Shown one piece after another: positions 1-48,938 of a DNA stretch of 48,938 nucleotides. The translations under genes were made by a program, and so were the position numbers. A model generated the notes under the pieces. The model saw only the letters and a list, made by a program, of their open reading frames with translations. It did not search any database and was not told where the DNA came from. Within the stretch, counting starts at the first letter, position 1, and each line of letters begins with the position of its first letter. This DNA is from Acidimicrobiaceae bacterium. GTDB lineage: Bacteria > Actinomycetota > Acidimicrobiia > Acidimicrobiales > RAAP-2. The stretch lies in contig PMLJ01000048.1 in the NCBI GenBank assembly GCA_003158855.1, forward strand, positions 1 through 48,938. Direction: 5' to 3'.

Positions 1-579
1 ACCGAGATCGACCCGATCTGCGCCCTGCAGGCGGCGATGGACGGATTCCAGGTGACCACCCTCGAAGAGGCTCTCCCCTACGCCGACATCATCATCACCG
101 CCACGGGGAACAAGGACATCGTGACGGTCGAGCACATGCAGTCGATGAAGCACCAGGCGATCCTCGGCAACATTGGCCACTTCGACAACGAGATCGACAT
201 CGCCGGGCTCGCCGGGCTCGCCGGCGTCAAGCGCGAGAACATCAAGCCCCAGGTCGACAAGTGGGTAATGCCGAGCGGGCGCTCGATCATCCTCCTGTCC
301 GAGGGCCGCCTCTTGAACCTCGGCAACGCCACCGGGCACCCGAGCTTCGTGATGAGCAACTCCTTCACCAACCAGACCATGGCCCAGATGGAGCTCTTCG
401 TGAACAACGCGCAGTACGAGAAGAAGGTGTACGTGCTGCCCAAGTACCTCGACGAGAAGGTTGCCCGCCTCCACCTCGATGCGCTCGGTGTGAAGCTCAC
501 CAGGCTCTCGAAGCAGCAGGCTGACTACATCGGCGTCTCGGTCGAGGGTCCGTTCAAGCCCGACACGTACCGCTACTAG
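1..579 (+). CDS. ahcY: Adenosylhomocysteinase, C-terminal part (partial at window edge)
   Basis: Hydrolyses S-adenosylhomocysteine to adenosine and homocysteine in the cytosol, removing the inhibitor of SAM-dependent methyltransferases. The frame is open from base 1, beginning [11 protein letters not shown], part of the NAD-binding domain. It continues with the conserved TATGNKD and [11 protein letters not shown] segments and ends KPDTYRY, the near-invariant family C-terminus, where Lys and Tyr contact NAD of the partner subunit. About 192 residues are visible and the rest lies upstream of the window. A strong hairpin follows directly. The next gene is a cysteine synthase family enzyme, so homocysteine and cysteine metabolism are adjacent. 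Confidence 0.97.
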
Positions 580-591
580 ACCTCAAGCACC

Positions 592-638
592 CAAACGACA
601 GCACACCCGGGCCACTAGCCCGGGTGTGCTGTCGTTTG
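592..638 (+). terminator. Long perfect hairpin after ahcY
   Basis: A 21-bp perfect inverted repeat with a 5-nt loop (CACTA) starts 13 nt after the ahcY stop. There is no U-tract beyond the TTT that closes the stem. The position suggests transcription termination for ahcY; the role is inferred. Confidence 0.75.
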
Positions 639-789
639 ACCGTCTGAATCCGTCGCCTCGTCGGTGCAGCGTCCGTCGCACGACGACGGACGAAACGTCG
701 CACCAACGGCGCGAAAGTTTGCCATGATGAGTGAAGAGGGCGAAGTGCGTGGTGCGACCCAATGGTTCACTGCCGAGAGGAGTCTCAAG

Positions 790-1749
790 GTGTCGTCATA
801 CCGTCACGGATCAACCATCCTGGATGCCATCGGGTCGACGCCGCTCATCGAGGTGGACGGCGTCATGCTCAAGCTCGAGTACCTAAACCCCTCCGGCTCG
901 ATCAAGGCCCGCATGGCCCGCTACATCATCGAGCGCGCCGAGCGCGAGGGCCTTCTGCGACCGGGCGACACGATCGTCGAGGCGTCGAGCGGCAACACGG
1001 GAAACGCGATGAGCATGGTGGCGGCGGTGCGGGGCTACAAGATGATCGTCGTGATGCCCGAAGGCATGAGTCCGGAGAGGGCGGCCATCTCCACCGCCTT
1101 CGGGGCGCAACTCATCAACGTCGGGAACTTCCACGTGAACGAGGCGCTCGCCCTCGCGAGCGAGCTCGGCGACCGCAGCGGCTACTTCGCGCCGCACCAG
1201 TTCGAATCCGAGTGGAACGTCGAGGAGAACCGGACGTGGCTCGGCCCCGAGATTCTCGCGCAACTGCCCGAGGGCAGGCCGCCCGACGCATTCATCATGG
1301 GCGTCGGCACCGGCGGGACGCTCATCGGCGTCGGCCAGGCGATGCGCGAGGTGAACCCCAAGGTGCTCATCGTCGGCCTCGAGCCGAGCGAGTCGTGCAC
1401 CATCATGTGCGGCGACACCGGGCTCCACAAGATCGAGGGCATCGCCGACGGCTTCGTGCCGCTGATCTACCAGCGCCACCGCGAGATCGTCAGCCACGTC
1501 GTCTCGGTGCACAGCGACGACGCGGTCGCCGAGATGCGCCGGCTCGCGCGCGAGCACGGCCTTCTCGTCGGCCCGAGTTCGGGCGCGAACATGGTCGCCG
1601 CCCGCCAGCTGCTCGATCGGATCCCCGAGCTGGAAACGGTGGTGACGATCTGCTGCGACGAAGGCGAGAAGTACCTCAGCGAGTACTTCATCCCCGCGGT
1701 CCATCCGATCGACTACCCCTCGGCGAACCACGTGGTGGCGGACCTCTAG
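790..1749 (+). CDS. PLP-dependent cysteine synthase family protein
   Basis: Fold-type II PLP enzyme of the CysK/cystathionine beta-synthase family, catalysing beta-replacement on O-acetylserine, O-phosphoserine or serine. The PLP lysine lies in NPSGSIKAR, the substrate loop is EASSGNTGN, and the phosphate-binding glycine loop is GVGTGGTLIG. GPSSGAN and CDEGEKYLSEY are typical of the C-terminal half. I chose the GTG at 790 (319 aa) because GAGAGGAG lies about 8 nt upstream and the protein then begins just before the conserved ILDAIGSTPLIE. In-frame ATGs at 724 and 727 lack a ribosome site. There is no C-terminal CBS pair, so it is not a full cystathionine beta-synthase. The sulfur acceptor cannot be told from sequence. 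Confidence 0.85.
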   Translation: MSSYRHGSTILDAIGSTPLIEVDGVMLKLEYLNPSGSIKARMARYIIERAEREGLLRPGDTIVEASSGNTGNAMSMVAAVRGYKMIVVMPEGMSPERAAISTAFGAQLINVGNFHVNEALALASELGDRSGYFAPHQFESEWNVEENRTWLGPEILAQLPEGRPPDAFIMGVGTGGTLIGVGQAMREVNPKVLIVGLEPSESCTIMCGDTGLHKIEGIADGFVPLIYQRHREIVSHVVSVHSDDAVAEMRRLAREHGLLVGPSSGANMVAARQLLDRIPELETVVTICCDEGEKYLSEYFIPAVHPIDYPSANHVVADL

Positions 1750-1775
1750 AAGCGTCTCGCCCTCGCGCCGCGCCC

Positions 1776-2543
1776 TCAGAGGGGCGTGACGTACGCGCCG
1801 GCGAGGCCCCCGTCGACGAGGAACGTCGAGGCGGTCATGAACGATGAGTCGTCGCTCGCGAGGAACAGCACCGCGCTCGCGATCTCCTCGGGCTCGGCGA
1901 AGCGGCCCATCGGCACGTGGACGAGGCGTCGAGCGGCGCGCTCGGGATCCTTCGCGAAGAGCTCCTGCAGGAGGGGCGTGTTCACCGGTCCCGGGCAGAG
2001 CGCGTTGACCCGGATGCCCTCGCGGGCGAACTGCACGCCGAGCTCGCGGCTCATCGAGAGCACGCCGCCCTTCGAGGCGGTGTAGGAGATCTGCGAGGTC
2101 GCCGATCCCATCACCGCGACGAAGGAAGCCGTGTTGATGATCGATCCGCCGCCGCGCTTCTGCAGGTGGGGAATCCCGTAGCGACAGCAGAGGTAGACCG
2201 AGGTCAGGTTCACCTCCTGCACGCGACGCCACGCGTCGAGACCCGTCGTGAGGATCGAGTCGTCGTCCGCCGGCGAGATGCCCGCGTTGTTGAAGAGGAT
2301 GTCGATCCCGCCGTAGATGTCCTCGGTGGTCTTGTAGAGGGCCTCGACGCTGGCCTCGTTGGCCACGTCAACGCTGACGTACGTGCCGCCGATCTCGGTA
2401 GCCGCCTCGATTCCCTCCTTCTCCGCGAAGTCGGCCACGACCACCCTCGCGCCCTCCGCGGCGAAGCGTCGCGCGGTGGCGCGGCCAATGCCGCTCGCGG
2501 CCCCGGTGATTACTGCGACCTTGTTGTCGAGACGACCCATCAT
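1776..2543 (-). CDS. SDR family NAD(P)-dependent oxidoreductase
   Basis: Classical short-chain dehydrogenase of 255 aa. The nucleotide-binding glycine motif is TGAASGIG, followed by NNAG, a catalytic Ser in the NTASF region, and YTASKGG holding the Tyr/Lys pair. It is the last gene of a three-gene leftward operon: the stop of the aldehyde dehydrogenase overlaps the first ATG (ATGA). A GGAGG lies only 1 nt before that ATG but 4 nt before a second ATG at 2540, so initiation may be at 2540. The context is a glutamine-synthetase-like ligase and an aldehyde dehydrogenase, which suggests oxidation of an alcohol or hydroxy intermediate in amine catabolism. The substrate is unknown. Confidence 0.85.
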   Translation of the reverse strand: MMGRLDNKVAVITGAASGIGRATARRFAAEGARVVVADFAEKEGIEAATEIGGTYVSVDVANEASVEALYKTTEDIYGGIDILFNNAGISPADDDSILTTGLDAWRRVQEVNLTSVYLCCRYGIPHLQKRGGGSIINTASFVAVMGSATSQISYTASKGGVLSMSRELGVQFAREGIRVNALCPGPVNTPLLQELFAKDPERAARRLVHVPMGRFAEPEEIASAVLFLASDDSSFMTASTFLVDGGLAGAYVTPL

Positions 2544-3904
2544 TCCTCCGTTGCTATGAAAACATTCTTCTCTTCACTGAAGCCCAGAAGGGCGTCGGGT
2601 CCGAGCTCGCGTCCGATACCGGACTGCTTGAACCCGCCGAACGGCGTCGAATAGCGCACCGACGAGTTCGAGTTCACCGAAAGCGCCCCGGTCTCGACGC
2701 CACGGGCCACCCGAAGGGCCCGCCCCGTGTCGCGGGTCCAGATGGATCCCGAAAGCCCGTAGGGGCTGTCGTTCGCGATGCGAACCGCCTCGGCCTCGCC
2801 GCTGAACCTCACGACGGACACGACCGGCCCGAAGATCTCCTCGTTGAACGCCCGACTCGAAAGGTCGGGCGTCTCGAGCACGGTGGGCGCGAACCAGTAG
2901 CCGGGGCCCTCCGGCGCGCTTCCGCGGAACGCGACGTTGGACTCATCCACGTACGACGCGACGCTCTCGCGCTGGGCCGCGGTGATGAGCGGGCCCATCT
3001 CGCTCGCCTCGTCGGCGGGGTTCAGGACCTTCACGCCCCTGACTGCGGTTTCGAAGAGCTCCATGAAGCGGTCGTAGGCGGTGTCCTCCACCAGTATTCT
3101 CGACCGGGCGCAGCAGTCCTGGCCGGCGTTGTCGAACACCGCGTAGGGGGCGCTCGCGGCGGCCTTTTCGAGATCGGCGTCGGCGAAGACGATGTTCGCG
3201 CTCTTGCCGCCGAGTTCCAGGGTGACGCGCTTCACCTGATCCGCGCAGCCCGCCATGATCGTTCGCCCCGCGGCGTTGGAGCCGGTGAAGCAGACCTTGC
3301 GAACCAATTCGTTCGTCACGAACCGGTAGCCGACCGACGATCCATCCCCGGTGATCACCTGGAAGACGTCCTCGGGAATGCCGGCCTCGAGCGCCAGCTC
3401 CGCGAGTCGAATGGCGGTGAGCGGCGTGAGAGTCGCGGGCTTCAGGACAACGGTATTGCCCGCGGCGAGGGCGGGACCCAAGCCCCACCCCGCGATGGGC
3501 ATGGGGAAGTTCCAGGGAGCGATAATCCCGACCACGCCCAATGGCTCGTAGAACGTGATGTCGACGCCGCCGGCGACTGGAATCTGGCGCCCCGAGTGTC
3601 GCTCGGGTGCACCGGAGTAGTAGTTGAGGACATCACGCACGTTGCCCGCCTCCCAGCGCGCGTTGCCAATAGTGTGCCCGGAGTTCGCCACCTCCAGCTG
3701 GGCCAGCTCCTCGATGTGCGAGTCCACGACCGCGGCGAAACGCCGCAGCAGTCGGGCCCGGTCGGCGGGGGTCACCGCCCGCCACGCACCCGCGGCCTTC
3801 GCGGAACGCTCGATCGCCTGGTCGGTCTGCTCGAGGCTGAGCATCTCCACCGTCCCGATCGACTTCTCGGTCGACGGGTTGATGATCGAAAAGGTCTTGC
3901 TCAT
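2540..3904 (-). CDS. Aldehyde dehydrogenase family protein
   Basis: NAD(P)+-dependent aldehyde dehydrogenase, 454 aa. Conserved elements in order are IIAPWNFP, VLKPATLTPLTA, FTGSNAAGR, the general-base Glu in LELGGKSANIVF, the nucleophile Cys264 in NAGQDCCAR, and EEIFGPVVSV. The ATG overlaps the stop of the upstream glutamine-synthetase-like gene (ATGA), which indicates translational coupling. In PuuA-type pathways a dehydrogenase of this family oxidises gamma-glutamyl-aminobutyraldehyde, and that role is inferred here from the neighbour. No PuuB-like oxidase or PuuD-like hydrolase is in the window. Confidence 0.92.
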   Translation of the reverse strand: MSKTFSIINPSTEKSIGTVEMLSLEQTDQAIERSAKAAGAWRAVTPADRARLLRRFAAVVDSHIEELAQLEVANSGHTIGNARWEAGNVRDVLNYYSGAPERHSGRQIPVAGGVDITFYEPLGVVGIIAPWNFPMPIAGWGLGPALAAGNTVVLKPATLTPLTAIRLAELALEAGIPEDVFQVITGDGSSVGYRFVTNELVRKVCFTGSNAAGRTIMAGCADQVKRVTLELGGKSANIVFADADLEKAAASAPYAVFDNAGQDCCARSRILVEDTAYDRFMELFETAVRGVKVLNPADEASEMGPLITAAQRESVASYVDESNVAFRGSAPEGPGYWFAPTVLETPDLSSRAFNEEIFGPVVSVVRFSGEAEAVRIANDSPYGLSGSIWTRDTGRALRVARGVETGALSVNSNSSVRYSTPFGGFKQSGIGRELGPDALLGFSEEKNVFIATEE

Positions 3905-5268
3905 AGTCTTTCGAACCCTCGGCAGCGTTCCCAGTCAGTCACCGCAGCGGCGTACGTGTCGACCTCAACGTGGCCCGCGTGCACGTAGTGATCGACGACC
4001 TCGTCGCCGAATGCGTCGCGCGCGACCCGACTGGCGTCAAACAGCGCCACCGCCTCCCGGAGATTCGTCGGGACTCGTGGGGCGTCGGCGACGTAGGCGT
4101 TCCCGGCGAAGGCGGGCGCGAGAGGGAGGCTCTCCTCGACGCCGCGCAGGCCCGCCGCGACGAGAGCCGAGACGGCAAGGTACTGGTTGACGTCGCCACC
4201 GGGTATGCGGCACTCCACGCGTATCGATGATCCGTGACCGACGACCCTGAACGCACAGGTGCGGTTGTCGATCCCCCAGAGCAGCGCCGTCGGCGCGAAG
4301 GATCCAGCGACGAAGCGCTTGTAGCTGTTGATGTTCGGCGCGAGGAACAAGGACAGCTCGCGCGAGTACGCCAGCTGGCCGGCGAGGAAGTGCTCGAAGA
4401 CCTCGGAGAACCCGTGGGGACCGTCGCCGGCGAAGACCGGCTTGTTGTCATCGTCGCGAAGCGAGAGGTGGATGTGACAGGAGTTGCCCTCACGCTCGTC
4501 GAACTTCGCCATGAACGTGAGACTGCACCCTTCTTGAGCGGCGATCTCCTTGGCGCCGAGCTTGAAGAGTCCGTGCTCGTCGCACTTGTCGACGAGCGTG
4601 TGATACTTGAAGGCGATTTCGTGCTGGCCGAAGTTGCACTCGCCCTTGACGGACTCGACAACCATGCCGGCGCCGCTCATCGAGCGTCGAATCCGACCGA
4701 GCAAGGGCTCGACGCGCGAGGTCCCCATCAGCGAGTAGTCCACGTTGTACTGGTTCGCGGGCGTTAGATTGCGGTAACCCGCGGTCCACGCCTGCTCGTA
4801 CGTGTCGTTGAAGACAATGAACTCGAGTTCCGTGCCGGTGAGCCCCGACCAGCCGCGCTCGGCGAGCCTGGAGACCTGTTGCTGGAGTATCTGGCGGGGC
4901 GAAGGCGCCACCGGTTCGCCGACCACGGTCTCAACATCGGCGAAGATGATCGCAGTCTTCTCGTGCCACGGGACCATCCGGATGGTGGAGAAGTCAGACT
5001 TGAAGGCGAGGTCACCGTAGCCCCGGTCCCACGACGTGAGGGCGAAGCCGTCGACGGTTCGCATGTCGACGTCAGACGCGAGCAAGTAGCTGCAGCCCTC
5101 CACCGGCGCGTCACCAATCTCGTCGGCGAAATACGTCGCATCCAGTCGCTTTCCTTGCAGCCGTCCCTGCATGTCGGTCATCGCGAGAATCACCGTATCG
5201 ATTGCACCGCTCTCGATCCGTCCAAGGAGTTCGTCGCGCGTCAGGCGACCGGGGGTTAGTGACTGCAC
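3901..5268 (-). CDS. Glutamine synthetase family protein (gamma-glutamyl-amine ligase-like)
   Basis: ATP-dependent ligase of the glutamine synthetase fold, 455 aa. The N-terminal beta-grasp region contains MTDMQGRLQGKR. The catalytic domain carries the metal-binding Glu in GTELEFIVF, KGECNFGQHEIA, the His in NSCHIHLSL and the ATP/glutamate segment SYKRFVAGSFAPT. The reading frame is open upstream to 5460, but I chose the GTG at 5268 because GAGGAG sits 6 nt before it and family homology begins there. It heads an operon with aldehyde dehydrogenase and SDR genes through 4-bp overlaps. That context favours gamma-glutamylation of an amine (PuuA or GlnA3/A4-like) over ammonia assimilation. The exact substrate is not readable. 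Confidence 0.85.
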   Translation of the reverse strand: MQSLTPGRLTRDELLGRIESGAIDTVILAMTDMQGRLQGKRLDATYFADEIGDAPVEGCSYLLASDVDMRTVDGFALTSWDRGYGDLAFKSDFSTIRMVPWHEKTAIIFADVETVVGEPVAPSPRQILQQQVSRLAERGWSGLTGTELEFIVFNDTYEQAWTAGYRNLTPANQYNVDYSLMGTSRVEPLLGRIRRSMSGAGMVVESVKGECNFGQHEIAFKYHTLVDKCDEHGLFKLGAKEIAAQEGCSLTFMAKFDEREGNSCHIHLSLRDDDNKPVFAGDGPHGFSEVFEHFLAGQLAYSRELSLFLAPNINSYKRFVAGSFAPTALLWGIDNRTCAFRVVGHGSSIRVECRIPGGDVNQYLAVSALVAAGLRGVEESLPLAPAFAGNAYVADAPRVPTNLREAVALFDASRVARDAFGDEVVDHYVHAGHVEVDTYAAAVTDWERCRGFERL

Positions 5269-5692
5269 TCGATTCTCCTCAGGGTTTGATTGCCGCGAAT
5301 AGTAACCGTCGGAACTCAACTTATCTAAAACCGCACCCGCGGTATCTCGACGCAACTGGGCGCGTGCCGGCGAACCGGACGGTTCAGAATCAACCCTGTG
5401 ACGACGCTGCGCTGAATGCTTTCTTACCCCTCGCGCCAATGACCCGTGCTCAAGGGTCAAGTACTACTGCGCGGTAGGTGAGGACTGGATCGATGGAGGT
5501 ATCGAGACTGCATCCCCCCATTTTCAAGGAGAAGATCGCAACGTGGCTCGCCGTGCCCGCAGAGCGGTGCGTCGCAGAATCCATGCGCGTTAGCGTTCGA
5601 GACTTAATAAGAATCATGCCGCTTTCGAGCACTCCAAACGTTTGACATGGTTGCGCGCACCGTGAATACTGGTCAAAACTCCGAGGGGGCTG
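5269..5692. promoter_or_regulatory. Divergent intergenic region of the amine-catabolic cluster
   Basis: About 420 bp separate the leftward ligase operon from the rightward SDR-permease pair and must hold both promoters. Only the rightward promoter (5642-5670) is convincing. No credible gene is seen, and I find no clear operator palindrome. Confidence 0.6.
5642..5670 (+). promoter_or_regulatory. Sigma70-type promoter for SDR-permease pair
   Basis: A perfect -35 TTGACA (5642-5647), a 17-bp spacer and a -10 of AATACT (5665-5670, 4 of 6 to TATAAT) place transcription start near 5677. That leaves a leader of about 16-22 nt containing GAGGGGG before the SDR start codons at 5693 and 5699. Confidence 0.5.
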
Positions 5693-6466
5693 ATGAAGAT
5701 GGGCGGTCGGATTGCCGACAAGGTCTGCGTAGTCACCGGAGCCGGCTCGGGTATCGGACGCGCCACGGCCATCAGGCTGGCCGAAGAGGGCGGCCGGGTT
5801 CTCTGTGCTGATATCGACTTCGCGAGCGCCACCGAGACGGCCCGGCTCGCCGGGACCATCGGCGGTGTGGCCAGCGCCCGAGAGGTCGACGTCAGCGATC
5901 CGAGGGCGGTTGACGCCATGATCGCTGACGCCGTCGAACGATTCGGGCGGCTCGACGTCCTCGTGAACAATGCGGGAGTCAACATCCCCGGCGTGCTGCA
6001 CGAGGTGACCGACGAGGTGATCGACCGGACGCTGGCCGTCAACGTCAAGGGCCAGATCTACGGGTGCCGGGCGGCCATCCCTCACATGCTCGCGGGCGGC
6101 GGCGGCTCGATCATCAACATCTCGAGCGTCAACGGCATCGTCTCGGAGCCGTACCTTGCGGTCTACTCCGCGTCGAAGGGTGCCTCGGTCATGCTGACCA
6201 AGGGGGTGGCGCTCGACTACGCCAAGCGGGGAATCCGCTGCAACGTGATCTGCCCGGGTTGGGTGGATACCCCGATCAACTACGCCCACGCCGAGATGCT
6301 CGGCGGCCTGGCCCACGTCTACGAGACGATCGACTCCTTCCAGCCGATCGGTCGGCCGGGTGAGCCGCGCGAAATAGCGCACGTCGTCCTCTTTCTCGCC
6401 TCGGACGAGGCGAGTTTCATGACCGGGAGCATCGTCCCGGTCGATGGGGGGATGACCTCGCAGTAG
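5693..6466 (+). CDS. SDR family NAD(P)-dependent oxidoreductase
   Basis: Classical short-chain dehydrogenase of 257 aa. TGAGSGIG binds the nucleotide, NNAGV is the structural Asn motif, the catalytic Ser lies in INISSVNG, and YSASKGA supplies Tyr and Lys. CPGWVDTP and SFMTGSIVPVDGG are typical C-terminal elements. The ATG at 5693 is 3 nt after a GAGGGGG; an ATG two codons later (5699) has better spacing, so the N-terminus is uncertain by two residues. It is followed after 74 bp by the permease gene in the same direction and is probably cotranscribed with it. It is clearly distinct in sequence from the SDR at 1776-2543. Confidence 0.9.
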   Translation: MKMGGRIADKVCVVTGAGSGIGRATAIRLAEEGGRVLCADIDFASATETARLAGTIGGVASAREVDVSDPRAVDAMIADAVERFGRLDVLVNNAGVNIPGVLHEVTDEVIDRTLAVNVKGQIYGCRAAIPHMLAGGGGSIINISSVNGIVSEPYLAVYSASKGASVMLTKGVALDYAKRGIRCNVICPGWVDTPINYAHAEMLGGLAHVYETIDSFQPIGRPGEPREIAHVVLFLASDEASFMTGSIVPVDGGMTSQ

Positions 6467-6540
6467 AGCAGTCGCGAGGTCGCATCCAAGGTCAGCGCAG
6501 TTGAGAAGAAGCGACCCCGGTCGCAAAGGAGAAGAAGAAT

Positions 6541-8199
6541 ATGAGCATCCAACCACCGCAGGGTGGAGTCGAGACAGTGAGCGACGAAGCCAAGCTCCAC
6601 CAACTTGGCTACGCGCAGGAGCTTCGCCGTGGCATGTCCGGCTTCTCCAACTTCGCCGTTTCGTTCACCATTATCTCCATCCTCTCGGGGTGCCTGACCC
6701 TCTTCGCCTTCGGCATGAACACCGGGGGTCCGATGACGATGATCTGGGGCTGGCTCCTCGTCGGCGTCTTCGTGATCCTGGTCGGACTCGGTATGGCCGA
6801 GGTCTGTTCGAGCTATCCGACCGCCGGTGGCCTCTACTACTGGTCGGCCAAACTGGCGGCCAAGAACAGCGCGCTGTGGTCCTGGTTCACCGGCTGGTTC
6901 AACCTGCTCGGCCAAGTCGCCGTCACCGCGGGCATCGACTTCGGTTGCGCCTTGTTCATCGAGGGTTTCCTCCAGTACTCGGGCGCGCTCTCACCAAACG
7001 TTACTTTTCGCACCGTCCAGCATGAGGTGGTACTGATCACCCTCATCCTGCTCTTGGTGCACGGTCTGCTCAACTCGTTCGGCGTCAACCTGGTCGCGAA
7101 GCTGGCCGACATCAGCGTCTGGTGGCACCTCGTAGGCGTCGCGATCATCGTGGTCGTCCTCGCCGTCGTGCCGTCGCACCACTCGAGCGCCTCGTTCGTC
7201 TTCACCCACTTCGTGAACAACACTGGATTCGGCATCCCGATCTACGTCTTCCTGATCGGCCTGCTCACCGCGCAGTACACGCTGACTGGCTACGACGCCT
7301 CGGCGCACATGACCGAGGAGACCCACAAGGCCGAAACCGCAGGACCCAAGGGCATCGTGATGTCCATCGTCGTCTCGATCGTCGCCGGATGGATCCTGAT
7401 CGTCGGCGTCAGCTTCGCAATCCAGCCGGGCAAGTACACAACCGAGGCTGGAGCTCTCGTCGCACCTGGGCAGATCTTCATCGACGCCCTGGGCAAGACC
7501 GGAGGCCTCTTTCTCCTGCTCATCGCCATCGTCGCCCAGTTCTTCTGCGGCATGTCGAGCGTCACCGCGAACTCGCGAATGATCTACGCCTTCTCGCGCG
7601 ACGGTGCCATCCCGGGCCACGCCACCTGGCACAAGATCAACCCGCGAACCCGGACACCGACGAACGCCATCTGGTTCGCGGCGCTCGGCGCCTTCATCCT
7701 GGTCATCCCGTACTGGTTCAACACCGCGGCCTACGCGGCGGTGACCTCGATCGCGGTGATCGGGCTCTACATCGCCTACGTCATCCCGGTCTTCCTGAGG
7801 GTGCGGGCCGGAAAGAACTTCCAGGCTGGTCCTTGGAACCTGGGCAAGTGGGGCGTCCTCAACGGGACGATCGCGACAATCTGGACGGTCTTCATCTGCG
7901 TCCTCCTGCTCCTGCCGCAGTTGAACCCGATAACGGCGATGAACTTCAACTACGCGCCCCTCGCGGTGTTGGCGGTCATCGGCTTCGCCACGATCTACTG
8001 GCTCGCGAGTGCGCGCAAGTGGTTCACCGGACCGAAGGTCCAGGGCACACCCGCAGAACTGGCTGCCATCGAGCGCGAACTCAAACTCGAAGAGGCCGAG
8101 GCCGAAGAGCACCTGGAGGAACTGCTGCACCACCCCATCGAGACGATCGAGCACGATCGGCACGAACACGGGGAGCACGACGGCCACAGCCACGAGTAA
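6541..8199 (+). CDS. APC superfamily amino acid/amine permease
   Basis: Inner-membrane transporter of 552 aa with about 12 hydrophobic segments. The N-terminal GMSGFSNFAVSFTIIS, TAGGLYYWSAKLA in the second helix pair and TGYDASAHMTEET in the middle are hallmarks of the ACT (amino acid/choline/GABA) branch of APC permeases. The ATG at 6541 has AGGAGAAG 7 nt upstream. The last 40 or so residues are an acidic and His-rich cytoplasmic tail (for example HDRHEHGEHDGHSHE), unusual for the family. Its position opposite a gamma-glutamyl-ligase operon suggests it imports the amine or amino acid degraded by that cluster, which is inference. A strong hairpin follows the stop. Confidence 0.9.
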   Translation: MSIQPPQGGVETVSDEAKLHQLGYAQELRRGMSGFSNFAVSFTIISILSGCLTLFAFGMNTGGPMTMIWGWLLVGVFVILVGLGMAEVCSSYPTAGGLYYWSAKLAAKNSALWSWFTGWFNLLGQVAVTAGIDFGCALFIEGFLQYSGALSPNVTFRTVQHEVVLITLILLLVHGLLNSFGVNLVAKLADISVWWHLVGVAIIVVVLAVVPSHHSSASFVFTHFVNNTGFGIPIYVFLIGLLTAQYTLTGYDASAHMTEETHKAETAGPKGIVMSIVVSIVAGWILIVGVSFAIQPGKYTTEAGALVAPGQIFIDALGKTGGLFLLLIAIVAQFFCGMSSVTANSRMIYAFSRDGAIPGHATWHKINPRTRTPTNAIWFAALGAFILVIPYWFNTAAYAAVTSIAVIGLYIAYVIPVFLRVRAGKNFQAGPWNLGKWGVLNGTIATIWTVFICVLLLLPQLNPITAMNFNYAPLAVLAVIGFATIYWLASARKWFTGPKVQGTPAELAAIERELKLEEAEAEEHLEELLHHPIETIEHDRHEHGEHDGHSHE

Positions 8200-8221
8200 C
8201 GAATGAGCAGCCGAGCCTGAC

Positions 8222-8260
8222 CCGCGGAGGCGGGATCCACTTCGGATCCCGCCTCCGCGG
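8222..8260 (+). terminator. Perfect hairpin after permease gene
   Basis: A 17-bp perfect GC-rich inverted repeat with a 5-nt loop (ACTTC) lies 23 nt after the permease stop. No U-tract follows. It probably terminates the SDR-permease transcript before the convergent PIG-L operon. Confidence 0.75.
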
Positions 8261-8368
8261 CGACTCTGGCTCTTTCTGGTCGCGCCACCTCCAAGAATGG
8301 AATGGTCTTCGATCCCCGAGGGTCCGCTGGGGACGATCCTCGCCGTTCGGTCCCGACCTTGGCGGCCC

Positions 8369-9226
8369 CTAGCGGTAGCCGGCGAAGATGTCGGTGACCA
8401 CGCCCTCGAGATTCTCGGGATTCGTCACCCGCACAAACCATTCGTGGCCCATGGCCTGCTTGAACTCGGCGCGGTCCATCTTCATCCAAAACGAATCGCC
8501 GATCTGAGACTGGTGGGCGGCGAGCGCGTCGTACTTGGCGTCAGAGACGTCGGCGACGTCAATGATCGCCGAGATCTCCTCATCGGGGGTGCCCATTATG
8601 ATCTCCTCGCGAGCGCTCGGCTCGTCGATCGTTCGCGTGATGCCCTTCGCCTCGTCGGCCTCGCGCTGGTCTCGTTCTTCCTGCTCCCAACGCGCGCGAA
8701 AGCGCGCCATGACCGAATTAGGAATTGCGTTGTAGTACAGGGTTGGCTCGTAGTCGATCATGTCGAGCGCCGCCAGCGTGATCCGGTTGGCCTGGATGTG
8801 GTCGGGATGCCCGTAGAAGCCGACCTCGTTGTACGTCATGATCACCTGGGGACGCTCTTCGAGAAGAATCTTGGCGAGCTTCGCGGCGGCGTCCTTTACC
8901 GGCGTCGCCCAAAAGGATTGGGGGTCCTCGTTCTGCGGCCAGCCGATCATTCCCGAATCGCGGTAGCCGAGGCGAACCAGGCGGCTGATGCCTAGGACCT
9001 CGACCGCGCGGTCGAGCTCGACGGCGCGGAGTTTCGCCACCTCGTCGCCGTCGTGGTGGTCGGCGTCGGGCTTGGCGCCATCGAGTGCGTCGCCGCACTC
9101 GCCGTTCGTGCAGGTCACGAGCACCGTGCGCACGCCCTGGCTCGCGAGAAGGCGAAAGAGCCCGCCGGTGGAGCTCGCCTCGTCATCGGGGTGGGCGTGC
9201 ACGGCGAGGAACGTCAGTTGCGGCAT
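8369..9226 (-). CDS. PIG-L (LmbE) family deacetylase/amidase, mycothiol-type, copy 1
   Basis: Zn-dependent N-deacetylase or amidase of the MshB/Mca superfamily, 285 aa. Metal ligands are visible as AHPDDE near the N-terminus and GHPDH in the middle. VTCTNGECGD and RDSGMIGW resemble MshB, whereas AAHQSQIGDS near the C-terminus resembles Mca (mycothiol S-conjugate amidase). The ATG follows the TAG of the upstream paralogue without a gap, and GGAGG lies 7 nt ahead of it. In actinobacteria MshB makes GlcN-inositol for mycothiol, and Mca cleaves mycothiol conjugates for detoxification. Which role applies here is not decided by sequence alone. Confidence 0.85.
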   Translation of the reverse strand: MPQLTFLAVHAHPDDEASSTGGLFRLLASQGVRTVLVTCTNGECGDALDGAKPDADHHDGDEVAKLRAVELDRAVEVLGISRLVRLGYRDSGMIGWPQNEDPQSFWATPVKDAAAKLAKILLEERPQVIMTYNEVGFYGHPDHIQANRITLAALDMIDYEPTLYYNAIPNSVMARFRARWEQEERDQREADEAKGITRTIDEPSAREEIIMGTPDEEISAIIDVADVSDAKYDALAAHQSQIGDSFWMKMDRAEFKQAMGHEWFVRVTNPENLEGVVTDIFAGYR

Positions 9227-10039
9227 CTACAGTCCTCCAAAGAGATCGGCTTCGTCACCGCTCGGCGCGCGGCGGCTCCAGGCACGCTGGTAGTACTCGG
9301 TGCCGAACAACATCGTAAAGAGCTTGCGCGACATCGTGACCAGATCGGCGTTGTCGATCTGGGACTCGTGCGCCGCAATCGCCTCCTGCTTGCGCCTCGA
9401 GTACTTCGTCACGTCCATGATCGTCGCGACCAGCTCGTCGGGGGTGCCCGGTGCGGCGTCGACGACCCAGGCCGGCAGGAAGATGCCCTGGGCCTGGGCG
9501 TCGCTCGTGAATCGCTCGAGCACGCCGCGGGGCACGACCGGGTAGTAGAGGCGCTGCGCCGCCGAACTCATTTCGATGGCCCGACGGGTCAACCGGTTCG
9601 CCATGATGTGATCGGGGTGCCCGTAGAAGCCGTTCTCGTCGTAGGTGACGATCACCGACCCATTGACCTCGTCGAAGAGCGCCGCGAGCGTCCGCGCCGC
9701 CTTCTCGACGTCGACCTTCATGAACGCACCGGATTCCTCGTTCTGGCGCCACCCGGTCATTCCCGAATCGTTGTAACCGAGGGTGACCACGCGATTGAAT
9801 CCGATCAGCTTCGTCGCGCGTTGGAGCTCGCCCGCGCGGGTCGACGTGGTTACCTCGACGTCGTGGCGGCGGTGGGAGCCGGGACGCCCCTTGTTGTCGA
9901 TACCGACCCGGCCGTTGGTGCAGGTGACGAGCACGACGTCGTAGCCCAAAGAGCCGTAGTGCGCGCTTATCCCCGCGGTGAAGAGCGACTCGTCGTCGGG
10001 GTGCGCGTGGACGCAGACGAGGGATCCGGGGGACTTCAT
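9227..10039 (-). CDS. PIG-L (LmbE) family deacetylase/amidase, mycothiol-type, copy 2
   Basis: Second member of the family, 270 aa from the ATG at 10039. It begins MKSPGSLVCVHAHPDDES, which places the Zn-binding AHPDDE at the usual distance from the N-terminus. GYNDSGMTGW, YDENGFYGHPDH and AAHESQIDNA match the neighbour, and the two look like diverged paralogues. The frame is open to 10093, but that start would overlap the upstream transporter gene by 44 bp, and the extra 18 residues (Ser/Arg-rich) look like a shadow. No good ribosome site precedes 10039. It is the upstream gene of a tight pair with the copy at 8369-9226. Confidence 0.82.
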   Translation of the reverse strand: MKSPGSLVCVHAHPDDESLFTAGISAHYGSLGYDVVLVTCTNGRVGIDNKGRPGSHRRHDVEVTTSTRAGELQRATKLIGFNRVVTLGYNDSGMTGWRQNEESGAFMKVDVEKAARTLAALFDEVNGSVIVTYDENGFYGHPDHIMANRLTRRAIEMSSAAQRLYYPVVPRGVLERFTSDAQAQGIFLPAWVVDAAPGTPDELVATIMDVTKYSRRKQEAIAAHESQIDNADLVTMSRKLFTMLFGTEYYQRAWSRRAPSGDEADLFGGL

Positions 10040-10049
10040 TCTGACGAGA

Positions 10050-11633
10050 CTACGAGGTCGCGAGCTGGATGATGCGAACGGCCAGCAGCGCACCAGCGAC
10101 GAGCAGGTACGTTCCGACGCAGCGCAGCAGGATGCGTCGGGCGCTCGACGTCGGAAGCGGCGCCAGCAACGTCAGTCGCGGGGTTCGCCAGTCCCGCTTG
10201 TCGATGCTGTACTCGAGGGGCGCCGCGGCACGGCTCAGGCCAATGGGCAGACCAACGACGAGACCGACGCCGGCCAGGACGCCCAGGTACGTGAGCAGCT
10301 TCACCACGTTGATCGAGGTGAACAGCGTCGAGACCATCATCGTCACCGACAGCACCACGAGCAGCGAGACGATGATCGTCGCGGCAACGTTGAGCCATCG
10401 TCCGTTGACCCAGGGACCGAGAACCTCGCGGTCGTTGCAGAGCAGCAGCACGAAGATCGTCGTGCTCGGCAGCATGAGCCCGCACATGGCTTGGACCGCC
10501 AGGGTGATGACCCCCAGCGGCGCACCCGGAATGAGCGTGACCACTCCCGCCACGACCAGGAGCGCGGCGAACGCACCGAAGAACCCCTTGGCGTCACGCA
10601 TGCGCGAATCAAGCGACTGGCGCGAGCCTCCCGCGAGGTCGCCCAGCGCGTACGAGCTGGCGAGCGTGACGGCGGCCGCGCCGATCACCGAGGCGTTGAG
10701 CAGGATGATGGCGAAGAGCGTCCCCGACCCGTGGCCGACGTACGTGCCGAGGCCCCGGGCGACCCCGAGCGCCGTGGTGAAACTGTTCGTCCCCCCGTGC
10801 CCGGCGAACCCCGCCGCGCAGGCAGCGATCAGCGCGGACGCGCCGATAACGACGATGAACGAGCCCAGGATCGTGTCGACCCGCTCGTAGTTGAGCCATC
10901 GCGGGGTGATCTTCTTGTCGACGATATTGGACTGCTGGAAGTACAGCTGCCACGGGGCGACGGTGGTGCCGATGATCGAGATGATGAGCAGCACCGCGCT
11001 CGACGAGGCGCCACCGCGTATCCCTGGGACGACCGCGTGATGCACGACCGCGGCGAAGTGGGGCTTGGTGACGAGGATCAGCGGCACCACGAAGAGGTTG
11101 ATGGCGACGAAGAGCATCATGAACCGCTCCCAGCGCTGGAACGATCCCGACGCGGTGACGGCGAAGAGCAGCACCACGGCGATCGGCACCGATATGTAGG
11201 GAGAGACGCCGAAGTAGTCCATGGAGAGCGAGATGCCGATGAACTCGGTGATGATGATCAGGAAGTTCAGCAGCAGGATCGAGCTGATCGAGACGTTGCC
11301 CCAGTGGCGGCCGAAGCGCTCGCGGATGAGTCGTCCGTGCCCGACGCCGGTCACCGCGCCCAGGCGCGCCACCATCTCCTGATTGATGATGAGCACCGGT
11401 ATGAGCAGCGGCAGCGTCCAGAGCAGCGAGTACCCGAAGTTCTGTCCGGCCTGGGCGTACGTGGAGACGCCGCCGGCGTCGTTGTCGCCGACCATGACGA
11501 TGAGACCGGGACCGATGATGGCGAGCAGGGTGAGGAAACGGGCGCGAACTCCCTTGCGGTTGCCGCTGTCATGTTCCTTTATCGTTCCAAAGGCCCCGCT
11601 GATCTTCTGATCTGTTGACTTCTCGCTCGGCAC
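10050..11633 (-). CDS. NRAMP-related divalent metal transporter, probable Mg2+ type (NRMT-like)
   Basis: Polytopic LeuT-fold membrane protein of 527 aa with an NRAMP/SLC11 layout. The two metal-site motifs are non-canonical: helix 1 has GDNDAGG where Mn/Fe NRAMPs have DPGN, and helix 6 has TTVAPWQLYF where they have a Met-Pro-His motif. From the literature as I recall it, loss of the helix-6 Met and presence of Trp mark NRAMP-related magnesium transporters. The GTG start is preceded by AAAGGAGGT with 5-nt spacing, an almost perfect match to the 16S rRNA tail. The upstream gene encodes a soluble MgtE_N-CBS protein, supporting a Mg2+ role. Substrate assignment is inference. Confidence 0.8.
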   Translation of the reverse strand: MPSEKSTDQKISGAFGTIKEHDSGNRKGVRARFLTLLAIIGPGLIVMVGDNDAGGVSTYAQAGQNFGYSLLWTLPLLIPVLIINQEMVARLGAVTGVGHGRLIRERFGRHWGNVSISSILLLNFLIIITEFIGISLSMDYFGVSPYISVPIAVVLLFAVTASGSFQRWERFMMLFVAINLFVVPLILVTKPHFAAVVHHAVVPGIRGGASSSAVLLIISIIGTTVAPWQLYFQQSNIVDKKITPRWLNYERVDTILGSFIVVIGASALIAACAAGFAGHGGTNSFTTALGVARGLGTYVGHGSGTLFAIILLNASVIGAAAVTLASSYALGDLAGGSRQSLDSRMRDAKGFFGAFAALLVVAGVVTLIPGAPLGVITLAVQAMCGLMLPSTTIFVLLLCNDREVLGPWVNGRWLNVAATIIVSLLVVLSVTMMVSTLFTSINVVKLLTYLGVLAGVGLVVGLPIGLSRAAAPLEYSIDKRDWRTPRLTLLAPLPTSSARRILLRCVGTYLLVAGALLAVRIIQLATS

Positions 11634-11763
11634 GCCCCACCTCCTTTCGTCTCGTTGTGGTCGTTAGGCGAAACAACCACGCAGAGACTGGAGGCGGCTA
11701 GCAGCCAGTCCTTGAGGTCAAGCGAGGTTGTGTCGGTACATAAGTAGCCGTGAGGCTGGTACT
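11634..11763 (-). promoter_or_regulatory. Structured 5' leader of the NRAMP-related gene
   Basis: About 130 nt lie between the hairpin behind the MgtE_N-CBS gene and the transporter's GTG. On the leftward strand there are local inverted repeats: a GACTGG/CCAGTC pair around 11685-11710, a CGGCTAC/GTACCG pair near 11733-11751, and GTGGT/ACCAC near 11656-11680. A very strong ribosome site ends the leader. I cannot match it to a known riboswitch family. A regulatory role is suggested only by length, structure and the metal-transport context. Confidence 0.3.
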
Positions 11764-11764
11764 A

Positions 11765-11785
11765 GGGGGTTTCAGAAGGACCCCC
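11765..11785 (-). terminator. Short hairpin after the MgtE_N-CBS gene
   Basis: GGGGGT pairs with ACCCCC around a 9-nt loop, 34 nt after the stop codon on the leftward strand. The 6-bp GC stem has no U-tract, so it may be a weak terminator or attenuator between the two metal-transport genes. Confidence 0.4.
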
Positions 11786-11818
11786 CTTGAACGTGACCCG
11801 GGACGCGGCGGCGCATCG

Positions 11819-13078
11819 TTACTCCTCCACCGCGCTCATGCCGAACTCGCGGCGCCAGCCCTGGGGCAGAAGCTCTTCGAGTAGGTCGTCGACTGTGATG
11901 ACGCCAATCATGGTGCTGTGTTCGTCGTCGAGCACGGGCAGCACCGTGAGATTGAAGTCGCTCATCTTGCGTGAGATTCGGTGAAGGTCCCAGTGGGGAT
12001 GCACGTGGGTGAGTTGGGTGCGCGCGACACTGAGCGCGAGCTCGGTGCCCCGGGCTCGAACGAGCGGGGCGATCGACGCCGCCCCGACGGGCTGGCCGTT
12101 CTCGTCCATGACGAAGACGGCGTGCAGGGACTCGGCGGGAACCGTCGAGGTGCGAATCGCCTCGAGCGCGTCGGCGACGGTCGCGGTCGCGCGCACCGAC
12201 ACGAAGTCGGTGTTCATGAGTCCGCCCGCGGTGTCGGCGTTGTAGGAGAGGAGCTGGCGCACCTTCAACTGCTGGGACGATGGCAGGTGCTCGAGAATCG
12301 GCAGGCGCCGGTCCTGATCGATCTCGTTGATGAGGTCGGCCGCGTTGTCCGGCTCCATCCGTGACAGCAGACGGGCGGCCTCGACGTCGGTGCGCGACTC
12401 GAGGAACTCCAGCTGGTGGGTGGTGTCGAGCTCTTCGAAGACGTCGGCTTCGAGTTCGCGGTCCAGTCCCACCGCCTCGATGATCTCCTCACCCTCCTCG
12501 TGGCTCGCCTGCTCCACGAGGTCGGCGATCTGCGCCGGGTGAAGCTTCGAGAGCTTGCGGTAGGGAATGCGAAGACGCGCCGAGGGAACGTGGGCGACAA
12601 AGGGTTCGATGGATGCGAAGTCCACGATGGCCTCGGCCTTGACGCGCTGGCCCATCTTCTGGCCCAGCACGCGGCGAAAGAACGGACGCCGACCGGGATC
12701 GACGCCGACCACTTCCCAGCGGCCGTCGATCTCGGCGATCTCGATCTCGTTGGCGATGATGAGGCGGCCGCGCACCAGGTTGATGAGGTGGCGCGCCAGG
12801 AGGTCCTCGGCGAGAAGCAACTCGCCGGGCCTGCGCTCGAAACGTCGCAGGTCGACCTTGCGGCCCTCGAAGGTCATCCGGCCCTGCTCGAGGCCCCCGA
12901 TCTTGCGGATTGGCACGAAAAGGTTGCGACCCTCGATACGGATGACCGCGCCCACGATGGGAGGGTGCGCGTCGTCGCCGAGGCGAGCGACCAGGTCTTG
13001 GACGCGGCCGATCCGGTCACCGTCCTGATCGAAGATCGGGCGGCGCAGGAATGTGGAGAGGTGAAGAATTTGAGTCAT
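11819..13078 (-). CDS. Soluble PRC-barrel / MgtE_N / CBS-pair protein
   Basis: A 419-aa protein without membrane segments. Residues about 1-75 look like a PRC-barrel (FDQDGDRIGRVQDLVARL), and about 80-165 may be a second one. About 175-275 match the MgtE N-terminal superhelical domain (KLHPAQIADLVEQ, MEPDNAADLINEID, ILEHLPSSQQLKVRQLL). Residues 280-405 form a CBS pair (MNTDFVSVRATATVADALEAI and TVLPVLDDEHS). In MgtE channels these cytoplasmic domains sense Mg2+, but the channel's transmembrane part is absent here. The next gene downstream is an NRAMP-related transporter, so this protein probably gates or senses for it in trans. This pairing is inferred from order. Confidence 0.85.
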   Translation of the reverse strand: MTQILHLSTFLRRPIFDQDGDRIGRVQDLVARLGDDAHPPIVGAVIRIEGRNLFVPIRKIGGLEQGRMTFEGRKVDLRRFERRPGELLLAEDLLARHLINLVRGRLIIANEIEIAEIDGRWEVVGVDPGRRPFFRRVLGQKMGQRVKAEAIVDFASIEPFVAHVPSARLRIPYRKLSKLHPAQIADLVEQASHEEGEEIIEAVGLDRELEADVFEELDTTHQLEFLESRTDVEAARLLSRMEPDNAADLINEIDQDRRLPILEHLPSSQQLKVRQLLSYNADTAGGLMNTDFVSVRATATVADALEAIRTSTVPAESLHAVFVMDENGQPVGAASIAPLVRARGTELALSVARTQLTHVHPHWDLHRISRKMSDFNLTVLPVLDDEHSTMIGVITVDDLLEELLPQGWRREFGMSAVEE

Positions 13079-13182
13079 GGCAAGCCCTGCGGGCTCACCA
13101 AGGCTAGCCCCTTACGCCAATCATTGACCAGCCGAAGCGTGAACTTCTGGCGAACGGTGTTCGAATTGCGCGTGCGTCGACG

Positions 13183-14211
13183 TCAGCTGGCCGCGGGCTT
13201 GAAGCTCTCGAGCACTTCAGCCACGAAGTCGACATCGGCGTCGCTGATTCCCGCGTGGGTGACGAATCGGATTCGCCGAGGCGCCAGGGTGTCCCCCTCG
13301 ACGCCAAGGGCGTTCAGCTCGCCCACGATCTGACGGGCTTGCGGGTGATCGAAGGCGACGATGTTCGTCCGACACGTCGTGGGGTCGTATCGCGCCTCGG
13401 GAAAGGCCTCGCTGAACAGCTCGGCGATGCGGCGCGCGCGCAGGTGGTCCTCGCTCAGTCGGTCGATCATGGTATCGAGGGCGACGAGACCCGCCGCGGC
13501 GAGGAAACCCGCCTGACGCATGGCTCCGCCGAGACGCTTGCGCTCGATGCGTGCGCGTTCCATCAGCGGTGCTGGCCCGGCGAGCAGGGAACCCACGGGT
13601 GCGCAGAGTCCCTTGGAGAGGCACGCCATGACCGTCGTGGCGGGCTCGGCGAACTCAGCCGCCGACGTCCCCGTCGCGACGACCGCATTGAAGAGGCGCG
13701 CGCCGTCCAGATGAAGGGGCCGCTCGCCAATGGCCTTGGCGAGCGAGCGAAGATCGTTGACGTCCCACGGAGTGCCTCCCGAGGGCATGTGCGTGTTCTC
13801 CACCGACACCATCGACACGTGGGGCTGGTGATCCTTCTCGGCGTCAATGACGTCGAGAACATCGTTCAGATCAAGGACGCCCGCGGAGTCGTTGACCAGC
13901 GCGAACTGCACCGAAGAGTTGCGCGCCGATGCTCCCATCTCGAAACTCACCACGTGCTGGTTGCGACCCGCGACGATCACATCGCCGGGCTGGGTCAGCA
14001 CCCGTACGGCGATCTGATTACCCATGACACCCGAAGGGAGGAAGATTGCGGCTTGCTTTCCCACGAGCGCGGCGAAGCGTTCCTCGAGCTCGTTGACCGT
14101 CGGGTCCTCACCATGGCCGTCGTCGCCCACCACGGCTGACGCCATTGCTTCGCGCATGGCCGGCGTTGGTTGGGTCACGGTGTCGCTTCGAAGATCTACG
14201 CGTCGGGTCAT
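13183..14211 (-). CDS. Low-specificity threonine aldolase family protein
   Basis: PLP-dependent aldolase (fold type I) of 342 aa that cleaves L-threonine or L-allo-threonine to glycine and acetaldehyde. It starts [19 protein letters not shown], the typical family N-terminus. [16 protein letters not shown], the PLP-contacting [11 protein letters not shown] and the Schiff-base Lys in [13 protein letters not shown] follow. A TTG two codons upstream is possible, but TAGCCT lies exactly 6 nt before the ATG at 14211, suggesting a leaderless transcript from this ATG. It is divergent from the thioesterase gene across only 36 bp. Confidence 0.92.
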
Positions 14212-14217
14212 AGCCAA

Positions 14218-14223
14218 AGGCTA
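14218..14223 (-). promoter_or_regulatory. Candidate -10 element, leaderless threonine aldolase gene
   Basis: TAGCCT (fits TAnnnT) ends 6 nt before the leftward ATG, which would make the A of the ATG the transcription start. No ribosome site is present. No -35 was identified. Confidence 0.4.
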
Positions 14224-14235
14224 CCGGCACGCATT

Positions 14236-14241
14236 TAGACT
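14236..14241 (+). promoter_or_regulatory. Candidate -10 element, leaderless thioesterase gene
   Basis: TAGACT ends 6 nt before the rightward ATG at 14248, again placing the transcription start on the start codon. No Shine-Dalgarno sequence precedes the gene. Confidence 0.4.
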
Positions 14242-14247
14242 CGGCAT

Positions 14248-14667
14248 ATGAGTGAAGACAAGCCTCGACTGGTTCCCCCGCACGACAACGTCAACGACTT
14301 GCTCGGCGTGAAGACCGTGCTCATGACGCCGGAGAAGGTCATCCTGCAGGTCGAGGTCGGGCCCAACGTGCACCAGCCCTACGGAATCCTGCACGGCGGA
14401 GTCTCCGCGCTGCTCGCCGAGGGCGCCGCCTCGGCGGGCGGCGCCGTAAGCGTGGCCCCCGATCACATCGTCGTTGGCACCGAACTCAACTGCTCGCACC
14501 TTCGCTCGATGAGCAGCGGGACCCTGACGGCGACGGCGACCCCGATCCGCAAGGGTCGGTCGGTTCACGTGTGGGCCATCGATCTCACCGACGATCAGGG
14601 CCGCCAGATATGCGTCGCGCGCTGCACGTTGCAGGTTCTGAACGCACTTCATCCGCCAACCCCCTAG
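14248..14667 (+). CDS. PaaI/YdiI-type hotdog thioesterase
   Basis: Small hotdog-fold protein of 139 aa, probably an acyl-CoA thioesterase acting in the cytosol. The characteristic segment QPYGILHGGVSALLAEGAAS holds the HGG motif and the central-helix acidic residue used for catalysis. VGTELNCSHLRS and GRSVHVWAIDLTDDQGR form the strands that build the dimer sheet. It lies just before a FabH-like ketosynthase in the same direction, so it may act on the same acyl pool. The specific substrate is not readable. Confidence 0.88.
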   Translation: MSEDKPRLVPPHDNVNDLLGVKTVLMTPEKVILQVEVGPNVHQPYGILHGGVSALLAEGAASAGGAVSVAPDHIVVGTELNCSHLRSMSSGTLTATATPIRKGRSVHVWAIDLTDDQGRQICVARCTLQVLNALHPPTP

Positions 14668-14709
14668 CCCCTAGACTTGGCTTAGGACGAGCCAACAAAG
14701 GGGCCGACG

Positions 14710-15630
14710 ATGGGTGTTCGCTTCAGAGGTTGGGGAATCGCCGTGCCCGACCGCGTTGTTACCAACGCAGAGTTGTCGCTCACCCTCGACACCTCCGACG
14801 AGTGGATCACGGAACGAACCGGCATCCGCGAGCGTCGAATCGGCGGTTCTGCCAAGACACTCGGGGTGCTCGCCGGCCAGAGGGCGATGGACGACGCCGG
14901 GATGAGCACCGCGGACATCGACTTCCTCGTCCTCGCGACCACCACCCCGGACCGCATCGCGCCCGCTACCGCTCCGATGATCGCCAACGAACTGGGTCTC
15001 ACGTGCCCCGCCATGGACGTGAACGCGGCCTGCAGTGGTTTCATGTACGCGATTCGCACGGCCTACGGTCTCCTGGAGACCGGCAACAAGCGCATTCTGG
15101 TGATCGGCGCGGAGCACTTGTCGCGCTGGGTCGACTGGAGCGACCGCAACATGGCGGTCTTGCTCGCCGACGGCGCGGGGGCGACCGTGCTCGAGTACGA
15201 CCCCAACGGAACCGACCTGATCAGCTTCTGCCTCGGGGCTGACGGCTCCGCGGCGGACCTGCTGACCTGCGAGCACGGGGGTTACTTCCAGATGAACGGC
15301 CGCGAGATCTTCCGCCGCGCCGTGCGCGTGGTGGTCGACTCCGCCGAGAAGGCCCTCGCGACCGCGGGACTCACCGCGGACGACCTCAGCCTCGTGATTC
15401 CCCACCAGGCCAACATTCGCATCATCCAGGCAGCCACCCAGCGCCTGGGCATTGAAATGGAGCGAGCGGTGATCGTGCTCGATCGCTACGGGAACACCTC
15501 GAGCGCCTCGATTCCCTTGGCCTATGACGACGCCCGCCAGAACGGCCGGATCAAGCCTGGCGACTACGCGCTCATGACCGGCTTCGGAGCCGGATTGACC
15601 TGGGCCTCGGCGATCGTGCGCTGGTCGTGA
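14710..15630 (+). CDS. 3-oxoacyl-ACP synthase III family protein (FabH-like)
   Basis: Initiating ketosynthase-fold enzyme of 306 aa that condenses an acyl-CoA primer with malonyl-ACP. The catalytic triad is visible: Cys in DVNAACSGFMYA, His in VIPHQANIRII, and Asn in DRYGNTSSASIP. The N-terminal TSDEWITERTGIRERR is a FabH signature. It is slightly shorter than typical FabH (about 315-335 aa). AAAGGGG lies 7 nt ahead of the ATG, and a TAGACT at 14672-14677 may be its -10. The stop overlaps the next gene (TGATG). It could serve fatty acid initiation or a dedicated acyl pathway; no fabD or acpP genes are nearby. Confidence 0.9.
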   Translation: MGVRFRGWGIAVPDRVVTNAELSLTLDTSDEWITERTGIRERRIGGSAKTLGVLAGQRAMDDAGMSTADIDFLVLATTTPDRIAPATAPMIANELGLTCPAMDVNAACSGFMYAIRTAYGLLETGNKRILVIGAEHLSRWVDWSDRNMAVLLADGAGATVLEYDPNGTDLISFCLGADGSAADLLTCEHGGYFQMNGREIFRRAVRVVVDSAEKALATAGLTADDLSLVIPHQANIRIIQAATQRLGIEMERAVIVLDRYGNTSSASIPLAYDDARQNGRIKPGDYALMTGFGAGLTWASAIVRWS

Positions 15631-16472
15631 TGAACGGTCCGTCCCTCGTCATCCTCGCTGCCGGGCGGGCCCGTCGATACGGCGGAGGCCTGAAGCAGCT
15701 CGCCCCGATCGGGGTGCACGGCGAAGGCGTCATCGATCTCATCGCGTCGGACGCGTTCGGCGCCGGATTCGACGACGTCGTCGTCGTCGTCAATCCCGAC
15801 ACTGGCGAGAACATCCAAAAACACGTCGAGGAGTTCTGGCCCAAGGAATTCAAGGTCTCCTTCGCGGTCCAGGAGACGCCGCGCGGCACGGTCGACGCCG
15901 TGCTCGCCGCCGAGCCCTTCCTCGACACCGCGAAGCCGTTCGCGATCTCGAACGCCGACGACCTCTACGGTCGAGACGCGTTCGCGAAGTTGGGCGCGCA
16001 CCTCTCGACCAAGTCCACGTGCTGCTTGATCGGCTTCCAGCTCGACCGGGCTCTGGTCGGAGATCTTCCCGTCACGCGTGGCCTGTGCCACGTCGTGAAC
16101 GGCCACCTCACCGAGATCACGGAGCGTCGCCAGGTGCACGCCTCTCGCGACGGCTTCGTCTCCGACGACGGACTCTCACCAGTGCTTCTCGAGCCCGAAT
16201 CCATCGTCTCGATGAACCTGTGGGGTTTCCAGCCCGCAATGTGGCCTCTCCTGCACAACGAGATGGAGACCCACGATTTTGAGGCCGAACCCGAAGCGGT
16301 GCTTCCGGTCATGGTGGGAAGGATCCTGCACCGCGTTCCCCTCCGATTCGACGTGCTGCCCACGGTGTCGCGTTGCGTGGGCGTAACCCACGCCGACGAC
16401 CTTCCCCTGGTGCAAGCCGACGTGCGCCAGCAGGTGAGCCTGGGTGAGCGTCCCGAGCACGCCTTCATCTAG
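15630..16472 (+). CDS. GT-A-fold nucleotidyltransferase family protein
   Basis: A 280-aa protein with the N-terminal nucleotide-binding signature SLVILAAGRARRYGGGLKQL, typical of sugar-phosphate nucleotidyltransferases and MobA-like proteins. ISNADDLYGRDAF supplies the metal-binding Asp. The ATG at 15630 shares a base with the fabH stop, indicating coupling; a GTG at 15627 is the alternative. The C-terminal half (about residues 160-280) has no obvious left-handed beta-helix, so it is not a GlmU-type acyltransferase fusion. The substrate is unknown. Confidence 0.8.
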   Translation: MNGPSLVILAAGRARRYGGGLKQLAPIGVHGEGVIDLIASDAFGAGFDDVVVVVNPDTGENIQKHVEEFWPKEFKVSFAVQETPRGTVDAVLAAEPFLDTAKPFAISNADDLYGRDAFAKLGAHLSTKSTCCLIGFQLDRALVGDLPVTRGLCHVVNGHLTEITERRQVHASRDGFVSDDGLSPVLLEPESIVSMNLWGFQPAMWPLLHNEMETHDFEAEPEAVLPVMVGRILHRVPLRFDVLPTVSRCVGVTHADDLPLVQADVRQQVSLGERPEHAFI

Positions 16473-16614
16473 GTGCCGCGCCTCGTCCTTCGCCAGCGAC
16501 CGCTCGTCACCCCGCGTTGGCTCCGATGACCGGGCGTTCGACCCGCTGAGAAGCACGGTCTGTCGAAGGAGTGCGAGTGACGCGGTCGTTGAAATCAACG
16601 GTTCCACTCAACCA

Positions 16615-16670
16615 CGGTGACTTCCCATTCGACGAGGGCGCGACTCTCCTCGTCGAATGGGAAGTCACCG
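16615..16670 (+). terminator. Very long perfect hairpin
   Basis: A 23-bp perfect inverted repeat encloses a 10-nt loop, 143 nt after the nucleotidyltransferase stop and 61 nt before the next start. No U-tract follows. It is the strongest structure in the window and probably separates the fabH operon from the following gene. Confidence 0.65.
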
Positions 16671-16718
16671 CCAACCCGGCCGTTTCTGGCCGTTGGCGCC
16701 GAGCCGGGTCGGGTGGCC

Positions 16719-16724
16719 TATTTT
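16719..16724 (+). promoter_or_regulatory. Candidate -10 element, leaderless UPF0104 gene
   Basis: TATTTT ends 6 nt before the ATG at 16731. No ribosome binding site is present, consistent with a leaderless transcript. Confidence 0.45.
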
Positions 16725-16730
16725 GTTCTG

Positions 16731-17759
16731 ATGGATACGGACAAGGCACCCAGGTCCAGTAGGTCCACGGTCGGCCGCGTCGTCGCGGTGGTCGTCATGG
16801 GGTTGACGCTCTACATCGTGCTTCCGGCCCTGGTGCGCGTCATCGCCTCGTGGCCGCGCCTCTTGAAGCTCGAGCCCTGGTGGCTGGTCGTCGCGGTGGT
16901 CACCGAGATTGCGAGCTTCTTCTGCTCCATGGCGCTGCTGCGCCTCATTCTTCGATCGGACGGCTGGTTCCCCGTGGTGACGTCAGCGCTCGCGGGCAAC
17001 GCGGTGACCAACACGCTGCCCGGAGGCGACGCGCTCGGGGCCAGCGTGCAGTTCCGCATGCTCTCCGCAGCGGGCATCGACTCCGTGCAGGCGGCGAGCG
17101 GTCTCGCCGTCTCGTCGATCATCGGTATCGCCGGGCTGCTTTCGCTGCCAATATTCGCGCTGCCGGTGGTGTTCGGCGGCGTCTCGGTGAGGCCCGGACT
17201 CGTGCACGCTGGCGAACTCGGCGTCTTCGGTTTCGTGCTGATCATGGTGCTCGGGATCGTGCTGCTCACGACTGACCGCACGCTCATCACCGCCGGTCGG
17301 GCCGTTCAGTGGCTCCTCAACAAGTTGCCCCGCAGGCCCCGGACCACGAATCTTCCCGACCGCCTGATCGCCGAAAGGGACATGGTGCGCACCGACCTCG
17401 GCAAGAACTGGTGGAAGGCCGTGCTCCTGATCGCCGGGCGGATTGGACTCGACTACTTCAGCCTGCTCGCGGCGCTGAGGGCGACCGGGGCCCGGCCGAA
17501 TCCTTCGCTCGTCTTGCTGGCCTACTCGGCCACCGCGGTCATTGCCCTGCTTCCGCTCACCCCGGGCGGACTCGGCATCGTCGAGGCGAGCCTCAGTGGG
17601 CTGCTCGTGCTCGCCAACGTGCCAAGCGCCAGCGCCGTCGTCGCCACGCTCGCCTTCCGCGTTGGTTCGTACTGGCTGCCCACCATCGCGGGAGGCGTCT
17701 GTTGGATCCTGTTCCGCCGCCGTTACGGACGCCTCACGGTGAGCGAGAAGACCGCCTAG
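16731..17759 (+). CDS. Lysylphosphatidylglycerol synthase TM-region/UPF0104 family membrane protein
   Basis: Integral membrane protein of 342 aa with about 7-8 hydrophobic helices. The C-terminal segment ALLPLTPGGLGIVEASLS is the signature of the UPF0104/LPG_synthase_TM (flippase-like) family. The frame is open to 16617, but that upstream part crosses the 23-bp hairpin and a probable -10 element, so I start at ATG 16731. There is no C-terminal aminoacyl-transferase domain, so it is not a full MprF. Members of this family are thought to handle lipids in the membrane; the substrate here is unknown. Confidence 0.82.
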   Translation: MDTDKAPRSSRSTVGRVVAVVVMGLTLYIVLPALVRVIASWPRLLKLEPWWLVVAVVTEIASFFCSMALLRLILRSDGWFPVVTSALAGNAVTNTLPGGDALGASVQFRMLSAAGIDSVQAASGLAVSSIIGIAGLLSLPIFALPVVFGGVSVRPGLVHAGELGVFGFVLIMVLGIVLLTTDRTLITAGRAVQWLLNKLPRRPRTTNLPDRLIAERDMVRTDLGKNWWKAVLLIAGRIGLDYFSLLAALRATGARPNPSLVLLAYSATAVIALLPLTPGGLGIVEASLSGLLVLANVPSASAVVATLAFRVGSYWLPTIAGGVCWILFRRRYGRLTVSEKTA

Positions 17760-17847
17760 CCAGGTGACGGGCGAGGTACGGTCAGTTTCGACGCGAGCAT
17801 TGAGGCGCCTCGGGCGTGCACCCCGCGGTGACCGGACTCCCTCGTGC

Positions 17848-18093
17848 CTAGAGAACTCCCGCGACCTCGTGCACCTCGCCGCAAGGGACGCCGAGCGCCG
17901 CATGGTGGCTACGCACCGCTTCAACGTCGGGAGCTTCGAGCAGGCAGTAGACCTTTCCCTCTGAACTGTGGAAGAGCTCGATCTGGCGGACACCGAACTC
18001 GTCGACCTTGCCCTCCTTGGTCTCGCGCGTGATCTGTTGAATCGCCTCGCTCGGCAATTTGAGGTCCTCATGAAAGTCCATGAACTGGGGCAT
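17848..18093 (-). CDS. DUF4242 family small protein (SCO4226-like)
   Basis: An 81-aa protein beginning MPQFMDFHEDLKLPSEAI, with GKVYCLLEAPDVEAVRSHH in the second half. This matches the DUF4242 alpha/beta-barrel pattern, in which a Streptomyces member (SCO4226) binds nickel. AAAGGAG lies 5 nt before the ATG, a near-ideal ribosome site, so the gene is real despite its size. It is divergent from the AI-2E family transporter gene. Whether it binds metal is not shown by sequence. Confidence 0.75.
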   Translation of the reverse strand: MPQFMDFHEDLKLPSEAIQQITRETKEGKVDEFGVRQIELFHSSEGKVYCLLEAPDVEAVRSHHAALGVPCGEVHEVAGVL

Positions 18094-18328
18094 CGAATCT
18101 CCTTTCGCTACCGGTCCGACTCGTACGTGCGCGGCTCCGAAGACTTCCGTCTCTTCGCGACCCTATTCCTTCGACGGGGTTTACGCAATCGAGAATCAAC
18201 CGGACCCCGACGGACGAAATCTCGGAATGAGTTCAACCGGCGGCCGGCGTGTGGCCAGTCCATTCATCCCCGGCTTTCGCTCGGGCGCTAGCGTAACGCT
18301 GAGTCCAACGACAGGGAGTTCGTCAGGC

Positions 18329-19507
18329 ATGTCAGACCAGTCGGATCGCGACACAGACGCCGGAGAGACCCGCCGCGCCAAGATGTTCGAGCGTGCGCAG
18401 GCAAACAACGTCCCGCTCAAGACCATCTTCGTGACGATCCTCTCGATCGTCGCGGTCTACGGGCTCAGCAAGGTCCTCTACCGACTTCGCGACGTCCTGC
18501 TGCTGATGCTCGTAGGCGGATTCGTCGCCCTCGTGCTCAATCCGTTGGTCGACGCGCTCGAACGATGGAAGTTCCGCCGACGCGGAGCCGCGGTGGCGAT
18601 CGTCTCGCTCGGCGCGGTGCTCGTCTTCAGCGTGCTGGCCTTCGCCTTCGGCGACCCGCTCGTCAACAGCCTGACCCACCTCGCCAATGACCTGCCCTCC
18701 TACGTCAACAAGGCGCAGCACGGCAAGGGCTGGATTGGTCACCTCATCCGTCACTACCACATCCAAACCTGGTTCAACAAGAACTCGTCGAAGCTGATCT
18801 CGCTCGCGAAGGGCCTCAGCAAGCCCGCCCTGGCGCTCGGCAAGGGTGCCGTTTCAATCCTGTTCCTGGCGGTCACCATGTTCGCCTTCGTCGTGCTGCT
18901 GCTCCTGGAGGCTTCGAAGATCCGCTCCGCGGTGCTCGGCCTCTTGTCCCCCGCGCACGCCGCCAGGCTGAAGAAGGTCAGCGCCGAAGTCAGCCGCGCC
19001 GCCCTCGGCTACGTGCTCGGCAGTCTGATCATGTCCATCGCGGCGGGTTTCGCGGTCTTCGTGACGCTCTCGCTGCTCGGCGTGCCGTTCGCGCTGCTGT
19101 GGGCCTTGTGGGTCGCGCTGGTGGACTTCTTGCCCCAGGTCGGCGGGGCGTTGGCCGGATTCCCGACGGTGCTGTTCGCCGTCGGCCACTCGCTCACCGC
19201 CGGCGTCGTCACCCTGGTGGTCTTCTTGGTCTACACGCTCGTGCAGAACCACGTACTGAACCCGATCATCATGAGCCGCACGGTGAAGGTGAACCCCTTG
19301 ACCGTCTTCGTTGCGATCCTCGTGGGCGCGGAGATCGGCTCGTGGGTTGACGGCATCTTCGGCGGCTTCGTGGGCGTCCTGCTGGCCGTTCCCCTGGCCG
19401 CGACGATTCAAGTCATCCTCAAGGAGTTCTGGAACACCTCGGGACCCTCGTTGGAGGCCACGTCCGGCCTGACCCCCTCGAAGTTGAAGGGGCCCCCGAC
19501 GGACTAA
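18329..19507 (+). CDS. AI-2E family (PerM-type) transporter
   Basis: Integral membrane protein of 392 aa with about 8 hydrophobic segments: two N-terminal hairpins, a soluble central part, then a C-terminal helical bundle. ALWVALVDFLPQVGGALAG and NHVLNPIIMSRTVKVNPL are the family's conserved motifs. The open frame reaches back to 18080, but the ATG at 18329 has GGGAG upstream and gives a hydrophilic N-terminus (MSDQSDRDTDAGETRR). Despite the name, only a few members export AI-2; others act in Na+/H+ exchange or have unknown roles. It converges with the next gene, with 10 bp between stops. Confidence 0.85.
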   Translation: MSDQSDRDTDAGETRRAKMFERAQANNVPLKTIFVTILSIVAVYGLSKVLYRLRDVLLLMLVGGFVALVLNPLVDALERWKFRRRGAAVAIVSLGAVLVFSVLAFAFGDPLVNSLTHLANDLPSYVNKAQHGKGWIGHLIRHYHIQTWFNKNSSKLISLAKGLSKPALALGKGAVSILFLAVTMFAFVVLLLLEASKIRSAVLGLLSPAHAARLKKVSAEVSRAALGYVLGSLIMSIAAGFAVFVTLSLLGVPFALLWALWVALVDFLPQVGGALAGFPTVLFAVGHSLTAGVVTLVVFLVYTLVQNHVLNPIIMSRTVKVNPLTVFVAILVGAEIGSWVDGIFGGFVGVLLAVPLAATIQVILKEFWNTSGPSLEATSGLTPSKLKGPPTD

Positions 19508-19517
19508 GCCGGCCCGG

Positions 19518-20336
19518 CTAGTTCGCCAACGTCTCGCGAAGGAACGAAAGCACCGCTTCGAAGATCGCTGCGGGCTGCTCCGGGAGCATCGCGTGGCCGC
19601 AGTTGGGCAGTCCGACCACCCGGGTGTTCGCCCGTCGCGCCACGAGGTTCCAGGCGTTCTGTGGCGGCGCGATCACGTCGTCGAGACCCTGGATCACGAG
19701 GCCCGGCGCCGTGCCCCCCATGCCGAACTCATCGAAGTCCGTCGCCGCCACCACTTCTCGTTGATACTGCGCGAGTTCGGGATGCCATCCCTCGCTCCAT
19801 CCGTCCACTTCATTGTCCGGGGCGAAGAACACCGTCTTCACCGCTCGCAGGTGCGTCTCGGGGTCGATCTGATCGTAGAAGCAGTTGAGGAAGTGGGTGA
19901 ACACCTCGGGATTCGGGTTGACGTCACCCCCGCAAGCGAGCAGGATCAGCGCCGTGACGTCGTCGGGGCGCGCCGCGGACGCCGCGCGAACGACCCGATT
20001 CCCGAAGGCGTGCCCGATCAGGATCACCGGGTCCAGCTGCTCGGCGTCGATGATCTTCCAGAGATCGTCCGCGATATCCCCGAGGATCTTCCACGAAGGC
20101 TCACCGAGCGCCGTCGCGACGCCGGGCGGGTTGATCGCGATGGCGTGGTAACCGCTCAGCGCCAGGTCCTGGGCGAGCTGGTGGAAGTCGGTTCCCGGGC
20201 GCCCGAGCGAAGGATAGAGGACGACGGGGTCGCCCGATCCGTAGTGGAGCAACTGGTACTCGGTCGCGTCCACCCGCATGTTCTCAATCCGAGGAAGCAC
20301 AAGTTGAACGTTAGCCAGACTTCGGGAGGCCGGCAT
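19518..20336 (-). CDS. Alpha/beta-hydrolase fold protein with Ala in place of the nucleophile Ser
   Basis: A 272-aa alpha/beta-hydrolase fold protein. The nucleophile elbow reads LIGHAFGNRV, so the expected GHSxG serine is Ala110 (codon GCC). The acid (Asp in QGLDDVIAPP) and the His (NCGHAMLPEQP) positions look normal. The oxyanion region YPSLGRPGTDF is also atypical. AAAGGGTGA lies 5 nt before the ATG. The protein is full length with no frame disruption, so it is probably made. It may be a non-hydrolytic homologue or use a different mechanism. Confidence 0.85.
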   Translation of the reverse strand: MPASRSLANVQLVLPRIENMRVDATEYQLLHYGSGDPVVLYPSLGRPGTDFHQLAQDLALSGYHAIAINPPGVATALGEPSWKILGDIADDLWKIIDAEQLDPVILIGHAFGNRVVRAASAARPDDVTALILLACGGDVNPNPEVFTHFLNCFYDQIDPETHLRAVKTVFFAPDNEVDGWSEGWHPELAQYQREVVAATDFDEFGMGGTAPGLVIQGLDDVIAPPQNAWNLVARRANTRVVGLPNCGHAMLPEQPAAIFEAVLSFLRETLAN

Positions 20337-20398
20337 CTGGTCACCCTTTCGTGCCGCGCCGGGCTTACGGGAGCATATGCCAATTCATCAGGTATTTC

Positions 20399-20428
20399 TT
20401 CATATTTGCTCGACGTGGGGCGTACAAT
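20399..20428 (+). promoter_or_regulatory. Candidate sigma70-type promoter for the channel-like gene
   Basis: TTCATA (20399-20404), an 18-bp spacer and TACAAT (20423-20428; 5 of 6 to TATAAT) lie about 80 bp before the ATG at 20506. Confidence 0.35.
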
Positions 20429-20505
20429 TCGTAGCACAGAGGCAGGCCGACCATCAGACTTCGTTCGATCGCCCTGCTTCAACCAGTGGTAGGGAGTTGA
20501 CTGAG

Positions 20506-21585
20506 ATGGCCATCTGGATCCGCATCCTCTCGGGTATTGGCGGCCTGGTCCTGCAGTTGCTGGTGCTCGACGCCGCCATTCGGACCTTCCTCCTGCCCCG
20601 GGTCGCCAACGTTTCGCTGAGCCGGACCGTCGCGCGGGCCGTCGGTTGGATCTTCCAGATGCTCGCCAGTTCGAAACGCTCCTACGCGGTGCGTGATGCG
20701 ATCCTCTCGCTCTACGCGTCCATTGTCCTGCTCACCTACCAGGCCCTCTGGCTCGCCCTCAGCATCATCGCCTTCACCCTGGGTTTCGTCGCCGCGGGCG
20801 TGCCCAGTTTCCTGCGAGCCTTCGAGATCTCGGGCTCGTCGCTGCTCACCCTCGGGACCTCCTCGGGTCATGGCGGCGGTCAGGTGGTCCTCGGTTTCGT
20901 CGAGGCGGGAATCGGGCTCACCTTGCTGGCCCTGCTCATTGCCTTCATCCCCACCCTGTATGCAGCCTTCCAGCGGCGCGAGGTCTCGGTCTCGAGGCTC
21001 TCGGTGCGAGCGGGCGTTCCCGCGACCCCCTGGGGCGTGCTCGAAATGGCCCAGAGCGTCGATTCCTACGAGCGCCTCGACGAGCTGTGGCGCGAGTGGG
21101 AACAGTGGTTCATCGAAGTGGGCGAGACCCACACCACGCTCACGATCCTCAACTACTACCGCTCGCCGTCACCCGACCAGACGTGGATCGGTGCCGCCGC
21201 CGCGGTCCTGGACGCCGCCGCGCTCTTCAACGCCGCGGTCGACATCGCACCGTCGCCGACGGCCGGACTGTGCATCCGCTCGGGCTGGCTCACCCTTCGA
21301 CGTCTCGCGGACTACTACCGGGTCCCCTATCCCACCACGATCGACCGCAACGTCTCGATCTCCATCTCGCGGGCCCAGTTCGACGGGGTCCTCGACCGGC
21401 TCGCACGAAGCGGCGTGCCCCTCCTGACTGACCGGGAGGCCGCCTGGTGCGACTTCAGTGGCTGGCGCGCGAACTACGACGCGATCATCGAGGCGTTCTA
21501 CAAGCTCTTCACCTGCCCGCGCACCGATTGGAACGAGGCGACGATCCAACCGCTCTTTGGCCCGTCGAACAAGCGCGGCACCTGA
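20506..21585 (+). CDS. Membrane protein with a potassium-channel-like pore segment
   Basis: A 359-aa protein. The first 150 residues contain about four hydrophobic segments, and between the last two lies a pore-loop-like stretch GSSLLTLGTSSGHGGG, reminiscent of the TLGT part of ion-channel selectivity filters. The remaining 200 residues are soluble, with alternating hydrophobic helices and no RCK nucleotide motif that I can see. The start at 20506 is supported by GGGAG about 9 nt upstream; an upstream in-frame extension to 20377 would run through the promoter. I do not recognise a named family. The channel idea rests on the local motif and topology. Confidence 0.65.
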   Translation: MAIWIRILSGIGGLVLQLLVLDAAIRTFLLPRVANVSLSRTVARAVGWIFQMLASSKRSYAVRDAILSLYASIVLLTYQALWLALSIIAFTLGFVAAGVPSFLRAFEISGSSLLTLGTSSGHGGGQVVLGFVEAGIGLTLLALLIAFIPTLYAAFQRREVSVSRLSVRAGVPATPWGVLEMAQSVDSYERLDELWREWEQWFIEVGETHTTLTILNYYRSPSPDQTWIGAAAAVLDAAALFNAAVDIAPSPTAGLCIRSGWLTLRRLADYYRVPYPTTIDRNVSISISRAQFDGVLDRLARSGVPLLTDREAAWCDFSGWRANYDAIIEAFYKLFTCPRTDWNEATIQPLFGPSNKRGT

Positions 21586-21630
21586 ACCACCGCTGCTGAG
21601 ACCTCCGCATCCAAGGGACGCGGGCGTCGA

Positions 21631-22821
21631 CTAGGTGGGCGGTACTGTCGTCGTCGTGGTGGTCGTCGAGGTGGGAGTGGAGGTTGTCGTTGTCGTTGTC
21701 GAAGTAGTGGTGGTCGTGGTCGTGGGAGTGGTGGTGGTCGGAGCGACGACGTAGCCAGGCCACCCATTCCACTGGACGCTCGTGCCCGTCGGGGTGGTCG
21801 CCACCCTCATCTTCGACCTGATCGACTGGGCCAGCACCAGGGCGAACTGGCCGGCCCGATCGATGGCGTTCGCGCCCTGCACGCCGAGCACGACCGCGTA
21901 GGTGGTGATGACCTTCTTGTTCAGCACGACGTTGATGGCCATGACGTCGCATCCCCCCGCGGGCGTCGTGAACCCGGACTTCACGCCGACCACCCCGAAC
22001 TCGCCGTCGTACGGGGTGTAGGAACCCACCACCCCGGCGACGGGAAGCTTCACGCTGGTCAGCGCGACGATGCTTCGAACAATCGGCTCGTTGGCCATCA
22101 GTTCGACCGCGATCACCGACTGTTCGCGCGCCGTGGAGACGTCGCCGGGCGAGATCCCCGTGTAGTCCACGTAGCGCGTGCGCTTGAGTCCGAAGGAGCG
22201 GGCCGCTCTGTTCATCGCCGCGACGAACTGGGCCTGGCTCATGTGCAGCATCGTCGTGAGCAGCTGGGCGTAGTCCCCGGCCGAGTGGACCAGCATGCCG
22301 CGAAGCAACTGCCCCTCGCACAAATTCTCGCCGAGCGCGATCTTCACGTTCGACTGCCCCGTCTCGACGTCGTGCTCGTAGAGCGCCATGTCGTTCGCGT
22401 TGACGATGAGGCACGGACCGCGCTTGGAGTAGGTCAGGGGAAGCTTCTGCAGCACCACCCACGTGGTCATCATCTTGGTGAGGCTGGCGACGGGCACCGT
22501 GGGCTGGACCGGCGAGGACGCGACGATCGAGAGGTCGGGCACCGCGACCGCGGCGCTGGCCCGGCTCGGCCACGGCAACTGCAGCGCCTTCGGAATCGGG
22601 CCCGGCGTCGTGGTGGTCGTCGTGGTAGTTGAGGTCGACGTCGTGGTCGAGCCGTCCGCGGTGGTCGTCGTCGACGTCGAGGTGGACGTCGACGAGTCAA
22701 ACGGGTTGTTCGACGTGGCGAGCGCTGGCACGGACGCCAGGACTGAGCCGGCGACGGCCACGCCCAGGACGAGCCCGAGCAGCGGTCGGCGACGCAGCCA
22801 TCGGTGCGGGGAGAACTTCAC
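21631..22821 (-). CDS. D-alanyl-D-alanine carboxypeptidase (peptidase S11) with Thr-rich linkers
   Basis: Exported penicillin-binding protein of about 396 aa. An Arg-rich n-region and hydrophobic core (LGLVLGVAVAGSVLA) form a signal peptide. A Thr/Ser-rich linker follows (about residues 44-73). The peptidase domain shows SLTK (SxxK), HSAGDY at the SxN position, and VKSGFT for the KTG box. The last 35 residues are again almost all Thr. The SxN motif is SAG, lacking the usual Asn. Likely trims peptidoglycan pentapeptides outside the membrane. The start is uncertain: TTG at 22830 overlaps a TAAAGT -10-like hexamer, so I prefer GTG 22821. Confidence 0.82.
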   Translation of the reverse strand: MKFSPHRWLRRRPLLGLVLGVAVAGSVLASVPALATSNNPFDSSTSTSTSTTTTADGSTTTSTSTTTTTTTTPGPIPKALQLPWPSRASAAVAVPDLSIVASSPVQPTVPVASLTKMMTTWVVLQKLPLTYSKRGPCLIVNANDMALYEHDVETGQSNVKIALGENLCEGQLLRGMLVHSAGDYAQLLTTMLHMSQAQFVAAMNRAARSFGLKRTRYVDYTGISPGDVSTAREQSVIAVELMANEPIVRSIVALTSVKLPVAGVVGSYTPYDGEFGVVGVKSGFTTPAGGCDVMAINVVLNKKVITTYAVVLGVQGANAIDRAGQFALVLAQSIRSKMRVATTPTGTSVQWNGWPGYVVAPTTTTPTTTTTTTSTTTTTTSTPTSTTTTTTTVPPT

Positions 22822-23050
22822 TGCCGGCAACTTTAGTTGGTCGGGAATTTCACCCCGGGCTCTTCATCTCCGGATTGGCCGCACGGCGTACCTCTCCGGC
22901 TCCCGTCAACGCTCGCTCGGCGCCAATCGTGGCCTCGCTGCACCCGTGGGCCCTCCCAATGCCGCGGGGCCGCCGGGAGGAGCGGCCTCCGTAGTGAGTA
23001 TCCTCGGCTTCGTGCGGGGCATTGCGCCGCATCGAAGAGTGAGGTCATTG

Positions 23051-24292
23051 ATGCCATACGAGTTCTCCCCCCAGGGCCTGGAGGTCCAGGAGTCCGTGAA
23101 GCGATTCATGGATTCGGTGATCTACCCGAACGAAGAGATCTACTACCAGCAGCTCGAAGAGGTCGGGGCCGACGGGTATCCGCCGGTGCTCGACAAGCTG
23201 AAGGCCGCCGCCCTGGAGCGCGGACTGTGGAACCTGTTCCTGCCGCACCTTCGCCCCGGCAGCTCCGGCACCACGCTGTCGAACCTCGATTACGCGCCGA
23301 TCTCGGAGATGCTCGGCAAGGTCCCCTTCGCCTCCGAGGCGCTCAACTGCAACGCGCCCGACACCGGGAACATGGAGATCCTCCACCTCTTCGCTTCGAA
23401 CAAGGTGAAGTCCGAGTGGCTCGAACCGCTGCTCGCGGGAGAGATTCGAAGCGCCTTCTCGATGACCGAGCCCGACATCGCGTCCTCGGACGCCACCAAC
23501 ATCGGCCTCTCCATCGAACGAGACGGCGACGAGTACGTGCTGAACGGTCGCAAGTGGTTCAGCTCCGGCGCCAAGTCGGACCGCTGCAAGGTCCTCATCG
23601 TTATGGGCAAGACCAATCCCAAGGCCGCGCGCCATCTGCAGCAGTCGATGATCGTCGTTCCCAAGGACACCCCCGGCGTCGAGATCGGGCTCGACCCCCA
23701 CGTCTTCGGGTACGCCGAGCGCGGCGGGCATCCCGAGGTGATCTACCGCAACGTGCGCGTTCCCGTCGGCAACCTCCTCGGCGACGAGGGCAGCGGCTTC
23801 TCCATCTCCCAGGCGCGCCTCGGGCCGGGCCGGATCCACCACTGCATGCGCTCGCTCGGGGTCGCCGAGCGAGCCCTCGAACTGATGGTGATCCGCTCGC
23901 TCGAGCGCAGCACCTTCGGCACCAGCCTCGCCCACAAGGGGCTGATCCAGGACTGGATCGCCGAGTCGAGGATCGAGATCGACATGGCCCGCGAGTACGT
24001 GTTCCGCACCGCCCACCTGATGGACACGGTGGGCAACAAGGCCGCCGCCACGGAGATCTCCGGCATCAAGGTCGCGATCCCGAACGTGACGCTGAAGGTG
24101 ATCGACCGCGCGATCCAGGTCCACGGGGCGGCGGGCGTGACCCAGTTCTTCCCCCTGGCCCACATGTACGCGCACCAGCGCACGCTGCGTATCGCCGACG
24201 GCCCCGACGAGGTGCACAAGATGACGATTGCCCGGCGCGAGATTCTCAAGCACCAGCCCGGCTTTCGGATGCACCCGAGCGCCGAGAAATAG
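23051..24292 (+). CDS. Acyl-CoA dehydrogenase family protein
   Basis: FAD-dependent acyl-CoA dehydrogenase of 413 aa. The N-terminal helical domain starts MPYEFSPQGLEVQESVKRF. The flavin-contacting AFSMTEPDIASSDATN and KWFSSGA follow. The C-terminal bundle has QVHGAAGVTQFFPLA and ADGPDEVHKMTIARRE. The sequence style is that of the ACAD10/11-like group, larger than short-chain members. GAGG lies about 7 nt before the ATG at 23051. The open frame continues upstream to 22463 only as a shadow of the D,D-carboxypeptidase gene. Substrate chain length is unknown. Confidence 0.92.
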   Translation: MPYEFSPQGLEVQESVKRFMDSVIYPNEEIYYQQLEEVGADGYPPVLDKLKAAALERGLWNLFLPHLRPGSSGTTLSNLDYAPISEMLGKVPFASEALNCNAPDTGNMEILHLFASNKVKSEWLEPLLAGEIRSAFSMTEPDIASSDATNIGLSIERDGDEYVLNGRKWFSSGAKSDRCKVLIVMGKTNPKAARHLQQSMIVVPKDTPGVEIGLDPHVFGYAERGGHPEVIYRNVRVPVGNLLGDEGSGFSISQARLGPGRIHHCMRSLGVAERALELMVIRSLERSTFGTSLAHKGLIQDWIAESRIEIDMAREYVFRTAHLMDTVGNKAAATEISGIKVAIPNVTLKVIDRAIQVHGAAGVTQFFPLAHMYAHQRTLRIADGPDEVHKMTIARREILKHQPGFRMHPSAEK

Positions 24293-24380
24293 CCCGGGCG
24301 AAGAGCGTGCGGGCAAGACCTTGGCTCACGTGAATGCCGGGTCCGCGCGACGGCGGTACCGGCGGAGCACAAGCGCGTCA

Positions 24381-25676
24381 GTGACGCCCCCGCGGGGCGT
24401 CACTACGAGGATCGCCGTCGTGGCCGTCACCATCCTCTCCACGCTGGCGATCACCGCCGGAACCAGCTTGGCGGCGTCGATGGCCGCGCCCTACAACCCT
24501 CCCGCCAACATCAGTCCCACTCCCGACGTCATGGACAGCGGCACGTGCACCGGCTCACCCGGCGCCTACACGTGCGCCAACCCCTGCGTCACGCCCCAGC
24601 TCACCTGGCCCGCCTTCACCAATGGCGTCTCGTGCACGAACTACGTGCTGAAGGCGATCAACGCGGCGATGGCCCAAGAGGGGGCGGGCCCGATGGTGCT
24701 GCCATCCAACTGGTACTCGCTCACGGTGCCCGAGCAGCTCTTCGTCGTCGCCGACCTCGAGCGCGTTCTTCGCGGCTACCCCCCCTACCTCGGACTGAAC
24801 GCCGCCCTCACTGCCGAGGCTCAGAACGCCGCCGCCAAAAACGCCGACCCGGGGCTCGCCTCCGGGTTCGACGTCGGCATCGATGCCGCGGGCGACTACG
24901 GGTCGGGAGGATCCTGGTCCCAGGGTTTCAACGTGCTCGTGGCGGACTACTTCTTGATGTACGACGACGGCTGGGGCGGCAGCGCCGCGAACACGGCCAA
25001 TATCGACTGCACGTCGGCGACCGCGCTCGCGTGCTGGGCCCACCGCGACGAGCTGCTCGGTTCGGACCCCGCCTTCAACCCCGGTGTCGGCCTCTTCTGC
25101 ACGACCTGCGAGATGGGCACGGGCTACGCGATGCTCAGCCAGGCGTCCTACGTTGACCTGATCGAACTTCCCGCGGGTGCGCCGCCGGCGATGACGTTCA
25201 CCTGGGCGAGCGAGAGCGCCTACCTCCCGGGTGCCAGCGCTTCGACCACGACGACGACCGCCCCGTCCTCGACCACGACATCATCGACCATTGCGACGAC
25301 AACCACGTCGACGACCACCCCGTCCACGACCACGACCACGACCACGACAACCGTCCACGGACCGGGCGGACCGACGAACGCCTCCATTACCCGCCACGCC
25401 ATCAACCTCAGCACCGTGAACGTGCGCTGGCTGAGTCAAGGAACCAAGCGAGTCGCCCAGGTGATCCTCGTGACCTACCGGGGCACCTCCTGCCGCGATC
25501 GCGTGCGCACCTGGAGCGAGCGCTACGTCGCGTCGCGCAACGTCACGAGCGGAACCATCGTGGGGACCAAGAGCAGGGCCTACTCCCCCGCCGGACCGTA
25601 TTCGGCTTCGCTCATCGTGCGAAGCCAGGGTGGCGGGTCGTACAGCGGCCGCTGCTACCCGCTGGGCCGCAGTTAG
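24381..25676 (+). CDS. Secreted protein with possible CAP-like domain and Thr-rich linker
   Basis: Exported protein of about 431 aa from GTG 24381, which gives a clean signal peptide (RIAVVAVTILSTLAITAG). GTG 24330 and TTG 24321 are alternatives. Residues about 40-285 are Cys-rich and include PYLGLNAALTAEAQNAA and ACWAHRDELLGSDP with GVGLFC, a pattern reminiscent of secreted CAP/SCP domains; this assignment is tentative. A Thr/Ser linker (about residues 287-330, bases 25237-25355) precedes a C-terminal domain of about 100 residues with NVRWLSQG and paired Cys. It is probably surface-exposed or secreted. The function is not recognised. Confidence 0.6.
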   Translation: MTPPRGVTTRIAVVAVTILSTLAITAGTSLAASMAAPYNPPANISPTPDVMDSGTCTGSPGAYTCANPCVTPQLTWPAFTNGVSCTNYVLKAINAAMAQEGAGPMVLPSNWYSLTVPEQLFVVADLERVLRGYPPYLGLNAALTAEAQNAAAKNADPGLASGFDVGIDAAGDYGSGGSWSQGFNVLVADYFLMYDDGWGGSAANTANIDCTSATALACWAHRDELLGSDPAFNPGVGLFCTTCEMGTGYAMLSQASYVDLIELPAGAPPAMTFTWASESAYLPGASASTTTTTAPSSTTTSSTIATTTTSTTTPSTTTTTTTTTVHGPGGPTNASITRHAINLSTVNVRWLSQGTKRVAQVILVTYRGTSCRDRVRTWSERYVASRNVTSGTIVGTKSRAYSPAGPYSASLIVRSQGGGSYSGRCYPLGRS

Positions 25677-25694
25677 CCACCGCCGGCCGCTCGG

Positions 25695-26459
25695 TCACGC
25701 CAGGAATGACGCCAGGTCCCTGAACGCCTGGGGGTCCTGGAAGAAGAACAAGTGCCCGCCCTCGTAGAGCTCGAACCTGGTGGCGTTGGTCAACCGGGCG
25801 ATCGCCTCCGCGTTTCTCGGTGGCGCCAGAACGTCGAATCGTCCCGCGCCCACGCAGACCGAAATCTCTCGAAGGACGTGCGGCCGGTCGGCGACGTCGT
25901 GGCGAGCCCGCGCCTCGAGCTGCTTCAGGGCCGCCTCCATCATCTGGGGGACTGCCCGTCGTCGTCGCGGCGCGCTTCGACGAGCATCCGGTCCCGCGGG
26001 TGACTCTTCAACCACTCGTCGTCGAAACGGCTGTCGAGAAGCCTCAGCGCCATCGCCTCTTGTTGCGCTGGCGCCATCTCGGCGAGGGTGTCGAGCGCGA
26101 ACGACGAACCGGCGGTCCCCCGGCGCTCGTCGACCACAGGACCAAGCAACGGATCCGCCCCGGAAAGCGTACGGCCAGCTTCTGGGCGACCATCCCTCCG
26201 AAGCTGATCCCCAGCAGATCGAACTCCCCGATTCCGATCTCGTCCATGACCGCGAGCGCGTCGAGCGCGTAGTCCCCCATCGACCACGGGCCGGCGGGTG
26301 ACCAGGAGTCCCCCATGCCCCGGTGATCGAGGGTCACGAGCTGGTCCAGCCCGCGAAGCCGGCTCAGGAGCGGCTCGCTCGCGTCGATCCCGTGCCGCTT
26401 CGCTCGACGTTCAGTTCCACGCCGTTCTCGTTGATGCGCAGGTTGGCGACGCCGTCCAT
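25695..26459 (-). pseudogene. Alpha/beta hydrolase pseudogene (internal deletion and two frameshifts)
   Basis: Four pieces in three frames together make one alpha/beta hydrolase. The N-terminus starts at ATG 26459 (MDGVANLRINENGVEL). The frame shifts near 26390-26398, where the strand leading to the HG oxyanion motif seems deleted. The middle has TLDHRGMGDS and the nucleophile elbow GISFGGM. A 1-nt loss in a C5 run at 26118-26122 shifts the frame before SSFALDTLAEM. A second 1-nt loss in a G5 run at 25946-25950 shifts it before QMMEAALKQLEAR, and the C-terminus carries GRFDVLAPP and EGGHLFF. Ser, Asp and His are all still encoded. It is either a decaying gene or, for the two homopolymer sites, a sequencing artefact. 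Confidence 0.8.
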
Positions 26460-26519
26460 CACATCTCTTCGAGCGAATGGCTCTTCGCTCGTCCTCGCGG
26501 GGCCCGCTTCCGCGCCCGC

Positions 26520-27368
26520 CTACCCTTCGGCGTCCACGCGCAGCCCGTAGAGGTCGGGCCGGCGCAGCTCCAGCACGGAGATCTGGGACCGCCTTCGAGA
26601 CACTTCGTCCAAGTCGAGCATCGCGACCAGGACGTCCGGCGCGTTCGACGTCGACTCCGCGATCACTTCGCCCCACGGACCAACGATGATCGAATGCCCG
26701 TACGACGAAAGGCCTTCCTCCGTGGTGCCCGCCTGCGCCGCCGCCACCACGAACGCGTGGTTCTCGATGGCGCGGGCCTTTATCAGCACGTCCCAGTGGT
26801 CGGCTCCGGTCACCGCGTTGAACGCCGACGGGATGGCGAAGACCGTCGCCCCGCGAAGCGCCAGGCTCCGGTAGAGCTCGGGGAAGCGCAGGTCGAAGCA
26901 GATCGACATGCCGAGGTCGAACCCGGGGAGTTGGGCGACGACGACGTCGCTGCCCGCTTCGATCGCCCTCGACTCCATGTAGGAGACCTTCCCGGGCACC
27001 TCGATGTCGAACAGGTGCGCCTTTCGGTACGTGGCGCCCACCGAGCCGTCGTCGTTGATGATCACGCTGGTGTTGAAGCACTTCTCGCTCCGAGGAGACT
27101 TCTCCAGCATGCTGCCGAGGTGGATGGTGACCTTGCTCGACGAGGCGATCTCACCAAAGCGGTCGGTCAGCGGCCCGGGAATGGATTCACCGATGGCGCC
27201 GTAGTTGGCCGTCGGGCCGTAGTAGTTCAAGTATTCGGGCAGTTGGATGTACGAAGCCCCCTGGCCCGCGGCGTCGAGGACGAGATCGATGGCGGTGTCG
27301 ACGTTCGACTCCGTGTCAGAGCCCGAGCTGAGCTGCACCGCGGCGACCTTTATCTTCGAAGCATTCAT
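26520..27368 (-). CDS. Carbon-nitrogen hydrolase (nitrilase superfamily, Nit1/Nit2-like)
   Basis: Cytosolic amidase of 282 aa. The Glu-Lys-Cys triad is visible in IQLPEYLNYYG, TYRKAHLFDIEVPGK and MSICFDLRFPELYR. The middle segment HLFDIEVPGK with a following ES resembles omega-amidase (Nit2), whereas CFDLRFPEL resembles Nit1 (deaminated-glutathione amidase). An AAGGAA lies upstream of the ATG at 27368. The downstream hydrolase pseudogene may once have been cotranscribed with it, with a gap of 60 bp. The exact substrate is undetermined. Confidence 0.88.
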   Translation of the reverse strand: MNASKIKVAAVQLSSGSDTESNVDTAIDLVLDAAGQGASYIQLPEYLNYYGPTANYGAIGESIPGPLTDRFGEIASSSKVTIHLGSMLEKSPRSEKCFNTSVIINDDGSVGATYRKAHLFDIEVPGKVSYMESRAIEAGSDVVVAQLPGFDLGMSICFDLRFPELYRSLALRGATVFAIPSAFNAVTGADHWDVLIKARAIENHAFVVAAAQAGTTEEGLSSYGHSIIVGPWGEVIAESTSNAPDVLVAMLDLDEVSRRRSQISVLELRRPDLYGLRVDAEG

Positions 27369-27477
27369 CGAGAACGCACTTCCTTCACCGTCTTCGTAGT
27401 TCTTGCAAGTTACCTGCCTCGACCTTCAATTCCTACCGCTGGGGCAATCACGTGGCTCGAGAGCCGGCCGGCTGACT

Positions 27478-27500
27478 GGACCACGACAAAGTCGTGGTCC
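27478..27500 (-). terminator. Hairpin after the XRE-nucleotidyltransferase operon
   Basis: A 10-bp perfect inverted repeat with an AAA loop begins 3 nt past the nucleotidyltransferase stop on the leftward strand. It probably ends that transcript before the nitrilase gene. Confidence 0.65.
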
Positions 27501-27503
27501 GGC

Positions 27504-27989
27504 CTAACCCTCGGTCCGGCGAAGCAGTCGCTTGAGTGCCGGAAGCGCAGCCCGATCCTTCTCTCGATTTGACGCCTCTTTGGAGTGAACGATGTCGCCC
27601 AAGCTCGCAACCTCTATGGTCACTCCCTCTATCGTCAGCGACGTCGATCTCTTCACAATTTCCGAGTAACTGCCCAAGCCCGCTGGGGACATTACGACGT
27701 CGAGGTCGCCGAACTTGGTGGTCAAATTGAGCATCTCCATCTTCTGAAGAAAGTCCGCGTCGGGCGAGAACGCGAGGTCCTCGCCGCTGCCCTCCGTTCG
27801 GATCTTGGCTTCCAACTCCTTGAGAGCCCCCGCCAGCCTCTCCAAATTCTCGGTGTCTCGCTGAGGTGTGACGTCGATGTCCATCGTCACGAGATCGGAT
27901 CCGTAGAGGATGGCCGCCATCCCCCCGATCAGGACGAACGAGACATCGTGTCTCTTCAGAACTCGCAGCAGCCCGCTCGGATCAAACAC
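27504..27989 (-). CDS. Minimal nucleotidyltransferase, toxin-like partner of an XRE regulator
   Basis: A 161-aa protein with the nucleotidyltransferase signature VLIGGMAAILYGSDLVTMDIDV (GG, then the metal-binding DID). It resembles AbiEii/MNT-type and DUF6036-like nucleotidyltransferases found in toxin-antitoxin or abortive-infection pairs. GTG 27989 overlaps the upstream XRE gene by 8 bp; a TTG at 28022 would overlap by 41 bp and is less likely. The pair is compact, carries its own operator and ends in a hairpin, all typical of a two-gene stress or defence module. Toxicity is inferred from family resemblance only. Confidence 0.7.
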   Translation of the reverse strand: MFDPSGLLRVLKRHDVSFVLIGGMAAILYGSDLVTMDIDVTPQRDTENLERLAGALKELEAKIRTEGSGEDLAFSPDADFLQKMEMLNLTTKFGDLDVVMSPAGLGSYSEIVKRSTSLTIEGVTIEVASLGDIVHSKEASNREKDRAALPALKRLLRRTEG

Positions 27990-28311
27990 TCTGATGCCTG
28001 AGGGCGCGTCGACCCTGCTCAACGAAGCGCGCCGCAGCGACGGCGTTATCCCAACGCTGCTGGTAGTCGAGCTTGAGGTTTCTTTCTATCGCCGAGTCGT
28101 CCCAGTCCCGTTCGACGATCGATACGTCGAGGAAGAGTCCGAGGGATTCGAGCAACGAGGCGACCCGATCGAACGACGGTTTCGATGCCCCGCTCTCCAG
28201 CCGCGAGATGGCCGACTGTGTGGTCCCGACCAGATCGGCCAGCTCTTTTTGGCTGAGACCCCGTTTTGCCCGGGCACTTCGAATGATTGGAGCGGCAAGG
28301 GAACTCGACAT
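27982..28311 (-). CDS. XRE-family HTH regulator (antitoxin-like)
   Basis: A 109-aa DNA-binding protein. Residues about 8-62 form a Cro/CI-type helix-turn-helix (KRGLSQKELADLVGTTQSAI, then SRLESGASKPS). The C-terminal 45 residues are charged and may contact the partner. The ATG at 28311 has no ribosome site; a TATATT lies 6 nt upstream, suggesting leaderless translation. A perfect palindrome (28317-28340) covers that hexamer, so autorepression is likely. It is followed by the nucleotidyltransferase gene with an 8-bp overlap. Confidence 0.82.
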   Translation of the reverse strand: MSSSLAAPIIRSARAKRGLSQKELADLVGTTQSAISRLESGASKPSFDRVASLLESLGLFLDVSIVERDWDDSAIERNLKLDYQQRWDNAVAAARFVEQGRRALRHQSV

Positions 28312-28316
28312 GGTTA

Positions 28317-28340
28317 GAATATAGCATAGTTGCTATATTC
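28317..28340. promoter_or_regulatory. Palindromic operator over the XRE gene promoter
   Basis: GAATATAGCA and TGCTATATTC are perfect 10-bp inverted arms around TAGT. The right-hand edge on the leftward strand contains TATATT, a -10 candidate ending 6 nt before the XRE start codon. Binding by the XRE protein would block its own promoter. Confidence 0.7.
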
Positions 28341-28388
28341 GCTCTCGCGAACGGTACAGAAACTTTGGCGACACTCGCTTGTGGTGCC

Positions 28389-31300
28389 CTAATGCCAGTC
28401 CCTCGAGGGCGCCGTGGCGCCGAGACTGAGCGGCTCGACGAACTCGACCATCAACGCGAGCGTGCCCTGGCCCCGCTGCAGCGAGCCCCGTACCAGCAGC
28501 GCCGGAGATCTTCGCGCCACCGGCGACCAGCGGGCCCACGCCCCCTTGGAGAAGATCACGTTGACGTGCCCGGTCTCGTCCTCGAGATTGAGGAACACCG
28601 CGCCGTTCGCGGTCTCGGGGTGCTGGCGGTGGGTGACGACGCCTGCGACCGTGACCCGCGAGCTCTCCGCACCCGCCAACCCGTCGGCGCGCGTGACCCC
28701 GCGCGCGTGCAGCTCGCCGCGCACCAGCGCGATCGCGGTTGTTTCGGGCGTGAGGCCCATCGACCAGAGGTCGTCGGCGACCCTCTCCATCTCGGTCGTC
28801 GCGGGAAGCTCGGGGGCGACCACCCCGGTCACCACGCTCTCCAGCCGGTCGGCCGTTCCCTGGGCCGCTGGCCCGGCCGCCCACGCGAGTGCCCGGCGGC
28901 TCGTCCCGAAGTCGTCGAGCGCGCCCGCGGCGGCGAGGGCCTCGAGGTGGTGCTGCTGGCAGCGCGCGCGGCGCACGAGGTCCTCGGGGCCCCGCCAGGG
29001 AGCGCCTTCGACGATGCGCCCGGCGAGCTCGGTGCCTACGGCGCGAAGCGAGCCGAGCCCGAGGCGCACCTCGGGGTGCTCGAGCGAGCCCTCGAGCGTG
29101 GCATCGACGCCCGACCTGTTCACGTCGGGGCGCAGCACGGCGACCCCGTGGCGCTTCGCGTCGGCGACCAGGCTCTGGGGTGACCAGAACCCGAGGGGCT
29201 GGGCGTTGAGCAGCGAGACCAGGAACGCCGCCGGATAGTGGTACTTGATCCACGCCGAGCAGTACACGAGGTGGGCGAAGGAGACCGAGTGCGACTCGGG
29301 GAACCCGAAGTTCGCGAACGCCGCCAGGGCGTCGAAGAGCTGGTCGGCGCCTTCCCCGGTGATGCCGTTCTTCGCCATGCCGGCGTAGAAGCGGCTCTTC
29401 AGCTTCAGCATGCGCAGCTCCGAGCGCTTGGCGGCCATGGCCTGGCGCAGTTCGTCCGCCTCGGCCGGGGAGAACCCCGCCACGGCGACCGCCATCTCCA
29501 TGAGCTGCTCCTGGAAGAGCGGCACCCCGAGGGTGCGCCGCAGGATTGGCTCGAGGCGCGGGTGCAGGTAGGTCACCGGCTCGTCGCCGCGGCGCCGGCG
29601 GATGTAGGGATTCACCGCGTTGCCCTGGATGGGGCCGGGGCGGATCAGCGCCACCTCGATGACGAGGTCGTAGAAGCAGCGCGGCTGCACCCTCGGCAAC
29701 GTCGCCATCTGGGCGCGCGACTCGACCTGGAAGACCCCGACGGTGTCGGCCTCGCAGAGCAGGTCGTAGACGCAGTCCTCCTGGGCCAGCTCGCCCAGGT
29801 CGATCGTCACCCCGTGAAAGTCCGCCACCTGATCGACCGCGCGGTGCAGCGCGTCGAGCATCCCGAGCCCCAGGAGGTCGAACTTGACGAGGCCAATGGC
29901 GGCGCAGTCGTCCTTGTCCCACTGCAGCACCGTGCGCCCGGGCATACGGCCCCACTCGACCGGGCAGACCTCGATGACCGGCCGGTCGCAGAGCACCATG
30001 CCGGCCGAGTGGATCCCGAGGTGGCGCGGGCGGGTGAGGAGCTGGTTCGCCATGGTGAGCACCAGCTCGGGCACCTCCTCGGAGGTCGCGGTCATGCTCT
30101 GGCGGTCGACGCCGTCGCGCAGCTTGTTCGCCTGCTCCTCGGAGAACCCGAAGGCGCGCGCCACGTCGCGCAGCGCCGAGCGGGGCCGGTACGTGATCAC
30201 GGCCGCCACCTGGGCGGCGTGGCGGCGTCCGTAGCGCCCGTAGACGTACTGGATCACCTCCTCGCGCCGTCCCGACTCGATGTCGACGTCGATGTCGGGG
30301 GGTCCGTCACGCGCCGGGGAGAGGAACCGCTCGAAGAACAGATTGAGCTTCACCGCGTCGGCGTTCGTGATGCCGAGCGAGAAGCAGACGGCCGAGTTCG
30401 CGGCCGACCCCCGGCCCTGGCAGTAGATGTTCTCGCGCCGACAGAACTCGGTGATGTCCCAGACGGTGAGGAAGTACCCGGCGAAGCCCAGCGAACCAAT
30501 GACCCCCAGCTCATGGTCGATCTGGCGCCACGCGCCCGGCACCCGCTCGGCGTCGCGCGGTCCGTAACGAAGCGTCGCGCCCTTTTCCACGAGCGCCAAC
30601 AGGTAGGACTGCTCGTCCATTCCCGCGGGGGTTGGGAACGCCGGCAGGTTTGGCGCGACGAGGCGCAGGTCGAAGGTCAGCTCGGCGGCGAGCTCACCGG
30701 CCTGGTCGACGACCCCGGGCCAGCGCGCGAAGCGACGGCGCTGCTCGGCGTCGCTGCGCAGGTGAGCAAGCGGCGACGCCGAGAGCCACCCCTCCATCTC
30801 CTCGAGGCTCCGGCGGGCGCGAATGGCGGAGAGGACGTTCGCCCTCGCGAAGGCGTCGGGCGTCGCGTAGTGGACGTTGCCTGTCGCGACCAGCGCGACG
30901 TCGGCGTTCACGGCGAGCTCGGCCAGCACGTCGTTGCGCGCCACGTCGTCGAACCCGCCGTGGTCCCAGATCTCGGCCGCCACGTTGTTGCGGCCGAAGG
31001 CGTCGACGAGGCGCGCGAGTTGGCGCCGCGCGCCGCGCGGGCCCTCGTCCATCAGCGCGCGCGTCAGGGGCCCCTTGCGACATCCCGTAAGCACCATCCA
31101 CTCGCCGGCGTTCTCCGCCACGTCCCCGAGGGTGAAGCGCGGAGCCCCCTTCTCGCCGCGCGCGAGATGCGCCTCGCCCAGCATCGTCGCGAGGCGGCGG
31201 TAACCCCCGGGAGAGCGAGCGAGCACCACGAGGTGGTCCCCGGTGGGGTCGGGCATCCCCACCCGATCGTCGGTGGCGTCGAGGGAGATCTCCACACCGA

Positions 31301-31490
31301 AGATGGCCGGCAGTGCGAAGGCGCGAGCCGCCTCGGCGAAACGGACCACCCCGTAGAGGCCGTGATGGTCGGTGAGCGCGAGACCCGAGAGGCCGAGCCG
31401 GACGGCCTCAGCGACGAGTTCTTCGGGGTCGCTCGCTCCGTCGAGGAAGCTGAATCCCGAGTGCGCGTGAAGTTCGGCGTAGACCGTCAT
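28389..31490 (-). CDS. dnaE2: Error-prone DNA polymerase III alpha subunit, DnaE2/ImuC
   Basis: Translesion polymerase of the SOS mutasome, 1033 aa from ATG 31490. The N-terminal PHP domain starts MTVYAELHAHSGFSFLDGA. The C-family palm has the catalytic aspartates in PPDIDVDIESGRREEV near residue 400. DLLGLGMLD, the fingers and a helix-hairpin-helix region follow, then a C-terminal OB fold (VTVAGVVTHRQHPETANG). The length fits DnaE2 rather than replicative DnaE1 (about 1180 aa). A GTG 27 nt upstream is a possible alternative start. The ATG overlaps the stop of the preceding chimeric gene (ATGA). Expected to act with ImuA and ImuB under LexA control. Confidence 0.95.
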   Translation of the reverse strand: MTVYAELHAHSGFSFLDGASDPEELVAEAVRLGLSGLALTDHHGLYGVVRFAEAARAFALPAIFGVEISLDATDDRVGMPDPTGDHLVVLARSPGGYRRLATMLGEAHLARGEKGAPRFTLGDVAENAGEWMVLTGCRKGPLTRALMDEGPRGARRQLARLVDAFGRNNVAAEIWDHGGFDDVARNDVLAELAVNADVALVATGNVHYATPDAFARANVLSAIRARRSLEEMEGWLSASPLAHLRSDAEQRRRFARWPGVVDQAGELAAELTFDLRLVAPNLPAFPTPAGMDEQSYLLALVEKGATLRYGPRDAERVPGAWRQIDHELGVIGSLGFAGYFLTVWDITEFCRRENIYCQGRGSAANSAVCFSLGITNADAVKLNLFFERFLSPARDGPPDIDVDIESGRREEVIQYVYGRYGRRHAAQVAAVITYRPRSALRDVARAFGFSEEQANKLRDGVDRQSMTATSEEVPELVLTMANQLLTRPRHLGIHSAGMVLCDRPVIEVCPVEWGRMPGRTVLQWDKDDCAAIGLVKFDLLGLGMLDALHRAVDQVADFHGVTIDLGELAQEDCVYDLLCEADTVGVFQVESRAQMATLPRVQPRCFYDLVIEVALIRPGPIQGNAVNPYIRRRRGDEPVTYLHPRLEPILRRTLGVPLFQEQLMEMAVAVAGFSPAEADELRQAMAAKRSELRMLKLKSRFYAGMAKNGITGEGADQLFDALAAFANFGFPESHSVSFAHLVYCSAWIKYHYPAAFLVSLLNAQPLGFWSPQSLVADAKRHGVAVLRPDVNRSGVDATLEGSLEHPEVRLGLGSLRAVGTELAGRIVEGAPWRGPEDLVRRARCQQHHLEALAAAGALDDFGTSRRALAWAAGPAAQGTADRLESVVTGVVAPELPATTEMERVADDLWSMGLTPETTAIALVRGELHARGVTRADGLAGAESSRVTVAGVVTHRQHPETANGAVFLNLEDETGHVNVIFSKGAWARWSPVARRSPALLVRGSLQRGQGTLALMVEFVEPLSLGATAPSRDWH

Positions 31491-31507
31491 CGGTCGCAGA
31501 TCCCGGC
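31411..31507. repeat. Direct repeat copy A (dnaE2 5' end)
   Basis: About 97 bp covering the first codons of dnaE2 and its immediate upstream. Over 31421-31504 it matches 32110-32193 with 6 mismatches in 84 bp (about 93 percent). This copy belongs to the intact dnaE2. Confidence 0.9.
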
Positions 31508-32179
31508 TGTCCGCCACTGGCAGGCGCGCGCGCCGTCGCAGTCGATTGAATCAGGAATGACGGTGAAAACCGTCACGGTGAGGAAACTCGCCCAGCCACG
31601 CGAGGCGAGGCTGGGCGGAGTCGCTTCGTCGAAGTCGATGCTGATGGTTGTCGCAAGCGTGGTGGTCGTGGTGCTTCGCCGCCACCCGATGTTTGGACTC
31701 GTTCCAGCCGCGTTCAGCGCGAAAACTCGACTAATAGTTGCAAAAATGAGTACACCATCATCGCTGGTCGTACCGTGAATCTTGTAATGGCTCGACGAAG
31801 GGCAAATCGCAGCAGATATGCCGTTATCGCTGGTCGTACCGTGAATTTCGTATTTGCAGGCCAAATGGTAGGGAATGGCGACGGAACTCGACGAGAAAAC
31901 CGTCGCGATCCGGACGATCATGCCCCCGTGCGAAGTGGAACTCGCCGGGATGACCTCGTCGAAGTTGGCGTTAAGGGTGATGGCGAGCATGGCCGTCGAG
32001 CCGTTGCTCCGACCCCCGATATCGAAGCCCGAACTGTCCGTGCTGAGCGTGAAGGTCCTGCTGGTCGCCACCGTCGGCGCCGGGACTCGAGCGGCCCCGG
32101 CAATGAGCACTTCGGGGTCGCTCGCTCCGTCGAGGAAGTTGAGTCCCGAGTGCGCGCGAGGTTCGGCGTAGACCGTCAT
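31487..32179 (-). CDS. Chimeric gene between imuB and dnaE2: dnaE2-like N-terminus plus Ser/Thr-rich repeats
   Basis: An open frame of 230 codons. It begins at an ATG sharing a base with the imuB stop (TGATG), and its TGA overlaps the dnaE2 ATG (ATGA). The first 30 residues (MTVYAEPRAHSGLNFLDGAS, then DPEVLIAGAAR) are a diverged copy of the DnaE2 N-terminus. The remainder is Ser/Thr-rich, with two related blocks of about 60 aa (RTFTLS...FDE...P and RVFALN...FDE...P) flanking two copies of an IHGTTSD(N/D)G motif. The last 10 residues resemble the ImuB C-terminus. The DNA is AT-richer than the flanks. I do not recognise the inserted sequence. It may be a new coupled gene or debris that happens to stay open. 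Confidence 0.5.
   Translation of the reverse strand: MTVYAEPRAHSGLNFLDGASDPEVLIAGAARVPAPTVATSRTFTLSTDSSGFDIGGRSNGSTAMLAITLNANFDEVIPASSTSHGGMIVRIATVFSSSSVAIPYHLACKYEIHGTTSDNGISAAICPSSSHYKIHGTTSDDGVLIFATISRVFALNAAGTSPNIGWRRSTTTTTLATTISIDFDEATPPSLASRGWASFLTVTVFTVIPDSIDCDGARACQWRTAGICDR
31760..31846. repeat. Two 21-bp direct repeats inside the imuB-dnaE2 insert
   Basis: ATCGCTGGTCGTACCGTGAA plus T occurs at 31760-31780 and 31826-31846, 66 bp apart. On the leftward strand the copies encode the two IHGTTSD motifs of the chimeric gene. The 66-bp period is a multiple of three, so the protein repeat is in register. Confidence 0.9.
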
Positions 32180-32196
32180 CAGTCGTAGATCCCGAC
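32100..32196. repeat. Direct repeat copy B (imuB 3' end / dnaE2 5' fragment)
   Basis: Partner of the repeat at 31411-31507, offset by 689 bp. This copy keeps the imuB stop overlapping an ATG (TGATG), which looks like the ancestral imuB-dnaE2 junction. Homology fades beyond the two ends. Confidence 0.9.
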
Positions 32197-33258
32197 GACC
32201 CACCAGCGACCGAGTTCGGCGACGAGCAGGACCGCCTCGCCGGTCGCCAGCACCACCTGGAGATGGGCGCGCCGGCGGCTGAGCGCCCACCACCGCTCCA
32301 CGAGCGGCCAGGGTCCCGCGTGCCAGACGACGTCGCGACGGGCCTGGCTCGAAAAGAGCAGCGCCGAGGGAATCCCGCTGAGCAGTCCCCGCGACCCCAT
32401 GCGGATCTGCTGAGCGTTCTCGTCGTGTAGCTGCACCGCCACCCGATGCTGGAACGTCATCGCCGGCGCGGGGGCGCGGAACTGACCAGGCCACGGGGCG
32501 TCGTCGGTAACTCTGCCCACGGGCGATCCGAACGGCACCAGCGTGGCGCGGTCCTCGGGGACCCGCCCCCCGCGAAGCGACGCGACCATCACCGCGTCAG
32601 CGCCGAGACGATTGCGCACGCGATACGCGGCTACCTGGGCGCGGTCGTCGCCCGCGCCGCGCTGACCGAAAAAACCAATCTGCTCGTCCGTCAATTCGCC
32701 GCCGCCGCGTAGCGATCGAAGACGCTTGGCGAGGCGCGGGTCGCGCTGGCCGCCCAACTCGCTCGACTCGCCCCTCGCCACGCGGTGCAGCTGGAGCACC
32801 GACGTGGAGAAACGCTCCGCGACCCGGGCCCGCTCGAGGTCAGCGAACGCTCCGAGCGTGTGAAGGCCCAACCGTCGGCACGTGGTCGCGAGGTCCTTTC
32901 GCCCGAGGGCGCTGAGCGGCTGAGCGCGGCGAAAGGACTCCGTCTCGCCTGCAGCCACCACCACGCCCGCTCGGGCGGCGAGCTCGGCGCAGAACAGGCC
33001 GTCGGCGACGCCGAGTGACGGCTCGCAGCCAATAAGGTCGTGGACGCTCTGGCGCACGGTCTCGAGCACCGCCGTCTCGCCGCCGAAGAACCGGCTCGGG
33101 CCTCGCACGGGCAAGACGAGCAGTCCAAGCCGTACCGGCTCGGTGAAGGGGCAAAGAACCGTCAGCGCGTCGAGCACCGAGAGATAGCCGCGCAGCGACG
33201 AGCCGTCCGGCTTCTCCTCACTGAGCGCCTCAATCCATACGGCAAGGAGGCGTTCCAC
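32179..33258 (-). CDS. imuB: ImuB-like Y-family polymerase homologue, N-terminally short
   Basis: Mutasome adaptor related to Y-family polymerases, 359 aa from GTG 33258. The GTG overlaps the imuA stop by one base. The palm region LGLLVLPVRGPSRFFGGETA and the following LGVADGLFCAELAARAG match the ImuB palm. SALGRKDLATTCRRLGLHTLGAFADLE is the helix-hairpin-helix region, and the little-finger domain and C-terminal tail follow. Typical ImuB is about 500 aa; here the first 70 or so residues of the palm are missing or replaced by MERLLAVWIEALSEEKPDG. ImuB is a non-catalytic subunit that bridges the beta clamp and DnaE2, so the loss may be tolerated. Confidence 0.78.
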   Translation of the reverse strand: MERLLAVWIEALSEEKPDGSSLRGYLSVLDALTVLCPFTEPVRLGLLVLPVRGPSRFFGGETAVLETVRQSVHDLIGCEPSLGVADGLFCAELAARAGVVVAAGETESFRRAQPLSALGRKDLATTCRRLGLHTLGAFADLERARVAERFSTSVLQLHRVARGESSELGGQRDPRLAKRLRSLRGGGELTDEQIGFFGQRGAGDDRAQVAAYRVRNRLGADAVMVASLRGGRVPEDRATLVPFGSPVGRVTDDAPWPGQFRAPAPAMTFQHRVAVQLHDENAQQIRMGSRGLLSGIPSALLFSSQARRDVVWHAGPWPLVERWWALSRRRAHLQVVLATGEAVLLVAELGRWWVVGIYD

Positions 33259-33917
33259 TAGCCCGGCGCCGCCCGACCTTTTCGATTGGGCAGCACCACC
33301 ACGTGTTCGCCAGCGCGCTGCGCCTCGCCGCGCCCGCCCACCCGGACCGTGAGGTAGCGGGCGTCGAGGCGCGACGACGTGGCCCACTGCGCGTGGGTGA
33401 TGTCGAACGAGAGGTCGACCGGCAGGGGCCACGGCGCGCCCGGCTCGCAGAGCACGATCAGCACCGTGCCGCGCTCGCGCACCCGGTCCATCAGTTGGCG
33501 GGCGACCCTGTGCGCGGTACGCGAGGGCGGACGCACCACCAGGAGGTCGACCCCGTCGAGCAGGTCCGCCGCGGACTCGGCCCACGCCCCGCGGGGTCGG
33601 GGCACGAAGAGCACGCGGCGCAGGTCGACCCCGAGGTCGGCGATCGCGACCACCCCGGGGTCGTCAACGCCCACCACCGCGACCCAGTGGCCCAGGGTGC
33701 TGGCTTCGGTGACGAGGCTTAGGGCCAGACTGAGCCCGCCCGAGCCGGGCTGCGCCTGCACGAGAACCGTTGAGCCTCGTCGCAGCCCGCCGTTCGGCGT
33801 CAACGCCTTCCAGGGCTCGCCGAGCGGCAGGAGACGGCTTTTCGCCATGGTGACGGGACGTAGCGTGGCGACCAGATCATCGGAGAGTTGGGGTCGTGAA
33901 GTTGAAAAAGCGAACAT
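33258..33917 (-). CDS. imuA: ImuA-like RecA-fold protein of the SOS mutasome
   Basis: A 219-aa P-loop-like protein related to ImuA/ImuA' and RecA. LTPNGGLRRGSTVLVQAQPGSG forms a degenerate Walker A region, and LLDGVDLLVVRPPS lies where Walker B is expected. The C-terminal region (YLTVRVGGRG) is short, as in ImuA' proteins. I chose ATG 33917 because a TACTCT hexamer 9 nt upstream and the LexA box both fit a transcript starting 2 nt before it. ATG 33848 and an upstream start at 33956 are alternatives. It leads the imuA-imuB-(chimera)-dnaE2 operon. Confidence 0.75.
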   Translation of the reverse strand: MFAFSTSRPQLSDDLVATLRPVTMAKSRLLPLGEPWKALTPNGGLRRGSTVLVQAQPGSGGLSLALSLVTEASTLGHWVAVVGVDDPGVVAIADLGVDLRRVLFVPRPRGAWAESAADLLDGVDLLVVRPPSRTAHRVARQLMDRVRERGTVLIVLCEPGAPWPLPVDLSFDITHAQWATSSRLDARYLTVRVGGRGEAQRAGEHVVVLPNRKGRAAPG

Positions 33918-33924
33918 ATGTTCG
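33911..33924. promoter_or_regulatory. LexA (SOS) box between imuA and yedK
   Basis: CGAACATATGTTCG is a perfect palindrome matching the actinobacterial SOS consensus GAAC-N4-GTTC. It overlaps the imuA start codon and probable transcription start and lies 65 bp before the divergent SRAP gene. Confidence 0.85.
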
Positions 33925-33988
33925 TAAGAGTAGCCACTCCCGGTGACACACGCCAATGGCCTTTATCGTGAAGGGTGAAAGGAGATTT

Positions 33989-34696
33989 ATGTGCGGTCGC
34001 GTTGCTCTCTTCACTCCCCCGTCTCGCCTCGCGAAGCTGCTCGACGCGCAGTTGGCGGCGGGCATCGACCCCGAAGGCCACCCCAGTTGGAACGTCGGAC
34101 CTTTGCAACGGCTCTTCGGGGTCGCCGAGGTTGGCGGCGCGCGCACCCTCGACCGCTACCGCTGGGGCCTCATCCCGAGTTGGTCGAAGGACCCGTCGAT
34201 CGCCAACCGGCTCTTCAACGCCCGCGGCGAGACAGTGGCGGAGAAGCCCTCGTTCCGCAGCGCCTTCGCGAAGCGACCGTGCGTCATCCCCGTTGACGGC
34301 TTCTACGAGTGGGACCACCGCAGCGGCCACGAGAAGCAGCCTCACTACTTCGTCCGCGCCGACGGAGAGCCCCTCCTCCTCGCCGGTCTCTACGAGCGCT
34401 GGCACGACCCGAACATGCCCGAAGACGCGCTAGCGCTACAGACCTGCACCGTGATCACGACGAGCCCCAGCAAGGACATGGACGACCTGCACGACCGCAT
34501 GCCCGTCGTGCTCGCGCTCTCGGACGTGGAGATCTGGCTCGACGTCGAGGTCTACGGGCCCGATGAACGGATGCAGTTGCTGCGCCCCGCACCCCCGGAA
34601 ACCTTGCTCCACCACGGCGTCGACAAAGCCGTCGGATCGGTGCGCAACGACGGGCCGGAGTTGATCGAGCCCGTCGAGCCCCAGTCGTTCTTCTAG
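33989..34696 (+). CDS. SRAP/YedK family protein (abasic-site DNA-protein crosslinker)
   Basis: SOS response-associated protein of 235 aa. It starts MCGRVALFT, and removal of Met exposes catalytic Cys2, which bonds covalently to abasic sites in single-stranded DNA (HMCES/YedK mechanism). WNVGPLQRLFGV, RWGLIPSWSKD, NARGETVAEKPSF, CVIPVDGFYEW and HDRMPVVL are all family motifs, including the active-site Asn, Glu and His. AAAGGAG lies 4 nt before this ATG, so the longer frame from 33956 is not used. It is divergent from the imuA operon across the LexA box, consistent with joint damage induction. Confidence 0.95.
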   Translation: MCGRVALFTPPSRLAKLLDAQLAAGIDPEGHPSWNVGPLQRLFGVAEVGGARTLDRYRWGLIPSWSKDPSIANRLFNARGETVAEKPSFRSAFAKRPCVIPVDGFYEWDHRSGHEKQPHYFVRADGEPLLLAGLYERWHDPNMPEDALALQTCTVITTSPSKDMDDLHDRMPVVLALSDVEIWLDVEVYGPDERMQLLRPAPPETLLHHGVDKAVGSVRNDGPELIEPVEPQSFF

Positions 34697-34709
34697 CGAA
34701 AAAGCCGAA

Positions 34710-34755
34710 AACCCCGAGTGACCAGGGAGTCGAAACTCACCAGCCCCTCGGGGTT
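34710..34755 (+). terminator. Hairpin after the SRAP gene
   Basis: AACCCCGAG and CTCGGGGTT form a 9-bp stem, and the intervening 28 nt contain a further small GAGT/ACTC hairpin. It lies 13 nt after the stop codon and is a probable terminator. Confidence 0.55.
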
Positions 34756-35068
34756 CCCGAAGGCACGCTATCCGTTGGCCCGTGTCGGACAGGCCACCGT
34801 CTAACGGCAGGTACTTCACGCCATTCGTCTTACGAACAGCGGACCGAACTCCGCTGCCCGGTGAGAGCTTCCGTTCCTCTTGCGAGGCCCCTCCACTCTC
34901 CACCGATCTCCCCTTGCGGTTCAACCGACTTCGACAGGTACTGCGTGAACTACGAGTGTTACTGTGCCACACCTCACGTGACCGAAGTCGGGATAAATGG
35001 GATTTCAGAAGCTTTTACCCAGTCTTTCTCCTAGTTATCCACCGATTTCCACTTTCAAGTGAGAAATT

Positions 35069-35296
35069 TCAACCAGAAAGTGACATCTTTCCAACAGGTA
35101 CGTTCTCACCCTTCGCCACCAAGGGGCTCCCACGCTTTCCCTTTCCTGACGTGGTGATCGATCTCATAGCGTCAACTTCGAACGGCCGGATGATCCCGTC
35201 GTGCAGCGGGTGAATGGGGCCGGCGACGCCAGCCAGACCGAGGACCAGAATTGAGATCAAGACCTCGATGAGGGTGTCGCCACGCTCAGAGGCGGA
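35069..35296 (-). pseudogene. Type IV prepilin-like N-terminal fragment
   Basis: Read leftward, the frame gives SASERGDTLIEVLISILVLG followed by LAGVAG, a class III signal with the prepilin peptidase site (G before DTLIEV, Glu at +5) and hydrophobic helix. A stop codon lies immediately upstream and there is no start codon for the leader. After the hydrophobic part the sequence (HPLHDGIIRPFEVDAM) no longer resembles a pilin and ends after about 50 more residues. I interpret it as a truncated remnant. Confidence 0.55.
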
Positions 35297-35457
35297 TTAG
35301 ACCGCTCGGTGGTTCTTTCGCGCTTACACCAGTTGATCAATTCACGAGACTGCTTTGAAGGTGCCGAGCAGGGAACTGCCATACCAGTTTCGTGGAACTG
35401 TGAGGAGCCCGGCACCCCGCTTCAAACCACGCGGGGTGAGGTCACCAGAAGCCGGCA

Positions 35458-35643
35458 CTACTCGTCAGGCAAGCCCTTCGTCTTGCGCCGCTCGCCCTTG
35501 CGCCGCTCGCCCTTGCGCCGCTCGGTACCACTAGGCGACCCCGAGTCGTGCTTGCGGCGATCGTCATCACCCCGGCGATCACCGCTTCTTCGCTCGACGC
35601 CGTCGGAAGGATCGGAGTCTTGGCCTGTCGCATCGTCGGTCAC
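35458..35643 (-). CDS. Doubtful small Arg-rich protein with GERRK repeats
   Basis: A 61-codon frame from a GTG, rich in Arg, Asp, Glu and Lys. A tandem GERRK repeat near its C-terminus is encoded by a 15-bp direct repeat. There is no ribosome site. The composition resembles small charged actinobacterial proteins, but it could be chance. Confidence 0.25.
   Translation of the reverse strand: MTDDATGQDSDPSDGVERRSGDRRGDDDRRKHDSGSPSGTERRKGERRKGERRKTKGLPDE
35482..35526. repeat. Three-copy 15-bp tandem repeat
   Basis: CTTGCGCCGCTCGCC is present in two perfect copies (35482-35511) and one nearly perfect copy (35512-35526, differing only at its end). In the leftward frame each unit encodes GERRK. 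Confidence 0.85.
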
Positions 35644-35917
35644 TATGCATGCTTAACACCGCCGTCGCCCACATCGACGCATCGTGACCACCCAGAAGAT
35701 CGAGATTCCCGGTCGCTCCTACCTCGCTCCAGCTCGAAGCGAGTTCGACCCCTTCGTTCGAGCGTTGCCAACGGGGCCGAGATCTGCGGCTCTGGTCTTC
35801 GGCTCGGACACCCTCGGGCGTCACTCGGCAGTTGTCGGGCCGCCGGGGTACGTCGCTCGGTCCCAGTCGGGGAAGATGACGACGCTACGTTCGAACCGCC
35901 CGTGCCAGCCGGACCCG

Positions 35918-36610
35918 TCAGTGGGACGTCGTGAACATGAAGTTCGGTCCCAGGTCGTAGTTGATGGCTGACAGACCGTTCTGGCTCAGGGTGTAGAACC
36001 AGTTGGGCTCCAACATCACGCTGGTCATCGTGAGTCCGCCAGGACCGTTGCCGTCCATGGCCACGTAGCTGATGGCGGGATTCACATCCGAGGCGACCAG
36101 CGCGGGTGATGCCACGTAGTAGTTCGTGAGCGAAACCCAGGCAACTGAATAGGTGTCGCTCTTGTTCAGTGTGACGGGACTGGAGAGCGCGGCGTACCGG
36201 TAGACACCGGTCGGCGGGTCCGAGGAGCTCACGTTGACGCTACCCAGGAGCGTATGCGAGCTGATGTCGTACAACGCGACTGGCACAGTGACGAAGCTCT
36301 CGGAGCCGTTGGCCAGCGACGAGAGGTTCGAGTCGTACGCACCGAGTTTGGTGATTGAGATTGAACTGTTGGCGGTGAATTCGAACCCTTCGAGGTAGCT
36401 GCCCTGGGTGTAGTTGAACCCGCCGCTACCGGAGACCGGGACGGTGAGGGCGACGTTGCCGGCCCCCGTGGGCGCACTGCTGGTCGTCGTCGAACTCCGG
36501 TGTGTCGTCGTTGTCACCGCCGAATGGCCGCCACCACAGCCCGAGAACAGAAGTGCGAAGGCGAGGGCGCCCGCCGCCACACCAGAAACGCCCGACAGAT
36601 ACTTCTCCAT
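35918..36610 (-). CDS. Exported lipoprotein-like protein, possibly DUF4082-type
   Basis: A 230-aa protein with a signal sequence (GVAAGALAFALLFSGCGGG) ending in a lipobox-like FSGC, so Cys25 may be lipidated. A Thr/Ser linker follows (TTTTHRSSTTTSS). The remainder, with GFEFTANSSISITKLGAYD and VPVALYDISSHTLLGSV, has the beta-sandwich pattern of DUF4082-like domains; this is tentative. GAGGAG lies 6 nt before the ATG. It stands alone next to a gene-poor region. No function is recognised. Confidence 0.72.
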   Translation of the reverse strand: MEKYLSGVSGVAAGALAFALLFSGCGGGHSAVTTTTHRSSTTTSSAPTGAGNVALTVPVSGSGGFNYTQGSYLEGFEFTANSSISITKLGAYDSNLSSLANGSESFVTVPVALYDISSHTLLGSVNVSSSDPPTGVYRYAALSSPVTLNKSDTYSVAWVSLTNYYVASPALVASDVNPAISYVAMDGNGPGGLTMTSVMLEPNWFYTLSQNGLSAINYDLGPNFMFTTSH

Positions 36611-36954
36611 AGTGATCTCCTCGCTCTGGGATGCGCAAACGGAGATTCAAGGCGCCCCAGAAGATCGCACTCACGGCTCCTTGCACCAAAACGTAACGGT
36701 CCACCGCGGTGCGGGATAGTGCCAAAGGTCCCTTGGGCCCCGACTGCTGCTGGCGTGTGGTGCCGAGAACCTTATCCGTGCCTGGCTGGCCAGGACTTCT
36801 TCTCGCCAAGACGACACGAAGCAGGCTGCACCGCTCTCGACCAATGTCTTGCGGATTTGCCGTTGAACGGCTTACCCGCGCAAGTTCGCCGTTTGGTCTT
36901 GGTGCCTGGGGAATGCATTCATTATCCACGCACTACCGATGCGTTGAAATTCGG
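36611..36954. other. Intergenic stretch upstream of the lipoprotein gene
   Basis: About 340 bp between the lipoprotein start and the tRNA 3' end. It should contain the lipoprotein promoter. I see no credible gene, repeat or RNA. Confidence 0.5.
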
Positions 36955-37027
36955 TGGAGGTGATGGGATTCGAACCCACTGCCTCTACATTGCGAACGTA
37001 GCGCTCTACCAATTGAGCTACACCCCC
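36955..37027 (-). tRNA. tRNA-Ala (anticodon CGC)
   Basis: Read leftward it folds as a standard cloverleaf of 73 nt. The acceptor GGGGGTG pairs with CACCTCC and includes the G3:U70 wobble that identifies alanine tRNA. The D arm is GCTC/GAGC, the anticodon stem CTACG/TGTAG carries loop TTCGCAA (anticodon CGC, codon GCG), and the T arm has TTCGAAT. The 3' CCA is not encoded. Confidence 0.97.
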
Positions 37028-37042
37028 GAAGGAGTACCAACT

Positions 37043-37825
37043 TTAGCCCAAGGCGTAGCGTGCCGACGATTCTCGGCGCCACTGGCCTTCGGCCTCGGCT
37101 TCGTAGAACTCGGATTCTTCCCCTACGTACCCATGTGGGTACAGGGGCTCGATCGTTGCGAGGCCCCGAGGTCCGGGTCGACGAATCGGCAGCGAGGACT
37201 CGTGCAGGTAACCCTGGCTGACCGCAATCAGGGCCGCGGCGACAAAGCCGACCAGGCCCAGCCAGAAGAGAATCGCAAGATCCTGCACCAGGGACGAGCT
37301 CATGACGAAGTCGGACGCGGTGAAGAGCAACGCCCCAGCGACAAGGCCCAGGAAGATCCGGGTGCGGCGAACCTTCATCGAAAGGTGACGGCGTGACGGC
37401 TCCTGGTACCGGACCGCGTCGCGCTCGTTGTACCGGACCGCGTCGTGCTCGTTCGGCACTGACGAGTACGCGGCGGCGTAACGGTTCTTCGCCTCTTCGC
37501 GCTGGCGCGACCTTTGATCGTGGTCGTAGTCGTAGTCGTCGCTCCACTCCTCCCACGAATTGCGCGATTCGAGTGAACGGTACGTGTCGTCAGCGTGGAC
37601 AACGGTCAGGCGCGGACGCTCGCGTGTGTCGTGGCCCTCGTCGTGCTGGCGCTGGGCGAGATCAAGGCGATGAGCGGGCGCAACGGAGTATTCGTGGCGG
37701 CTCAGAACGTCGTGTTCCGCGTGGAAATGCTCGATGGAACGCTCGTTTCCGTGCTCACGAAAATGGCGCACCACGATGGGAACAAGGATGGCGATCCACA
37801 CCAGAGCGAGGACTACCAGCAGCAT
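37043..37825 (-). CDS. SepX/GlpR-like divisome membrane protein
   Basis: A 260-aa protein. The N-terminal helix VVLALVWIAILVPIVVRHF is followed by a charged segment with ERSIEHFHAEHDVLSRH, an arrangement typical of actinobacterial SepX/GlpR (gephyrin-like protein receptor) proteins of the cell division machinery. The middle (about residues 60-145) is disordered, with Asp/Tyr- and Arg-rich stretches. Two further hydrophobic helices lie at about 155-205, and the tail is acidic. AGGGAA lies about 8 nt before the ATG. The assignment is by layout and the N-terminal motif, so moderate. The tRNA gene follows 15 bp downstream. Confidence 0.55.
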   Translation of the reverse strand: MLLVVLALVWIAILVPIVVRHFREHGNERSIEHFHAEHDVLSRHEYSVAPAHRLDLAQRQHDEGHDTRERPRLTVVHADDTYRSLESRNSWEEWSDDYDYDHDQRSRQREEAKNRYAAAYSSVPNEHDAVRYNERDAVRYQEPSRRHLSMKVRRTRIFLGLVAGALLFTASDFVMSSSLVQDLAILFWLGLVGFVAAALIAVSQGYLHESSLPIRRPGPRGLATIEPLYPHGYVGEESEFYEAEAEGQWRRESSARYALG

Positions 37826-37899
37826 CTCACCATTCCCTGGATCGAGTGCTTAGACATTGACGTCAAATGTACAGCGATATACCCAAATGCTGGTGGATA

Positions 37900-38571
37900 T
37901 CAAGCCTCGTGCAGACCGCACTCCTCCTTGTCGGCGCCGACCCAGCGGCCCGAACGCCGGTCGCCGGGACTGGCGGGCTTCGCGGTGACCGCCGCGCACC
38001 CGATCGAGGCGTAGCCCTCGGCCCAGAGCGGATGCTCGGGAAGGTTGTTCGCCCGCAGGTAGTAGGCAACGTCGTCGTCGCTCCAGGTGGCGAGAGGGTT
38101 CACCTTCACCAGTTCGAACTTCTCGTCCCAGTGAACGGTCTTCATCTGGGCGCGCGTGGGCGCGTCAACGCGCTTCACGGAAGTTATCCACGCCGAGCGG
38201 CCGCTCACGGCGCGCTTGAGCGGCTCAACCTTCCTCAGCTCGCAGCACCTCTCGGTTCCGCAGGGCCAAGCGTCGGCTTCAGCCGTTGGTACCGTGCGCG
38301 TCAGGCTCAACTTCCACTGGTCCTCAATGCGCGAGGCGAATTCGAGGGTCTCGGGAAAGTGGCCCAGGGTGTCGAGGAAGATGATCTCGGTGCGGGGACG
38401 AAGTTCGTGCACCATGTGCAGCAGCGCCAGATCCTCGAACGAGCAGGCCATGGCGACGTCGTCGTCAAAGCGCTCGAAGGTCCAGTTGAGGATCTCGAGG
38501 GGCGTCGCTCGCTCGAACTCCGCGTTCTTCGTCTCGAGTTCGTCGATTAAGGTTTGCGTCGGTGCATTCAT
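37900..38571 (-). CDS. cysH: Phosphoadenylyl/adenylyl-sulfate reductase with an altered Fe-S motif
   Basis: Reduces APS or PAPS to sulfite, 223 aa. The PP-loop-like ACSFEDLALLHM, CGTERCCELRKVEPL with Cys109-Cys110, and the C-terminal ECGLH with the catalytic Cys are present. Assimilatory APS reductases bind [4Fe-4S] through CC plus CxxC. Here the second pair reads GCAAVT, so Cys192 remains but the last ligand is Val195. The gene is divergent from cysDN, which make APS, so the sulfate pathway is grouped. TAGGCT lies 9 nt before the ATG, suggesting an extremely short leader. Confidence 0.9.
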   Translation of the reverse strand: MNAPTQTLIDELETKNAEFERATPLEILNWTFERFDDDVAMACSFEDLALLHMVHELRPRTEIIFLDTLGHFPETLEFASRIEDQWKLSLTRTVPTAEADAWPCGTERCCELRKVEPLKRAVSGRSAWITSVKRVDAPTRAQMKTVHWDEKFELVKVNPLATWSDDDVAYYLRANNLPEHPLWAEGYASIGCAAVTAKPASPGDRRSGRWVGADKEECGLHEA

Positions 38572-38638
38572 AGTGAATTCAGCCTAATGTTTCGTTCCCC
38601 TAGTGGTTTAGTAGGGTATTAGGAACAACTTCTCCCTT

Positions 38639-39562
38639 ATGACCACCAACACTCCTCAGGCCCCCCACATGACCGATCACTTAGATCTCCTTGAATCACA
38701 CGCCATTTTCATCCTGCGCGAAGTCGTCGCCGAGTGTGAGCGACCCGTGCTGCTGTTTTCGGGCGGCAAGGACTCGGCGGTGCTGCTCCACCTCGCGGCG
38801 AAGGCCTTTGCTCCCCAGCAGCTTCCCTTTCCGGTGATGCACATCGACACTGGCCAGAACTTCCCCGAGGTGCTCGAGTTTCGCGACCGGGCCGCCGAGA
38901 GGATCAACGCCCGACTCATCGTCGCGAAGGTCCAGGACACCATCGACCAGAACAAGGTCGCCGACCCCGGTCCCATGGGATCACGCAACCGGCTCCAGAC
39001 CATCACCTTGCTCGACGCGATCACCGACAACAGCTTCGACGCCGCCTTCGGCGGTGCTCGGCGCGACGAGGACAAGGCCCGGGCCAAGGAGCGGATCCTT
39101 TCGTTCCGTGACCACTTCGGCCAGTGGGACCCGCGCAAGCAACGCCCCGAACTGTGGCAGCTGTACCAGGGGAAGGTGAATCCCGGCGAGCACCTTCGCG
39201 CCTTTCCCCTCTCCGACTGGACCGAGCTCGACATCTGGCAGTACATCGAGCGCGAGGAGATGGACCTGCCCAGCATCTACTTCGCCCACGAGCGCGACGT
39301 GGTACTGCGCGACAACATGTGGCTCGCGGTCGGTCCGTTCGTCGAGCCGCGAAAGACCGAGACGGTCGAGCGCCTAACGGTGCGCTTTCGCACGGTCGGC
39401 GACGCCAACTGCACCGGTGCGGTCATCTCCGTGGCCGTGACGTTGTCCGAGATCATCGACGAGGTCTCCGTCGCGAACGTCTCGGAGCGCGGCGCCACGC
39501 GCGCCGACGACCGTTTCAGTGAAACCGCCATGGAGGACCGCAAGCGTGAGGGCTACTTCTAA
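38639..39562 (+). CDS. cysD: Sulfate adenylyltransferase subunit 2
   Basis: ATP sulfurylase catalytic subunit of 307 aa, forming APS from ATP and sulfate. LLFSGGKDSAVLLHLAAKAF contains the PP-loop SGGKDS. HIDTGQNFPE, FGGARRDEDKARAKER and DWTELDIWQYIE are family signatures. The ATG at 38639 has no good ribosome site (an AGGAA lies about 16 nt upstream), and an ATG at 38669 is possible. The stop is followed without a gap by cysN. The product works as a heterodimer with the CysN GTPase. Confidence 0.97.
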   Translation: MTTNTPQAPHMTDHLDLLESHAIFILREVVAECERPVLLFSGGKDSAVLLHLAAKAFAPQQLPFPVMHIDTGQNFPEVLEFRDRAAERINARLIVAKVQDTIDQNKVADPGPMGSRNRLQTITLLDAITDNSFDAAFGGARRDEDKARAKERILSFRDHFGQWDPRKQRPELWQLYQGKVNPGEHLRAFPLSDWTELDIWQYIEREEMDLPSIYFAHERDVVLRDNMWLAVGPFVEPRKTETVERLTVRFRTVGDANCTGAVISVAVTLSEIIDEVSVANVSERGATRADDRFSETAMEDRKREGYF

Positions 39563-40819
39563 ATGAAAACCGCCCACAAGGATCTCCTTCGCCTCGCGAC
39601 CGTCGGATCGGTCGATGACGGCAAGTCCACGTTGATCGGCCGACTGCTCGTCGACACCCGCCAGCTCTTCGACGACCAGCTCGACGCGGTCGCGGCCGCG
39701 TCGGAGAAGCGCGGCGTGGGCGACCTCGACCTGAGTTTCGTCACCGACGGACTGCGCGCCGAGCGTGAGCAGGGCATCACCATCGACGTTGCCTACCGCT
39801 ACGCGACGACGCCGTCGCGCAAGTTCATCATCGCCGACTGCCCGGGCCACGAGCAGTACACGAGGAACATGGCGACGGGCGCTTCCACCGCCGACCTGGC
39901 GCTGGTGGTCCTCGACGTCGCGCACGGCCTGAAGGAACAGTCGCGCCGCCACCTCTGCATCGCGGCGCTGCTCGGCGTGCGCACGATCGTCGTCGCCGTG
40001 AACAAGATGGACGAGGTCGACTGGTCCGAGAGCGCGTACCTGGGCGTCGTCAATGAGATCGAAATCCTCGCCAAGGAGCTCGGATTCGAGTCGGTGACGT
40101 CGATCCCGGTCTCGGCGCTGCTCGGCGACAACGTCGTCGAGCACTCCGAGAACACGCCCTGGTACACCGGGCCGACCGTGCTCCACGCCCTCGAAACCTC
40201 CGAAGCCGGTTCGTGGACGACTACCCACGAGGGCGCCCGCCTGCCCATCCAGTGGGTGCTTCGCCAGCCCGGCGGGGGCCGAACCTACGCCGGCATGCTG
40301 AACGGCTCCTCGCTGCACGTCGGCGACCGGATAAGGCTCCTTCCCGCCAACATCGAAACGACGATCACGGCGATCAACTCGGGCTCGGGCCCGACGGACA
40401 CCGCGACCGCCGGACTCTCCATCGACATTGCCTTGAAAGCCGACACCGACGCCGGCCGCGGCGACATGCTCGCGACCCTGCCGCTGCCAACGATCACCAA
40501 GGACTTCGAAGCGACGATCTGCTGGTTCGGCGACGCCCCGCTCCACGTCGGCCAGCGGCTTCGCCTGAAGCACACGACCAAGGTGACCCCGGTGCGGGTC
40601 AACGCCATCGGCGGCGTGGTCGACATCGCGACGCTGAGCGTCAACGAGACGGCGTTCCTCAGCACCAACGAGATCGGCATCGCCACCCTCCACACGGCTG
40701 ACTCGCTGGTGGTCGACGACTACCGCGACAACCGGGTGACGGGCAGCTTCGTGCTGATCGACGAGGTCACCAACGCCACCGTCGCCGCCGGGATGGTCGG
40801 GCGCGCCGCGTTCCTCTAG
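39563..40819 (+). CDS. cysN: Sulfate adenylyltransferase subunit 1 (GTPase)
   Basis: EF-Tu-like GTPase of 418 aa that drives APS synthesis by CysD. The G motifs are GSVDDGKST (G1), QGITIDVAYR (G2 region), DCPGHEQYT (G3) and NKMD (G4), followed by two beta-barrel domains. There is no fused CysC APS kinase, so the product may be used directly as APS, matching the CC-type cysH upstream. The ATG follows the cysD stop immediately. The stop TAG shares a CTAG palindrome with the stop of the convergent membrane-protein gene, so the two overlap by 4 bp tail to tail. Confidence 0.97.
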   Translation: MKTAHKDLLRLATVGSVDDGKSTLIGRLLVDTRQLFDDQLDAVAAASEKRGVGDLDLSFVTDGLRAEREQGITIDVAYRYATTPSRKFIIADCPGHEQYTRNMATGASTADLALVVLDVAHGLKEQSRRHLCIAALLGVRTIVVAVNKMDEVDWSESAYLGVVNEIEILAKELGFESVTSIPVSALLGDNVVEHSENTPWYTGPTVLHALETSEAGSWTTTHEGARLPIQWVLRQPGGGRTYAGMLNGSSLHVGDRIRLLPANIETTITAINSGSGPTDTATAGLSIDIALKADTDAGRGDMLATLPLPTITKDFEATICWFGDAPLHVGQRLRLKHTTKVTPVRVNAIGGVVDIATLSVNETAFLSTNEIGIATLHTADSLVVDDYRDNRVTGSFVLIDEVTNATVAAGMVGRAAFL

Positions 40820-41268
40820 AACTGCACCAGCATCGTCACGAACGCCGCCGCGACGATGGCGAGCAACGTGTCGATCGACAGCACCAACTTGCGCCCGCGC
40901 TCGGGCGACGCCACGCCGTCATGGGCAATGACCTCACCGAGCACCCGCTCGAGGGGCAGGGTGCGCGCCTCCAGGTGTCCGGCGGCCGCGAGGTAGCAGA
41001 GGATGCCAAACCCGATCCAGGGACGAGTGAGCGACACTGAACGGTCGCCACTCAGGGACATGACGAGCCCCGTGACCGGCAGCAGGTGCAGCACCCGGGC
41101 GGCCCAGTTACGACGGTTCGGGAATCGGGCCCGCTGGGTCGCGGCGTCCGCGCCACTCGCCACGGCCCGGGCGGAACTGCGCATCGCAACGAACACGACC
41201 AACACCGTTACCGCCGACAGGATGTGCACCAGGAAGACGAGGTCGTAGGCGACCGAGGTGGCGATCAT
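40816..41268 (-). CDS. Small four-helix integral membrane protein
   Basis: A 150-aa protein with four hydrophobic segments (VAYDLVFLVHILSAVTVLVV, a segment near residue 60, one near 88, and a C-terminal helix). A His in the first helix (LVHILSAV) and one near residue 61 recall small haem- or copper-linked membrane families such as DUF2269/CopD-like, but I cannot assign a family firmly. Its ATG overlaps the meaB stop (ATGA), making it the third gene of a murA-meaB operon. It overlaps the cysN stop by 4 bp. Confidence 0.7.
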   Translation of the reverse strand: MIATSVAYDLVFLVHILSAVTVLVVFVAMRSSARAVASGADAATQRARFPNRRNWAARVLHLLPVTGLVMSLSGDRSVSLTRPWIGFGILCYLAAAGHLEARTLPLERVLGEVIAHDGVASPERGRKLVLSIDTLLAIVAAAFVTMLVQF

Positions 41269-42224
41269 GACTCTGAGAGCAGCTTCGCCGCCGCCCGGTA
41301 GGGATCGGTCGCGCCGGCGAGCAGCGCGTCCACTTCCCTCTCGTACGCCTCGCCGTGGGACAGGTCCTTCACCTTCGAGCGCAGCATCGCCGAGAGCACC
41401 TTGTCGAGTTCGCGGCGCATCCCCTCACGGCGGTGCTCGTCAAAACGGCCGTTCTCGAGGTACCGGCGGTGCTCGACGATCGCGTTCCAGAGGTCGTCGG
41501 TGCCAAAGCCCGTGCTCGCGATCGCCTCGACGATCAGGGGACGCCACTCGTGCGTGCCCAGGTCCAGCATCTGCTCGAGGTCGCGGCGGGTCTCGCGCAC
41601 CCCGGGGCGGTCGGCCTTGTTGATGACGAAGATGTCCGCCACCTCCAAGAGCCCGGCCTTGCTCGCCTGCATGGAGTCCCCCCAGCCCGGATTGGTCACG
41701 ACGACGGTGGTGTCCGCCGCCGAGGCGATGTCGACCTCCATCTGTCCGACGCCCACGGTCTCGACCAGCGCGAAGGTGAAGCGCGCCGCCCCCAGCACCC
41801 GCAGGGCGTCCGGCACCGCCAGCGAAAGTCCCCCGAGGTGGCCCCGGGTCGCCATCGAGCGAATGAAGACGTGCTCGTTGGTGGCGTGGTCCTGCATGCG
41901 GATGCGGTCCCCGAGGATCGCGCCGCCGCTGAAGGGCGAGCTCGGATCAATGCACAGCACGCCCACTTCATTGAATCCGTGCCGGCCCTCGAACGAGCCC
42001 CTGGCGAGGGCCGTCGTGATCAGCCGGTCGGTCAGGGTCGACTTCCCGGCCCCCGGGGGCCCGGTGATCCCCACTACGTACGGCGAAGGCGCCCGGTAGG
42101 CCAGCGAGGCCGTTTCGGCGTGGTTCTCGCCGCTCGACTCGACGTAGGTCAGCAGCCGCGCGAGCGCGGTGCGCGAACCATCATTCGCGAGCGCCATCAA
42201 CTCCTTCGGGTCGCGCGCAATCAT
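41265..42224 (-). CDS. meaB: Methylmalonyl-CoA mutase-associated GTPase MeaB (ArgK family)
   Basis: G3E-family GTPase chaperone of 319 aa that gates cobalamin loading and protects methylmalonyl-CoA mutase. GITGPPGAGKSTLTDRL is the P-loop. DPSSPFSGGAILGDRIRM and IRSMATRGHLGGLS are MeaB signatures, ETVGVGQ is the G3/switch region, and NKADRPG is the G4 motif. It starts with an ATG overlapping the murA stop (ATGA). No mutase genes are in the window, so the client is presumably encoded elsewhere. Confidence 0.95.
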   Translation of the reverse strand: MIARDPKELMALANDGSRTALARLLTYVESSGENHAETASLAYRAPSPYVVGITGPPGAGKSTLTDRLITTALARGSFEGRHGFNEVGVLCIDPSSPFSGGAILGDRIRMQDHATNEHVFIRSMATRGHLGGLSLAVPDALRVLGAARFTFALVETVGVGQMEVDIASAADTTVVVTNPGWGDSMQASKAGLLEVADIFVINKADRPGVRETRRDLEQMLDLGTHEWRPLIVEAIASTGFGTDDLWNAIVEHRRYLENGRFDEHRREGMRRELDKVLSAMLRSKVKDLSHGEAYEREVDALLAGATDPYRAAAKLLSES

Positions 42225-43486
42225 GCGACCCGCTCGACGTTGGCGCCCAGTGCGCCCAGTCGCCCGAGGAAGTCGTCGTAGCCGCGCTCCACGTGCTCGA
42301 CCCCGCTCACCGTGGTCTGTCCCTCGGCGACGAGCCCGGCGAGCACGAGCGCCGCGGCGGCGCGGATGTCGGTCGCCCGCACGGTCGTGCCGACCAGGTG
42401 GTCCACCCCGCGGATCATGGCGTGGTGGCCCTCGGTGGTGATGCGCGCGCCGAGGCGCACGAGCTCGTCCACGTAGCGAAACCGCCCCTGGAAGAGGTTC
42501 TCGGTCACCACCGAGACCCCGTCGGCGACGCTCAGCATCGTCGTGATCAGCGGCTTGTAGTCCGTCGCCACGCCCGGATACGGCAGGGTCGCCACGTCAC
42601 AGGTCTGCACGCGGGCGGGCCCCTGGATGGCGATCCCCGGGCCCGCGAGGTCGAGGGTCGCGCCCATCGATTCGAGCTTTCGAAGCAGCATCTCCATGTG
42701 GTCGGGTCGCCCGTCGACGACCCGCACGTGGCCGCCGGTGATGAGGCCCGACGCCAGGTACGTGGCGGTGACCACGCGGTCGGTGATGACCTCGTGGCGC
42801 GCGGGCTTCAGCTCACGGACCCCCTCGATGCTGAGCCGCGACGTGCCGAGGCCCTCGATCTTCGCGCCCATCGCGATGAGCTGGCGAGCCAAGTCCTCGA
42901 CTTCGGGCTCGCGGGCCGCGTTGTCGATCACTGAACGCCCCTCGGCGAGGACGCACGCCATCAGCAGGTTGTCCGTCGCCGTGTGGCTCGGGTACTCGAG
43001 CGTGATGTGCGCGGCTCGAAGCCGCGATCGGCTCGTCGTGGCGTGGATCGTGTTGCGGTCGTTCTGGAACGTCGTGCCCATCGCCGAGAGGCCGTCGGTG
43101 TGGAAGTTGATCGGCCGGTGCCCGAAGTCGTCGCCGCCCGGCAGCGCCATGTGCACCTCGCCGCAGCGCACGAGCAGGGGGCCCAGGATCACGATGGAGG
43201 CGCGCATGGCCTCGAAGAGGTGGGCCGGGGCGATCGGATGGATGTCCGTGGCGTCGGGAACGATGATGAGCAGCTCGTGGTCCGCGGGACGCGCCACCGA
43301 GCAGCCCAAGGCCTCCAAGAGCTCGATCATGATGTCGACGTCGGTGATGTTCGGGACGTTGGTGAGCTGGTGCACGCCCGTCGCGAGCAGACACGCCGCC
43401 ATCTGCTTCAGCACCGCGTTCTTCGCGCCGAATGCCTGGACTTCCCCGTTGAGAGGACCACGGGGCTTGACGACGACGGAGATCAC
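42221..43486 (-). CDS. murA: UDP-N-acetylglucosamine 1-carboxyvinyltransferase, Asp-type active site
   Basis: First committed enzyme of peptidoglycan synthesis, adding enolpyruvate to UDP-GlcNAc; 421 aa. FGAKNAVLKQMAA is the N-terminal substrate motif, and the two inside-out alpha/beta domains are complete. The loop that normally reads GGCxIG is GGDDFGHRP, so the Cys attacked by fosfomycin is Asp119, as in mycobacterial MurA. This predicts intrinsic fosfomycin resistance. The start is a GTG with AATACT 6 nt upstream, possibly leaderless. It is the first gene of a murA-meaB-membrane protein operon. Confidence 0.95.
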   Translation of the reverse strand: MISVVVKPRGPLNGEVQAFGAKNAVLKQMAACLLATGVHQLTNVPNITDVDIMIELLEALGCSVARPADHELLIIVPDATDIHPIAPAHLFEAMRASIVILGPLLVRCGEVHMALPGGDDFGHRPINFHTDGLSAMGTTFQNDRNTIHATTSRSRLRAAHITLEYPSHTATDNLLMACVLAEGRSVIDNAAREPEVEDLARQLIAMGAKIEGLGTSRLSIEGVRELKPARHEVITDRVVTATYLASGLITGGHVRVVDGRPDHMEMLLRKLESMGATLDLAGPGIAIQGPARVQTCDVATLPYPGVATDYKPLITTMLSVADGVSVVTENLFQGRFRYVDELVRLGARITTEGHHAMIRGVDHLVGTTVRATDIRAAAALVLAGLVAEGQTTVSGVEHVERGYDDFLGRLGALGANVERVA

Positions 43487-43551
43487 CCTACAAGTATTGC
43501 CGGTATCGCCAATTGGATCGGTTGTCCCAGGTCATTCGCCAGATCCCAGAG

Positions 43552-43557
43552 TACTCT
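43552..43557 (+). promoter_or_regulatory. Candidate -10 element, leaderless glpX
   Basis: TACTCT ends 6 nt before the ATG at 43564. No ribosome site is present. The gene start is divergent from murA across 77 bp. Confidence 0.4.
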
Positions 43558-43563
43558 GGCACC

Positions 43564-44553
43564 ATGAAGCCACCAACACGACCGGACCGCAATATCGCCC
43601 TCGAGATGATCCGGGTCACCGAGGCCGCGGCGATCGCCGCAGCCCGCTGGGTGGGCCGGGGCGACAAGATGGCCGCCGACGCCGCGGCGGTGGACGCCAT
43701 GCGCTTCGTGCTCGGCGGCATCGCGATGGACGGCATCGTCGTGATCGGCGAGGGCGAGAAGGACGAAGCCCCCATGCTCTACAACGGCGAGCGCATCGGC
43801 AACGGTCGTCCACCCAAGGTCGACGTCGCGGTCGATCCCATCGACGGCACGACGCTGACGGCCATGGGCCGCAACGGCGCCATCGCGGTGATCGCGCTCT
43901 CCGAGAGCGGGACGATGTTCAATCCCGGTCCCTGCGTCTACATGAAGAAGGTGGCCGTGGGGGCGCGGGGCCGGGGCGCGGTCGACATCAACGCGTCCGC
44001 GACCGACAATCTGAACGAGTTGTCCAAGCGCCTGAAGAAGCCCGTCCAGGAGCTCGGCGTCGTCATCCTCGACCGCCCCCGCCACGATCTCCTCCTCGAG
44101 GAGGTCCGCGAAGCGGGCGCGCGCGTGCTGTCCATCTCCGACGGCGACGTCGCGGGAGCGATCGCGACGGGCTGGCCCGACTCGGGGGCCGACATCCTCT
44201 TCGGGATCGGCGGCACGCCCGAAGGCGTCATCGCCGCCGCCGCCCTGAAGGGGCTCGGGGGCGAGATACAGGGCGTGCTGCACCCGAGGGACGACGAGGA
44301 GCGTCGCGTCGCCGAGGCGCTCGGCTACGACTTCAACCGCGTGCTCTTCACCGACGACCTCGTGGCGAGCGACAACTGCTACTTCTCCGCGACCGCCATC
44401 ACCGACGGCGACTTCCTGCGCGGCGTGCGCTTCTACGACTTCGGCGCCACCACCCAGTCGCTCGTGGTCCGCTCGCGCTCGGGCACGGTGCGCACGATCG
44501 AGACCTTCCACCGCCACAACAAGCTCCAGGAGTTCAGCACCACCGGCTTCTAG
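43564..44553 (+). CDS. glpX: Fructose-1,6-bisphosphatase class II
   Basis: Gluconeogenic phosphatase of 329 aa. It begins MKPPTRPDRNIALEMIRVTE. IGEGEKDEAPMLYNGE and DVAVDPIDGTTLTAMG carry the metal-binding acidic residues typical of GlpX. GIGGTPEGVIAAAALK and HPRDDEERRVAEALG complete the family pattern. The frame is open 17 codons further upstream, but ATG 43564 fits both homology and a -10 hexamer 6 nt before it. Confidence 0.95.
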   Translation: MKPPTRPDRNIALEMIRVTEAAAIAAARWVGRGDKMAADAAAVDAMRFVLGGIAMDGIVVIGEGEKDEAPMLYNGERIGNGRPPKVDVAVDPIDGTTLTAMGRNGAIAVIALSESGTMFNPGPCVYMKKVAVGARGRGAVDINASATDNLNELSKRLKKPVQELGVVILDRPRHDLLLEEVREAGARVLSISDGDVAGAIATGWPDSGADILFGIGGTPEGVIAAAALKGLGGEIQGVLHPRDDEERRVAEALGYDFNRVLFTDDLVASDNCYFSATAITDGDFLRGVRFYDFGATTQSLVVRSRSGTVRTIETFHRHNKLQEFSTTGF

Positions 44554-44618
44554 CTCAGCGCGGCCACGAAGACGCCATCTCACAGTTCGTGCAATGGTTC
44601 ACGACCGGCCGTCTCTCG

Positions 44619-44647
44619 TTGCACGAGGCCCCGCCTGGTCGTAGAGT
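44619..44647 (+). promoter_or_regulatory. Sigma70-type promoter for the CBS protein gene
   Basis: TTGCAC (44619-44624), a 17-bp spacer and TAGAGT (44642-44647) put transcription start near 44654. The resulting leader of about 45 nt contains GAGGGGG 6 nt before the ATG at 44699. Confidence 0.5.
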
Positions 44648-44698
44648 CCGAATTAGAGCATGTGCCTCTTTTTCGGCGCAACAACGAGGGGGAACCGT

Positions 44699-45130
44699 AT
44701 GAAGGTCAAGGATCTGCTGGCAGCCAAGGGCCACGACGTCGCCACCATCTCGCAGGAGCGCTCGGTCACCGACGCCCTCGCCCTCTTGAAGGAGCGTGGA
44801 ATCGGGGCGCTCGTCGTCACCGGCCCCACCGCGCCGCTCGTCGGCATCTTCAGCGAGCGCGACGTCGTGCGCGCGATCGCGTCCCACGGGGCGCAGGCGC
44901 TCGACCTCAAGGTCTCAGCGCTGATGTCGAGCGACGTCACGGTCTGTGACGAGGCGACGTCGGTCACCACCCTCATGGGGCTGATGACCGAGAATCGCAT
45001 CCGCCACATTCCCGTCGTCGTCGACGCGAAGCTCACGGGGATGATCTCGATTGGTGACGTCGTGAAGGCCCGCTTCGACGAGCTAGAGCACGAGAAGAAG
45101 GACCTGCTGGACTACGTGACCGCGCGTTAG
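44699..45130 (+). CDS. Two-CBS-domain protein
   Basis: A 143-aa protein made almost entirely of a CBS pair: VKDLLAAKGHDVATISQE through GIFSERDVVRAI, then VSALMSSDVTVCDEATSV through GMISIGDVVKARFDELE. Such stand-alone Bateman modules bind adenine nucleotides or NAD and regulate partners; none is evident here. GAGGGGG stands 6 nt before the ATG. It converges with atpC, with only 3 bp between the stop codons, and follows glpX after 145 bp with its own promoter. Confidence 0.9.
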   Translation: MKVKDLLAAKGHDVATISQERSVTDALALLKERGIGALVVTGPTAPLVGIFSERDVVRAIASHGAQALDLKVSALMSSDVTVCDEATSVTTLMGLMTENRIRHIPVVVDAKLTGMISIGDVVKARFDELEHEKKDLLDYVTAR

Positions 45131-45133
45131 GCG

Positions 45134-45562
45134 TTACCGCGACGCCGCACGAAGACGCAGCTCGGCACGTTCGAGCGCCGCTTGGGCGAGGAGTTGTGTG
45201 GCCTGCTCGCCCGGCTCGCCACGGGACGTCGCGAGTTCCGCTTCGGCCGCTTCCTTCGCCGCCTGGGCACGCGCGACATCGATTTCCGATGTCTTCTCCG
45301 CCACCCCGGCGAGCACGGTCGCCCGGGTGACGCCTTCGTCGACATCGGGACCGACCTGGAAGTAGCCGCCGTGGACGGCGAAGGAGAACTCACCCTCGCC
45401 CGTCTCGACGCGCACGACCCCCGGGACGATGTCGCCAACGGTCGCGGTGTGCTGAGGCAGAATCGTGAACTCGCCGTCTGACGATCGGGCGATCAAGGCC
45501 GTGGCCTCGCCCGCCCACAACGCCGCTTCGGGCGTCACAATCTCAACCTTCATCGTGGCCAT
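45134..45562 (-). CDS. atpC: ATP synthase F1 epsilon subunit
   Basis: Central-stalk subunit of F1Fo ATP synthase, 142 aa. The N-terminal beta-sandwich starts MKVEIVTPEAALWAGEA, and GEFTILPQHTATVGDI is the family signature. A C-terminal Ala/Glu-rich helical hairpin follows (AKEAAEAELATSRG). An alternative ATG lies three codons in (45553). It is the last gene of the atp operon, 3 bp after atpD. Confidence 0.95.
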   Translation of the reverse strand: MATMKVEIVTPEAALWAGEATALIARSSDGEFTILPQHTATVGDIVPGVVRVETGEGEFSFAVHGGYFQVGPDVDEGVTRATVLAGVAEKTSEIDVARAQAAKEAAEAELATSRGEPGEQATQLLAQAALERAELRLRAASR

Positions 45563-45565
45563 GGC

Positions 45566-47900
<2,335 letters not shown>

Positions 47901-47933
47901 CGCTACTCCTTTCTCGCTCGGTCTTTACGTTCG

Positions 47934-48938
47934 TTACTTGCTCGGGGCGAAGCCGTCGAGGAACGTGCGTAGCGCGTCGTCGAGCTTGCCCGTGTCGGGC
48001 AGGGTCCCCGAGTTGCGGATCTGGTCGAGCAGGTCGGTGTGCTTGGCGCGAAACGCCGTCAGCAGCTCGGACTCGAAACGACGGACGTCCTCCACCGGAA
48101 CCGTGTCGAGCCAGCCCTTGGTGCCGGCGTAGATGACGATGCACTGCTCTTCGACGGGCACCGGGGCGTTGAGGCCCTGCTTCAGGAGCTCGGTCAGGCG
48201 GTAACCGCGGTCGAGCTGCTGCTGGGAGGACTTGTCGAGCTCGGAGCCGAAGGTCGCGAACGACTCGAGGTCACGGAACTGCGCGAGGTCGATCTTCAGG
48301 GTACCGGCGACCGACTTCATGGCCTTGATCTGCGCGGCGCCGCCCACGCGCGACACCGAGTTGCCGACGTTGATCGCGGGGCGAACACCCGAGTAGAAGA
48401 GGTCGGACTCGAGGAACACCTGGCCGTCGGTGATCGAGATCACGTTGGTGGGGATGTAGGCCGAGATGTCGCCGGCCTTGGTCTCGATGATGGGCAGCGC
48501 GGTCAGCGAGCCGCCGCCGAGCTCGTCGCTCAACTTCGCGGCGCGCTCGAGGAGACGGCTGTGCAGGTAAAAGACGTCGCCGGGGTACGCCTCGCGGCCC
48601 GGTGGGCGGCGCAGCAGCAGCGAGATCTGGCGGTAGGCCTCGGCCTGCTTGGACAGGTCGTCGTAGACGACGAGCGCGTGCTGGCCGTTTTCCATCCACT
48701 CCTGGCCAATGGCGCAGCCGGCGTAGGGGGCGAGGAACTTGAACGGCGCGGGGTCCCCGGCCGAGGCGACGACGACGACCGTGTACGCGAGGGCACCGTG
48801 GTCGTCGAGGGTCTTCACGGTCTGGGCGACCGACGAGTTCTTCTGGCCAATGGCGACGTAGATGCACTTCACGCCCTGGCCCTTCTGGTTCAGGATCGTG
48901 TCGATGGCGACGGTGGTCTTGCCGGTCTTGCGGTCGCC
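47934..48938 (-). CDS. atpA: ATP synthase F1 alpha subunit (partial, N-terminus outside window)
   Basis: Non-catalytic nucleotide-binding subunit; the last 334 residues are visible. The frame runs to the window edge, beginning [20 protein letters not shown], which is the Walker A of alpha. [36 protein letters not shown] (with the family's PGREAYPGD core) and SRVGGAAQ follow. The N-terminal barrel lies beyond position 48938. Confidence 0.97.

Follow-up and report, generated by a model that had tools for sequence, protein, structure and literature searches.

A probable tandem duplication at the imuB-dnaE2 junction left a chimeric open reading frame that may carry ribosomes to dnaE2 in three Acidimicrobiaceae genomes

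Why should the imuB and dnaE2 genes of a mutagenic repair operon be separated by a 230-codon open reading frame (ORF) that itself overlaps both of its neighbors? The question is raised by the window analyzed here, a stretch of 48,938 nucleotides that is part of G000:C8 (genome G000, 2.7 Mb), on the minus strand of which the order is imuA', imuB, an insert and dnaE2 (Table 1). The order imuA'-imuB-dnaE2 is that of the ImuA'-ImuB-DnaE2 mutasome cassette, from which the locus differs by the extra ORF between imuB and dnaE2, found in three species; the mycobacterial imuA-imuB pair is called a two-gene operon in the part of a published study drawn on here (PMC10421592). The dnaE2 product has the Pfam domains PHP, DNA_pol3_alpha, finger, HHH_6 and tRNA_anti-codon/OB. 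The name imuB is given from the position of the gene and from a weak NCBIfam match of its product to DNA polymerase IV (26 bits against a cut-off of 371), a Pfam search at 1e-3 having returned no match. Next to the operon, on the strand opposite to imuA', lies a gene for an SOS-response-associated peptidase (SRAP; 33956-34696, plus strand), and as the listed starts of this gene and imuA' abut, two DNA-damage genes stand back to back.

A sequence-only reading of this locus had proposed that a duplication inside the imuB-dnaE2 junction gave rise to a chimeric ORF coupled to both genes, and our analysis bears this out, the ORF combining a DnaE2 head with an ImuB tail. The repeat of imuB end and dnaE2 start is present as described, 689 bp apart and 93% identical over an 84-bp core (78/84, 31422-31505; 91% over the best 90-nt core), and in full it (D1) extends over 114 nt at 85% identity; just beyond it identity is 30–33%, which makes the junction copy sharp-edged. 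Its upstream copy (A1) keeps a TGATG overlap with imuB, and in the downstream copy (A2) CGA replaces the first TGA (CGATGA), which leaves an ATGA overlap between the stop of the ORF and the start of dnaE2; these two overlaps and the 230 open codons between them are as had been read from the sequence. We likewise confirmed that the interior is AT-richer (60% GC between the junction copies versus 71–72% in dnaE2 and imuB) and that it carries 21-bp repeats 66 bp apart, at 31760 and 31826. By itself an open frame of 230 codons is just moderately unusual, since among 5000 dinucleotide shuffles of the insert 86 left the frame of the chimeric ORF open, and 237 left one or more of the three frames open.

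Table 1. Features of the imuB-dnaE2 region, with positions in the window
Feature	Position	Strand	Basis
imuA'	33258..33956	-	Listed ORF; NCBIfam NF058630 'DnaE2-dependent mutagenesis accessory factor ImuA'', 110 bits, cut-off 65
imuB	32179..33585	-	Listed ORF, start as listed; placed between imuA' and dnaE2
imuB segment, source of the best-kept part of X1/X2	32410..32456	-	HMM matches
A1, upstream copy of the imuB-end/dnaE2-start junction (copy B of the sequence-only reading)	32092..32205	-	Repeat D1; junction HMM match
TGATG overlap, imuB stop and chimeric ORF start	32177..32181	-	Sequence reading
Chimeric ORF, 230 codons: DnaE2 head, decayed imuB tail, ImuB tail	31487..32179	-	Proposed translational relay
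X1, decayed imuB-tail copy	31848..32078	-	Homology to X2 (0/300 shuffles; HMM); direct imuB match weak, 161/500 shuffles
Y1, first of two 21-bp repeats 66 bp apart	31826..31846	.	Junction similarity score reached by 624/1000 shuffles
Y2, second 21-bp repeat	31760..31780	.	Junction similarity score reached by 39/1000 shuffles
X2, decayed imuB-tail copy	31515..31753	-	0/500 shuffles reach score vs imuB tail
A2, imuB-tail-like end and true dnaE2 start (copy A of the sequence-only reading)	31403..31516	-	Repeat D1
ATGA overlap, chimeric ORF stop and dnaE2 start	31487..31490	-	Sequence reading
dnaE2, error-prone DNA polymerase	28389..31490	-	NF004225 1315 bits, cut-off 939

When dnaE2 was searched for in 61 genomes of the genus, every one gave a match (61/61), the weak sole match in a few of them being probably to the replicative polymerase. 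Our survey of junctions covered 123 loci, 121 of them with both gene ends, which came to 62 distinct junctions after removal of repeats; three of these carry the insert (gap 685–695 nt) and 59 do not (57 at a gap of 2 and two projected at -1). A stop/start overlap stands directly after imuB in all 62 (59 TGATG, two TAATG and one TAGTG). The three carriers, G000 together with G045 and G017, which correspond to the Acidimicrobiaceae MAGs palsa_657 (PKWY01000018.1) and bog_806 (PLKM01000019.1), are three sister species of one genus that group as a single clade (support 0.978) among 65 rows, and a single origin of the insert is the simplest reading. When the G045 copy was searched against 99 genomes of the genus, with five candidates per genome scored (a scope in which weak copies could escape), 57 had some match at E ≤ 1e-3, and matches running through the insert came only from G000, G045 and G017, whereas the others covered the dnaE2 start, roughly the initial 115 nt of the query, or pieces of less than 60 nt. 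The overlaps at the boundaries of the insert are TGATG and ATGA in the window and G045, and TGATG at both ends in G017. The sequence-only reading had held that relatives lacking the insert, together with its absence from raw reads, would speak against it; such relatives are indeed the rule (59/62), but because three species share the insert they date the event rather than refute it.

A fourth copy of the insert was identified at about 48.9–50.0 kb of G000:C12, a fossil outside any imuB-dnaE2 operon. The parts of the insert are ordered A1-X1-Y1-Y2-X2-A2, and in each of the four copies X1 is homologous to X2 (0 of 300 shuffles). A model of the X unit matched imuB at 32456-32410 (E 1.7e-5), and the equivalent site in G045 (E 3e-5) and G017 (E 8e-4). 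In the reverse search, a junction model made from 16 junctions (13 natural and three with flanks joined; 580 columns) found its best match to the inserts outside A1 and A2 within columns 169–219, the same imuB place, in 4/4 copies, with scores reached by 8 (window), 0 (G045), 0 (G017) and 21 (C12) of 500 shuffles. Compared directly to the imuB tail, X2 outscored every one of 500 shuffles in each of the three junction copies, and X1 alone was weaker (161, 24 and 52 of 500); the X blocks of the C12 fossil, compared to their own upstream sequence, were reached by 40 and 441 of 500 shuffles, an unfair test as only ~106 nt there are imuB tail. X2 itself matches the imuB tail and X1 is kin to X2, so that both X blocks represent decayed imuB tail, in the case of X1 through this kinship. 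The Y repeats matched the junction no better than shuffles in seven of eight comparisons (the exception being Y2 of the window, 39/1000), and we rejected the idea, plausible in the unit alignment, that Y is a decayed junction copy. In the alignment of the Y repeats (31760-31846), ATTYACGG...ACCAGC is kept in all four copies.

When a tandem duplication spans two neighboring genes, the head of the second becomes joined to the tail of the first, and this is the pattern seen here: A1 is a dnaE2 head, X2-A2 is imuB tail, and both genes are intact outside. Since the duplicated stretch spanned the stop/start overlap, the resulting chimera overlaps both imuB and dnaE2; it differs from other tandem-duplication chimeras in being seemingly unselected for sequence and in lying inside a coupled operon. 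We are rather confident that a tandem duplication was the origin of the insert. Two suggestions of the sequence-only reading are not supported. Foreign filler is rejected for X2, and via X2 for X1, both being imuB-derived, and an element that integrated at the junction finds no support, as the repeated halves are degenerate imuB tail and no relative of the insert was found in viral, plasmid or phage collections, or in genome collections by a scan so insensitive that it missed the known G045 relative too.

Outside the insert (27,000–37,000) G000 and G045 are 91–100% identical per 100 nt, bar one bin of 88%, against 64–86% inside it. The insert is a mosaic, G045 being similar to the C12 fossil of G000 over the left half (74–90% per 50 columns) and to the window copy over the right half (80–92%), and the switch lies near the Y repeats; sites dividing the copies two against two numbered 41 for window with G045, 30 for G045 with C12, and 13 for window with C12. 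Recombination among paralogous copies thus accounts for much of the excess divergence. The right half (85% identity) has a dS of 0.33, versus 0.12 for dnaE2 (first 561 codons) and 0.08 for imuB. Uniform neutral drift is insufficient as the cause of this hyperdivergence, as the left half recombined, and adenine-targeted diversification, the mode of DGRs, was rejected because the changes affect each of the four bases and consist mostly of transitions. An excess of substitutions by codon position was not significant in any of six pairs (lowest P 0.12; pairs with G017 or C12 were compared over in-phase stretches only, those with G017 amounting in effect to the right half). Changed codons numbered 85 versus 86.6 expected at random for G000/G045 and 106 versus 107.6 for G045/C12, and amino acid changes matched randomly placed substitutions in eight of nine comparisons (P 0.15–0.94, the highest for the left half of G000/G045). 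The ninth, the right half of G000/G045, was borderline (29 versus 34.0 expected, P 0.054; dN/dS 0.38). With no significant position bias and near-random amino acid change, the product is not detectably conserved overall; the right half of G000/G045 leans to purifying selection.

If the product is not conserved, the frame itself may be. Termination-reinitiation coupling is known at ATGA and TGATG overlaps, and in the parts of two studies of native gene pairs drawn on here it requires overlap or very short spacing (PMC6728339, PMC10666635). In reporters, a spacing of about 20 nt, or 38 nt in E. coli, all but removed coupling, for which the final 15 nt of the upstream gene were enough (PMC10666635), and in gene pairs of H. 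volcanii a premature upstream stop abolished downstream translation (PMC6728339), as far as these same parts go. Both types of overlap are present here; what differs is an interposed, apparently non-functional 230-codon ORF, which would merely carry ribosomes. Given the published spacing limits, dnaE2 should be uncoupled by an untranslated gap of 690 nt, and an ORF carrying a junction copy at each end would restore the coupling.

The reading that we prefer, with a probability of roughly 0.55, is that the insert arose by duplication and that selection has acted on the translation of its frame rather than on the product. In the ancestor of the three species, the imuB-tail/dnaE2-head junction would long ago have been duplicated in tandem, which put ~690 bp between the genes; the chimera would start on the copied dnaE2 start, coupled to imuB, and stop on the true dnaE2 start, again coupled, and its internal part would have decayed and recombined with paralogous copies. 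Ribosomes finishing imuB would reinitiate at A1, translate through the ORF and reinitiate once more at dnaE2, a passage that 690 untranslated bases in place of the ORF would block. We infer that coupling has kept this path open and that dnaE2 relies on it; the product of the ORF is probably useless. More tentatively, the ORF may be selected solely to carry ribosomes, its amino acids drifting freely while cancelling indels or, where the frame breaks, a new ribosome-binding site preserve the exit frame. When single shifts are allowed the frame has zero stops in every copy, being intact in G000 and G045 and requiring one +1 shift in G017 and one -1 shift in C12, with the breakpoints in these two placed so as to keep it open. 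Two one-base indels set the window copy apart from the other three; they cancel 57 nt apart in the left half, where recombination may obscure their history, and the stretch between them differs in phase from those copies. G017 is more telling: its +1 shift splits the frame, the first part ending after 141 codons; within the last 26 nt of this part a GTG 8 nt after AGGAGG opens a 97-codon frame that ends in the TGATG of dnaE2, so that the two internal frames overlap by 26 nt. This AGGAGG has a duplex energy of -10.2 kcal/mol versus -4.1 to -5.9 at the A1 and dnaE2 starts of the carriers; the window and G045 copies lack the motif, and C12 has it once, elsewhere. An AGGAGG-GTG site in that place (a 39-nt interval) and frame was found in 8 of 20,000 shuffles, and anywhere in the insert in 373, in a test defined after the site had been noticed.

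The best-surviving alternative, which we consider unlikely, accepts the same duplication and takes the open frame as a leftover of GC-rich coding DNA, dnaE2 having its own weak ribosome-binding site and nothing being selected. The near-random amino acids are compatible with this, as is the antisense frame across the insert, which is open in G045 too and has one stop in the window copy, and which we take as a by-product of GC-rich coding origin. Openness of the frame of the chimeric ORF had a P of only 0.01–0.14 per pair in random-placement simulations, and as other frames reached similar or lower P its freedom from stops is suggestive only. A GGGA stretch also stands upstream of four of the six dnaE2 starts compared, and dnaE2 may start on a weak site of its own. 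However, a mere leftover sits poorly with the cancelling indels of the window copy, with the AGGAGG-GTG re-entry at the break in G017, and with the overlap kept after imuB in 62/62 junctions. The earlier argument that retention of both overlaps speaks against simple decay is upheld to the extent that simple decay is probably not what is seen.

The ORF might instead be a new functional orphan gene, a DnaE2-head chimera born in the mutasome operon. The frame is intact in two species, and the lean of the right half of G000/G045 toward fewer amino acid changes speaks for such a gene as well as against selection for translation alone. However, codon-position bias is not significant in the six pairs, the left half changes as expected at random, the 57-nt stretch is read in different frames in G000 and G045, and the frame is broken in G017. 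Homologs of the protein were also sought, as the sequence-only reading had advised, with no more success than for the insert DNA: the window ORF matched no Pfam or NCBIfam family, its protein had no PDB match at E up to 1, and its AlphaFold model had a pLDDT of 27.7 (all <50), which the two-row alignment alone could cause. A sub-threshold PHP match of the G045 ORF (E 0.14) falls on its dnaE2-derived head. We regard a newly born orphan gene as improbable, and the capture of a new gene by the SOS operon, as the sequence-only reading had suggested, is not favored either, given the non-significant codon-position bias and the near-random amino acid change. An RNA element was rejected as well, the one Rfam match scoring 21 bits versus a gathering score of 57. 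Among the literature matches listed, the titles and beginnings of abstracts mention neither an insert or duplication at the imuB-dnaE2 junction nor an ORF retained solely for coupling.

The fossil in C12 bears on a further alternative. It starts with a piece of dnaE2 (nt 360–430 from the ATG), followed by about 106 nt of imuB tail, and continues with A1, X, Y, Y, X and A2 and then the start of another X, from which a longer tandem array probably once existed. It is flanked by what we take to be an MMPL-type transporter-like gene on one side and a methyltransferase-like gene on the other. The matching interval of G045 holds a different piece of dnaE2 (nt 159–382 from the ATG, 90%, G045:C34:63345-63567), which abuts the same methyltransferase-like-gene block found downstream of the G000 fossil, and this isolated fragment suggests a lost second cassette at that place; in G017, ~15 kb after the transporter gene contained no dnaE2 piece at E 1e-5. 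A second, now lost copy of the cassette was likely the source and partner of the recombination. Separately, two dnaE2-like matches in long open frames were noted at G063:C13 and G063:C18 (74% and 72%), which may reflect a second dnaE2 elsewhere in the genus or a mixed G063 assembly. A small element spreading by homologous recombination between its terminal junction copies would have flanking direct repeats, a hyperdivergent, mosaic interior and a second copy such as that in C12, all of which are seen; yet just one extra copy was found, beside dnaE2 fragments of a decayed cassette, and no further one among the five candidates considered in each of the 99 genus genomes, so that we give such an element very little credence. 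An assembly artefact, which the sequence-only reading had named as a way in which the insert could prove unreal, is virtually out of the question, since, although G045 and G017 are metagenome assemblies, all three assemblies share one junction and layout, and the inserts of the window and G017 are only 77% and 66% like that of G045, and so are not copies of one error.

If the frame between imuB and dnaE2 is indeed kept for its translation, then the evolutionary retention of an open reading frame would not mean that its protein is retained as well, and annotated orphan genes that lie between coupled genes could serve as bridges. The three genomes would represent a natural experiment on how an operon, in this case one for mutagenic DNA repair, survives an uncoupling insertion, and they would provide a signature that can be searched for in any genome: an open frame with random amino acids and overlaps at both ends.
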